Positions 1 through 42,209 of a stretch of 42,209 bases of DNA are shown here, piece by piece. Source of the stretch: a virus; the IMG/VR virus record IMGVR_UViG_3300048592_001399, positions 1 to 42,209 of that record; one strand, 5' to 3'. Every line of letters begins with the position of its first letter. Position 1 is the stretch's first letter. A program made the position numbers and the translations under genes. The notes below the pieces were generated by a model that was not told the origin of the DNA, ran no database searches, and saw only the letters and a list, made by a program, of their open reading frames with translations.

Positions 1-42
1 TTAATCCGCAGGTCCCTGGTTCGAGCCCAGGTCGGGGAGCCA
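1..42 (+). tRNA. tRNA-Asn(GUU), 3' fragment (attL target)
   Basis: The first bases TTAATCCGC fit the 3' half of an asparagine anticodon arm (GUU anticodon then AA). They are followed by a T arm, CCTGG-TTCGAGC-CCAGG, the acceptor strand TCGGGGA, discriminator G and an encoded CCA. The 5' half lies outside the window. This is host DNA up to the crossover core, so the phage is inserted at the 3' end of tRNA-Asn. The isotype is inferred from half a tRNA. Confidence 0.85.
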
Positions 43-1581
43 AACATCGCTACTGTGAACCACGTCGAATCCGGCACGGTTCACGAGCATCTCAGGCCGG
101 TATTCGATCCGGACGCCATGGTCTTCCAGCACGATCTCCTTGATGAACCCGGCGAAGAAAGTCCGCAGCTTCACAGGATCTCTGCTGCTCAGCACGACGT
201 CGCGCAGCAGGCCGGCGGCGTTGGCGATCTCGCGCTCGTCGATGCGGATCGGGGCGTAGACCTCTTCCTCTAACTCGATCAGTTTTCCCTCCATCTGTTC
301 CCGCTGCTGCTTCAGCTCGCGCATGCGCACGGTGAGGTCTCCAAGGTTGGGGGCGTCCTTGCCGTGCAGCTCCAGGATCTCGAACAGGTTGCGCAGGCGG
401 GTGTCGGTGTGGCGCAGCTCGGCGGCAATGGCTTCGCGCCGGCGCGCGCGGTCCTTGATCCACTCGCCGGTGAGCTGGTGCAGCTCGCGCACGAATTCGA
501 GCAGCCGGTCGCGCGTCATGATGCGGTCCATGATCTCTTCGATCATCCAGGCGTCGAAGTCGTCGGCGCGGATCCGGCGGTGACCGCAGCCGGATCCGCG
601 CTGGGCGGCGCTGCAGTTGTAGTAGGTGTAGCGCCCGCCGTTGCCACGCGCGCTCTCGGTCGTCATGGCGGCCCCGCACGCGCAGCGCAAGACGCCGGTG
701 AAGACCTGCAGGCTCCTGGCCGAGCCGCCACCTTCGACCGGAGCGCGCTCGCCGAACATGTCCTGTACCCGCATAAACACCTCCTCGCTGATGATGCCCC
801 GATGGCTCGGGGTGATGATCCATTCGTCCCGCGGACGTTCCTTGCTCTTGCCGGCCGCGCCATATGTGCGGTTGAACACGACGAAGCCTGCATAGACCCA
901 GTTCTTCAGCACCCATGTGAGGGTGTTCTTGGCCCAGCGCCGCCCGCGATTCAGCCGGCCGGTTTCGTTGAGTTGCAGGCAGATCGCCTTGCATCCCAGT
1001 CCGCGCAGGTAGAGATCGAAGATTTCCCGCACGGTTCCAGCCTCGGTCTCGTCTGGCACCAGCCTGGAGCGCTTGCCGGCGCGCTCGGCCTGGAATCCGA
1101 ACGGCACGCGCCCCCCGTTCCAGAAGCCATCGCGCGCGTTCTTCATCATCGAGCGCAGCGTGTCGGCCGACACCTGCCGGCTGTAGTGCTCGTCGAAGAT
1201 CTCCAGAATGGATTCCATCATCCACCCCGAATCTGTCTCGCTGTCGAGGTCGACGCTGACGTAAACCACGCGGCACCCGGACTGTTTCAGTTCCTTCTTG
1301 TATAGCGCGGCGTCGAGCTTGTTGCGCGCGAAACGCGATGTGCTCCAGCAGATGAAGAAATCCACCTGGTGCGCCCGGCAATAGCCGACAGCATCACGGA
1401 ACGCCGGCCGCTCGTCCGTCCGCCCTGAAATGCCGTCGTCGCGGAACACCCGCAGCACGTCCGCCTCGAGCGCCTCGGCCTTGCGACGCCCACCATCGAT
1501 CTGAGCGTCGACCGAAATGCCGTCGTCCGCCTGGCGCACCGTGCTCACCCTGCCGTAAATCACGGCCGATTTTCGACTCAT
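1..1581 (-). CDS. Large serine integrase (site-specific recombinase)
   Basis: A 526-aa serine recombinase that would integrate and excise the phage. The resolvase catalytic domain starts with Y9-G-R-V-S13, S13 being the nucleophile. It is followed by the recombinase domain, a zinc-ribbon with CxC and C...C pairs near residues 295-330, and a coiled-coil segment around 380-440, the standard layout of large serine integrases. The start is ATG at 1581, preceded by an AGGA ribosome site; a longer reading frame to 1641 overlaps the upstream gene and is less likely. The last nine residues (LGSNQGPAD) and the stop are encoded by the host tRNA; in the circular form the protein ends differently (see 42009..42209). 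The gene sits at the att site, as expected. Confidence 0.95.
   Translation of the reverse strand: MSRKSAVIYGRVSTVRQADDGISVDAQIDGGRRKAEALEADVLRVFRDDGISGRTDERPAFRDAVGYCRAHQVDFFICWSTSRFARNKLDAALYKKELKQSGCRVVYVSVDLDSETDSGWMMESILEIFDEHYSRQVSADTLRSMMKNARDGFWNGGRVPFGFQAERAGKRSRLVPDETEAGTVREIFDLYLRGLGCKAICLQLNETGRLNRGRRWAKNTLTWVLKNWVYAGFVVFNRTYGAAGKSKERPRDEWIITPSHRGIISEEVFMRVQDMFGERAPVEGGGSARSLQVFTGVLRCACGAAMTTESARGNGGRYTYYNCSAAQRGSGCGHRRIRADDFDAWMIEEIMDRIMTRDRLLEFVRELHQLTGEWIKDRARRREAIAAELRHTDTRLRNLFEILELHGKDAPNLGDLTVRMRELKQQREQMEGKLIELEEEVYAPIRIDEREIANAAGLLRDVVLSSRDPVKLRTFFAGFIKEIVLEDHGVRIEYRPEMLVNRAGFDVVHSSDVWLPDLGSNQGPAD
30..42 (+). other. attL crossover core in tRNA-Asn
   Basis: GGTCGGGGAGCCA is the segment shared between the tRNA 3' end and the phage right end (42083..42095). 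Left of it the two junctions differ completely (tRNA T arm versus phage). Right of it they are identical phage sequence. This is what an attL/attP pair with a 13-bp common core looks like. Confidence 0.8.
30..156. repeat. 127-bp terminal direct repeat, left copy
   Basis: Identical base for base to 42083..42209. It covers the att core and the last codons of the serine integrase gene. A repeat of exactly 127 bp equals a common de Bruijn k-mer length, so the duplication most likely reflects a circular or branching assembly path rather than a biological terminal redundancy. Confidence 0.95.
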
Positions 1582-1591
1582 GCCACAGATC

Positions 1592-2095
1592 CTATTTCTT
1601 GTTCGCCAGGTTGGATATGTGACGCTCGCTGATCTCCTCACCCAGCTGGCGCTTCAACATGTCCCGGATCGTCGCGCACGGCACCTTCAGCGCCGCCAGC
1701 GTCTCGATGTAGCGGTTTCGCTGAAACCTCAGGTATGAGCGGTAAGGGCGCAGGTGGGACTTGATCATGTTGTCCTCATGCAGTGAATCGTCCGCATCGA
1801 GGATCCGCCACATCGCCAGGAATGCGTCGACGCCGATCGCCTCAGCCACCTGCAGCCAGGTTCGCGGAAGCCCCATCGACGTGAGCTCGTCGAGGCGCGG
1901 GTCGCGTTTTTTTTGGTCCGCGGCCGGCCGAAATTTGAAAAAGCCGCATGTATCCTGGTACCCACCCCCCCCGGCGGGGGGGAGGGGGTTGGCCTGCCGA
2001 CCCCCCACCCCCTGCTGCAGGCCACCGACACCCCCGTCCACCTGGTCAGTTCCGTCCGCTGAATTGCGCTTTTCGTTCTCTGCATCCATCCCCAT
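1592..2095 (-). CDS. Putative DNA-binding protein, C-terminal HTH-like
   Basis: A protein of about 167 aa that I do not recognise by name. The middle is low complexity and glycine/proline rich because a CCCC...GGGG palindrome is inserted in it. The C-terminal half is ordered: WLQVAEAIGVDAFLAMWRIL, then a basic stretch (RPYRSYLRFQRNRYIETL) and a helix-turn-helix-like end (ATIRDMLKRQLGEEISERHI). That would suit a regulator or an excisionase-like partner of the adjacent integrase, but this is inference. The start is uncertain: ATG 2095 has a GGAGAATAAGG leader and is preferred; ATGs at 2134 and the frame up to 2206 are alternatives. Confidence 0.6.
   Translation of the reverse strand: MGMDAENEKRNSADGTDQVDGGVGGLQQGVGGRQANPLPPAGGGGYQDTCGFFKFRPAADQKKRDPRLDELTSMGLPRTWLQVAEAIGVDAFLAMWRILDADDSLHEDNMIKSHLRPYRSYLRFQRNRYIETLAALKVPCATIRDMLKRQLGEEISERHISNLANKK
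1965..1992. repeat. REP-like GC palindrome, copy 1
   Basis: A C8-GG-C-G7 type palindrome followed by AGGGGGTTGG, a divergent member of the CTCTCCC/GGGAGAGGG family found in eight other places here. It lies in frame inside the HTH-like gene and encodes NPLPPAGGGG. Confidence 0.6.
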
Positions 2096-2244
2096 CGCCT
2101 TATTCTCCCGTCTCTGAATTGCGCTTTCTGGCATACCACGCCATTCGCTAATTGCGCCGGGCTGTAGATTTAGCCCGGTTTTCCGTCGAGTTTCCGACAC
2201 CCCCACGACCCTCTAACTCCACCCAGTAACGACGCCATTCCCTA

Positions 2245-2258
2245 GTAGATATATCTAC
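2245..2258. promoter_or_regulatory. 14-bp perfect palindrome, possible operator
   Basis: GTAGATATATCTAC is a perfect AT-rich palindrome in a short intergenic stretch between the tyrosine recombinase and the HTH-like gene, upstream of the latter. It could be a repressor operator or a small recombination site; nothing more can be said from sequence. Confidence 0.45.
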
Positions 2259-2323
2259 GGTCGGAGGGTCGCCGACGATGCGTTGCGCCGGGCTACAACC
2301 GAACGAGCGCGCATCGATGCGGC

Positions 2324-3328
2324 TCACTTGCCCTCGCCCTTCCTTAACCGCTTCAGCAGGTCCGACACCGGCGTGCGCATCTTCGCCATTGGGTTGGCCC
2401 GGTCTGATTCGCGAGTCAGCTTGCGCGTGGCCAGGTGGGTGTAGATCTCCGTGCTCTTCGGGTCGGCGTGGCCCATCAGCTTCTGGCGCACCAGGAGATC
2501 GACGTCGCCCTCGGCCAGCTCGGTTCCGTAGAGGTGGCGCAGCGCGTGCGGGTGCAGCTGCTCTTCAGGGATCCCGGCGCGGCGGCCGTGGCGGGCCACC
2601 AGATCGATCACCGCGCGGCGGTTCATGCGCCGGCGCTCGCCGTGGTATTCGTGCGGCGGGCAGGTGCGGTTCCTGGTCGACACGAACAGCACCTTGTCGC
2701 CGCGGCCGATCTCGCGGTCGATCTCCTTCAGCTCCGGGTGCTCGAGATACAGCCGCAGCAGCAGATCCGCCTCCACCGGCACCGGGATCGCCCGCGTCTT
2801 CTTCCCTTTCTCCTCCACCCGCAGCAGCATGCGCGGCTTGCCGTCCACCTCTTCCTGCACCAGGTTGCTCTCGTTCAGGCTCACCAGGCCGCTCGCCCGC
2901 AGGCCGCAGCCGATCAGCATCCCCAGCATCGCGCCGTCGCGCACCCCCTCGAACGTCTCGAAGTCCGGCGCCCACATCAGCCGCTCCGCGTTCGCCAGCG
3001 TCATCAGCCGCGGCAGCCGCTTCGCCGCCCTGGGGTAGCTCACCCCCTCCGCCGGGTTCGTCTTCATCCGGCCCGACCGGCGCAGCCAGGCGTAGAACTC
3101 CCGCACCGCCGCCACGTGCGTCTTGCGGCTCGCCGGATCCAGCCCCTGCTTGTGCAGCCACGGCCCCGTGAAAGCCAGCAGCTCGTCCGTCGACGCCCGC
3201 AGCGGATCAGCCCCCGCCAGAAACACCTCCAGCCGCCCCAGCGCCAGCCCGTACACCTGAGCCGTCCTGGCCGACCGCCCTTGGTTAGACTGCTTGAAGG
3301 CCAGAAAGCCCTCGATCAGATCGCGCAT
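2324..3328 (-). CDS. Tyrosine recombinase (XerC/D-like integrase)
   Basis: A 334-aa tyrosine recombinase with a SAM-like N-terminal DNA-binding domain (residues 1-95) and a C-terminal catalytic domain. The catalytic residues are visible: R144 (GCGLRASG), K174 region (EEKGKKTR), H261-x-x-R264 (HPHALRH), H287 (MGHAD) and Y296 (STEIYTHL). ATG 3328 follows GGAAGG at good spacing and starts where the family normally starts; an extra 34 codons upstream read through the repeat-rich region and are not needed. It lies directly downstream of the iteron-like region, so a role in dimer resolution or a local recombination reaction is plausible. Integration itself is better assigned to the serine integrase at the att site. 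Confidence 0.92.
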   Translation of the reverse strand: MRDLIEGFLAFKQSNQGRSARTAQVYGLALGRLEVFLAGADPLRASTDELLAFTGPWLHKQGLDPASRKTHVAAVREFYAWLRRSGRMKTNPAEGVSYPRAAKRLPRLMTLANAERLMWAPDFETFEGVRDGAMLGMLIGCGLRASGLVSLNESNLVQEEVDGKPRMLLRVEEKGKKTRAIPVPVEADLLLRLYLEHPELKEIDREIGRGDKVLFVSTRNRTCPPHEYHGERRRMNRRAVIDLVARHGRRAGIPEEQLHPHALRHLYGTELAEGDVDLLVRQKLMGHADPKSTEIYTHLATRKLTRESDRANPMAKMRTPVSDLLKRLRKGEGK

Positions 3329-3360
3329 TTCGCTACCTTCCAAAGTACCCCCAGGCATTT

Positions 3361-3730
3361 CTTGCCGTGGATCCGTGGATCGCCCCATTTCGCCACATAA
3401 GCCATTGATATACAAGCAAAACACTTCCACGGGTTTCCACGGAAAACCCGTGGAACCCGTGGAAAACCCGTGGATGAAAAAATAGGCAGTTGTTCAAACC
3501 CGTGGATAAGCGTTCCCTGATTTACCTCACTGCCTTCTCTTTCTTCTTCTTTCTTATCAATTGGATAGAGAGAGAAAGAAAGCGTGGAGCCGAAAACCCT
3601 ACCCGTGGAAAAAACAGGTGAAACCGTGGAAAACGGAGGTAGACCCGTGGAAAACGGAGGCCGACCCGTGGGACCAACCGCTTCAGGAATCAAGGACTTA
3701 GCATCAAAAACACTGATGATCCACGGGTTA
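3361..3730. other. Iteron-like repeat region, putative replication origin
   Basis: This 484-base gap between genes (3329..3812) has no convincing ORF. It holds about twelve copies of a CCGTGGA motif, often as ACCCGTGGAAAA, mostly in one orientation with a few inverted (near 3426, 3436 and 3719). One copy, 3499..3509, reads as TTATCCACG on the other strand, one base from a DnaA box. Between the two repeat clusters lies a pyrimidine-rich then purine-rich AT-rich tract (3535..3583), unusual in this GC-rich genome and a possible unwinding element. Iterons plus an AT-rich tract suggest an origin; a recombinase-binding or transcription-control array is the alternative. Confidence 0.5.
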
Positions 3731-3812
3731 GCGCGACCATGCCCCCCAACCTTTTTGGCAAACCGCCGCGGGCAAAAAATTTTTTGGGGTGCGGGGTGCG
3801 GGATGGAGAGGG

Positions 3813-4256
3813 TCATGCCTTCGGCCCCGGCAACAGATTGGAGGTCTGCGCGTGCTCGAGCACCGTCTTCCCGTTCGGCAGCAGCATCTGCCCCAGGAAC
3901 GCCCCCTCGAAGGTCAAGATGCCCGTCTCGATCGCCGTCACCTGGCCCTTGATCCAGTCGCGCAGGATCGAATAGACCGCCACGCTGGCGATGTCCAGCG
4001 CCTTGCGCTCGTGCTCGACCTTCGTGCAGCGCGTGCGGTGGCTGTATGGGTGCTCCTTCAGCCATGCCATCGCATAGCCGCGGATCGACGCCTTCACGCT
4101 CACCGGCTGACTACGGTATTCGAACTGCACCATGATCTCCTGCGCCTCGTCGTCGATCATGCTGCCGAACCGTGAGCAGCCAAAGCCGCGCAGCAGCTTC
4201 TGGATCTCGCCCAGCGCGCGCTCTCCGCTGGTGGTGTTTTCGTATGGGAGCGGCAT
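3813..4256 (-). CDS. Conserved phage protein, unknown function
   Basis: A 147-aa soluble protein without a recognisable domain name. It resembles small phage proteins often found near replication or recombination genes, with conserved-looking stretches GYAMAWLKEHP and RDWIKGQVTAIETGILTFEGAFLGQMLLPNG. Its ATG overlaps the stop of the integron integrase gene (TGATG), so the two are translationally coupled in one leftward operon. Function unknown. Confidence 0.8.
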   Translation of the reverse strand: MPLPYENTTSGERALGEIQKLLRGFGCSRFGSMIDDEAQEIMVQFEYRSQPVSVKASIRGYAMAWLKEHPYSHRTRCTKVEHERKALDIASVAVYSILRDWIKGQVTAIETGILTFEGAFLGQMLLPNGKTVLEHAQTSNLLPGPKA

Positions 4257-5230
4257 CAGGCGGTCCTCCTGGTTATCTGTTCGAGCGGGCTCGTCACGCC
4301 CGCCGCGCCACGCTCCGCCACGTGCGTGTAGATCTGCGTCGTGCTCACGTCGGCATGGCCAAGCAGTTGCTGGATGGTGCGGATGTCGGTCCCCGACTCC
4401 AGCAAATGCGTGGCGAACGAATGCCGCAGGGTGTGGGCGCCCAGGCGCTTGGTGATCCGGGCCGAGATCCGTGCCGCCCGCAGCGCCTTCGACACGGCGG
4501 TATCGTGGATGTGGTGCCGGCGGAGCTCGCCGGTGCGCGGGCAGGGGCCAATCTTCGATGCTGGGAAAACATACTGCCAGCCGAATTCCTGCGCCGCGCG
4601 CGGGTACTTGCGTTCGAGCGCGTGCGGCAGGTAGACCGATCCGTAGCCGTTGGCGAGGTCGCGGGTGTGCATGCGTTTCACGGCCTCAAGGTGATGGCGC
4701 AGCGGCTCGGCCACGCTGTCCGGCAGCATCACTGCCCGGTCCTTCGCCCCCTTGCCGTCTCGCACGGTGATGATCCGGCGCGCGAAATCGATGTCCTGCA
4801 CGCGCAGCGACAGGCACTCGGCCAGCCGCAGGCCGGCGCCGTAGAGCAGCGCGGCGATCATCCAGTGCATGCCGGTCATATGGGAGAGCAGGCGCGCCAC
4901 CTCGTCGCGCGACAGCACCACCGGAAGATGGCGCGGCAGGCGAGCCGGATGGAACCCAGAGAAATCACCGACCTCCTCCTGCAGCACCTGGCGGTAGAGG
5001 AAAACGATCGCGTTCAGCGCCTGGTTCTGCGTCGACGCCGACACGTCGCGCTCGCGCGCCAGGTGCGTGAGGAAGCCGCGCACCTTGTCCTCGTGGCTGC
5101 CGCCCGGATTGTCGCGGCACCAGTAGGCGAAGCGACGAATCCAGCCGAGATAGGACTTCTCGGTCTTGTAGGCCATGTGCTTGAAGCGCAGCACGTTCCG
5201 CGCGGCCTCGATGGTCTGTGTCAGGTTCAT
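4256..5230 (-). CDS. intI: Integron integrase (IntI family tyrosine recombinase)
   Basis: A 324-aa tyrosine recombinase that would recombine attI and folded attC sites to capture or excise gene cassettes. Catalytic residues are R135, K160, H266-x-x-R269, H292 and Y301. It carries the insertion that separates IntI from XerC/XerD: residues 204-224 (ALERKYPRA...WQYVFPA) followed by RRHHIHD. The C-terminus GAAGVTSPLEQI is also IntI-like. The gene looks intact and full length. It is transcribed leftward with the phage operon and overlaps the next gene by one base. The ATG at 5230 has only a weak ribosome site. Only 32 bases separate the start codon from the first cassette crossover, so attI must be short or extend into the gene. 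Confidence 0.95.
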   Translation of the reverse strand: MNLTQTIEAARNVLRFKHMAYKTEKSYLGWIRRFAYWCRDNPGGSHEDKVRGFLTHLARERDVSASTQNQALNAIVFLYRQVLQEEVGDFSGFHPARLPRHLPVVLSRDEVARLLSHMTGMHWMIAALLYGAGLRLAECLSLRVQDIDFARRIITVRDGKGAKDRAVMLPDSVAEPLRHHLEAVKRMHTRDLANGYGSVYLPHALERKYPRAAQEFGWQYVFPASKIGPCPRTGELRRHHIHDTAVSKALRAARISARITKRLGAHTLRHSFATHLLESGTDIRTIQQLLGHADVSTTQIYTHVAERGAAGVTSPLEQITRRTA

Positions 5231-5268
5231 GTGATGGTTGCCTGTAGGCTTATGAATCTCTGTTATGC
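5231..5268 (+). other. attI-like insertion point upstream of intI
   Basis: The core GTTATGC (5262..5268) marks the start of cassette 1; crossover is expected between G5262 and T5263. The sequence just left of it, GGCTTATGAATCTCTG, resembles the right arm of attC2 (GCTTAGCTCTGCG). A clear inverted L box, as in known attI sites, is not evident. Confidence 0.55.
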
Positions 5269-5999
5269 GTCAAAAGTCGCCATGCGCTTGCTGCCACGCA
5301 TGGAACCTGTCCGTTGCCAATGGCGCGCAGTTGGTCCATCCGCTTGGCCACCCCATCAGAGTCAATCGGAATTTCACCGACCGCACCAGGTCCGGGCGGC
5401 CAATGTCCACAATCTGGTCGCACAAGTTGGCTACGTGAAGCCGCCCATTCTTGCCGCGCTTGATCCGGTTTCCCTTGCCGCTCTGCCCCTTGCCGTCGCG
5501 CGTCGTTGGCGTCTGCCAATATCCAAATTCGCTCCCGGTGCTGCGGGGCGCCAAGTGCGTCTGCTCCAAGCACTCCCCATCGCGCATCGAACCCCATCTC
5601 GGCCAAGTCTCCGAGAACTCGTCCAAGCCCTCGATCAACGAGCATTGGCGAGTTCTCCACGAACACGAATCGCGGTTCCACTTCGCGAACGATCCGGGCC
5701 ATTTCCAGCCACAATCCGCTGCGCTCGCCGTCGAGTCCGTCGCCTCTGCCGGCGATGGAAATGTCTTGACATGGGAACCCCCCTGACACAACATCAATTC
5801 GCCCGCGCCAAGGCTTGCCGTCGAAGGTTCGCACGTCGTCCCAGATCGGGAAGGCTGGCAGCAGTCCGTCGCGCTGCCGGGCAAGCAGCACGCTTCGGCA
5901 GTAGGCATCAAGCTCAACAGCGCATCGGGTGCGCCAGCCAAGCAAGTGCCCTCCCAAGATGCCGCCTCCTGCCCCTGCAAAAAGTGCCAACTCATTCAC
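5250..5999 (-). CDS. C5-cytosine DNA methyltransferase (cassette 1)
   Basis: A 249-aa phage-type DNA (cytosine-5) methyltransferase, probably protecting phage DNA from restriction. SAM-binding motif I is FAGAGGG (7-13), the catalytic loop is GGFPCQ with C77, ENS is at 115-117, a QRRxR-like motif is QHRER (153-157), and motif X is AIGNGQVP (227-233). The target-recognition region is short compared with Dcm-class enzymes, as is usual for this phage group. The start is GTG 5999 after AAAGGACGG. The gene is reversed within cassette 1, and its last codons (after H-N) run across the cassette boundary into the intI-side flank, so the final residues would change in a free cassette. A second frame overlaps it almost completely. 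Confidence 0.92.
   Translation of the reverse strand: MNELALFAGAGGGILGGHLLGWRTRCAVELDAYCRSVLLARQRDGLLPAFPIWDDVRTFDGKPWRGRIDVVSGGFPCQDISIAGRGDGLDGERSGLWLEMARIVREVEPRFVFVENSPMLVDRGLGRVLGDLAEMGFDARWGVLGADALGAPQHRERIWILADANDARRQGAERQGKPDQARQEWAASRSQLVRPDCGHWPPGPGAVGEIPIDSDGVAKRMDQLRAIGNGQVPCVAASAWRLLTHNRDS
5255..5264 (+). repeat. 10-bp direct repeat flanking cassette block, left copy
   Basis: AATCTCTGTT here and at 7371..7380 bracket the whole block of cassettes and the 94-aa gene. The repeat ends exactly at the GTT crossover trinucleotide in both places. Confidence 0.6.
5270..5995 (-). CDS. Overprinted protein inside methyltransferase gene
   Basis: A 241-aa reading frame in the +1 frame over almost the whole methyltransferase gene, starting at an ATG four bases after the GTG and able to share its ribosome site (GTGAATGAG). 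Its C-terminal half has sequence that I recall as recurrent next to phage cytosine methyltransferases: FSETWPRWGSMRDGEC, a WQTPTTRDGKG stretch, and LMGWPSGWTNCAPLATDRF near the end. A stop-free frame of this length with recognisable motifs argues for a real overlapping gene, possibly a partner or target-recognition subunit. Expression is not proven, and GC-rich DNA does produce long spurious frames, so the motif recall is the main support. Confidence 0.6.
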   Translation of the reverse strand: MSWHFLQGQEAASWEGTCLAGAPDALLSLMPTAEACCLPGSATDCCQPSRSGTTCEPSTASLGAGELMLCQGGSHVKTFPSPAEATDSTASAADCGWKWPGSFAKWNRDSCSWRTRQCSLIEGLDEFSETWPRWGSMRDGECLEQTHLAPRSTGSEFGYWQTPTTRDGKGQSGKGNRIKRGKNGRLHVANLCDQIVDIGRPDLVRSVKFRLTLMGWPSGWTNCAPLATDRFHAWQQAHGDF

Positions 6000-6050
6000 T
6001 TCCGTCCTTTCAGGCGCCGTGTCACCAGCGCCGACTTTTGTACCGTTGCC

Positions 6051-6118
6051 GCATAACACGGCGGTCGAGCTGACCTTGCGCAAGAAGCCGCGCAAGTCAG
6101 CTCACCTCAGCGTTGGCC
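6051..6118 (+). other. attC1 recombination site
   Basis: A 68-bp attC site. The R'' box GCATAAC (6051..6057) is the exact reverse complement of the cassette-1 start GTTATGC at 5262; the R' box is GTTGGCC (6112..6118). The arms form a stem GGT-[C]-GAGCTGAC-[C]-TTGCGC paired with GCGCAA-GTCAGCTC-ACC, leaving two unpaired bases, C6066 and C6075, on one strand: the extrahelical bases typical of folded attC. The UCS-like spacers and the 8-base loop are normal for short attC sites. Confidence 0.9.
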
Positions 6119-6125
6119 GTCTTCA

Positions 6126-7025
6126 TCACGCGAACAGCCCATGCTGTTCGTCGTGCGCTTCAGCCGTCGCTGTTTTCAGTGAACGGTTGTATTCCTCGAA
6201 TGGTGCGCGCTTCCATACCCAGCCGTTCGCCCAGCGTGCTACGTCTTTCAACTTCTGCGCCGTCCAGTCGTGGCGCACCCAAGGCTCCTTGGTTAGCGCA
6301 TTTAGCTTCATTACCGGCTGCACATGGGGTTCGCATCCAGCCGCGATCACTTCCTTAATCCGCTCCATGCACTCGCCATATGGTTCGTTTCCAACCAAGA
6401 CATAAACCCTCTTCCGGCTCGATTTTTCTCCGTCAAGCATTTTCATCACCCGCAGCACTTCGGCGCGTTCCTTTGTCTCGTCGTAGGCAAACCGCCACGG
6501 GCCGCGCCCTGCATTCACCAGTGGCGCCCAGCGTGCGTAAACATCGGGCGTGAAGGTCTGAGGCTCAAAACCAGAATTAGCATCGAGCAGTGGCACGCCG
6601 GAAGCGTGGTAGCGGTCAATGATGTGCTGCTGATAATCGGCAGGAAGCGCAGAAATATTGTTGTCGCAGAGAATGGGTCGCGGAGTGAAATCCGGGATGA
6701 ACGTAAATTCCTTCCCTTCCATTGCAGGGACAATGCAAAACCCACAACCAACTGGGCAACCGCGGCTGGCAAACGTCGCCATCGGATTGTGCCTTGTCAC
6801 CGCCTCCGGGTAGTGGGTGCCTATCTCCGCAACGTCCGCCAGAACGTGCTTCATCTTCACCAGAAACAGGGCGGGGCCTCCAGCAACAACACGCTTACCG
6901 AGCGTTTTGGCAAAGAGCGCCATTGAGTAGGCGCGATCTAGCTCCCAGGTGAATGCTGCCGACAAATAGAACGTGTCGCCTTCCTCCCAGGTTGCCAAAC
7001 CACCAATCCACTTTCCTTTAACCAT
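6126..7025 (-). CDS. Radical SAM domain protein (cassette 2)
   Basis: A 299-aa protein with a radical-SAM iron-sulfur motif C90-x3-C94-x2-C97 (RGCPVGCGFC), followed by a glycine-rich SAM-binding region and LLDANSGFEP, consistent with a partial TIM barrel. The N-terminus (WIGGLATW, VVAGGPAL) resembles the start of B12-binding-type radical SAM proteins but is shortened. Substrate unknown; DNA, tRNA or protein modification are all possible. ATG 7025 has GGAG five bases upstream; ATG 7028 and GTG 7031 are in-frame alternatives. The gene fills cassette 2 and is reversed in it, with its start next to attC2. Confidence 0.85.
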   Translation of the reverse strand: MVKGKWIGGLATWEEGDTFYLSAAFTWELDRAYSMALFAKTLGKRVVAGGPALFLVKMKHVLADVAEIGTHYPEAVTRHNPMATFASRGCPVGCGFCIVPAMEGKEFTFIPDFTPRPILCDNNISALPADYQQHIIDRYHASGVPLLDANSGFEPQTFTPDVYARWAPLVNAGRGPWRFAYDETKERAEVLRVMKMLDGEKSSRKRVYVLVGNEPYGECMERIKEVIAAGCEPHVQPVMKLNALTKEPWVRHDWTAQKLKDVARWANGWVWKRAPFEEYNRSLKTATAEAHDEQHGLFA

Positions 7026-7050
7026 CATCACTCCGTAGTAACCACCATCC

Positions 7051-7119
7051 GGCCAACCAGGCGCTCAAGCGCGACCTTCGCGGCTATCGCCGCTCAGGCC
7101 GCTTAGCTCTGCGTTGGGC
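7051..7119 (+). other. attC2 recombination site
   Basis: A 69-bp attC site. The R'' box GGCCAAC (7051..7057) is the reverse complement of the cassette-2 start GTTGGCC at 6112; the R' box is GTTGGGC (7113..7119). The arms pair as GCT-[C]-AAGCG with CGCTT-AGC, leaving C7066 extrahelical. An inner CCT/AGG pair and a GCGGC-TATC-GCCGC hairpin follow. CTCAAGC...GCTTAG is the usual look of the L''/L' region. Confidence 0.9.
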
Positions 7120-7349
7120 TCGCCCGTTAGCTCTACGCTGTGCACCAGTTCAGCCTGAATCCGTGCGCGCAGTTCGTGTGGCATTGTGATGTACTGAGCG
7201 ACGTCCCACGCCTTGATGTCGGCTATCAGCGCGCGCATCCGCTCGATCTCATCGGCCTGCTGTTGCAGCACCAGCGCCGCTTCCCTCGCGTAGTCGCCAT
7301 AGGCCGGTATCTTGTCTGCCAGCCAGTAGGCTCTGTCTTTGCCCTTCAT
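7065..7349 (-). CDS. Small helical protein reading into attC2
   Basis: A 94-aa protein; ATG 7349 has a strong AGGAGCGAAG leader. The N-terminal two thirds (YWLADKIPAYGDYAREAALVL, then QQQADEIERMRALIAD) are helical and resemble small phage proteins of unknown function. The last ~20 residues (AELSGLSGDSREGRA) are simply the attC2 stem read as codons, so the C-terminus was acquired when the site arrived. It may be a phage gene truncated by cassette insertion or a third, reversed cassette whose own attC is lost. Confidence 0.75.
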   Translation of the reverse strand: MKGKDRAYWLADKIPAYGDYAREAALVLQQQADEIERMRALIADIKAWDVAQYITMPHELRARIQAELVHSVELTGEPNAELSGLSGDSREGRA

Positions 7350-7370
7350 TCTTCGCTCCTGTTCTGGCCC

Positions 7371-7380
7371 AATCTCTGTT
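7371..7380 (+). repeat. 10-bp direct repeat flanking cassette block, right copy
   Basis: Second copy of AATCTCTGTT, five bases from the stop codon of the primase-helicase gene. Preceded by GGCCC, giving GCCCAAT: one base off the R'' box expected for a cassette starting GTTGGGC, but with no attC stem. Confidence 0.55.
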
Positions 7381-7384
7381 GATC

Positions 7385-10126
7385 TCAATGCCCATACCCC
7401 TCCCGCTCCACACTCGGCCCCGCATACAGCCCGTACAGCCCCAGCTGCTCCATATCGATTCCCACCAGGTGGGCCTCGCGGCGGCCGCGGATGGTCTTCT
7501 CGAACTCCCGCGACCGGCCGTCGTGGTCGGACACCAGCACGCCCGCCTCGGTCAGCTGGCGCTTGAACACCCGGTCGCTCTTCACCGGCAGCGCGTTCCA
7601 TTTGTCGCGCAGGCTGTTCGTGTGGGCGATGTGGTCCATCACGTGGCTCGTGCGCACCAGCAGCACGTCGTGGCCGTTGTCCGTGTCCCAGGCGAAGGGG
7701 TGGCGGTAGTTGCCGGCCGAGATCTCGCTGAGCAGGATCTCGAGGATCCACACCCACGGCTCGCGGTCGGCCACCGTCTCGCTCACATGCTCGTTCATCA
7801 CCGCCATCACGTCGGTCTCGAAGCCGCCCATCGCGTGGTCGGCCCCGGCGAACTCGCACAGCAGCCGCCAACATGTCACCAGCGCCGCGTAGTTGCCCGC
7901 CATGCGCTTCGCGCCGTCGTCGTTGCGCGCGCGGCTGTGGTCCTGGCAGTGGCTGCGCAGCTCGTTGTACGTCTGCATCACCTGCGCCTTGTTCAGCGTC
8001 GTCAGGAACTCCAGCCACTGCCGCACCGGAAAGGCCGGCAGGTCGTCCGGCATCATCGGGCCCTTGTCCTTCAGCACCGTCTGCACCACCTTGCCCAGCA
8101 GGCTGCGCACCGGCACATCCTCGCCCGCCAGCAGCACCGGAGCCGAGAGCAGGTATTCCGTCATGTCCGAGCCGCGACGGCTGAGGGTGTACTGGTAGTT
8201 CTCCTGCAGCATGCCCACCGCCTTGTCGATGATCTCCTGCTTGCGCGCCGAGAGTTCCTCCCAGCCCACCGGGTGCGACGTGTGGCTGATCGACGTCAGC
8301 AGCCTGAACTCGGTCTGCAGGCTCTGGCCAGAAAACATCGTGAATGCGATCGTCCGCTCCAGCCGCTTCACCAGCGTGGATTTGCCCGCCCCCTTGCGCG
8401 CCTGCAGGATCATGTGGGGCCAAAAACCCAAAAAAACCTTCAAATGCCCGCCAAGGGCCCAAACCAGGGCAAGGAGCGCCGCATTGCGTTTGAACGTGGT
8501 TTGATATGCCTGCATCACTTTTAACGCATCCTGACGCGATCCAGCGGGGAAGGTCAGATTGTGGTACGGGCACTGCTTGTCCGGCTCCGTGAAATAGCAG
8601 TCCGGCCCCTCGTTCACCGTCAGCGCGCCGTTCTTCCACGCCAACCCCACGAAGTTCACCGCGCTGCGCGCACCCAGGTGCGCCGTCCGCTCCAGGATAT
8701 TCACCATCCGCAGGAAATTGCTCTGGTCCCACACCGGGCCGAACTTCTTCCACTGGTCGATGTTGTGCAGCTTCTCGTCCTCCAGCACCCGGCGCAGCAG
8801 CTTCGGCCCGTGCCGCGGCGCCTGCACGCTCACCGCGAACATCACCGTCGGCTGCGCGTCCGCGTCGCCCGTCATCACGCTCGTCGCGCCGGCGATCGAC
8901 ACCCGCGACACCGACGCCACCCGGAACCCAGCCAGGTCCTTGAAGATCGGTGTTTCCGTCCCCGCCTCCTCGTCCTTCTTCACCTCCGTCACGATCGACG
9001 TGAAATCGTCCTTCACCCGGTAGCGCCAGTAGCGCGCGAAATCGTGGCCCGGAAGAAACACCCGCGGCCGCCCCGGCGCATCGCTGCTGCCCGGCAGCCC
9101 CTGGATCAGCCAGGGCTCCACCTTCTTCAGCGCCAGCCCCAGCTCATAGGCCCCCTGCGCCTGCAGGAAGTCGTTCAGATCGTTCACCTCCCACTCGCTC
9201 TGGTCCACCAGCATCGACGCGATGTTCAGCCCGATCAGCAGCTCGTGCAGCAGCCACGCCGCCTCCGGCCCCGGCCGGTGGCCCGCCTTCTGGTGTCCAT
9301 CGGGAAAAGGCTCATCGTTGTCCATGCAGATCAGCGCCCGCTTGCCCGCCAGCCAGCGCCAGTCGATCGCCCCCACATTCAGCCCGCGCACCGCAAAGGC
9401 CGCATAGCCCGGCAGGTTCGCCGTCTCCACGCTCAAGGCATTGATCGGGCTCTCGCACACCACCACCGTGTGCGCCGAGCGCAGCCGCTTGATGTCGCTC
9501 GTCCACCCGTAGCCGAACTTCTCCCCCTGCGTCTGTGTCTTCACCCCGCCATTCAGCGCCGGGTCCAGATAGCGCATGTCCACCGCCACCACATGCCCAG
9601 GGTTCAAGGTGCGCACGATGAACGCCGCCGCCGGTCCCCCGTGGCCAGGTTCCCCCTCCGGCGCCTTCGGGCTGCGCCAGTCGTTGAAGCCCACGCTGCC
9701 CTTCTCCATCGCTCGCCGCGACACCGCCTCAGCGATCCCGCGCCCCGTCAGATACTCCAGCGCCGGCAGTCGGTTCTCCAAGCAACGGTCCGCGATGTAC
9801 TCCACCGTGCTCTTTGGCCGCTGCGGCTCCGCCGCCGCCTGCCGTTCCAGCGGCCAGCCATACAGCTCGTGCAGAAACCGCACCGCCTCCCCCGGCTCCG
9901 CGAACCCCTTCACATACATCACCAGATCGATGCACGACCCGCCCGCGTCGCCGCTCCAGTCCTTCCACGCCTTGCCGCTGTTGAAAATCGACAGGCTCGG
10001 GCTCTTGTCATCGTGGGCCGGAGAATGCCAGTTCGCCTTCTCCCCGCCCTTCCCCCTGCGCATTCCCAGCTTCTCCGCCAGATCGTGCAGATCGATGCGC
10101 TGCTTCAGTTCATCTATCGACGCCAT
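7385..10126 (-). CDS. Primase-helicase (toprim plus P-loop ATPase)
   Basis: A 913-aa bifunctional replication protein. The N-terminus (residues 30-70, HSPAHDDKSPSLSIF...WSGDAGGSCIDLV) has the CHC2 primase fold signature, but the zinc-binding cysteines are largely replaced. A toprim-like segment follows: VVVCESPINAL (221-231) and ALICMDNDEP (264-273), giving the acidic residues expected. The C-terminal ATPase has Walker A G579-A-G-K-S-T and an acidic GWEE motif further on. It would prime and unwind DNA at the phage fork. It is the largest early gene and heads the leftward block leading into the integron. The start ATG 10126 has a weak ribosome site. Confidence 0.9.
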   Translation of the reverse strand: MASIDELKQRIDLHDLAEKLGMRRGKGGEKANWHSPAHDDKSPSLSIFNSGKAWKDWSGDAGGSCIDLVMYVKGFAEPGEAVRFLHELYGWPLERQAAAEPQRPKSTVEYIADRCLENRLPALEYLTGRGIAEAVSRRAMEKGSVGFNDWRSPKAPEGEPGHGGPAAAFIVRTLNPGHVVAVDMRYLDPALNGGVKTQTQGEKFGYGWTSDIKRLRSAHTVVVCESPINALSVETANLPGYAAFAVRGLNVGAIDWRWLAGKRALICMDNDEPFPDGHQKAGHRPGPEAAWLLHELLIGLNIASMLVDQSEWEVNDLNDFLQAQGAYELGLALKKVEPWLIQGLPGSSDAPGRPRVFLPGHDFARYWRYRVKDDFTSIVTEVKKDEEAGTETPIFKDLAGFRVASVSRVSIAGATSVMTGDADAQPTVMFAVSVQAPRHGPKLLRRVLEDEKLHNIDQWKKFGPVWDQSNFLRMVNILERTAHLGARSAVNFVGLAWKNGALTVNEGPDCYFTEPDKQCPYHNLTFPAGSRQDALKVMQAYQTTFKRNAALLALVWALGGHLKVFLGFWPHMILQARKGAGKSTLVKRLERTIAFTMFSGQSLQTEFRLLTSISHTSHPVGWEELSARKQEIIDKAVGMLQENYQYTLSRRGSDMTEYLLSAPVLLAGEDVPVRSLLGKVVQTVLKDKGPMMPDDLPAFPVRQWLEFLTTLNKAQVMQTYNELRSHCQDHSRARNDDGAKRMAGNYAALVTCWRLLCEFAGADHAMGGFETDVMAVMNEHVSETVADREPWVWILEILLSEISAGNYRHPFAWDTDNGHDVLLVRTSHVMDHIAHTNSLRDKWNALPVKSDRVFKRQLTEAGVLVSDHDGRSREFEKTIRGRREAHLVGIDMEQLGLYGLYAGPSVEREGYGH

Positions 10127-10308
10127 TCAAAAGGCCCAGTGTTGTCTCGGATCGGCTATTACCGCCTTGCCAGTGTTTTCGTTGCCGGCGATCCTGGTTT
10201 GCTCATGCCGTCCCCCTGATGAGTCCACGGGAGGGAAAGGCTAGAGAGGTCGGTCGTACCCGGGTAGCCGTCCCGGGAGAAAGGAGATCGCCCCCGCCGT
10301 TGAAACCG
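10127..10308 (-). other. Leader of primase-helicase gene with hairpin
   Basis: A 182-base gap between the 138-aa gene and the primase. It contains a perfect stem CCCGGG...CCCGGG (10259..10264 with 10272..10277, 7-base loop) and a 15-codon ORF starting with ATG near 10207. No T run follows the stem, so it is not an obvious terminator; a leader structure or attenuator is possible. Confidence 0.35.
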
Positions 10309-10725
10309 TCACCCGGTCGCGTAGACCACATCCGGCGTGCACGCAAAGCGCACCCCGGATCGATGCACCAACCGCCACACCAGCTGCGCGCTCCCCCGCA
10401 GCCGCATGAAATCCAGCGTCCAGCCATCCCGCGCCAGCGCCGCCAGCGCCATCACCCGCGGCCCGTACCGGTCGCCATCGAAATCGAACGCATGCTCAGC
10501 CCCGCGCTCGGACCTCAACACCTCGTCAACCTCGTCCCACGGCACCGGGCACCCGTCCACCAGCCCCGACAGATCCCCCGCCGCCCGGTACATCGGCACC
10601 AGCAGCACACTCCCATGCAGCGCCGCCACCACATGGTCGAACGCCCGATACAGCCGGCCGTCGCCGGAAAAGTTCGCCAGCCGCCCCGCGTCCACCAGCG
10701 GAAACATGTTCGGATGAGCCATCAT
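10309..10725 (-). CDS. Hypothetical early protein
   Basis: A 138-aa acidic-to-neutral soluble protein that I do not recognise. It starts directly after the stop of the winged-helix gene (TGAATG), so it is coupled to it. No catalytic motif, membrane segment or repeat is visible. A second in-frame ATG is at 10722. Confidence 0.7.
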   Translation of the reverse strand: MMAHPNMFPLVDAGRLANFSGDGRLYRAFDHVVAALHGSVLLVPMYRAAGDLSGLVDGCPVPWDEVDEVLRSERGAEHAFDFDGDRYGPRVMALAALARDGWTLDFMRLRGSAQLVWRLVHRSGVRFACTPDVVYATG

Positions 10726-10938
10726 TCAAAAAGCCCCCCCCTGGCGCGTCATGTACAGCGTCCGCCGCCCGTAGCGCAGCGCCTCCACCACCTGCCCCGC
10801 CACCAGCGAATCCAGCGCCCGGTACACCGACGAGCGGCCCAGCGGAACCGCCGCCACAATGTCGCGCGGGCGGTAGAAGCAGCGCGGGCGCAGGGCCGCG
10901 AAGACCACCTGCTCGGCACTCAAAACACGCTCCTGCAC
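10726..10938 (-). CDS. Small winged-helix protein
   Basis: A 70-aa protein with a winged-helix/HTH pattern: QVVFAALRPRCFYRPRDIVAAVPLGRSSVYRALDSLVAGQVVEAL, then a wing (RYGRRTLYMTRQG). It resembles the recognition portion of MarR/ArsR-like or replication-associated winged helices and probably binds DNA. It overlaps the upstream gene by 19 bases and precedes the 138-aa gene without a gap, as part of the early operon. Confidence 0.75.
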   Translation of the reverse strand: MQERVLSAEQVVFAALRPRCFYRPRDIVAAVPLGRSSVYRALDSLVAGQVVEALRYGRRTLYMTRQGGAF

Positions 10939-11129
10939 AACTCCAGCGCCTGCTCATCCGTAAACCCCTCGGCCTTGAGCGCATTGAACTTGGCGCGATG
11001 CAGCGCCGCCATCAAAGCCACGTGCTCCACCAAAACAGGCAGGTTCGCGCGCAGGTTGCGCACCGCCTCGGCGGAGCCGTTCTTAACCCCGCCACCAGCC
11101 AAAACGTGGATGTTGTCTTTTTCGCTCAT
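10920..11129 (-). CDS. Small early protein, unknown
   Basis: A 69-aa helical protein (MSEKDNIHVLAGGG..., ending GFTDEQALELCRSVF). The C-terminal LVEHVALMAALHRAKFNALKAEGFTDEQALELC pattern is common in short phage proteins of unknown role. The start ATG 11129 overlaps the upstream stop (ATGA). Confidence 0.75.
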   Translation of the reverse strand: MSEKDNIHVLAGGGVKNGSAEAVRNLRANLPVLVEHVALMAALHRAKFNALKAEGFTDEQALELCRSVF

Positions 11130-11596
11130 GCCGCCACCCCGTTCAACACCTCGCCCCGCGCCGCACGCCGCCGCACCTCCAGCATCGCCGCCCGCGCTCC
11201 GTCGCGCGTGATCGCCCCGGCGTGCGCCTCGTGGATCTCCACCGCCCGCGCCAGCGCCCGGTAGGCCGGGCCATCGAACCCCCACTTGCCCGCACGCTGC
11301 CAGCGCTCCCACACCCGCAGCAGCGCATCCTGGGCCGCCAGAATGTCCGGCATGTGTTCCGCCCCAACCCCGCGCTCGCACAGCACCATGCTCACATTCA
11401 CCGCCGCCGCCAGCGTGTGCCAGTCGTTCTCGACCGGCTTGCCGATGCGCAGCCGCTCGATCGCCAGATGCACCGCCAGCCCCAGATCGTCGCGCTGCGC
11501 CTGCGTCAGCGGCTGCTGCATCCCGATCGCCTGCAGCCAGGCGCGTGGATCACGCTGGCCCGTCTTGCCGTGAAAACCCTTGCCGCGCTTCTTCAT
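11126..11596 (-). CDS. Hypothetical early protein
   Basis: A 156-aa mostly helical protein starting MKKRGKGFHGK. It has DLGLAVHLAIERLRIGKPVENDWHTLAAAVNVSMVL in the middle, as in several phage proteins of unknown function located in replication operons. ATGA overlaps join it to genes on both sides. No function can be assigned. Confidence 0.75.
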   Translation of the reverse strand: MKKRGKGFHGKTGQRDPRAWLQAIGMQQPLTQAQRDDLGLAVHLAIERLRIGKPVENDWHTLAAAVNVSMVLCERGVGAEHMPDILAAQDALLRVWERWQRAGKWGFDGPAYRALARAVEIHEAHAGAITRDGARAAMLEVRRRAARGEVLNGVAA

Positions 11597-12228
11597 GCCG
11601 CCCCCCGCTTCACCAGCTCGCGCTCGATATACCAGCGCGCCTTGCGCAGATCCTCGATCGCGTCCGCCTTCAGGTCGGCCCGCCAGATGTACTTCACCGC
11701 GTTGCCCAGGTTGAAGCCCATGTGCTCCGTCACCTGAATGCACTCGATCCCGCTCGGGTGGCTCGTGTAGTGCTTCGGGTGCTCCACCGGATCGTGTCCG
11801 GCTTCCGGCATCGCCAACCCGGCGTCATAGATCTGCGCCGCCAGCGTGAGCCGATCCGCCACCGAGCCCATCGCCGTCTCAATCGCCGGCCCCAGCGCGG
11901 GCGCCACGGGGTCGCCCAGAAACGACGGCACCGCGCAGCCGGGCGCCGCACCCGCCTCCGCCGCACCACTGCTGCCCCCGTCATCGGGTGCGGGCGGCTG
12001 CGCAGGCGCCGCCTTCTCCGCCTTCGCGCGGCCCGCGGCCGTCAAGCGGTAAGCCGGCATCCCAGTCACATCGTCACGAACCCGATCGGCCAGCCCCTGA
12101 TGCTTCAGCTGATAGACCGTGTTCATGATCGCGTCCTTCTTCATCTTCGGATGCGCGTCCACCAGTTCGTCGGCCGTCATCGCCCCGTTGCGGAGCAGAC
12201 CCACCAGGATTTCATCGCTCTTGCTCAC
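11593..12228 (-). CDS. Winged-helix/DUF3310 fusion protein
   Basis: A 211-aa two-part protein. The N-terminus (1-75) looks like a winged helix: MTADELVDAHPKMKKDAIMNTVYQLKHQGLADRV. A proline/alanine-rich linker follows. The C-terminal 60 residues (HPKHYTSHPSGIECIQVTEHM, then NLGNAVKYIWRADLK, EDLRKARWYIERE) match the DUF3310 phage domain, found alone in many phages and often mislabelled nucleotide kinase. The combination suggests a DNA-associated role; the biochemical function is unknown. Confidence 0.85.
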   Translation of the reverse strand: MSKSDEILVGLLRNGAMTADELVDAHPKMKKDAIMNTVYQLKHQGLADRVRDDVTGMPAYRLTAAGRAKAEKAAPAQPPAPDDGGSSGAAEAGAAPGCAVPSFLGDPVAPALGPAIETAMGSVADRLTLAAQIYDAGLAMPEAGHDPVEHPKHYTSHPSGIECIQVTEHMGFNLGNAVKYIWRADLKADAIEDLRKARWYIERELVKRGAA

Positions 12229-12248
12229 CGTGCCTCCCTATTGTTCTA

Positions 12249-12449
12249 TCAGTGATGCGCCGCGGCGCTCCGCACCAGGCGGCGCAGCCCCGCCAGCGTG
12301 CGGCGCTTGCCCACCAGCACATTGCACGGCGCCGCCTCCCGGTAGAGCAGGAACGCATCCCCCTTCTCCACCACGAACAACCCGGCCGCGCGCGCCTCGC
12401 GGCGCAGATCGTGGATCAGCGCCACCTCCGCATGCGTCGTCAGATTCAT
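12249..12449 (-). CDS. Small hypothetical protein
   Basis: A 66-aa protein (MNLTTHAEVALIHDLRREARAAGLFVVEKGDAFLLYRE...). The fold looks like a short helix plus beta hairpin. ATG 12449 overlaps the stop of the upstream membrane protein gene (ATGA). Confidence 0.7.
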   Translation of the reverse strand: MNLTTHAEVALIHDLRREARAAGLFVVEKGDAFLLYREAAPCNVLVGKRRTLAGLRRLVRSAAAHH

Positions 12450-12571
12450 GCCTCGCCCCCCTTCTCCAGCCGCTCCTCGCAGGCATCCTCCAGGCTCAGA
12501 ATGTCCGCGACCACGAACGCGATCCCCGCCGGCGCCAGCACCACCCACAGCAGAAAATCCGGCACGCTCAT
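12446..12571 (-). CDS. Tiny membrane protein
   Basis: A 41-aa protein with one predicted membrane helix (FLLWVVLAPAGIAFVVADIL) followed by a charged tail. Placed by ATGA overlaps at both ends within the tightly packed early operon, which supports its reality despite its size. Confidence 0.6.
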   Translation of the reverse strand: MSVPDFLLWVVLAPAGIAFVVADILSLEDACEERLEKGGEA

Positions 12572-12870
12572 GCCGTGCCCCCCTTCAGCCGCATCCAGCG
12601 GATCTCGATCCCGTAGCGTTTCGCCGTCCACTGGCTCCAGTACGGCCCGCACACCGTCTCCATCCCGCCCAGCTGGTCGCAGGCCGGCGAGTAGTCCACC
12701 ACCACCCGCTGATTGCGCAGCCGGTCCGCCTCCACCGCCACAATGCGGATCCCCAGGCGGTCCAGCGTCTGCACCGCCACCACCAGCCCGCGTGCCGCGT
12801 CGTGGATATCGCAGTTCTCCGGATTCATCGGATCGTCGAGCCGGCGCGCCCGCAGCGCCACCGCGTTCAT
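12568..12870 (-). CDS. Hypothetical early protein
   Basis: A 100-aa protein starting MNAVALRARRLDDPMNPENCDIHDAARGL and ending IRWMRLKGGTA. Resembles small phage proteins of unknown function with a VVVDYSPACDQL segment. Overlaps both neighbours by four bases. Confidence 0.75.
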   Translation of the reverse strand: MNAVALRARRLDDPMNPENCDIHDAARGLVVAVQTLDRLGIRIVAVEADRLRNQRVVVDYSPACDQLGGMETVCGPYWSQWTAKRYGIEIRWMRLKGGTA

Positions 12871-13343
12871 GCCTTCCTCCTGCGCTTTTCAAGGCCGTGC
12901 CGCGTGATGATCGTCTCGAAAATCCGGTTGCCTTCCTTGAAGAAAGCATGCGGCTCGCGGTGCGTCTCATGGCACAGGTGCAGCACATTCATCAGGTGCG
13001 AGAAATGCAGGTCGTCGAAGATGAACAGCCGCGACACGTCCGCCTGCACCCGATGCCCGTTGTACAGGCTGGCAAGAAAGCGGGCGGTCGCCACCGCCGT
13101 GCTGTAGTCCCCGTGCAGCGCAATGTCCACGCACCACTTCAGGCTCTGCAGGCAGTCCTCCAGCTTCTCCGTGCGCACCGCCTGGCCGCGCTCCCACTCG
13201 TCGCTGTTCATGAAGGCGTGCAGCTTCTCCAGATCGCGGCGGCGCACCTTCAGCGTCACCTCGCACTTCTGGTCAAGCAGCGCCTCGTGCTCCGGCGTCG
13301 TCTCTTCGCGCAGCGGGTTCGGTTTCAGTTCGGCCTCGCTCAT
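12867..13343 (-). CDS. Hypothetical early protein
   Basis: A 158-aa mixed helix protein, rich in charged residues, with no recognisable catalytic motif. It has two histidine-rich stretches (DDLHFSHLMNVLHLCHETHREPH) that might bind metal. Start ATG 13343 overlaps the stop of the tyrosine recombinase gene. Confidence 0.75.
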   Translation of the reverse strand: MSEAELKPNPLREETTPEHEALLDQKCEVTLKVRRRDLEKLHAFMNSDEWERGQAVRTEKLEDCLQSLKWCVDIALHGDYSTAVATARFLASLYNGHRVQADVSRLFIFDDLHFSHLMNVLHLCHETHREPHAFFKEGNRIFETIITRHGLEKRRRKA

Positions 13344-13996
13344 GCCCCGGCCCTCCCTTCGTACTCCCGGCGCAGCGCCCGCTTCGGCAGCCGGCCGCCG
13401 TCCACCGCGCGCAGCGCCTCGTCCAGATCCTCTTTGCTCATCCGCGTGTACACGCCCGTGCTCGAGATCGACGCATGGCCGAGCGCCCCCTGCACCACCC
13501 CGCGCGGGTCAGCGCTGGTGCTGCGGCGCATGATGTTCATCGCCCGCGTGTGGCGCAGCCAGTGCGGGCTCACCCCCTCGCCGATGCCCGCCGCCTTCGC
13601 CCACAGCGCCAGCCGCTGCTCGAACCCGCGCGCCGACATCCCCCCATGCTTCCGGCTCATCACCAGAGCCCCCGCCGCCAGATTCATGAACCCCTGCTCC
13701 CGGCGCACCGCCAGCAAATCGGCCAGCGCCCGGCGCACCGGCTCCGTCACCAGATAATCGTGATCCTGCCGGCCGCCCTTGCGCCGTTCCTTCGGCACGA
13801 ACAGCCGCCCGTTCCGAAGCGCCGCCTCCGCGTCCCCAACCGTCATCGTCACCAGCTCATTCAGCCGCATGCCCGTTCCCTGCAGCAGGCGTATCCACGC
13901 CGAATCCCGCCGTGGCAGCAGCCCCGCCTCCCGGCTCACCGCGCGCAGCAGCGCTCCCTGCTGCTGCTCCGTCAGATACCGCTTCATCACACACAT
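13340..13996 (-). CDS. Core-only tyrosine recombinase
   Basis: A 218-aa tyrosine recombinase consisting of the catalytic domain alone. R44 (GTGMRLNE), H145-x-x-R148 (SPHWLRHT), H174 (LGHAS) and Y183 (STGVYTR) are all present, so it should be active, but the N-terminal core-binding domain of normal integrases is missing. ATG 13996 follows GAGGAG at good spacing. It lies in the early operon away from any att site, so a role other than prophage integration (resolution, or helping the other recombinases) is likely. Confidence 0.88.
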   Translation of the reverse strand: MCVMKRYLTEQQQGALLRAVSREAGLLPRRDSAWIRLLQGTGMRLNELVTMTVGDAEAALRNGRLFVPKERRKGGRQDHDYLVTEPVRRALADLLAVRREQGFMNLAAGALVMSRKHGGMSARGFEQRLALWAKAAGIGEGVSPHWLRHTRAMNIMRRSTSADPRGVVQGALGHASISSTGVYTRMSKEDLDEALRAVDGGRLPKRALRREYEGRAGA

Positions 13997-14144
13997 GAAT
14001 CGCTCCTCGACCCGTACCAGATGAGCCAGGCGACGGGCACGGGACCACCCAGTTCGCCAGCAGAAAAAAAGCCACCGTCATCGCCGGCACCCCGGCCGCC
14101 AGCACCAGCAGCCAGCAGGCCATCCAGCGCAGCGCGGCCTTCAC
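13857..14144 (-). CDS. Putative small membrane protein
   Basis: A 95-aa reading frame with GTG start at 14144 overlapping the previous stop (GTGA). The N-terminal 33 residues form a strong hydrophobic hairpin or single helix (WMACWLLVLAAGVPAMTVAFFLLANWVV). The rest is low-complexity Gly/Ala sequence that overlaps the recombinase gene by 140 bases and may be untranslated baggage. Existence is moderately supported. Confidence 0.45.
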   Translation of the reverse strand: MKAALRWMACWLLVLAAGVPAMTVAFFLLANWVVPCPSPGSSGTGRGAIHVCDEAVSDGAAAGSAAARGEPGGGAAATAGFGVDTPAAGNGHAAE

Positions 14145-14323
14145 CCCTCCACCTCCGGCTCCGGCGCCGCCTCCGGCAGCGGCTTCAGCAGCCGCGCCTC
14201 CAGCTCCTCCCGGAACACCCAGAACAGCGGCTTCACGAAATTCACCTCCTGCCCCGGCTGCAGGCTGTGCGTCACCCCCGTGATGCCGTGCTTCGTAAGC
14301 GAGGCGGGAATCGGTCTAGCCAT
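14141..14323 (-). CDS. Small hypothetical protein
   Basis: A 60-aa protein (MARPIPASLTKHGITGVTHSLQPGQEVNFVKPLFWVFREELEARL...). Overlaps the CII-like gene by eight bases and the next gene by four, as expected for an operon member. Function unknown. Confidence 0.65.
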   Translation of the reverse strand: MARPIPASLTKHGITGVTHSLQPGQEVNFVKPLFWVFREELEARLLKPLPEAAPEPEVEG

Positions 14324-14780
14324 CGATCAGCCCCTCCAGACGGCCGCACGCCTCGCAGATCGCCGCGATGAACTGATGCGCCTCCGCCTTCACCCTCGCG
14401 TGCTCCGCGCGGGTATACCGGCGGTCCGCCATCCCCTCCGCGATCGCCCGGTGAAAATCGCCCCCCTCCGCCCCGATCGCGGTGATCAGGTCGAGCAAAG
14501 CGGAATCTGAAATCCTGGAAAAATCGGGCAGCGGGAAACACACCTCCCCCAGCGTCGAGGCGAATGCGTGCAGGATCCGGTGATCGCCCGTCGCCAGCGA
14601 CACCAGCACGGCGTCGCCCAGCGTCGGCTTGTGATGCGACGACTCGTTCGTGTTTGCCTTGTTGTACAGCGTCCCCGTCGGCATCGCGATGCGCGCCGCC
14701 AGCTTCTCCACCCCGGCCGGGTAGTCGTGCACCACCCGGTGGAACGCCTGAAAAACGTCAGTGATCGGCCGTTCGGCCAT
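14316..14780 (-). CDS. CII-like phage regulator (Phage_CP76 family)
   Basis: A 154-aa helix-turn-helix regulator of the P2/186 CII (Phage_CP76) type. The signature is clear: HDYPAGVEKLAARIAMPTGTLYNKANTNESSHHKPTLGDAV, followed by helical tail sequence. Such proteins activate transcription leading to lysogeny in 186-like phages. It is the first early gene left of the control region and would be transcribed from the leftward promoter there. Confidence 0.87.
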   Translation of the reverse strand: MAERPITDVFQAFHRVVHDYPAGVEKLAARIAMPTGTLYNKANTNESSHHKPTLGDAVLVSLATGDHRILHAFASTLGEVCFPLPDFSRISDSALLDLITAIGAEGGDFHRAIAEGMADRRYTRAEHARVKAEAHQFIAAICEACGRLEGLIDG

Positions 14781-14868
14781 GTGAATCCCCCCTTGAGCTT
14801 CACCTATCTTTTCGGGGGCGCGCGGCTATTGTGTGTAGCTGCGATGGGTGCTCTGCGCACCCCCTCAT

Positions 14869-14893
14869 GCCCGGCCCAGCCGGGCGTTTTTTT
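14869..14893 (+). terminator. Rho-independent terminator, possible small RNA
   Basis: Stem GCCCGGC-CCA-GCCGGGC (14869..14885) followed by G and seven T residues: a strong terminator for rightward transcripts. A second hairpin (GGGTGC...GCACCC) lies just upstream, between about 14845 and 14863. There is no plus-strand gene to its left, so a short rightward RNA, antisense to the CII-like leader, may end here. Confidence 0.65.
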
Positions 14894-14902
14894 AGCCGAC
14901 CG

Positions 14903-15082
14903 TCATGCCGCCCGCTTCCGCTCCCCGTCCAGGCTCTCCGTCAGGCGCACCACAATCTCCGAATTCCGGCTGCGCCCGGCGCGCTTGCTCGCGGCATCCA
15001 GCCGCTCCAGCAGCCCCGGGGGGAAACGAACCGACACCGCCTGGTCGTCGGCCTTGGCGATCACTCGATCCTTCATGTCCAT
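14903..15082 (-). CDS. Ribbon-helix-helix (Arc-like) repressor
   Basis: A 59-aa Arc/MetJ-type protein: beta strand AVSVRFPPGL, helix LERLDAASKRAG, helix RSRNSEIVVRLTESL. It is expected to bind DNA as a dimer and repress its own and the divergent promoter. ATG 15082 follows GGAGAGAAG. The gene was found by translating the minus strand between the CII-like gene and the divergent regulator; it faces a second ribbon-helix-helix gene across a shared operator region. Confidence 0.88.
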   Translation of the reverse strand: MDMKDRVIAKADDQAVSVRFPPGLLERLDAASKRAGRSRNSEIVVRLTESLDGERKRAA

Positions 15083-15093
15083 GGTCTTCTCTC

Positions 15094-15178
15094 CTACAGG
15101 ATGGCTACACGGTGTAGTTATGTGAAAACTACATCCTGTATCTATTCATGTCAAGGAAAATTTGGTTACATCCTGTAG
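15094..15178. promoter_or_regulatory. Operator array in divergent control region
   Basis: Three copies of the same site: CTACAGGATG (15094..15103, inverted), ACATCCTGTA (15131..15140) and ACATCCTGTAG (15168..15178); the last two are 37 bases apart. An additional inverted repeat TGTAGTT...AACTACA spans 15113..15133. They cover the promoters of both divergent ribbon-helix-helix genes. Confidence 0.65.
15126..15154 (-). promoter_or_regulatory. Leftward early promoter candidate
   Basis: TTGACA (minus strand, 15154..15149), a 17-base spacer and TAGTTT (15131..15126). Transcription would start about 35 bases before the Arc-like start codon. One CATCCTGTA operator copy sits in the spacer. Confidence 0.5.
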
Positions 15179-15180
15179 CC

Positions 15181-15489
15181 ATGGCAATGGGAATCAGAAA
15201 GACCTCCGAAATCGCGCCGCTTGGCGTGCGCATGCAGCCATGGCTCAAGGACGCGCTCGCCGAATCGGCGCAGCGCAACGGCCGAAGCCTGAACGCCGAA
15301 ATCGTCCTCAGGCTGGAAAAGTCCTTCCAGGAAGCCGCCCTGCCGGCCGTATACCCCGCCGCGGCCGAGCCCGGCACGCCCTATCCGGCCTGCCAGCCCA
15401 TCCTCACTCAATGCCAGCAGATGATGCTCGACGCCTTCGATCGCCTCCCTGCAGACAAGCGGCTCGCCCTCATCACTCTCCTCAAATGA
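15181..15489 (+). CDS. Second ribbon-helix-helix regulator (divergent)
   Basis: A 102-aa protein: Arc-like domain in the first 50 residues (PLGVRMQPWLKDALAESAQRNGRSLNAEIVLRLEKSF), then a proline-rich linker and a helical tail (DAFDRLPADKRLALITLL) suited to oligomerisation. It probably acts as the lysogeny-side repressor, opposing the leftward Arc-like protein. The start is uncertain: ATG 15181 lies just after an operator copy; ATG 15187 and an upstream ATG 15148 are possible, and none has a good ribosome site. Its stop overlaps the lipoprotein start (ATGA). Confidence 0.82.
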   Translation: MAMGIRKTSEIAPLGVRMQPWLKDALAESAQRNGRSLNAEIVLRLEKSFQEAALPAVYPAAAEPGTPYPACQPILTQCQQMMLDAFDRLPADKRLALITLLK

Positions 15490-15833
15490 CCGTGCGCGCC
15501 GCCATCCTGCTCGCCGCCGCCCTGGCCGCCTGCGCCCAGCCGCCCGACCCCGCATACCGCGTCGTCGGGCGGCACGGGCCGATGGTCTATGTGGTGATGG
15601 GGCAAGCGATGCCGCGCGAGGCCGGCGCATGGGCGGCCGCCGTGCGCGAAGCCTGCGGCGACGCGCACATCTGCAACGTCAAGATATGGACCGATCCGGC
15701 GCGCGCAGCGCGCGGCTTCCCGATGACCGACCTCGAGGTCGAGGCCATCCAGGCCGCCTACCTCATCAACCGCAGCACCGGCGCCAACGAGTTCATCTGC
15801 CACCCGTTCGGCAGCGCCGGACAGAACTGCTAG
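15486..15833 (+). CDS. Lipoprotein, putative prophage-expressed moron
   Basis: A 115-aa predicted lipoprotein: signal peptide MTVRAAILLAAALAAC with lipobox LAAC, so it would be acylated and exported to the envelope. The mature part has four cysteines after the lipobox, one in the DAHIC segment, suggesting disulfides. It is translationally coupled to the plus-strand regulator and would be made in the lysogen. Small surface lipoproteins in this position often block superinfection, but no family match is recognised, so that role is inference. Confidence 0.8.
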   Translation: MTVRAAILLAAALAACAQPPDPAYRVVGRHGPMVYVVMGQAMPREAGAWAAAVREACGDAHICNVKIWTDPARAARGFPMTDLEVEAIQAAYLINRSTGANEFICHPFGSAGQNC

Positions 15834-15846
15834 TAGATCTCGGCCC

Positions 15847-16311
15847 TCAAACCGCCGCCGGCCGACACTGATTGACCGCCGGCGCCAGCATCCACAAATG
15901 CTGCGGCGTCACCCGGCGCAGGCTGTCCGCCCGGAACAGCGGCTCGCCCGCCACGTCGAACGCCCACGCAATCAGCTCCGAGCAGAACCACGCGTCGTCC
16001 GCCTGCCAGTCGCGTCGCAGCCCCAGCCCCGCGATCGCCTTGTAATCGTACGGCCGCCCCACCTGGCTCCCCGCCGCCGCCAGCACCGCCGCCGGGTCGC
16101 GGCACGGCAGGTCCACCAGCTCGAACTCGCGCGAGCGCAGCAGCACCACCTCCGTATCGTTCACCGTCACCCCGTCGGGTGGCAGCGCCTCGATCGCGCA
16201 GTAGCCGTCGATCAGCGCCACGTGCGACCACCGCGACCACGTCGCCACGCGGATCGCCCGGCTCAGCGCGTCCGCCTGGTTCGTGAATAGCAGGCTGACC
16301 GTGCGGGTCAT
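15847..16311 (-). CDS. Permuted NlpC/P60 (YiiX-like) peptidase
   Basis: A 154-aa cysteine peptidase-like protein. The permuted NlpC/P60 pattern is visible: WSRWSHVALIDG (histidine) then WFCSELIAWAF (nucleophile cysteine). Such proteins in phages probably act on cell-wall peptide during entry or release. It is the last gene of the tail operon, convergent with the lipoprotein gene. ATG 16311 overlaps the stop of the previous gene. Confidence 0.8.
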   Translation of the reverse strand: MTRTVSLLFTNQADALSRAIRVATWSRWSHVALIDGYCAIEALPPDGVTVNDTEVVLLRSREFELVDLPCRDPAAVLAAAGSQVGRPYDYKAIAGLGLRRDWQADDAWFCSELIAWAFDVAGEPLFRADSLRRVTPQHLWMLAPAVNQCRPAAV

Positions 16312-16844
16312 GCCGGCCACCCTTCGGAAAAGTCGTACATCCGCAGCGCCGCGATCTTCTCGGCGTTGGTGAGCGAGCCGTCCTCGGCAATGGCATCGAC
16401 CGCCTCGTAGTGCGCCGCCTCCGCATCCCAGCACAGCGCCACCCGCTCGCCCAGCGCGTCGAATACCCCTGCGATCTGCGCCGCCGTCATCTGAACGTGA
16501 CGCCTCTCGGCGGTCTTGACCTTGAACTGGCGATTGGGCTTGCGCCCGGAGAGCTGCAATGCCTGGGACAGCAAAGAGAGGCTGCCGGGGTCTGTCTTGA
16601 CCGCCACGCCACCCACTACCGCGCCACCAGACTGCACCGCGTCACGCTTTTTGGTGATCCTGTCCTTGACCTCGTCCAGCACGTCGGCCACGGTCGGGCC
16701 GGGCGGGGTCGGCATGGGTTCCGGGCGGTTCCCGTCCGCCAGCCAAGCCCGGTACGCCGCCCAGTCCTCCGGGTCTTGGTGACGCCGGATGACCTTGTTG
16801 TCGGCGAGCCGCAGCACGCCAACTTTGAGAAGTCGGTAGCTCAT
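16308..16844 (-). CDS. Tail-fibre-associated protein (DUF4376-like)
   Basis: A 178-aa protein. The N-terminus (KVIRRHQDPEDWAAYRAWLADGN) looks like tail-fibre assembly proteins. The C-terminus (residues about 75-178, VKDRITKKRDAVQSGGAVVGG..., ALCWDAEAAHY) fits DUF4376, common in tail-fibre chaperones or distal tail proteins. Its place after the receptor-binding-type genes agrees. Confidence 0.75.
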   Translation of the reverse strand: MSYRLLKVGVLRLADNKVIRRHQDPEDWAAYRAWLADGNRPEPMPTPPGPTVADVLDEVKDRITKKRDAVQSGGAVVGGVAVKTDPGSLSLLSQALQLSGRKPNRQFKVKTAERRHVQMTAAQIAGVFDALGERVALCWDAEAAHYEAVDAIAEDGSLTNAEKIAALRMYDFSEGWPA

Positions 16845-17317
16845 AGCGAGAACTGCATCATCTGGGGCATGCCGTTGTCCGTGTAGAACACCGTCACCAC
16901 CGGCATCGACATCGTGACCGTCACGGAATAGAAGTCGCCATCGTTGCGGCACGAAGACTCCAGCACCGCCGCGCGGATCGCGCTCGGCAGCGTGCCGGCG
17001 CCGCCCTCCGCCCAGTACAGCGTGTTCGAGAACGCCAGGTCGGACGTCACGGCCGCAACGGACAGGAATTGCGCGTAGGCATAGACGCTTGGGTAGCTGC
17101 CGCTGCGGCTGCCGGTGAACTCGACCCTGATGTTCGTTACCACGCAGCCGTCATGCAGCGCCTCGAAAGCGTCCGTGACGGCCATGTCGCACTTGCGCAC
17201 GTAGCCGCCATTGCCTGGCGCCAGTCCAACCTGTGTAATCGAGCCGTCCCAGGCGGTGTTGAAGTCGCCCTGGTTCGACAGGCTCGTCACGATCGACGGG
17301 TAGGCTATCTGGCTCAT
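16841..17317 (-). CDS. Distal tail/fibre protein, hypothetical
   Basis: A 158-aa beta-rich protein (SITQVGLAPGNGGYVRKCDMAV; SVTVTMSMPVVTVFYTDNGMP). Probably a structural component of the tail end because it is embedded between fibre-like genes with ATGA overlaps. No family recognised. Confidence 0.7.
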   Translation of the reverse strand: MSQIAYPSIVTSLSNQGDFNTAWDGSITQVGLAPGNGGYVRKCDMAVTDAFEALHDGCVVTNIRVEFTGSRSGSYPSVYAYAQFLSVAAVTSDLAFSNTLYWAEGGAGTLPSAIRAAVLESSCRNDGDFYSVTVTMSMPVVTVFYTDNGMPQMMQFSL

Positions 17318-18186
17318 GCGTTCGCGTAGCCCTGGATGAAGCTGCCCCAGTAGGTCGTGCCGTCATAGAAGAACAGGTACAGCGCCGTCGACAGCGCCGC
17401 CTGCGTCGGTGGCGAGCTCGGCCACTTGACCGCTCCGGGAAAGCTCATCTGCCGCGCCGACGCGGACGTGTTGATCACCTTCAGCACCAGATTGCAGGGG
17501 CCTGATGGTGCCGTGAAGGTGAACGTAGTCGCCGCACTGACCGAGCGGCTGTGCCGCTGCCCGGCAGTCCAGTCGACAGCGGTTCCGCCTGCCGTCTGGA
17601 GCGTGTAGGTGGCGCTCTTGACCCCGAGATTGCCGGTCAGCGACCCGCCAGCTTTCGGCAGGTACCGCGCGTCACCCCAAGCCGTATCGAACGACAGGCT
17701 GACATTGCCGGAGAGGTCGCCCCCGCCGGAGAGCCCGGTGTCAGCCGTGATGGTGCGCGCCTCGATCGCAGCGATGCTCTGCTTGAGTCGACCCGGCATC
17801 CCCATCATGATCCCGAGCAGCGGCGTGATCGAGCCGCCCGTAAACGCACCCGAGGCGTCGTACGTCATGCTGCTGCGCGTCTCCACGGTGTCCCAGGTGC
17901 CGCCGCTGTCCTGCGAGTATTCGGCGGTGACGGCGGTCACGTTGCCGTTCGCCCCGCCTGTCGTGCCCCACGTCAGCGTCAATTTGATCTGAAACACGCC
18001 ACTGGTATACAGCACCACGGCAGGCTGAATCGCGGTGCCGCCACTCTGCGAGTACGTCCAGCCGGTCAGACCGGCGATGTCGGCATTGCGCAGCGCGGCG
18101 ATGTTGTCGCGGATCGACTGCAGCATTTGCGTGCCGTTCTGCGTCGTGTGGTCAGGTTTGGTTACGTCGAGTTGTGTATAGGCCAT
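17314..18186 (-). CDS. Tail fibre-like protein
   Basis: A 290-aa protein with repeats typical of phage fibres: TGLSGGGDLSGNVSLSFD, ARYLPKAGGSLTGNLGVKS, and a beta-rich C-terminus. A DNIAALRN segment near the N-terminus suits trimeric assembly at the tail tip. Likely receptor binding. Confidence 0.8.
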   Translation of the reverse strand: MAYTQLDVTKPDHTTQNGTQMLQSIRDNIAALRNADIAGLTGWTYSQSGGTAIQPAVVLYTSGVFQIKLTLTWGTTGGANGNVTAVTAEYSQDSGGTWDTVETRSSMTYDASGAFTGGSITPLLGIMMGMPGRLKQSIAAIEARTITADTGLSGGGDLSGNVSLSFDTAWGDARYLPKAGGSLTGNLGVKSATYTLQTAGGTAVDWTAGQRHSRSVSAATTFTFTAPSGPCNLVLKVINTSASARQMSFPGAVKWPSSPPTQAALSTALYLFFYDGTTYWGSFIQGYANA

Positions 18187-21100
18187 CAGGAAACCCCGTA
18201 GAACGTGCCTTTGAAATCGCTCGCAATGCGGGCGCCGTCTTTATCGAAGATGCTCACACCGAAAGCGTTGGTGAATATCTCCGCCGAGTCGACGACCAGC
18301 GTGTAGCCGTTGAGCCCGGTCCAGTGATAGAACGCGAGGGACACCCAGTAGATACCCGCCGGCACCGTGTAGGTGCCCTCGACGAGCTGCCACCCGGACG
18401 CGAGCGCCCCGTTGGCGATCATGTCCGTGTAGCTCGTGTTGTTCGACGAGGTAACGTAGTCGCCTGTCGGATACGTGTCCTTCTCGTGGAATCGGAAATA
18501 GAAGCCACTCGCAGCCGCACCCGAGCAATACACCCACGCCTGCGCCTTGATCACCTGTCCCGGCCGCACCGCCATCGCCTTCGAGCCGGCGCCATAGTTC
18601 AGTGTCGTGCTGTCGAACAGCATCGCTGCCGAGCCGTCATGCACGGTCGACGTTGTGCGTGAAACTGTCCCGGTACCATTGCAGATGGCCCAGTCGGTCA
18701 GTGTCGCCTCCTCGAAGCCAGGGTTGAGAAGCGTCGGCGCCGTCCCGACCGCGATGGCGTTCGGCACCCCGCTGCGGGCGGTGTCGCCGATCGCCGTGAT
18801 CGTGATGTCCTCGACCGCGACGTAGCTGTTCACCAGCCGCACCACGGTTTCCTTGGTTGCGCTGCTGGTGCCTTCGAAATGCTCCTCGCGCGGCACAGCG
18901 TCGAGCCGAATGTTCTGGTTTGGCACCGTCACCTTCATCGTCGAGGTTGTCAGCGCCTCGTGCTTCAGCCGCGCCCATCGGCCCGTGCCCTTCACGCTCA
19001 GGCCGTCGAAGTATTCCCAGTCGGTCCCATTGGACGACAGGCCGAGGTAGCTCGCGTGCGTGCCACTCACATCCTCGACCGTTGCCTCGCCGGTCCACTG
19101 GCCGGTCAGCTCGGTTTCGAAGTCGTCAGTGTCCTCGCCCAGCCAGGTGCTCGTGATGCTGTCGTGGTAGCTGGCGATCGGCTCGGTGTAGGTGCCCATC
19201 GGATTCGGGAACTTCGTCGCCCACGAAACCCCGTCCTCCGTGACGTAGTACGTCTTGGGGTCACCGGGGATGGTGTACGCCTGCATGTTCGTCAGCGTCG
19301 GCGTCGTCTGGTCGTAGACGTTGACGAAGAAGGCATTCGCGTCGGAGGTGACCTCGATGGTCTTGCTGATCGCGTTGGCGCTGTACTGCTTCACGCTGTC
19401 GATCGCCTTGACCCCGATTTTCCAGGTGCCGACCGGGATGTCGCTGGTCTGGATGCGCAGCGCGTCCACGATGTCGATCAGCGTGCCCGTGTCCCAGCTC
19501 CCGGCGAGCGGCCAGTAGCGCCACTCATAGCGCCACACGTCGATGTCCACCGCCGGGTCGCAGTACCCGTACACCGTGCCGCCGACTTCGAAGGCGTCCA
19601 TCGCCGGCACGTCGCTAGGCACCAGCCCCTTGCCGAGCGCCGTCACGGCGTCATCGGCCCATTCGCCGATCGCGCCGATGTCGCTCACCGCCGCCACATT
19701 GAGCGTGTAGACGACGCCTTCCTGCACCGGCCCGCTGCGCCAGATCGGGTCGACCGGCGAGCCGGTTGCAATCTTCTGGCCCGCCGCCCACATCTCGACC
19801 CGGTAGTCGCGCAGGTACGTATAGTCGACCGCGTCCCAGGTGAGCTTGATCCGGCTGGCCCAGGTGCCGTTCTGGAGCTGATACACCTCCTCGACAGCCG
19901 ATGGGTTCTCGATCCCCGGCGGCGCGGCCGGGTCGGGCAGGCTCGTGTCCGGCGTGCTCGGCTCCGCCGCCACCGCATCCGAATAGCTCGCCTCGTCATA
20001 CTCCCGCGCCGCGATCCGGTAGCGGCCCGGCTCATCGATGCGCACCCCCGTGCAGCGCGCCCGCTTGTTCGTCAGGCCGAGCGCGTGCGACACGTCCAGC
20101 ACATCGCCCTCGGTGATCGCCAGCGCCTCGTCCCGCAGCATGAACTCCAGCTCCAGATCCTCGAGCAGGAAATGGTTCAATCGTTCCGTCGCCTCGCGCA
20201 CCGCCTGCGCGTGGCTGAAAATCCCCAGCAGCGAGACCGTCGAGAGCCGCCACGGCGTCGTCCCCTCCAGCACGCCCAGCGCGTAGGCAAACGCCGAACG
20301 CTCGGCCCACGGCGTCACCCCCGTGTCCGTCCAGCGCACCTCCATCACCGTCGGCGTGTTCAGCACCCCCCGCTTGCGCAGCCGCAGCGAGTTCTCCACG
20401 ATCCCCGCCAGCCCGTCGCCGGAGACCACATGGTCGACCGCGCGCGGGCGGTCCGGCACCAGCCGGCGCGCCGCGCCGCGGCCCACCACCCAGCACCCCG
20501 CATACGTCCGCAGCGCCTCCGTGTTCTCCCGGTGCGCCGCCGGGTTGTCGATCACCAGCCCGATCCTGCGGCGCTTCTGCCCGCCCACCAGCTCGTCGTT
20601 CGCGTCCGCCGTGTCCCCCACGCTGTCCCAGTCCAGCGTCCGGCCCCGGCCATAGCGCGTGTTCGACAGGTAATCCGCCGTCGCCAGCGCCGGGCAGTCG
20701 CTGTACACCGTCAGCCCCGAGCGCGGGTCGTACAGCTTCAGCCCGCGCAGCACCGCCTCCACCGTCGGCACCCCGGCCGTCACCCCCTGCGGCACCGCGA
20801 CCACCGAATACGCCACGTTCGGCATCGTGTCCGAAAAGCTCACCCCATGCGCCGCAAAGGCCGCCACCAGCGTCGGGTCCGCCGTCTGCCCCGCCGTCCC
20901 CATGTAGTGCGTCGCCGTCACCCCGGCCGGAGGCGGCTGGTTCCCGATCGTCAGCGACTCGACCGCATCGATCTCCCCCTCCCCCCACACGCACAGCATC
21001 ACCAGCTTGCCGCCGTACACCAGGTAGATCGGGACCCGCGCCCCCACCCGCGCCGGGCCGTAGATCAGCCGCAGCGGCGACCCCGCCCCCGCCAGCGTCG

Positions 21101-21194
21101 CCTGCTGCTCCGCCAGCGGCACCGCCGCCGCGTTGATCGCCTCGCGTGGCGCCGGGCCCGTGCCGGGCAGACTCAGATACGCCGGCAGCGGCAT
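18186..21194 (-). CDS. Tail tip / central fibre protein
   Basis: A 1002-aa protein of the phage tail-tip (J-like) group. The N-terminal 400 residues form a hub-like domain (LRLIYGPARVGARVPIYLVY, VVGRGAARRLVPDRP), followed by fibronectin-type segments (IKLTWDAVDYTYLRDYRVEMW; VVYTLNVAAVSDIG) and a carbohydrate-binding-module-like C-terminal part (ATLTDWAICNGTGTVSRTTS). The last residues mention FDKDGARIASDF, as at the ends of J-type fibres. ATG 21194 begins MPLPAYLSLPG; the longer upstream frame is unlikely. Confidence 0.85.
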   Translation of the reverse strand: MPLPAYLSLPGTGPAPREAINAAAVPLAEQQATLAGAGSPLRLIYGPARVGARVPIYLVYGGKLVMLCVWGEGEIDAVESLTIGNQPPPAGVTATHYMGTAGQTADPTLVAAFAAHGVSFSDTMPNVAYSVVAVPQGVTAGVPTVEAVLRGLKLYDPRSGLTVYSDCPALATADYLSNTRYGRGRTLDWDSVGDTADANDELVGGQKRRRIGLVIDNPAAHRENTEALRTYAGCWVVGRGAARRLVPDRPRAVDHVVSGDGLAGIVENSLRLRKRGVLNTPTVMEVRWTDTGVTPWAERSAFAYALGVLEGTTPWRLSTVSLLGIFSHAQAVREATERLNHFLLEDLELEFMLRDEALAITEGDVLDVSHALGLTNKRARCTGVRIDEPGRYRIAAREYDEASYSDAVAAEPSTPDTSLPDPAAPPGIENPSAVEEVYQLQNGTWASRIKLTWDAVDYTYLRDYRVEMWAAGQKIATGSPVDPIWRSGPVQEGVVYTLNVAAVSDIGAIGEWADDAVTALGKGLVPSDVPAMDAFEVGGTVYGYCDPAVDIDVWRYEWRYWPLAGSWDTGTLIDIVDALRIQTSDIPVGTWKIGVKAIDSVKQYSANAISKTIEVTSDANAFFVNVYDQTTPTLTNMQAYTIPGDPKTYYVTEDGVSWATKFPNPMGTYTEPIASYHDSITSTWLGEDTDDFETELTGQWTGEATVEDVSGTHASYLGLSSNGTDWEYFDGLSVKGTGRWARLKHEALTTSTMKVTVPNQNIRLDAVPREEHFEGTSSATKETVVRLVNSYVAVEDITITAIGDTARSGVPNAIAVGTAPTLLNPGFEEATLTDWAICNGTGTVSRTTSTVHDGSAAMLFDSTTLNYGAGSKAMAVRPGQVIKAQAWVYCSGAAASGFYFRFHEKDTYPTGDYVTSSNNTSYTDMIANGALASGWQLVEGTYTVPAGIYWVSLAFYHWTGLNGYTLVVDSAEIFTNAFGVSIFDKDGARIASDFKGTFYGVS

Positions 21195-21195
21195 C

Positions 21196-21525
21196 TCAGG
21201 CCTGCTCCAGATCCACGTCCGCCTCCCAGCGGTCGCCCTTCCTGCGCGTGTAGCGCGGCGCCGAGGCGAACAGGCACACATACGTCAGCCCGTCGTTCGG
21301 GCTCACATAATCGAACTGCGCAGTCGAATTCGCCGCGTAGAACGCATCCAGAGTCGATTTCTGCGCCGAATCCAGCACCGGATGGTTCACCGGGATCGTG
21401 TGGCGGGTCGACGAATAGAACACCCGCGCGCGCGCCGTCCCATCCTCGCTGCGGTCGATCTTCGTCGACTTGATCGGCCGCGGCGACACCCCCAGCTTCG
21501 TAGGCAGAACCGGATAAGTCGCCAT
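21196..21525 (-). CDS. Distal tail protein
   Basis: A 109-aa protein (MATYPVLPTKLGVSPRP..., RHTIPVNHPVLDSAQKSTLDAFYAAN, YTRRKGDRWEADVDLEQ) of the kind found between tape measure and tail tip in siphophages. Probably part of the tip baseplate. Confidence 0.75.
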   Translation of the reverse strand: MATYPVLPTKLGVSPRPIKSTKIDRSEDGTARARVFYSSTRHTIPVNHPVLDSAQKSTLDAFYAANSTAQFDYVSPNDGLTYVCLFASAPRYTRRKGDRWEADVDLEQA

Positions 21526-22026
21526 CTACCCGCGCTCCAGCCGGATCGTCTGCCCGCCCCACGTCAGCGTGCTCCCCTCCGGCATCAAATGATTGAACCC
21601 CGTCGCCGGAGAAATCGTCCGGGCGCGCGCCAGCGGCTCATCCACCAGCGCGATGCGCGCGCGGTCATAGTTCGAAAAGTCCATCTCGTCCGTCACCCCG
21701 TCGAACACCTGCACCGCATCCCCGCCGGCCGGGTTGTCCGTGTAGAACTTCCACACCCGGCACGGCCGCCCCGCCGACTCGTTCAGCGCCAGCGCCGAAG
21801 CCAGCAGATCACCGTTCATCAGCTCCACCGACCCGCCGCCGCCGTTCTCGTCCAGCCGCACCTTCCCCAGCCGCCCGCCCAGCCACAGATACCCGCCGAA
21901 CGTCTGATCCGCCCGGCTCGAAAACCGCGACACCGTCGAGCTCCACACGATCTCAACCAGATAGCCCGGCGTCGTGAACAGCGCCGACGTCGCCGCCAGC
22001 AGCGCGGGCGAAAGCGCCTCAGGCAA
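21526..22026 (-). CDS. Minor tail protein
   Basis: A 166-aa protein with FSNYDRARIALVDEPLARAR and QTFGGYLWLGGRLG motifs seen in phage minor tail proteins downstream of tape measures. It overlaps the tape measure gene by eight bases. Confidence 0.75.
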   Translation of the reverse strand: MPEALSPALLAATSALFTTPGYLVEIVWSSTVSRFSSRADQTFGGYLWLGGRLGKVRLDENGGGGSVELMNGDLLASALALNESAGRPCRVWKFYTDNPAGGDAVQVFDGVTDEMDFSNYDRARIALVDEPLARARTISPATGFNHLMPEGSTLTWGGQTIRLERG

Positions 22027-25000
22027 GATTCACCTCCGTCATCCCGCTCACCCCGGCGCCCTCCACCACCACCGTCGCCGTCCCCTCCACCCGCACCGGC
22101 GTATCGGCGGCGGCCTGCTGCGCCTGCGCGGCGGCCATGAACTGCGCCGCGACCCGGTCCATCGCCGTCTCGATCGCCGCCACAATGCTGTCCGGCAGAC
22201 TCTCGTCGCGCTCCGCCGTGAGCGCGGCGCCGGCCGCGTTGAGCCGCTCCGTGCCCAGCTGCTCGATCTCGTCGAGGTATTGCTCGTACTCGTCGATCTT
22301 GATCTTGCGTTCCTCGGCCCCCAGCAGCTGCCAGGCGCTCTTGCTGGTCTCCAGAATCTCCTGCTCCAGCTGCATGATCTCCGACGGGTCGAAGGCCGCC
22401 TTCAGCGCCTCCTCCAGCTCCGCCGACTTCGTCCGCAGGAATTCGTACTGGCCTGCCTGGTCCAGCGTGCTGTAGCGCATCTCCTCCGCCGCCGAATCGA
22501 ACATCGTGCTGGTCGAAGCCAGTGCCGCGTTGATCTGCTGCGCCAGCGCCAGCTCGGTCTGGTAGCGCGACTGCGTCAGGCTCGCCAGCTCCGCCGTCGC
22601 CGCCGCGCTGCCGTCCCACGCCGTCAGCGCCGCGCGCAGGTCGGCGCCCTGGTCCTGCCACACCTGCCAGGCGCTGCGTCCGGCCGCCTCGGCGGCCTCG
22701 GCGGCGGCGGTGAGCGGGTCTGCGGCCATGTAGTCCTGCAGGCTCACCAGCGACGCGGTGAAATTGCCGAACTGCTCCGCCGTGCCGGAGAAATGCTCGA
22801 GCAGCGACTGCACCGACTCGTCCAGGCCCTCCGCCCCCGCCGCCATCTCGCGGAACAGCTTGGTCAAGGCAGTATCAGCGTCGTTTCCGTAGAACGTGCC
22901 GCCGTTGGCGCCGCCGTCGAAACGGAACTGGATCCCGTCCCGCTCGCCGACGTCGACGCCGACCGACTGGTAGGGGAGGCTCGTCGCGCCCAGCGCGGTG
23001 AGCGCGCCGCCGTACCCGCCGATCGAAGCGAGCAGCGCGTTGCGGCCGTCGAGCGTTTCCTGCGACGGCGCCTTGTCGCCGGTCATCTGCCACAGGCCGG
23101 AAGTGGCACCGGTGCCGAGGTCGACTAGGCCGCCAGCGGCCTTGTTCGATGGTTTGCCCCCGAAGATCCCAAGTGCCGAGCCGAGCAGCGCGAGCGCGCC
23201 GATCCAGGGAATTGCCGCACCGATCATGCCGATCGCAGACCCCGCCACGCCGGCGCCCATCGCTCCGGCGGCGGCGCTGGACATGCCGAACATCTCGCCG
23301 ATGCCGCCCGCGATCACGCCGATTCCCTCGGCGCCGCCGAATAGGTTGGCGCCGAGGCCGATCATGTCGCCCACGCCCGCGCCGATCGCGGTGCCGATCG
23401 CGCTGGTGCCAATGCTGGAGCCGATGCTGGAGCCGACCGCCGAGCTGCCCGCCGCCATCGCCGAGCCGCTGCCGCCCATGCCGAGCATGCCCATCACCAT
23501 GTTCGAGCCCATCTGCGCGATGGGCTGGACGATCGGGCGCAGCACCAGGCTCTTGAACAGGTTCTTCGTGGCGTCCCCGAGGTTCGCCGCAAAATCCTTA
23601 CCGCTCTCGAACCCGCGCATGAGCGCGTCGGTCAGGCTCGACTCGATCGAGTCCGACGTCCGCTTCCACTCCGCCTCCGCGTCGGCTGCCGCCTTCTTCG
23701 CCGCCTCGCCGGCTGCCGTCTCGGCGTCCACCCCGGCCTTCTTGTCGTAGTGCGCCTCGCGGGCCTTCTTCAACTCGTTCAGGGCGTCGATCTTGTCCCA
23801 GATCGCCTCGATCTCATCGACCGCCGCCCCCGCCAGCACTCGTTCCGCCGCCAGCTGCTCCTCCGCCGCGATCGCCGCATCCAGGCGAGTCAGTCCAAGC
23901 TCGTGCAGCGCCGCTGCCGAAAGCCCGTATTCCTCCGTCGCCTCGCGCTGGCGCTTCACCTCCTCCGCCACCCCGGCCGCACTCTTGCGGGCAGCTGCAG
24001 TCGCCGCCTCCTGCTCCTTCGCCAGCCGCTTCAACGTCTCCGCCCGCAGCTTCTCGGCCGCGTCCAGCTCCGCCAGCCGCGCCCGCTCCTGCAGGTTAGC
24101 CGCCGCCGCCGCCATGATCTCCTTGCGCAGCTGCGCCGTCGGGGCCCGGGCCGCCTCACGCGCCATCCGCACCGCGTCCTGCTGATCCTTGTTCATCGAC
24201 AGCGCAGCCGTCTCGGCCTGCAGCGCAGCGAGATAGTCCTTCGACTTCGAGACCGCCGAGGCGTAGTCGCGCGCCGCCGCCTCGGCCGCCGCCTTCGCCT
24301 TCTTCTGCGCCGCCTCGGCCGCCTTCCGCGCATCGGTCTCCGCCTTCAGGGCCGCCTCGTCAATCGGCGCAGGCTCACCCCATGAGCCACTGGCGCCGTG
24401 CTGCCGCGGCGAGCGCATCGCCCGCACGTCGTCGGTTTTCCAGCCGCCGCCCGTGATGAAAAACGCCAGCTTGTCCGCCCAGTCGCCCTGCTCGATCACG
24501 TTCTTCATGTCGGTCAGCCAAAGCGACATCCGCGACATGAACCGCTCGGTCCAGCCGCCGACAAGCTCAGTCTTCCCGATTGATTCCAGCAGATCGTCCC
24601 AGGCCTTGCCGAGATCGTTGGCTTCCTTGGTCACCCCATGCTTCATCGAAGCCGCCACGCCATCCAGGCCTTGCGCGCGCATCGTGTCCAGGATCATCGT
24701 CATCGCTTCGGCCTGGCGCCCCGTCTCCACCAGCGCCTTGATCATGTCCTTCTGCGCATCCGAGAACGACACCCCGGACCGGCGCAGCGCCGTCAGCCCG
24801 TTCTCCGGGTCTTCCAGCGCCTTGCCCAGCTGCAGCACCGCGCTCTTCAGGTCCGTGTTGAAAGTCGCCGCCAGATCGGCCGACATCCGCATCGCCTGAC
24901 GGAACGTATCCCCCTGAACGTTCTTGAACGTCAGCATCATCGACGCCGCGTCCTGGATCTCCTCCTGATCGAACAGCGTGCTGCGCGCCAGCTCCTCCCC

Positions 25001-25501
25001 CAGCGCCCGGATGTCGCCCAGCGCCAGCTTCGCCGCCCCGCCCGTTGCGCGGTAAACCGCCTCCAGCCGCGCCCCGGACTGCTCCACCTCCATCACCTCG
25101 GCCAGCATCTGCCGGCCCGCCGCCACCAAAAACAGCCCGATCGCCGCGCCCGCCGCCGCCGCCGCCACCTTCACCCGGGTCAGCATCTTCTCGTTCGCGT
25201 CCAGCGCGTCCAGCTGCTGCCCCAGCGCCCGAACCGAATCCAGGTGCGTCCCCGTCAACCCGCGCAACTGCGCGTCATACGAAGCCACCTCGCCGCGGGT
25301 CATGCCATAAGTGTCCACCTGCCGCCGCAGCGACGACACGAACTCGTCCGACTGTCGATTCGCCGCCGCCAATGCCGCCGAACCCTTGTTCACCGCCGCA
25401 TTGAGCCGGTCGATCTGCGCAGCCGCCTCCTGCGTCCCGGACTTCAGCCCGGAAACGTCTGCGTTGATGTCGATACGGACTTCGTCGTCGCGGTCTGCCA
25501 T
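22019..25501 (-). CDS. Tape measure protein
   Basis: A 1160-aa tail length protein. The N-terminus (IDINADVSGLKSGTQEAAAQIDRLNAAV) and long helical, alanine/lysine-rich centre (residues 400-630) are typical. A hydrophobic glycine/alanine-rich region (about 690-810, GSSIGSSIGTSAIGTAIGAG...) may insert into the host membrane during DNA entry. ATG 25501 begins MADRDDEVR; it lies 23 bases after a late repeat element and lacks a clear ribosome site. Confidence 0.93.
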   Translation of the reverse strand: MADRDDEVRIDINADVSGLKSGTQEAAAQIDRLNAAVNKGSAALAAANRQSDEFVSSLRRQVDTYGMTRGEVASYDAQLRGLTGTHLDSVRALGQQLDALDANEKMLTRVKVAAAAAGAAIGLFLVAAGRQMLAEVMEVEQSGARLEAVYRATGGAAKLALGDIRALGEELARSTLFDQEEIQDAASMMLTFKNVQGDTFRQAMRMSADLAATFNTDLKSAVLQLGKALEDPENGLTALRRSGVSFSDAQKDMIKALVETGRQAEAMTMILDTMRAQGLDGVAASMKHGVTKEANDLGKAWDDLLESIGKTELVGGWTERFMSRMSLWLTDMKNVIEQGDWADKLAFFITGGGWKTDDVRAMRSPRQHGASGSWGEPAPIDEAALKAETDARKAAEAAQKKAKAAAEAAARDYASAVSKSKDYLAALQAETAALSMNKDQQDAVRMAREAARAPTAQLRKEIMAAAAANLQERARLAELDAAEKLRAETLKRLAKEQEAATAAARKSAAGVAEEVKRQREATEEYGLSAAALHELGLTRLDAAIAAEEQLAAERVLAGAAVDEIEAIWDKIDALNELKKAREAHYDKKAGVDAETAAGEAAKKAAADAEAEWKRTSDSIESSLTDALMRGFESGKDFAANLGDATKNLFKSLVLRPIVQPIAQMGSNMVMGMLGMGGSGSAMAAGSSAVGSSIGSSIGTSAIGTAIGAGVGDMIGLGANLFGGAEGIGVIAGGIGEMFGMSSAAAGAMGAGVAGSAIGMIGAAIPWIGALALLGSALGIFGGKPSNKAAGGLVDLGTGATSGLWQMTGDKAPSQETLDGRNALLASIGGYGGALTALGATSLPYQSVGVDVGERDGIQFRFDGGANGGTFYGNDADTALTKLFREMAAGAEGLDESVQSLLEHFSGTAEQFGNFTASLVSLQDYMAADPLTAAAEAAEAAGRSAWQVWQDQGADLRAALTAWDGSAAATAELASLTQSRYQTELALAQQINAALASTSTMFDSAAEEMRYSTLDQAGQYEFLRTKSAELEEALKAAFDPSEIMQLEQEILETSKSAWQLLGAEERKIKIDEYEQYLDEIEQLGTERLNAAGAALTAERDESLPDSIVAAIETAMDRVAAQFMAAAQAQQAAADTPVRVEGTATVVVEGAGVSGMTEVNLA

Positions 25502-25524
25502 GCAAGCCATCATCAGCCATGCTG

Positions 25525-25545
25525 GCAAGCCGTTTCACGGGGGGC
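25525..25545 (-). promoter_or_regulatory. 21-bp late-region repeat, copy A
   Basis: On the minus strand: GCCCCCCGTGAAAC followed by GGCTTGC. Four copies exist (also at 31858, 35879, 41982), each before a late gene block. This copy follows a terminator and precedes the tape measure gene; the next 23 bases up to the ATG resemble those after copy D. Confidence 0.6.
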
Positions 25546-25556
25546 GAATGTGCATG

Positions 25557-25579
25557 AAAAAGGGCGGCCGAAGCCGCCC
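25557..25579 (-). terminator. Rho-independent terminator before tape measure gene
   Basis: On the minus strand GGGCGGC-TTCG-GCCGCCC then five T residues. It would end the leftward transcript of the tail chaperone and moron genes just before repeat A. Confidence 0.75.
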
Positions 25580-25586
25580 GCTTAAC

Positions 25587-25621
25587 CCCTCCCCATTGAG
25601 GGGGAGGGGTTGGGGAGAGGG
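25587..25621. repeat. REP-like palindrome, copy 2
   Basis: CCCCTCCCC-ATTGA-GGGGGAGGGG followed by TTGGGGAGAGGG, in the gap between the zinc-ribbon gene and the terminator. Confidence 0.75.
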
Positions 25622-25658
25622 TGAACGAATATCTGGAACGGCGCCTCACGCAGCCCGT

Positions 25659-25790
25659 TCATCGACAGAAATACAAGCGGCCGCAGCGCGCGCACTCGAA
25701 GACCTTGTGGCCTTCGGCGTTGATGAGGCGGAATTTCCAGCGGTGGCGGCGCAGCACGCCGCAGAACAGCCAGTGCTTAATCCGCTTCAC
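25659..25790 (-). CDS. Small zinc-ribbon protein
   Basis: A 43-aa protein starting at GTG 25790, which overlaps the previous stop (GTGA). It has LFCGVLRRHRWKF and FECARCGRLYFCR, enough for one zinc site. Similar tiny proteins occur widely in bacteria and phages without known function. Confidence 0.6.
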   Translation of the reverse strand: MKRIKHWLFCGVLRRHRWKFRLINAEGHKVFECARCGRLYFCR

Positions 25791-26086
25791 TGGGGGACCA
25801 GTCTGGTGCCGCAGTGCTTGCAGACCCGCGCGCCCTTCAGAATCAACTCCTGGCATTCAGGACAGCGGACATGGGTTTCTGGTGAGATGCCGTCAATTCG
25901 CTGGGGCCTCGACACGGCGGCCCAGAACAGGGTGGCAAGCCAGCCGATTCCGGTCCAGCCGATGATGAGGTTGATGAAGAAAATCAACCCAAGCTGGTGG
26001 TGGTTACGGGCGTTCGCGATGAGCAGCGGTAGAAAATAAATCGCCAGCCCGGCGAGCAACAAGATGACGGCAACTAACTCAGACAT
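25787..26086 (-). CDS. Superinfection immunity protein (Imm-type) with zinc ribbon
   Basis: A 99-aa membrane protein. Residues 1-60 match the Imm superinfection family: LLAGLAIYFLPLLIANARNH then INLIIGWTGIGWLATLFWAA, two membrane helices around a short loop. The C-terminus adds a C-x2-C...C-x2-C zinc ribbon (CPECQ...CKHCG), which also occurs in bacterial members. Family members block DNA injection by later phages. Its location between tail chaperone and tape measure genes, with a terminator and a promoter-like sequence, marks it as a moron. Confidence 0.88.
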   Translation of the reverse strand: MSELVAVILLLAGLAIYFLPLLIANARNHHQLGLIFFINLIIGWTGIGWLATLFWAAVSRPQRIDGISPETHVRCPECQELILKGARVCKHCGTRLVPQ

Positions 26087-26111
26087 GACGCCCCCCTTTG
26101 GATGAGCGCCG

Positions 26112-26140
26112 AATTTCGCCTTTCAACCGCCTCCAGTCAA
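26112..26140 (-). promoter_or_regulatory. Candidate moron promoter
   Basis: TTGACT (26140..26135), 17-base spacer, GAAATT (26117..26112) upstream of the superinfection immunity gene. The -10 box is weak, so this is tentative. Confidence 0.35.
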
Positions 26141-26801
26141 CCCCCCGCCTCGCTCGCCCGCTTCCACGCCGCCCTGAACCCCGCCTCAACCGCCCGCAGC
26201 AGATCCAGCGCGCGCAGCCGGCGCCAGCCCAGCGCATCGATCACATGGAACGCCGGCGTGTAGTCCAGCCCCGTGCGGCCGTTCAGACCGGTGCGCCATT
26301 GCGTGGCCAGCCGCAGGTACAGCTCGCGCCACACCGGCTCCTCCCATTCCAGCGCGGGCGGCAGGTCGGCCGGGTCGGGCCGGCGGCCGCTGTCCACGAT
26401 CGCCTTGATGTACTCCCACCCGACGTCGACCTCCCACGCCGCTCGCGCGGCTAGCCGTTTTTTGCGTCCTCCACCTCCGCGTCGAGCGAGCGCGCGGCGT
26501 CCATGCTCTGGTTGATGATCCACGGCGTCACGCTGAACGCGAACTTCTCGCCGAAGCGCTTCCGGTTCGCCTCCGTGCATTCCTGCTTCACCCCGCGCCA
26601 GTCGATGATCGCGTGCGCCGCGAACAGCCCGGAAAACGCGATCGCGTCCACCGCGCCGGAGCGCTCCTTTCCGGCCCGCTTCTGCAGCCGCTCGTAGGTG
26701 CGCGGGTCCACCGGCCGCAGCGTGAAGCCCACCCCGGTTTCCGGGTGGGTCGCCTCGAACGAATCTTCCTTGTCCAGGTCCAGCATCGGCATTGCTTCCA
26801 T
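26137..26801 (-). CDS. Tail assembly chaperone, -1 frameshift product (DUF1799 end)
   Basis: The shorter chaperone frame (26451..26801) ends with GCA AAA AAC GGC TAG. A -1 slip on A AAA AAC continues as KKRLAARAAWEVDVGWEYIK and then a DUF1799-like domain (EEPVWRELYLRLATQWRTG, GLDYTPAF) to the stop at 26137. This reproduces the G/GT arrangement of lambda-like tails, where the extended protein helps load the tube on the tape measure. The downstream frame has no plausible start codon of its own near the junction, which supports the frameshift. Confidence 0.82.
26451..26801 (-). CDS. Tail assembly chaperone (short form)
   Basis: A 116-aa protein (MEAMPMLDLDKEDSFEATHPETGVGFTLRPV...) of the tail chaperone type, ending AEVEDAKNG. 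ATG 26801 follows GAGGAGAGAAG. Located between the tail tube and tape measure genes as in other siphophages. Confidence 0.88.
   Translation of the reverse strand: MEAMPMLDLDKEDSFEATHPETGVGFTLRPVDPRTYERLQKRAGKERSGAVDAIAFSGLFAAHAIIDWRGVKQECTEANRKRFGEKFAFSVTPWIINQSMDAARSLDAEVEDAKNG
26457..26463 (-). promoter_or_regulatory. Slippery heptamer for -1 frameshift
   Basis: A AAA AAC, in phase with the upstream frame (GCA AAA AAC), three codons from its end: a canonical -1 slip site. Confidence 0.85.
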
Positions 26802-26843
26802 CTTCTCTCCTCGTTCAATGCCCGGCGCGCGGCCGGGTGGTCA

Positions 26844-28067
26844 TCAATAGGCGGTCACGTCGTTGGTCAGCATCACCAGCGGCAGGTTGCCCGCCGCGTC
26901 GCGGTGCGCCTCCCAGTCCAGCTCCACGAACAGGCCGGACTTGCCTTCCTTGGGCGGCGCCTTCTCGGCAAAGCTCACGTTCGGGATATCCCACACCAGG
27001 CTGAAGACATCCGAGCCCACCGCCGCGTTGCTGGTCAGCCGCAGGCGCGTCGAGGTGTCCGCGCGGCTCAGCGCATAGGCGCCGGCGGCGTCGAACACCG
27101 TCTTCACCTTGCCCTTGATCGAGATCTCGCCCTGGTCGATCAGCCCGTAGCCCTCAAGACCGTCCGGCAGCAGATAGCCCTGCATCCCGTTGTTGACCGA
27201 GATGTCCCCGGACACCACCGTGCCGAGCGCCGTGTTCGAGCCGTTCGAAATCCGCCCGCCCGAGCCGCACGCCCGCACCGAATCGAATGACGTCGGCGTC
27301 GCGTCCCACGTCGTGCCGTATTCGGTCTCCGCGCCGGCCAGCACGTCCATGCTGATGTCCTGCTCCGCCGCCGTCAGGTCGTAGGCCAGCGAATTCAGCT
27401 TCACCCCGTCGGCACGGTAGAACTTCGAAAGGTCCGAATGCCCCAGCTCCAGCAGCGCCGACGGCCGGTCGTTCAAGTCCACCGGGAACAGGTGCGTCTT
27501 CAGCGTCGCCGAAACCGCGATGTCGGCGTCCGACTTGTCCGTCGAGGGCAGCGCGCCGGCCGCCACCGTCACATGGATCGAATGGTCCGCCGTGTCGGAT
27601 TCCAGCGTGAAATACCCGCCCGCCGTCACGTCCACCGGCGTGCCGGCCGTGCTGTCGCCCTGCGCCTGCCAGGCCAGCGTCTTGCCCGTGTTCGTGTAGG
27701 TCAGCGTCCCCGCGCCCGCCGTGCAGGTCGCGTGCGCGTAGTTCACCGTCACCCCGGTCACGTTCGTCGGCTGCTTGGTCACCGCCTTCTTCGCGCTGGG
27801 CACGCCCAGCAGCAGCGCCATCCAGTAGCCGATCCCGCGCAGGTCCAGAATCGACTTGATGTTGCCAGCCACCTCGGCATCGCCGCAGCTCATCTTGCCC
27901 GGCAGCGGCGAGGCGTTGATCGAGTTGTCGCGCACCTTCTTCGGGTCGCGCCCCACGTTGTAACTGGTGAACGGCAGCCGCACCGCATCCGGCGACCCAG
28001 GCGCCGTCCGGAAAGTCGTCTCCCGCTGGTACAACAACTGCATCAATGCGCCCTTGCCTTGTGCCAT
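26844..28067 (-). CDS. Major tail tube protein
   Basis: A 407-aa structural protein. The N-terminus (ALMQLLYQRETTFRTAPGSPDAVRLPF) and C-terminal part (NVSFAEKAPPKEGKSGLFVELDWEAHRD) resemble phage tail tube proteins. An Ig-like or tandem beta insertion (VTGVTVNYAHATCTAGAGTL...) sits at about 105-150. It is followed by the chaperone pair, as expected for the tube. Confidence 0.85.
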   Translation of the reverse strand: MAQGKGALMQLLYQRETTFRTAPGSPDAVRLPFTSYNVGRDPKKVRDNSINASPLPGKMSCGDAEVAGNIKSILDLRGIGYWMALLLGVPSAKKAVTKQPTNVTGVTVNYAHATCTAGAGTLTYTNTGKTLAWQAQGDSTAGTPVDVTAGGYFTLESDTADHSIHVTVAAGALPSTDKSDADIAVSATLKTHLFPVDLNDRPSALLELGHSDLSKFYRADGVKLNSLAYDLTAAEQDISMDVLAGAETEYGTTWDATPTSFDSVRACGSGGRISNGSNTALGTVVSGDISVNNGMQGYLLPDGLEGYGLIDQGEISIKGKVKTVFDAAGAYALSRADTSTRLRLTSNAAVGSDVFSLVWDIPNVSFAEKAPPKEGKSGLFVELDWEAHRDAAGNLPLVMLTNDVTAY

Positions 28068-28099
28068 GATGGCCTCCTGTAGTCAGAAAAATAAAACGA

Positions 28100-28462
28100 T
28101 CACGCCGGGCCGAACCCGTGCAGCACCCACCCCGCGCGACGGGTCATCGCCATCAGCTCCGAGCGCGGCACACGCTGCGCCACCCCGCGCCGCCACATCC
28201 GCCCCGCGAACATCAGCGCAGGCGGCCCGTCCAGATAAGCCACCGCCTCCACCGCCTCCGAACGCTTAGTGACTTCATCAGAGGGGCCGGGGGAGAGGGC
28301 CGCGCCTGTCTCCCCTCGCCCGCTCGCGCCTGTCTCCACTCTCCCGCTCGCGCCTGTCTCCACTCTCCCGCTCGCGCCTGTCTCCCCTCTCCCGCTCGCG
28401 GGAGAGGGGTCGGGGGAGAGGGAAGAGGTCTCCGCAGGGGAGAGGGCCGCTTTCTTCGCCAT
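28100..28462 (-). CDS. Hypothetical structural-region protein with repeat insertion
   Basis: A 120-aa protein whose residues 15-60 come from a REP-like palindrome and a tandem 24-bp repeat (four SGRGETGA / SGRVETGA units). The C-terminal 60 residues (EAVEAVAYLDGPPALMFAGRMWRRGVAQRVPR) look like the original small protein. ATG 28462 follows GGAGG. Role unknown; position between lysis and tail tube genes. Confidence 0.6.
   Translation of the reverse strand: MAKKAALSPAETSSLSPDPSPASGRGETGASGRVETGASGRVETGASGRGETGAALSPGPSDEVTKRSEAVEAVAYLDGPPALMFAGRMWRRGVAQRVPRSELMAMTRRAGWVLHGFGPA
28303..28398 (-). repeat. Tandem 24-bp repeat, about four units
   Basis: Unit GCGCCTGTCTCCNCTCNCCC plus GCTC, repeated head to tail and in frame with the gene, adding eight residues per unit. 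Probably grew by slippage from the adjacent REP-like palindrome. Confidence 0.8.
28386..28422. repeat. REP-like palindrome, copy 3
   Basis: CCTCTCCC-GCTCGC-GGGAGAGG then GGTCGGGGGAGAGGG; adjoins the tandem repeat. Confidence 0.8.
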
Positions 28463-28465
28463 CGC

Positions 28466-29056
28466 TCAAAACCTCCATTCCACATACCCGCCCGCGAACC
28501 ATTCGCCGGCCTGGTCGAGCTCGCCGCGCGCCCCCGCGTGCAGCGCCTTCAGCCGCAGCAGGTCGTGCCAGCCGTACAGCCGTGCCGTCGGCCCGTCGCC
28601 GCCCAGCCCGTAGGCCGCGCCCACCCCGCCGCGCCGGCCGGGGCCGATCCACGGCAGCGGGTCCGGCCGGGCATACACCTGGCTCTCGCCGGTCGCCACG
28701 TCCAGCACCGCCGACAAGGTGTACGGCCGGTCCTCCGCGTCGAGCTTCCCGGTCGCCGTCACCGCCTTCGCCGGGTCCGCCTGCACCGCAGGCGGCAGAT
28801 CCAGCCTCGCCTTCGCCGCGCGTGGATACACGTACACGATCCGCGGGCGCTCCACGATCTTCTCCACCGTGCGCACCTCGACCGCCGGCGGCAGCACCGT
28901 CGCCACCCCAACCTCCGCCGTCTCGCGCGGCCAGAACGTCCACCCCGCCGCCAGCACGCCGGCCAGCAGCAGCCACGGCAGCGCGCGCGCCAGCAGCGGC
29001 GCCAGATCGGCCGGCGGCAGGCTGCGGATCCACGGTTTCAGGTTCGCGCGCTTCAT
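28466..29056 (-). CDS. Membrane-anchored protein next to endolysin
   Basis: A 196-aa protein with an N-terminal membrane anchor (ALPWLLLAGVLAAGWTFWP, about residues 27-45) and a periplasmic-type remainder (VEVRTVEKIVERPRIVYVYP). ATG 29056 overlaps the endolysin stop. Position after holin and lysozyme suggests a spanin-like job, but the long coiled coil of Rz proteins is missing, so it may have another envelope role. Confidence 0.7.
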   Translation of the reverse strand: MKRANLKPWIRSLPPADLAPLLARALPWLLLAGVLAAGWTFWPRETAEVGVATVLPPAVEVRTVEKIVERPRIVYVYPRAAKARLDLPPAVQADPAKAVTATGKLDAEDRPYTLSAVLDVATGESQVYARPDPLPWIGPGRRGGVGAAYGLGGDGPTARLYGWHDLLRLKALHAGARGELDQAGEWFAGGYVEWRF

Positions 29057-29571
29057 CCCTGCGCCGCCAGGCATTTCGCCCGCCGCTCCAGACTGCGCGT
29101 CCACACCCCCCAGCAGCGCCGGTTCGGCTTGCCGTTCACCAGCGTCGAGCAGTCGTAGCCTCCGGCCATCCGGTATTTCGCGTAGGCCTCGCAGGCCTGC
29201 GCATACAGGCCCGCGTTGGCGAAGAGCACCATCGAGCTCGAACACGCCGTCGGCGCCCCATACTGGTAGGCGAAGTCCACCAGGATGTCGTATTCAGCCT
29301 GCGACAGCGGCGCCGTCACGCAGCGCTTCAGCCCGGCCTCGTCTTTCTGGATGTGCCGCACGCTGCGCTGGATGGCCTGCACCGGCGTGATCGTGTCGCC
29401 CATCCGCACCGGCGAGCCGTCGTCGCGGAAGGTCGACCCCAGGCCCACCGTCGGCCGGTCGCCTTTCACCGGCACCACCGCGGTGTCGGTGTAATGCTCC
29501 TGCAGCACGACCCCGGCGAACCCTGCCGCCGAGAACACCAGCGCCGCGATCGGAATGCGCGGATGGATCAC
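29053..29571 (-). CDS. SAR-type lysozyme endolysin (GH24-like)
   Basis: A 172-aa muralytic lysozyme. An N-terminal signal-anchor-release helix (IPIAALVFSAAGFAGVV) precedes the catalytic segment: LQEHYTDTAVVP with the glutamate, then KGDRPTVGLGSTF giving the aspartate and threonine of the E...D...T triad. The GTG start at 29571 overlaps the previous stop (GTGA). Export through the Sec system and activation on membrane release are expected, as in phage 21 and P1. Confidence 0.87.
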   Translation of the reverse strand: MIHPRIPIAALVFSAAGFAGVVLQEHYTDTAVVPVKGDRPTVGLGSTFRDDGSPVRMGDTITPVQAIQRSVRHIQKDEAGLKRCVTAPLSQAEYDILVDFAYQYGAPTACSSSMVLFANAGLYAQACEAYAKYRMAGGYDCSTLVNGKPNRRCWGVWTRSLERRAKCLAAQG

Positions 29572-29753
29572 GCCCGCACCCCCCTGAACCAGTAGCCCAG
29601 CATCGTCCCGGCGATCGGTCCCACCGTCCCCGAAAACTCCTGCCACGACGTGATATTCAGCGCGAACGCGTAAGCCGACGCCCCCACGTAGCCGACCACG
29701 ATCACCGCCGTCAGCGCCGCCGTGAAATTGAACTGCCGCGCCTCAGTCGTCAC
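29568..29753 (-). CDS. Holin-like small membrane protein
   Basis: A 61-aa protein with two hydrophobic segments (AALTAVIVVGYVGASAYAFAL and VGPIAGTMLGYWF). Upstream of the SAR endolysin and overlapping it; likely a holin, pinholin or antiholin. Confidence 0.7.
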   Translation of the reverse strand: MTTEARQFNFTAALTAVIVVGYVGASAYAFALNITSWQEFSGTVGPIAGTMLGYWFRGVRA

Positions 29754-29988
29754 CCTCGGCCTCCTTCAGATCGGCCGCCAGCCGCGCCTGCGCGATCGCC
29801 AGGTGCTTCGACTTGAAATACCACGTCGCCCACACCTGGAACAGCACCGAGAACAGCGCCAGCCCGAAGCCCGCGATCGCCAGCAGATCGTTCAGCGTCA
29901 CCCCTCCGATCAGCGCCATCACCCCCCCGATCTGCGTCCCCGTCAGGCCGCCTTTTTCCAGCGCGTGCGTCGCGATCTCGTGCTGCAT
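29743..29988 (-). CDS. Holin-like membrane protein
   Basis: An 81-aa protein with a hydrophobic centre (GVMALIGGVTLNDLLAIAGFGLALFSVLFQVWATWYF) and a charged C-terminus, similar to HP1-type phage holins. Start ATG 29988 overlaps the tail terminator stop. With the 61-aa protein it makes a two-component holin set. Confidence 0.75.
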   Translation of the reverse strand: MQHEIATHALEKGGLTGTQIGGVMALIGGVTLNDLLAIAGFGLALFSVLFQVWATWYFKSKHLAIAQARLAADLKEAEGDD

Positions 29989-30398
29989 CAGTCCTCCATC
30001 TCCAGGTCGATGCTCACCCACCCGTAGGGCGCCTCCGCCTGCCCGCTCTGCCGGAACCCCGTCATCGACAGGCTGCACAGCCCGGGCGGCAGCGCGCGGA
30101 CGAACGCCTTCACCTCCTCGACCAGCGCGAACTCCGCATCCTCCACGTCCGAGGGGTCGCTCACCTCCGACACCGCCACCTGCCCCACCAGCAGCATCCG
30201 GTGGCGCCCGTCCATCGCCTCGCGCCCGTTGTAATTGCGGTAGCCGCCCTCGCCCAGGCTCACCAGCGTCAGCACCCCCGCCGTCAGCTCGGAAGAAGAC
30301 CGGTCCGCGAAATCCTTCATGTCCCGCGTCACCGTCCGCGTCGGGCACGCCGTGCCAAGCGCCGCCACGATCGCCGCCATCTTCTCCGCCAGCGTCAT
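29988..30398 (-). CDS. Tail terminator-like protein
   Basis: A 136-aa protein (MTLAEKMAAIVAAL..., VEEVKAFVRALPPG, QSGQAEAPYGWVSIDLEME) with the size and position of tail terminators, which cap the tail tube before joining to the head. Confidence 0.65.
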   Translation of the reverse strand: MTLAEKMAAIVAALGTACPTRTVTRDMKDFADRSSSELTAGVLTLVSLGEGGYRNYNGREAMDGRHRMLLVGQVAVSEVSDPSDVEDAEFALVEEVKAFVRALPPGLCSLSMTGFRQSGQAEAPYGWVSIDLEMED

Positions 30399-30940
30399 GC
30401 CAGCGCCTCACGCGCCCCGCGCCGCGCGGCCAGTCGCACCAGCTCGCGCACGCGGGATTCCTTCTCGATCTTCGCCGGCCGCATGAACGGATAAGCCTGC
30501 GTGCCGTGATGCGAGATGTAGCGCGCCAGCGCGAACGCCCGGTTCTCGAACTCCCTCTCCTGGAAGAAGCGGGCCTTCGACCCTGCACGCTTCAGCTTCT
30601 CGCCGCCGCGCCGCTGCTTCGTGCGCACATACGGAATCAGCGCCGTCCAGTCCGGGAAATAGCGGTCCTTCCCGACCGCCGGGCCCGTACCCTCCTCCAC
30701 CGCGCGCGCGTAATTCGTGCCGGCCACCACCGCCTGATGCAGCTCGCCCACCCGCTCCGTGCGGATCGAATTCCGCAGCGTGCCGAACGCATCGTGCCCG
30801 GCCGCCTTGTTCCGCGCCGCCCGCGCCACCTCCTCGGCCCCGCGCGCCAGTGCCTGCTCCAGATGACGCGCCACCACATCCGGCGCGCGGCGCAGCGCCT
30901 CGCGCGCCCGCGCATCCCGGATCTCGATATGGAGCTTCAC
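30395..30940 (-). CDS. Tail completion protein (HK97 gp10-like)
   Basis: A 181-aa protein with EIRDARAREALRRAPDVVARHLEQAL at the N-terminus, TNYARAVEEGTGPAVGKDRYFPDW in the middle and HHGTQAYPFMRPA near the end, the usual shape of gp10-like neck proteins. GTG 30940 overlaps the previous stop. Confidence 0.78.
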   Translation of the reverse strand: MKLHIEIRDARAREALRRAPDVVARHLEQALARGAEEVARAARNKAAGHDAFGTLRNSIRTERVGELHQAVVAGTNYARAVEEGTGPAVGKDRYFPDWTALIPYVRTKQRRGGEKLKRAGSKARFFQEREFENRAFALARYISHHGTQAYPFMRPAKIEKESRVRELVRLAARRGAREALA

Positions 30941-31557
30941 GCCGCCTGCCTCTCGAACTCGTCCAGCAGCGCCTGAAACAGCGCCGCCGGCGTGCCGTTC
31001 CTCGGCGCGCTGGCCAGCCCGTCGCGCAGCTGCACCGGCTTCTTGATGTTGCGCAGCGCCATTTCCTTCATCGCCTCCGCCTGCGCCCGCAGCAGCAGCA
31101 GCCCGCGATCGCCCGGGCGAATCGTCGTCGAAGCCGCCGTCGTGCTGATCGAGTGCCTGGCGTAGTAGTAGAACTTGTAGGCCGAACCCAGCAGCGCGAT
31201 CTGCGCCGCCGTCGGCGCCGGGTCCAGGTGGATCTCCATCGCCCCCGCCGCTTCCACCGCGCGCGCGGCGGGAATCCGCCCCGGCCAGTTCTTGTCCCAC
31301 GGCCGCGCCGTCGTGCTGCCCCACAGCCCCAGCTTGAAAGCATGGAAATCCGCCGGCGCCGCATAGCCCGCCTGGTCAGCCACCAGCGTCAGTTCCCCCA
31401 GCAGCGTGCGCGGGCGGAACCGCGCCAAAGCCAGCGCCGCCGCCCCCAGATGGCGAATGAAATCGGCATCGGCCGCAGCCGTGAACACATCCGCCGAATC
31501 CAGCAGCCCCGCCTTCAGGTCCGCCACCAGATCGGCTTGAGACATCGTCCCGCTCAC
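30937..31557 (-). CDS. Head-tail connector-type protein
   Basis: A protein of about 206 aa (LLDSADVFTAAADADFIRHLGAAALALARFRPRTLLGELTLVADQAGY). Resembles phage adaptor proteins between capsid and tail completion genes. The start may be GTG 31557 or ATG 31545. Confidence 0.65.
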   Translation of the reverse strand: MSGTMSQADLVADLKAGLLDSADVFTAAADADFIRHLGAAALALARFRPRTLLGELTLVADQAGYAAPADFHAFKLGLWGSTTARPWDKNWPGRIPAARAVEAAGAMEIHLDPAPTAAQIALLGSAYKFYYYARHSISTTAASTTIRPGDRGLLLLRAQAEAMKEMALRNIKKPVQLRDGLASAPRNGTPAALFQALLDEFERQAA

Positions 31558-31590
31558 GCCAGCGCCCTCGGTTTGTGTGTCATCGCCATC

Positions 31591-31827
31591 TCAATAAACC
31601 ACCATCTCTCGATCGACCGTCACCGCGTACCCCTCGCCCACCAGCCGCTGCGCCAGCAGGCCAAGCTCCAGCGCCAGGCGCTTGCCCACCTCCATCGCAG
31701 CATCCGTACAGCCCGCCTCGATGCGCGGATCGCGCGGCGTGGCCACAAGGTCGAGCTTGAGGTGAAGCGTGCGTCCATCAAGGCTGGGTGAAACCGGCAC
31801 GCCTGGTCCTTTCAATCGGCAACCCAT
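31591..31827 (-). CDS. Small hypothetical protein
   Basis: A 78-aa protein (MGCRLKGPGVPVSPSLDGRTLHLKLDLVATPRDPRIEAG..., TVDREMVVY). It is the first gene after late repeat B; its ATG lies 31 bases from the repeat and has no clear ribosome site. Confidence 0.6.
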   Translation of the reverse strand: MGCRLKGPGVPVSPSLDGRTLHLKLDLVATPRDPRIEAGCTDAAMEVGKRLALELGLLAQRLVGEGYAVTVDREMVVY

Positions 31828-31857
31828 GTTCGGATGTGCTGCAGTTTCCGCGTGCAG

Positions 31858-31878
31858 GCAAGCGGTTTCACGGGGGGC
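31858..31878 (-). promoter_or_regulatory. 21-bp late-region repeat, copy B
   Basis: GCCCCCCGTGAAAC plus CGCTTGC on the minus strand, upstream of the 78-aa gene and the connector block. Copies B and C also share GAAACTNCAGCACANCCG further downstream. Confidence 0.6.
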
Positions 31879-31921
31879 TTTTGTTCAACGCAGCCATGGC
31901 GCGTGGCCCGGCCGCGTGCCG

Positions 31922-32755
31922 TTAACGCACCTCCAACTGCACAAAAGAGGATGCAAAATCCGCACCGGCCAATTGCGCAGCACCGGACGTTTGAGCGGGC
32001 CAAAACGAAAGATAGTCACCGTTCGCAATCCGGTTTGGCGCATTGCCCGGACTGTCAGTGTCGACAATGGCGATCCACGGTGACGTGTAGTTGTTGTTCG
32101 TGGTCGTGTTTGCTGCCGCGATAGAAGGGATGCGAACATTGCCGTAGTTCTTGGCGCTGCCGTTCTTAACGCGCATCCCGCGAAAACCGACAGCAGCATT
32201 CGTCACCGTGACCGTGATTCCTGACCCGTTTGCCGTGGCAGGCATGTTGATCCATACATCGGTCCCGGAAATCCCCATGATCACCGCACCTGCAGGTACC
32301 CCAGTGCCGGAAACCGGAGCGCCAATGGCGAGCACGGCAGTCGAGCTGACGCTGGTCAGTTTTGCGCTGCCCGATGTCGTGGTACAGGTAAACGTGCTCG
32401 TTCCGGCCACGCCCCACGCGAGGTTGTAGGTGATCCTGCATTCTCTGTAGGCGTCCGGGATGTAGATGCGGTGGTTTACCGAATCGACCAACCCGAGGTC
32501 GTCGCGCAGCGTGCCGCCGAACTGGAGGATCGTGGTGTAGTCGCCCACCGGGTTGGCGGATGTCGGGATTGATGTTCCAGTAAACGCGGCAAGCTCATTG
32601 CCCGTGTCGTCGAACGGCGTCCCTGTTCCGACGAACACCTTCGCGATGGCGAACGCCGGCTTTCCATCAGGCCTTCGTAGCGATCCGTTTGCGAGCCGCA
32701 CAAACCCATCCGGCTCCCGCGCCGCCGCCTCCAGCTCGTCCCGTCTGCTGGTCAT
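31922..32755 (-). CDS. Head-associated structural protein
   Basis: A 277-aa beta-rich, threonine-rich protein (STFTCTTTSGSAKLTSVSSTAVLAIGAPVSGTGVPAGAVIMG). The N-terminus (RRDELEAAAREPDGFVRLANGSLRRPDG) is helical. Its position just after the capsid genes suggests a decoration or head protein. The composition is less GC-biased than its neighbours. Confidence 0.6.
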   Translation of the reverse strand: MTSRRDELEAAAREPDGFVRLANGSLRRPDGKPAFAIAKVFVGTGTPFDDTGNELAAFTGTSIPTSANPVGDYTTILQFGGTLRDDLGLVDSVNHRIYIPDAYRECRITYNLAWGVAGTSTFTCTTTSGSAKLTSVSSTAVLAIGAPVSGTGVPAGAVIMGISGTDVWINMPATANGSGITVTVTNAAVGFRGMRVKNGSAKNYGNVRIPSIAAANTTTNNNYTSPWIAIVDTDSPGNAPNRIANGDYLSFWPAQTSGAAQLAGADFASSFVQLEVR

Positions 32756-32757
32756 GA

Positions 32758-33156
32758 TCAGGATTCCTCGTTGCCCTTCCCGCCTTCGTTGCCGGTGCCG
32801 TCACCGCCGGCAGCCGGATCCGCATTGACCGCGGCAGCGCGGCGCAGCTTCTCTTCGGCAATGGCCGCGACCAGGCCTTTGCGCGGGGTGTCGGCGTTCT
32901 CCAGCTCGTCGAGGCGGGCCAGGTCTTCGTCCGACAGCACGTCGAACGATTCGGTGATGTCCTTGATGCTGAGCTTGATCAGCTGGGCGATGAGGTCGGG
33001 CGGCGGTTCGATCACGGCGGCGGCGGCGTCCTCGACCTTCGGCCGCAGGTGCGACGGCACATCCTGTTCGTCAAAATGCCGGGTCTCGCCCGGCAGGATC
33101 ATGGCGCCGTGCACGTAGATCGGCATGGCGCTGGGGTTGTGTACGGGGATTTTCAT
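32758..33156 (-). CDS. Hypothetical protein between capsid and decoration genes
   Basis: A 132-aa protein (MKIPVHNPSAMPIYVHGAMILPGETRHFDEQDVPSHLRP) with an acidic, Gly-rich C-terminus. Resembles small phage head-region proteins that may act as completion factors; no firm assignment. Confidence 0.65.
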   Translation of the reverse strand: MKIPVHNPSAMPIYVHGAMILPGETRHFDEQDVPSHLRPKVEDAAAAVIEPPPDLIAQLIKLSIKDITESFDVLSDEDLARLDELENADTPRKGLVAAIAEEKLRRAAAVNADPAAGGDGTGNEGGKGNEES

Positions 33157-33174
33157 CGGTTCTCCTTGGCCGTG

Positions 33175-33202
33175 TCCCCGCCCCCTTGCGGGAGCGGGTC
33201 AG
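33175..33202. repeat. REP-like palindrome, divergent copy
   Basis: CCCCGCCCCCTTGCGGGAGCGGG then TCAGG, between the capsid gene and the 132-aa gene. Weak member of the family. Confidence 0.45.
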
Positions 33203-33213
33203 GCGTGGCTGGA

Positions 33214-35772
33214 TCAGCGGTCGACGCGTGCCGCGCCGGAATACAGCACGATGCCGGTGTAGGCCGCCTTCAGCTGCGTGGGGGTGTGCAGCAGCACGAA
33301 CTGGTCGCCGTAGGCTTCCTTTTTGCCGGTGAACCGGCCGTTGGCATCCTTCTGGTTCTCCAGCTGGCCCATCGCCCACGGCTTCATCATGCGGTAGCGC
33401 GTCACGCCGCGCTCGCCGATGATGATGCGCTGGTCGCCCATGTGCAGGCCGGGCGCCGTGGTGCGGAAGTTCGGCACGTCCTTCACGCGGCCGAGGTTGC
33501 CGGTCGCGGTGAGGTCGGTGCCGGCGCGCGCCAGGCTCTCGACGAAGCTGCCCGCCTGCTCGATCTGCGTGCGCACCGTGCCGCTCATCAGGCCGAAGTT
33601 GGCCATGTGGTAGCGGTCGGACTCGAGCAGGTTCTTCCGCAGGCCGTAGCGGTAGAGGAAGTCGTCCCACTTCTCCTTCACCGTGAGGCTGCCCAGGTCG
33701 GTGTCGAACTTGTACACGTTGGTGGTGTAGGTGTAGCTCGCCACGATGGCGTGGGTGTTGGTGGGGGCCAATGCCACGCCAGCCTCGTCGACAAAGCTGA
33801 TCTCGCCCAGGTTGTAGTCGATGGAGTAGTACATCCCGTCGGCCTGGGTGCCGGTGCCGTCGTACTCGGTGATGTCAACGGCATTGCTCTTCACCGTCAC
33901 CCCATACAGCGTGCTGCCCACCTGGTTGCCCTGCAGGTCGTAGACCTTCTTCGGCCGCACAACAGGGAAGTTGTCCAGGCAGAAGATCGTCTTGGTGCCG
34001 TTGGCGGTGGCCACAGCCTCGTTCACCACGGCCGTGGTGGCGTACTGATCCGCGTCGGCAAGGATGCCGTTGAAGATCAGGTTCTCGGTGTCCTCGCCGA
34101 TGATGCGCGAGGCGTTGCGCACGTTCTCCGACACCGCATCCCAATTCAACTGGCCGTTGCTGGTCAGGTAACGCAGCTCGTCCGACACCTCGAACGCGAT
34201 CTTCTGCGGCACCGGGTAGGCGGTTTCGCTGGTCTGCTTCACGCCCGCGCGCGGGATCGCGCCGCCCTCGTACACGCGGGTGCTGGACTTGCCGGCGGCC
34301 GTGCCGTCGCGGTAGCTGTAGGGGATCAGTGCCGACGCCGAGAACGGCAGCGTGCCGACATCGACGAACTGCAGGCCGATCAGACCGTACAGCGCCTCGC
34401 GGATCACCGTGCGCTCGAAGATCGCCGGCACAGCCACGTCGGACACCAGGCCGTCGCCGGCCGCCAGCAGCTTGTGCTCGGCGTGCAGCTGCGCGCCGTT
34501 GGCGGCGTCGAACGCGGCCAGCACCTTGGCGGCGAACTGCTTGTTCTTCTCCGGCAGCGCGCCGCCGGTGCGCTCATAGCGCTGGGCGTCGGAAAGCTCC
34601 AGCAGGCCCACGCGGCGGTCGATGGTCTCCTGCAGCGCCTTCACGTTGTTCGAGCTGTCCACGCTGATGTGCACGTTGCCGGCCGGGAACTGGTAGCCCA
34701 TGCCGGCCAGCTTGCGCGCGGCGGCGACCTCGTTGCCCTTCGAAATCTGCAGCTCGGCCAGCTTCTTCACCTGGGCCGCACTCATCTCGGCGGTGATCAG
34801 GTCGCCCACCTCGGCGGCGAGCTGCTTCTTCGCCTCGTCGTCCAGGCCCTGCGCGGCGTTGATCGTGTCGGACAGCAGCTTGAGATTGCCGTCGCGCGCC
34901 TCGGCCAACTTCTTCGCCTCGTCGGCTTCCTGGGCGCGGGCTTCGGCCAGGATGCGGGTGACGTCGGCTGCGGTCAGTCCGGCGCTCGGCATCGACAGGG
35001 TGATGGAGGCGGGCTTGTCGCCGATCTGCGCGGCCAGCTGCTTGCCGGACTCGGCGAAGGCCTCCATCAGCGCCTTGGCCGCGGCCTCTTCGGTCAGCGG
35101 TTTGACGGCGTTCTCGAAGGCGTCGGTCAGCGATTTGACGACGGCCTCGGCCAGTTTCATGGCGCCGAGCTTCTCGGCGAGCTGCTTGATGAGTTCTTTC
35201 CACATGGTTTCGATCTCCTGGAGTAGGGTGGATTTCAGTTCGGGGTGAAGGTAGGTCGGCGTGTCGCCGCTGGACTCCGAGAGCATCACGGGATCGAGCC
35301 GCTTGATGACCGGACGCACGGTCAGGCCCGCACCGAGCAGGACGCAGCCGTGCTTGACGCCGGCCTCGTTGTCCTGCCAGTCCTCGTGGAACTCGGCGGA
35401 GAGGTATTGGTAGCCCTTGGATTTGATGGCATCGACGCCGTATGGCGTCCACTCCACCAGGGCGCGCAGGCGGTCGCCCTCGACCGCCAGCTTGACGACC
35501 TTGCCGGCCGCGCCGTTGTCCGGGCGGTGCGAAACGTCGATGAAGATGTCCTGCCCGTAGGTGCGCGCCTCGAAATTGCGCACCATTGACAGCAGCATCT
35601 CCCGCGAGATCTCGAACTTCCCGTAGCGCGGGTCGGAAAACGTGCCGGTGCGCGTCACCGTCACCCAGCTGGTGGTCTTGCCGTCCTCCAGATGCACATG
35701 GAGCCCGGACAGGAATCGCACTGCCCCGGGATGGTCTGCCGCTTCCAGCTTGAAGTGTCGTGCGCTCCGCAT
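33214..35772 (-). CDS. Fused prohead protease, scaffold and major capsid protein
   Basis: An 852-aa protein joining three functions. Residues 1-170 resemble Mu gpI-type proteases (DIFIDVSHRPDNGAAGKVVKLAV, YGVDAIKSKGYQYLSAEFHEDW). Residues about 190-370 are helical and scaffold-like (AAQVKKLAELQISKG). The remainder is a major capsid protein (YPVPQKIAFEVSDELRYL, NGILADADQY, PNFRTTAPGLHMGDQRIII). No stop or shift separates them, so self-cleavage during prohead maturation is likely. In most phages these are two or three genes. Confidence 0.88.
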   Translation of the reverse strand: MRSARHFKLEAADHPGAVRFLSGLHVHLEDGKTTSWVTVTRTGTFSDPRYGKFEISREMLLSMVRNFEARTYGQDIFIDVSHRPDNGAAGKVVKLAVEGDRLRALVEWTPYGVDAIKSKGYQYLSAEFHEDWQDNEAGVKHGCVLLGAGLTVRPVIKRLDPVMLSESSGDTPTYLHPELKSTLLQEIETMWKELIKQLAEKLGAMKLAEAVVKSLTDAFENAVKPLTEEAAAKALMEAFAESGKQLAAQIGDKPASITLSMPSAGLTAADVTRILAEARAQEADEAKKLAEARDGNLKLLSDTINAAQGLDDEAKKQLAAEVGDLITAEMSAAQVKKLAELQISKGNEVAAARKLAGMGYQFPAGNVHISVDSSNNVKALQETIDRRVGLLELSDAQRYERTGGALPEKNKQFAAKVLAAFDAANGAQLHAEHKLLAAGDGLVSDVAVPAIFERTVIREALYGLIGLQFVDVGTLPFSASALIPYSYRDGTAAGKSSTRVYEGGAIPRAGVKQTSETAYPVPQKIAFEVSDELRYLTSNGQLNWDAVSENVRNASRIIGEDTENLIFNGILADADQYATTAVVNEAVATANGTKTIFCLDNFPVVRPKKVYDLQGNQVGSTLYGVTVKSNAVDITEYDGTGTQADGMYYSIDYNLGEISFVDEAGVALAPTNTHAIVASYTYTTNVYKFDTDLGSLTVKEKWDDFLYRYGLRKNLLESDRYHMANFGLMSGTVRTQIEQAGSFVESLARAGTDLTATGNLGRVKDVPNFRTTAPGLHMGDQRIIIGERGVTRYRMMKPWAMGQLENQKDANGRFTGKKEAYGDQFVLLHTPTQLKAAYTGIVLYSGAARVDR

Positions 35773-35878
35773 GGCCGCCTCTCGAATAAGGGCCGCACGC
35801 CGGGCGCGTCAGGGAGGAGACCCGGCCGAGGAGCGACCGGATACCCGAGTGCGGTTGTGCTGGAGTTTCGGCAACACC

Positions 35879-35899
35879 GCAAGCGGTTTCACGGGGGGC
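35879..35899 (-). promoter_or_regulatory. 21-bp late-region repeat, copy C
   Basis: Same element upstream of the protease-capsid gene, about 107 bases from its ATG, preceded by a REP-like palindrome. Confidence 0.6.
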
Positions 35900-35920
35900 G
35901 TTTGTTCAGGCGCCGGTTTG

Positions 35921-35961
35921 CCCCCCTCTCCCACTCGTGGGAGAGGGGCCGGGGGAGAGGG
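35921..35961. repeat. REP-like palindrome, copy 4
   Basis: CCCCTCTCCC-ACTCGT-GGGAGAGGGG followed by CCGGGGGAGAGGG, just before the end of the MuF-like gene. Confidence 0.8.
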
Positions 35962-35966
35962 AAGGT

Positions 35967-37028
35967 TTACGCCTTCCGCTCGATCCGCGCCCGCACCTTC
36001 GACCACGGCGCGCGGATCATCCCATGCGTCAGCTTTCCTTCCTTGAACGCCTCGTGCTTGTGCGCCCCCAGCACCCCGCGCTGCTGCGCCGGGGTCAGCC
36101 GCTCCAGCGCCTGCATTGGGCTTTCCTTGCCCGTCCGGTCGGCTTCGCTCACCTCGTCCCGGAACACCACCTCCACATAGCTCAATGTGTTCGGGTGGGC
36201 CGGCCACGGGCAGGCCTCGCGCGATGGATACACGCCGGGGCCCAGGCCGTGCAGGTTGGCCGTGGCGTGCAGGTCGCAGATATCGTGCTCCGGGTGGGCG
36301 GGAGACAGCAGAAAGCGCACGCCCGCCGCTTCCGGATGGGACAGCGCGCCCTCGATGTAAGCCTCGCCGTGCGCCCGGTTCAGCTCCGTGCGGAACAGGC
36401 GCATCGCGTTGTCCATCGGCGAGCCGGCCCCGGTCAGCGCCTCGCCCGCGGCCTTGCCGATCCTGCCGGCATTGGCGGCGTTCATCTTCGCCGCCACGTC
36501 GCCCGGCACCGCCTCGCCGCGCGCCAGGAATTCGCGCGCGGCCTGCACCGCACCATGCCCCTGGATCACCGCGCGCTCGATCGCGCCGGTCACCGCCTCG
36601 CGCGCGTGGCGGTCCAGCCGCCAGATGCGGTCGGAGAGCTGCAGGCCGTCCTCGGCAATGAACGACTGCACGAACCGCACCGCCTGCTCGTTGATCCGCA
36701 TCGACGCCGCCGCGCCGAGCGCCGCCTGCACCGGCCGCGTGCCCAGCCGCGCCGCCTCGGCCATCCCCGCGTCGAGCGCCGCGTCGCGCGCCTGCGCCAG
36801 CGCGCCCAGCCTGGCATTCACCTGCGCCAGCAGGCTCTGCAGCTCCTGCAGCGCGATGTTGTCGTCGTTCCCGGCCTGCGCCCGGATGCGCGCGGCAACG
36901 TCCGCCGCGGCCTCGCGGTAGAGCCGCTGCAGCGCCTTCAGCGAACGGGCGTCCAGCGCGTCCATGTCGCGCTGCGCCGCCAGCGTGGCGCGCCGGATCG
37001 CCGCGCGCTCGGCCGCGCTCATCGCCAC
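35967..37028 (-). CDS. MuF-like head morphogenesis protein
   Basis: A 353-aa minor head protein of the SPP1 gp7/Mu gpF type. The N-terminal 220 residues are helical. The C-terminal metal-binding region is clear: FRTELNRAHGEAYIEGAL, HPEHDICDLHATANLHGLGP and ACPWPAHPNTLSYVEVV. It probably enters the prohead with the portal and may be injected with the DNA. ATG 37028 or 37022 can serve as start. Confidence 0.87.
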   Translation of the reverse strand: MAMSAAERAAIRRATLAAQRDMDALDARSLKALQRLYREAAADVAARIRAQAGNDDNIALQELQSLLAQVNARLGALAQARDAALDAGMAEAARLGTRPVQAALGAAASMRINEQAVRFVQSFIAEDGLQLSDRIWRLDRHAREAVTGAIERAVIQGHGAVQAAREFLARGEAVPGDVAAKMNAANAGRIGKAAGEALTGAGSPMDNAMRLFRTELNRAHGEAYIEGALSHPEAAGVRFLLSPAHPEHDICDLHATANLHGLGPGVYPSREACPWPAHPNTLSYVEVVFRDEVSEADRTGKESPMQALERLTPAQQRGVLGAHKHEAFKEGKLTHGMIRAPWSKVRARIERKA

Positions 37029-37037
37029 GGCCAGTTA

Positions 37038-37078
37038 CTCCCCTCCCCTGCGTGCGGGGGAGGGGCCGGGGGAGAGGG
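37038..37078. repeat. REP-like palindrome, copy 5
   Basis: CCCCTCCCC-TGCGTGC-GGGGGAGGGG then CCGGGGGAGAGGG, between portal and MuF-like genes. Confidence 0.8.
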
Positions 37079-37095
37079 CCAGCGTGCCCACGCCA

Positions 37096-38481
37096 TTACC
37101 CAGCATTCCCGATGCTCGTCCCGCTCTCGCCCTTGCGCCCATTCCCCGGCGTGATCTTGACCGACGGCGCGCCCGGCTGGCGGATGGCGTCCGGCTTCGG
37201 ATAGGGGTCGTAATTCTTCGCCTCCCACTCGCGGCGCTTCCGGACGTAGCTCGGGTCATAGCCCAGCTCCTCCCACACCATGCCCTGCGGCAGTCCAAGC
37301 GCCTGCAGCTTGAGCCCGCGGTCGGCGGTCTGGTTCGGCGTCTCGGTGCGGCGCTCGGCGAAGGTGATGGTGAAGTCGTGTTCGTCCGGGTTGACGCCCT
37401 TCAAGAGCAGATGCAGGCGGAAGCCCTGCTCGTAGGCGAAGCTCAGCGTGTCCTGGATGACGTCGATCTCGTCGTAGTAGTCGCGCTTCAGGTCTTCCAG
37501 GATGTCGCGCGCCATGCCGTCGGTGTAGCCCATCATCCCCTTGGGCAGCGGCGAGCCGGCGAAGAAGGTGTCGAGCAGGTGGACGATGTCGCTCACCTGG
37601 TCGAGATTGCTGTCGCCCTGGATCGCGCTGATCGCGCCGTCGCGGTTCATGTAGTAGTCGGTCGTCGCGCCCTCGAACTGGTCCTTCTCCACCTGCGCGC
37701 GGTATTTGTCGACGTCTTCCGGCGTTGCCCCCTTGAGCACGTGCGCCAGGCGCAGCGGCGCCCGGGTGCGCCGGCGGATCACCAGGTCTTCCTCGGTCAT
37801 GGCCAGCTTCTTCCACGGCGTGCGGCAGGCGTCGAGAAAGGGCCGGCCCAGGCTGCCCATGTCGTCGAAGTTGTCTGGGTCGAAGCGCGCCATGAACAGC
37901 TGCCACAGCGGAAAGCTCGCCAGCTCGGTGCCGGTGAGCACGTCGTACTGGACGTAGGCGCGGCGCACGTCCTTGAACAGGCCGCTCTGGTCGACGTTGG
38001 GCAGGATCGTCTCGGACGGCATCCGCACGCAGCTGACGACGTTGCTCTCCTTGTCGAGCACCCACTGCATCGGCAGGTTGCCCTCCATCACCAGGCCGCG
38101 CGCGTCGGATTTGAGCTTTTCCACGCGGTTGAGCTGCAGCCGGCGCTGGAATTCGTCCCACATGCGCCCGAGCTGCTCCTTCCCCTCGGCGATCTGCATC
38201 ACCAGCCCGCCCTTGATCGTGTCGCGCGCCACCCGGTTGTGGATGCGCTTCACCCGGCCGTCGAGACGGTCCATCTCGCGCATGTCGAGCACCGCCTGCC
38301 GCAGGTCCGGGTCCACCCACATCAGCCGGTACAGGTATTTGATCTGATCCTCCGGCGTCGGCCGGCGGCCAACCTCGGAATACCCCGCCCGGGTCGCCGT
38401 CTCGTTCGGCAGCATCGCCGCCCGCAGCAGCGCGGTGTCGCGCCGTCCGGTCGCGTTGAACGTCTTTTCCAGCAGGCTCAT
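37096..38481 (-). CDS. Portal protein
   Basis: A 461-aa portal protein through which DNA enters the head. Conserved-looking parts are YLYRLMWVDPDLRQAVLDMR, NLPMQWVLDKESNVVSCVRMPS, FDDMGSLGRPFLDACRTPWKKL and a C-terminal PKGMMGYTDGMARDILEDL. Length and position after the large terminase agree. Confidence 0.9.
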   Translation of the reverse strand: MSLLEKTFNATGRRDTALLRAAMLPNETATRAGYSEVGRRPTPEDQIKYLYRLMWVDPDLRQAVLDMREMDRLDGRVKRIHNRVARDTIKGGLVMQIAEGKEQLGRMWDEFQRRLQLNRVEKLKSDARGLVMEGNLPMQWVLDKESNVVSCVRMPSETILPNVDQSGLFKDVRRAYVQYDVLTGTELASFPLWQLFMARFDPDNFDDMGSLGRPFLDACRTPWKKLAMTEEDLVIRRRTRAPLRLAHVLKGATPEDVDKYRAQVEKDQFEGATTDYYMNRDGAISAIQGDSNLDQVSDIVHLLDTFFAGSPLPKGMMGYTDGMARDILEDLKRDYYDEIDVIQDTLSFAYEQGFRLHLLLKGVNPDEHDFTITFAERRTETPNQTADRGLKLQALGLPQGMVWEELGYDPSYVRKRREWEAKNYDPYPKPDAIRQPGAPSVKITPGNGRKGESGTSIGNAG

Positions 38482-38750
38482 CGCCGCCCTCCTTGATTCC
38501 GGTCGTCGAACACCTCGACCACCTCCACATTCCGCCAGCCGTCGATCAGCCCGGCCTCGTGCAGATCCTTGATGAACGGCACCACCTCGGGCATGTGCTC
38601 GTGCACCCGCGCTCGGTTCTCCGCCGCGCGCGCCTGCGCCCGCTCCCCCAGCGCCCGCGCCTTGACTCCCTCCCCCCTGGCGGGGGAGGGCTGGGGAGAG
38701 GGGGAAGCATCGCCACGCCCGGTTGCCTTTGCATACTCGTTCGCACTCAC
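38478..38750 (-). CDS. Small packaging-region protein with REP insertion
   Basis: A 90-aa protein. Residues about 14-30 (ASPSPQPSPARGEG) come from a REP-like palindrome; the rest (ARVHEHMPEVVPFIKDLHEAGLIDGWRNVEVVEVFD) looks like the ancestral gene. Overlaps terL and portal genes by four bases each. Confidence 0.65.
   Translation of the reverse strand: MSANEYAKATGRGDASPSPQPSPARGEGVKARALGERAQARAAENRARVHEHMPEVVPFIKDLHEAGLIDGWRNVEVVEVFDDRNQGGRR
38667..38704. repeat. REP-like palindrome, copy 6
   Basis: TCCCTCCCCCC-TGG-CGGGGGAGGG then CTGGGGAGAGGG, in frame in the 90-aa gene. Confidence 0.75.
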
Positions 38751-40405
38751 GCCGCCAGCCTCCCCGGCATCCCCAGCAGCTGCTGCCGCGACTGCACCCG
38801 GCTGCCGATCACCGTCGCCACATCGTCAGCCCCGCGCGTCTCCAGCGCCCACACCGAAGCCATCGCCGCGTCGAACAGGTCGTCGCCGATCTTCGAGTCG
38901 GCCATCTTGAACGACGAATAGTCGGCCTTGGTCTTCTCTTCCTTGATGTTGGCCAGCTGACGTGCAAAGTCCCGGAAATCCCGCTCCGTGTCACCCGTCA
39001 ACCCTCCCCTCTCCCGCTCGCGGGAGAGGGGCTGGGGGAGAGGGCCGTCATCGTCGGAGAGCGAATCGTCGTCGAACCACGGCAGCGCCGCCCGCCCGCC
39101 GTGGAACGCGCTGCGCAGCTGCGAGGCCATCGCGTGCTTGGTCATGCCGGCGAAGCGGATCGGGGCGAACGCCCACTGGTGCCACGTGCTCTGTGTGCTC
39201 TGGCCGTCGCCGATCGACATCCGGTCGATGTCGGTCAGGCCCAGGCGGAACAGTGCATCGTTCACCGAGGTCAGCAGGCCGATGCCGTAGGCGTCGCCCA
39301 TGGCGTAGTCCGGCCGGAAGTAGTCCCACAGCGCCACCAGGTCGCGCTCGATCGTCTTTTCGTCGGTGCCGGCCGGCCAGGTGCGCACGAAGGGGAAAGT
39401 GACGAAATTGCCCACCAGCTCCGACACCACCAGCGCCGAGCGCGAGGCGTGCAGGCTTTCGCCATGGCCAAGATGGTCGTAGCCGAATGCCACCAGCCCG
39501 CGCCGCCGGTAGCGAACCCCTGGCAGCGGCCCGGCGATCTCCAGCCCGGCGGCCAACCCCACCGAGCGCGCCTTCTTGATGTGTTTCTCCCAGATCCAGT
39601 TCTGGCTGGCGATGTTCATGCACAGGAACTGCCGGATCCACTCGCTCTCGGTCTGCTGCGCCCGCATGTTCGCCACCCAGTCGGCGTTCACGATGCCCAG
39701 CTCCTGGCCCAGGTACACGTCCACCGTCGGCAGTACGTGGTACTGCCCGGAGTCGATCAGCCCCTGCAGCACGTCCGCGCCCTTGAACACACCAGAGATG
39801 CGGATTTCCGGCTCGATCTTCACGTCTAGCCCAAGCCGCTCGGAGGCGCCCAGCATCGGCAGGAAGCGCGACAGCAGCCGGTCCTCCGGCATGTCGTCCA
39901 CCTCCTCCAGCGAGGCGATCGCCAGCGAGTCGCCGTCGATCTGCCCCATGATCCCGTAGGCCGCCGCCTTCGACTTGTTGGCGAACTGGAAGCCCGTGTC
40001 CGCCAGCCGGTACCGGCCGCGGTCGAACGCGATCCACGCCGCCAGCATCTCCGACCGCCCGATCGCGTCCAGCATGTACTTCAGGTTGTTCGCACTCTGC
40101 TGCTGCCGCGGCGCCACGATCCCCAGCTCGAGCCCCGGGTTCGTCGCCAGCCGCTCCAGGTTGTACAGCTCCTTCGTCGACGTCTTGCGCGTCCGCCGGC
40201 ACGAGAAATCCAGCGTGTTGCGGTGCTGGTCCATCTCGATCATCCGCAGCACCTGCATCGGGTCCAGATTCACGTTGTGCACGTGCTTGTGCCACAAGGC
40301 ATGCGGACGGATGCCGGCCTCATCCGGCTTCGCGTAGCGCATGATCGCCGCCTCGGCCCGGCTCGCGACCTTGATGCGCTCGGCTTTGGATGTGCGTTCA
40401 GTCAT
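38747..40405 (-). CDS. terL: Terminase large subunit
   Basis: A 552-aa packaging motor. The ATPase part has a Walker A-like CRRTRKTST (about 69-77) and Walker B-like LAIASLEEVDDM; the nuclease part has acidic residues in VAFGYDHLGHG, YAMGDAYG and KIGDDLFDAAMAS. A REP-like palindrome is inserted in frame in the nuclease domain, adding about 14 residues (GPLPQPLSRERERG) in a loop after FDDDSLSDDD. ATG 40405 is chosen; the frame extends a little further upstream over the neighbouring gene. Confidence 0.92.
   Translation of the reverse strand: MTERTSKAERIKVASRAEAAIMRYAKPDEAGIRPHALWHKHVHNVNLDPMQVLRMIEMDQHRNTLDFSCRRTRKTSTKELYNLERLATNPGLELGIVAPRQQQSANNLKYMLDAIGRSEMLAAWIAFDRGRYRLADTGFQFANKSKAAAYGIMGQIDGDSLAIASLEEVDDMPEDRLLSRFLPMLGASERLGLDVKIEPEIRISGVFKGADVLQGLIDSGQYHVLPTVDVYLGQELGIVNADWVANMRAQQTESEWIRQFLCMNIASQNWIWEKHIKKARSVGLAAGLEIAGPLPGVRYRRRGLVAFGYDHLGHGESLHASRSALVVSELVGNFVTFPFVRTWPAGTDEKTIERDLVALWDYFRPDYAMGDAYGIGLLTSVNDALFRLGLTDIDRMSIGDGQSTQSTWHQWAFAPIRFAGMTKHAMASQLRSAFHGGRAALPWFDDDSLSDDDGPLPQPLSRERERGGLTGDTERDFRDFARQLANIKEEKTKADYSSFKMADSKIGDDLFDAAMASVWALETRGADDVATVIGSRVQSRQQLLGMPGRLAA
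39004..39043. repeat. REP-like palindrome, copy 7 (inside terL)
   Basis: CCCCTCTCCC-GCTCGC-GGGAGAGGGG then CTGGGGGAGAGGG. Translated in frame within the terminase nuclease domain. Confidence 0.85.
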
Positions 40406-40775
40406 CGTCGTCCCACTCGGGAATGTCGACCGTCTGCCCGGCAAGATGATGCGTGCAATCGGCGAGGAACTGGATGCGGCCGTCGGTCACGAAGGAATGG
40501 CAGACCGACGGCACCGTTTCAAACTCGGGCGCCGGACGCCGGCGGCCCAAGTCGGCACGCCAAAGCTCGAGGTCCGCGCGCCCCTTTGGCGTGAGCTCAT
40601 TCCCCCGCACCAGGATCGACGGCGAGAAGGTCGGCTTCTCGACGTTGCCGTTCCACGACCAGCGTGGACCCTCCCCAGCGCCGTGTCTGATCATGTGCGC
40701 GCCGTCGCAGCCAGGACACCAGAACATCAGTCCATTGCCCTCGACGTCGCGCAGAATCTTCGACAGCGCGCTCAC
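40398..40775 (-). CDS. Phage protein of DUF6527-like type
   Basis: A 125-aa protein with two cysteines near the start (FWCPGCDGAHMIRH), WSWNGNVEKPTFSPSILV and CHSFVTDGRIQFLADCTHHLAGQTVDIPEW, a pattern recurring in phage proteins of unknown function. Possibly metal binding. GTG 40775 overlaps the previous stop. Confidence 0.75.
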   Translation of the reverse strand: MSALSKILRDVEGNGLMFWCPGCDGAHMIRHGAGEGPRWSWNGNVEKPTFSPSILVRGNELTPKGRADLELWRADLGRRRPAPEFETVPSVCHSFVTDGRIQFLADCTHHLAGQTVDIPEWDDDD

Positions 40776-41011
40776 CGCGCCGACCTCTCCCCTCTCCCGC
40801 TCGCGGGAGAGGGGCCGGGGGAGAGGGAAGCCTCCCACCCCGGCTTCAAGTGCCCGAAATCGCGCGGCTCGGTCACCGCACGATGTTCGCCGCAGATGCC
40901 GCACGTTCCCTGGTGAACCGTGCAGACGTGGCCTTCCGGCATGCCGCGCCCGTGCCGGTTCCCGCACGGAATGCAGACCCAGTCCGGATATTCGAACGTC
41001 GCTTTATCCAT
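40772..41011 (-). CDS. Small zinc-binding protein with REP-derived tail
   Basis: A 79-aa protein with CIPCGNRHGRGMPEGHVCTVHQGTCGICGEH, enough cysteines and histidines for two zinc sites. The last 15 residues (LSPGPSPASGRGERSAR) are encoded by a REP-like palindrome that has replaced or extended the C-terminus. It may be an HNH-type or accessory packaging factor; only the zinc pattern is visible. Confidence 0.65.
   Translation of the reverse strand: MDKATFEYPDWVCIPCGNRHGRGMPEGHVCTVHQGTCGICGEHRAVTEPRDFGHLKPGWEASLSPGPSPASGRGERSAR
40785..40828. repeat. REP-like palindrome, copy 8
   Basis: CCCCTCTCCC-GCTCGC-GGGAGAGGGG then CCGGGGGAGAGGG, at the 3' end of the zinc-protein gene; nearly identical to copy 7. 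Confidence 0.85.
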
Positions 41012-41958
41012 TATTCACCGCCGTTCTGCGCCTGATGTTCGATTAGCACCGGATCGCGGAGCTTATTCGAACGCGCCCGCTCCAGCGCCCCCGCCAGGTT
41101 CTCCAGCGCCGCCGTCTGCCGCCGCTGGAACTCGTTCAGACTGTCCCGATCCTGACGATCCGCCTCCAGCCGCCCCATCTCGTCGTCCTCGGCCTCGATC
41201 ACCTTGGCCGTCATCCCCATGTCGGCCAGCGTCAGGCCCACTCGCGACAGCAGCTCGCCCAGCGGCTTGAAGAGCGGGTGGGCGATGATGCTTTCCTTGA
41301 CGATCCGGCGGCGCCCCTCCTCGTCGACGTATTCCGCCACGAGCACCTCGCCGTCCTTGTTGGTGTACCACTTCACCGTCTCCTGCTTCACCCCGTCGAC
41401 GATGATGGTCTGCAGGATCTGCTGGATCACGGCGAAGAGGGAGGACTGGAGATCCGCGTAGATCCCCATCAGGTGCTTTGGATTGCGTTGCTCGAACGCC
41501 GCGTGGTGCATCATGAAGAGCTCGGTCTTCTTCACGCACGCCGGCTGGCTCTGGCACCACACCCGGTCGACGTCGCACGCAGAGCAGAAGTCGTAGCCGT
41601 CCGGCTTGGCCGGGAAATACGTCGCCGTCCGCGCCGTCATCCCGTGCTTCATCCCGTTGAAGCGCGTCCGCAGCGCCTCCTCCGGCGTCGGATGCCCATC
41701 CAGATTCGCCGCCGACGCCGCCCGCCCTTCCTCCGTCCTAGGCCCCGTCGCGTTCGCCCAGGCCTTCAGCAGCGATTTCTCCCACGAGGCCTGCCCGCAC
41801 TCCGCCCCGCACTTCGGACACGGCGCGTAGTAGACATAGGGATGGTGCTCCTGCTCCGGCGCGTCCTCCACCCGCCCAGGCTCAGCCTTGAACGACTGAA
41901 AGCAGGGCTTGCAGTAGAAATTGATCTCCGACAGCGGTTTCGATCGATCCTTCGCCAT
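41011..41958 (-). CDS. Putative small terminase / packaging protein, zinc-binding
   Basis: A 315-aa protein that comes first in the packaging operon. The N-terminus has zinc pairs (FYCKPCFQSF; YAPCPKCGAECG) and a second set (FCSACDVDRVWCQSQPACVKK). GPRTEEGRAASAANLDGHPTPEE...MKHGMTA resembles sequences in small-terminase or DNA-binding phage proteins. The C-terminal third is coiled. Its position directly before terL-linked genes supports DNA recognition in packaging, but the assignment is by context. ATG 41958; an upstream in-frame ATG overlaps the late repeat. Confidence 0.65.
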   Translation of the reverse strand: MAKDRSKPLSEINFYCKPCFQSFKAEPGRVEDAPEQEHHPYVYYAPCPKCGAECGQASWEKSLLKAWANATGPRTEEGRAASAANLDGHPTPEEALRTRFNGMKHGMTARTATYFPAKPDGYDFCSACDVDRVWCQSQPACVKKTELFMMHHAAFEQRNPKHLMGIYADLQSSLFAVIQQILQTIIVDGVKQETVKWYTNKDGEVLVAEYVDEEGRRRIVKESIIAHPLFKPLGELLSRVGLTLADMGMTAKVIEAEDDEMGRLEADRQDRDSLNEFQRRQTAALENLAGALERARSNKLRDPVLIEHQAQNGGE

Positions 41959-41981
41959 GCTGGCCATCATCGGCCACGCCG

Positions 41982-42002
41982 GCAAGCCGTTTCACGGGGA
42001 GC
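41982..42002 (-). promoter_or_regulatory. 21-bp late-region repeat, copy D
   Basis: GCTCCCCGTGAAAC plus GGCTTGC on the minus strand, 23 bases before the first packaging gene. In the circular genome it directly follows the stop codon of the serine integrase. Confidence 0.6.
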
Positions 42003-42008
42003 AAACGT

Positions 42009-42209
42009 TCAGGCCACCGCCCGCTTCCGATAAAATCGGGTCGGCAGCGGGAACTCGATCACTTTGGTTCTCAGTAAGACCGGGTCGGGGAGCCAAACAT
42101 CGCTACTGTGAACCACGTCGAATCCGGCACGGTTCACGAGCATCTCAGGCCGGTATTCGATCCGGACGCCATGGTCTTCCAGCACGATCTCCTTGATGAA
42201 CCCGGCGAA
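42009..42209 (-). CDS. Serine integrase C-terminus, circular (attP) form
   Basis: The last 66 codons and stop of the integrase as they read when the phage ends are joined. After WLPD the protein continues for 24 phage-encoded residues, PVLLRTKV then IEFPLPTRFYRKRAVA, and stops at 42009. This tail is basic and replaces the nine tRNA-encoded residues of the integrated form at 1..29. The window cuts the 5' part; the codons are in phase with 1..1581. Confidence 0.88.
   Translation of the reverse strand, partial: FAGFIKEIVLEDHGVRIEYRPEMLVNRAGFDVVHSSDVWLPDPVLLRTKVIEFPLPTRFYRKRAVA
42083..42209. repeat. 127-bp terminal direct repeat, right copy (attP junction)
   Basis: Identical to 30..156. The bases before it (GTAAGACC) are phage sequence, not tRNA, so this junction is attP or a tandem-copy joint rather than attR. 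Confidence 0.95.

Follow-up and report, generated by a model that had tools for sequence, protein, structure and literature searches.

Bacterial integrons store mobile genes pointing away from the integrase, and integrons are usually seen as bacterial devices dependent on the promoter Pc. In the virus sequence of 42,209 nt analysed here (IMG/VR record IMGVR_UViG_3300048592_001399; from here: the window), two cassette genes run towards the integrase gene intI. According to the original prediction, made from the letters of the window, the cassettes are in normal orientation as judged by their attC sites, their methyltransferase and radical SAM genes lie backwards in them, and both genes are co-directional with a leftward phage operon coming from the primase, suggesting expression by phage read-through instead of Pc.

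Anatomy of the window integron

The integron is located inside a phage genome. Family matches identified a primase (phrog_5629), a J-like tail fibre, and portal-like, Mu-I-like and integrase genes. The primase gene (7385–10126, minus strand; phrog_5629, 1464 bits) lies upstream of the array and points in the same direction. Its product is 59–64% identical to those of the Burkholderia phages KS5, AP3, KL3 and Mana; KS5, AP3, KL3 and their relatives share this primase family with the window phage. Between the primase and a repeat-rich stretch at about 3424–3790 there is an insert consisting of intI, two cassettes and two more ORFs, all on the minus strand. In a relative with 88% primase identity (locus L030) the whole insert is absent, leaving an empty site, and a similar CCACGG-repeat-rich stretch follows directly after the primase. 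In the window, the repeat-rich stretch forms the end of the leftward row on the minus strand and carries terminator-like hairpins (3455–3425 and 3679–3659). Positions 3424–3680 within it contain tandem CCGTGGAA/CCACGG repeats, possibly an origin or operator region. A comparison with Rfam gave no match in the window.

None of the 40 primase-bearing viral loci had intI beside the primase at the window's position. A KS5-type primase gene (phrog_5629) was noticed directly downstream of intI in another locus (L113:10467–13250), belonging to a phage of a different IntI group; taken together with the window arrangement, intI has met this primase family at least two times. The integron is also adjoined by genes for a large serine recombinase (1–1641) and an Xer-like tyrosine recombinase (2324–3430), so that the phage encodes three different site-specific recombinases.

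The intI gene (4256–5230, minus strand) encodes a true integron-type tyrosine recombinase of 324 aa. It matches TIGR02249 with an E value of 1e-127 and 425.8 bits at a cut-off of 265, the tyrosine recombinase residues R135, H266, R269, H292 and Y301 are invariant in alignments, and the protein nests among IntIs in the tree. Its closest IntIs come from viral contigs (75% identity for L073, 63% for L233 and 62% for L074), and the best in the bacterial scan reached 57%. Next to intI, a putative attI was predicted from conservation at 5231–5268. It consists of the core box GTTATGC (5262–5268) and a conserved stretch of ~31 bp, and the ~38 bp site directly adjoins the start codon of intI; 32 bp separate the intI start from the core cut. 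Most of the 13 other members of the window's IntI clade have the arrangement RYATAAC|AGATATTNATNNGCC..GGCAAATAT immediately in front of intI, and the similarity across the clade stops at the core box on the cassette side.

All attC detection rests on one covariance model. Its 34 training sites come from other viral IntI loci, those of the window being excluded, and both window strands were scanned with it unfiltered. The training sites had been picked partly by a rule, extra bases on the L'' side, and the model was therefore checked on bacterial arrays, where the orientation is known. Across 80 loci it gave 203 hits, the best scoring 70.6 bits, and all but four were on the intI strand. The window contains exactly two strong sites, attC1 at 6051–6118 (41.2 bits, E 1.7e-8) and attC2 at 7051–7119 (46.0 bits, E 1e-9), both detected on the minus strand only, which is their bottom strand; the third-best match in the 42 kb had 12.2 bits. 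When single strands were folded, the extra unpaired bases appeared on the L'' side only with the minus strand as the bottom strand. Nearly all attC sites upstream of intI, bacterial as well as viral, lie on the intI strand. Because bacterial arrays likewise give matches on the intI strand, the orientation of the window sites is canonical, and both are in normal orientation relative to intI. A second attC pair was seen in L074 (1553–1903, minus strand), ~8 kb from intI and on the opposite strand, possibly a cluster without an integrase.

The cassette borders follow from the core boxes. GTTATGC at 5262–5268 is the exact complement of the R'' box GCATAAC at 6051–6057, and GTTGGCC at 6112–6118 that of the R'' box GGCCAAC at 7051–7057, which fixes two cassettes, both plus-oriented with their attC at the right end in normal orientation. 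Cassette 1 spans 5263–6112, with cut sites G|TT at 5262/5263 and 6112/6113, and cassette 2 spans 6113–7113, with cut sites at 6112/6113 and 7113/7114. The window thus has asymmetric attC hairpins with R''/R' boxes and cassettes bounded by core sites, as is expected of an integron.

Both cassette genes are reversed in their cassettes. Cassette 1 carries a C5-cytosine DNA methyltransferase gene at 5250–5999 on the minus strand (PF00145, E 1.2e-31). Its open frame extends from 5250 to 6095, with a likely GTG start at 5999 preceded by AAAGGA, and its stop (5250) lies past the core site, within attI. At least seven other phage integrons (L132, L241, L126, L143, L237, L113 and L129) have homologues of 42–66% identity in their arrays, again on the intI strand. 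Another minus-strand frame, 5270–5995, was rejected as the methyltransferase gene since it is without a Pfam match while the frame 5250–6095 matches PF00145. This overlapping frame does match phrog_1008 (DNA methyltransferase, E 6e-16) and two short unknown families, and is either a conserved shadow frame or an old frameshift. Cassette 2 carries a radical SAM protein gene at 6126–7031 on the minus strand (phrog_9298, E 2.3e-14), which starts ~20 bp from attC2; two other arrays, those of L096 (5738–6373) and L081 (194–787), contain homologues of it on the intI strand.

Two smaller ORFs flank these elements. The 94-aa open frame p94 (7065–7349, minus strand), between the primase and cassette 2, reads with its 3' end into attC2; it has no family match and no homologue in the other loci at E 1e-3, and may be either a phage gene or a third reversed cassette whose attC is not recognisable. 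The 147-aa ORF p147 (3813–4256, minus strand; phrog_17260, E 2e-12) overlaps the intI stop codon and is the last gene of the row; for this one, too, no homologue was found in the other loci at E 1e-3.

Together, primase, p94, radical SAM gene, methyltransferase gene, intI and p147 form, in this order, one tight minus-strand row with gaps of 35, 33, about 126 and 19 bp and the intI/p147 overlap. The original prediction was thus correct on the attC orientation, on the backward position of the two genes and on their co-direction with the leftward operon. Canonically, cassette ORFs point away from intI; both window ORFs point towards it. At the bacterial rate of reversal (5/94, see below) the chance of finding two of two reversed is p about 0.003.

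Orientation of cassette genes in viral and bacterial integrons

For comparison, IntI loci were taken from IMG/VR (viral) and from one genome per species (bacterial). Gamma- and betaproteobacteria are strongly represented in the bacterial sample, which was assembled by similarity to the window's IntI. The viral origin of most contigs is the IMG/VR assignment, with hallmark genes checked in ten loci; clear phage genes (major head, terminase, portal, tail, Mu-type transposase, primase) were present in several. Captured bacterial integrons of V. anguillarum phages were set aside. The interval counted ran from an attC to the next attC or to intI, and ORF strand was called by length and by codon score. 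These calls are heuristic, except those with family matches, and the ORF counts are those in which both criteria agree, de-duplicated at 90% IntI identity.

Counted this way, 5 cassette ORFs were reversed and 89 forward in bacteria, as against 13 reversed and none forward in the window IntI clade (Fisher, p 5e-13) and 60 reversed and 12 forward on other viral contigs, most of the 12 coming from two bacterial-type integrons. For all viral loci versus bacteria the Fisher test gave p 7e-31. The check that the original prediction had proposed, namely the ORF orientation in related phage integrons, could thus be made at the level of loci: by majority and after de-duplication, 41 viral loci were reversed, 2 forward and 2 tied, the opposite of the mostly forward ORFs that would have spoken against it, compared to 25 forward and 2 reversed bacterial loci. 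The window itself is one of the two ties because the codon score misjudged its methyltransferase, and homology settles it as reversed. Both forward viral loci have integrons of bacterial type: the IntI of L088 nests among Xanthomonadales-type IntIs in the tree, and that of Shewanella M16-3 is 95% identical to the one of S. oneidensis (PMC9892861).

The pattern of the window, with attC sites in normal orientation, reversed ORFs and co-directional upstream genes, recurs in dozens of other viral integrons. Upstream genes were on the intI strand for 92% of coding bases in viral loci, 87% in the clade and 49% in bacteria. The TAA in the R' box (offset +5) serves as the stop codon of 8 of 12 reversed ORFs in the clade and of 30 of 108 in other viruses; forward bacterial ORFs show the mirrored arrangement and end in R'' in 43 of 112 cases. 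Family matches among the reversed ORFs include N6_N4_Mtase (L091, L235), PAPS_reduct (L143, L083) and DHH (L133), and the same families, namely C5 methyltransferase, radical SAM and PAPS reductase-like, recur reversed in many phages. PAPS-reductase-like genes, for instance, were noticed repeatedly as reversed phage cassettes (L143:8675–9469 and L083:3709–4479).

Five further loci (L095, L094, L139, L151 and L020) resemble reverse-intI integrons: their array is downstream of intI and their ORFs are forward, co-directional with intI and the flanking genes. Since reversed upstream arrays and forward downstream arrays both end up co-directional, co-direction is common to the phage forms and is reached in two ways. 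Some observations count against the read-through explanation: the loci L131, L132 and L242 are of mixed orientation, and the virulent phage TJE1, which has an attC cluster and no intI, carries forward ORFs. In another cultured phage, Pseudoalteromonas phage H101, the attC matches are too weak for a firm orientation (E 0.06–0.12), although the neighbouring ORFs are reversed relative to them; phage P12002L gave no attC match.

Proposed expression from the phage operon and alternative explanations

We consider it highly probable, judging from gene order and sequence comparison, that the window harbours a phage integron whose reversed cassettes are read by the phage operon. The phage-borne integron would sit within the leftward replication operon, shortly after the primase gene. 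IntI, presumably still active, would use attC sites of ordinary geometry and recombine cassettes at the compact attI that touches the intI start codon. Each cassette has its gene reversed and preceded, not followed, by the attC. We propose that a newly inserted cassette is consequently added to a polycistronic row that phage transcription from upstream reads through: the primase, then the cassette genes, then intI. Pc would be unnecessary and intI would be on the same transcript. Forward cassettes would be antisense to the operon transcript, and we propose that reversed ones are kept for this reason, presumably by selection against antisense cassettes.

Such read-through expression instead of Pc is well supported by the anatomy and by the comparison. 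It is favoured because of the attC orientation, the tight gaps, the empty site in L030, the ORF counts and the upstream co-direction, together with the R' box stops, the conserved attI, the family matches and the phage hallmark genes. Because attI is short, lies at the intI start codon and loses its similarity at the core box, neither Pc nor a separate intI promoter would have much space there. A scan of both strands at 3300–10500 for sites resembling the sigma-70 consensus, the only class covered, found none where 1.4 were expected. The five co-directional loci with downstream arrays add to this, as does a report that, in vibrios, a promoter in antisense orientation is able to shut down the adjacent cassette (PMC11014356). 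A weak terminator-like hairpin within the radical SAM gene (6765–6742) counts against the read-through explanation.

The most serious alternative is that the reversal was inherited from one ancestral phage integron and cassette pool and not newly selected for read-through, which we regard as possible, if doubtful. The recurrence of the same reversed families in many phages would fit it. In the IntI tree (75 rows), 23 reversed viral IntIs form one clade (98/93) while the window clade is placed elsewhere (100/97 for 13 rows), so that the reversed IntIs fall apart in the best tree, at well-supported branches and with bacterial IntIs in between. Forcing all reversed viral IntIs into a single clade costs 25 log units and is not rejected (p-AU 0.08); hence repeated selection and one reversed ancestor are both compatible with the tree. 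The split in the best tree speaks against inheritance, and so does the different architecture, with the array downstream of intI, that arrives at the same co-direction. It is unlikely that the reversed genes have their own promoters and that orientation is irrelevant to expression. Some bacterial cassettes do contain promoters (PMC11014356), but the sigma-70 scan was negative and the radical SAM gene starts close to attC2. Moreover, if orientation were irrelevant, it should be mixed, and the cassette genes should not share the direction of the genes upstream; neither matches the counts.

The remaining alternatives question the orientation itself. The near-palindromic R''/R' boxes, and stop codons at the core box as in ordinary cassettes, could suggest that ordinary forward cassettes are present in an array inverted as a whole relative to intI, the attC orientation having been misjudged. 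We rejected this very improbable reading on the covariance model strand and the attI side: the model sees both window sites on the minus strand only, where nearly all bacterial and viral sites upstream of intI share the intI strand, the extra helix bases are on the L'' side, and the conserved attI separates the array from intI, its core turned towards the cassettes. Barely credible is an artefact of ORF calling by which long shadow ORFs on the intI strand were counted. The codon score alone did misjudge the window's methyltransferase cassette, but the same method yields 95% forward ORFs in bacteria, stops coincide with the core box, and the family matches, which confirm the reversed frames, largely refute it.

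Relation to known integrons

With the chromosomal and mobile integrons of bacteria, the window shares a true IntI, an attI-like site next to intI, the extra bases on the L'' side of attC and the attC orientation to intI. It differs from them in that the cassette genes point towards intI and not away, that attI abuts the intI start codon, and that intI is the near-last gene of a row, whereas bacterial intI is divergent from the array. In Spirochaetota-type integrons, intI is turned relative to the array and the ORFs are forward; they resemble the window in that intI and cassette genes are read one way. The window is nevertheless not of the reverse-intI type, since the attC bottom strand and intI are both on minus, the array is upstream of intI and it is the ORFs that are flipped. 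An intI in reverse orientation is typical of Spirochaetota according to PMC9668308.

Phage integrons have been described by Qi et al. 2023 (PMC9892861), who name Vibrio p16 and p42, P1, Shewanella M16-3 and attC clusters of virulent phages. As in the window, integron parts in phage genomes and methyltransferase cargo are found there; those with intI are captured bacterial integrons, and the paper covers a few integrons of cultured phages. Unlike the window, Shewanella M16-3 has 14 of 14 annotated cassette-region ORFs forward and an intI with a LexA site. Reversal of cassette ORFs is not reported in the accessible text of PMC9892861, and we found no prior report of systematic ORF reversal in phage integrons in the accessible open-licence literature.

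Phages thus seem to have rewired integrons, expressing captured genes, many DNA-modification enzymes among them, from phage transcription. It is likely that phages possess integron lineages of their own, with IntI groups apart from the bacterial ones, a pool of cassettes with attC before the gene and an expression built on the operon without Pc, in which two architectures satisfy one rule of co-direction. If true, a widespread phage form with cassettes matched to the operon would represent a gene-swapping platform for anti-defence genes, in which cassette orientation is shaped by the expression context. How cassettes arise is an open question, and such a pool bears on it: a route limited to appending attC behind a gene cannot yield cassettes in which attC precedes it. 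The phage cassette pool may also explain the rare reversed cassettes in bacteria.
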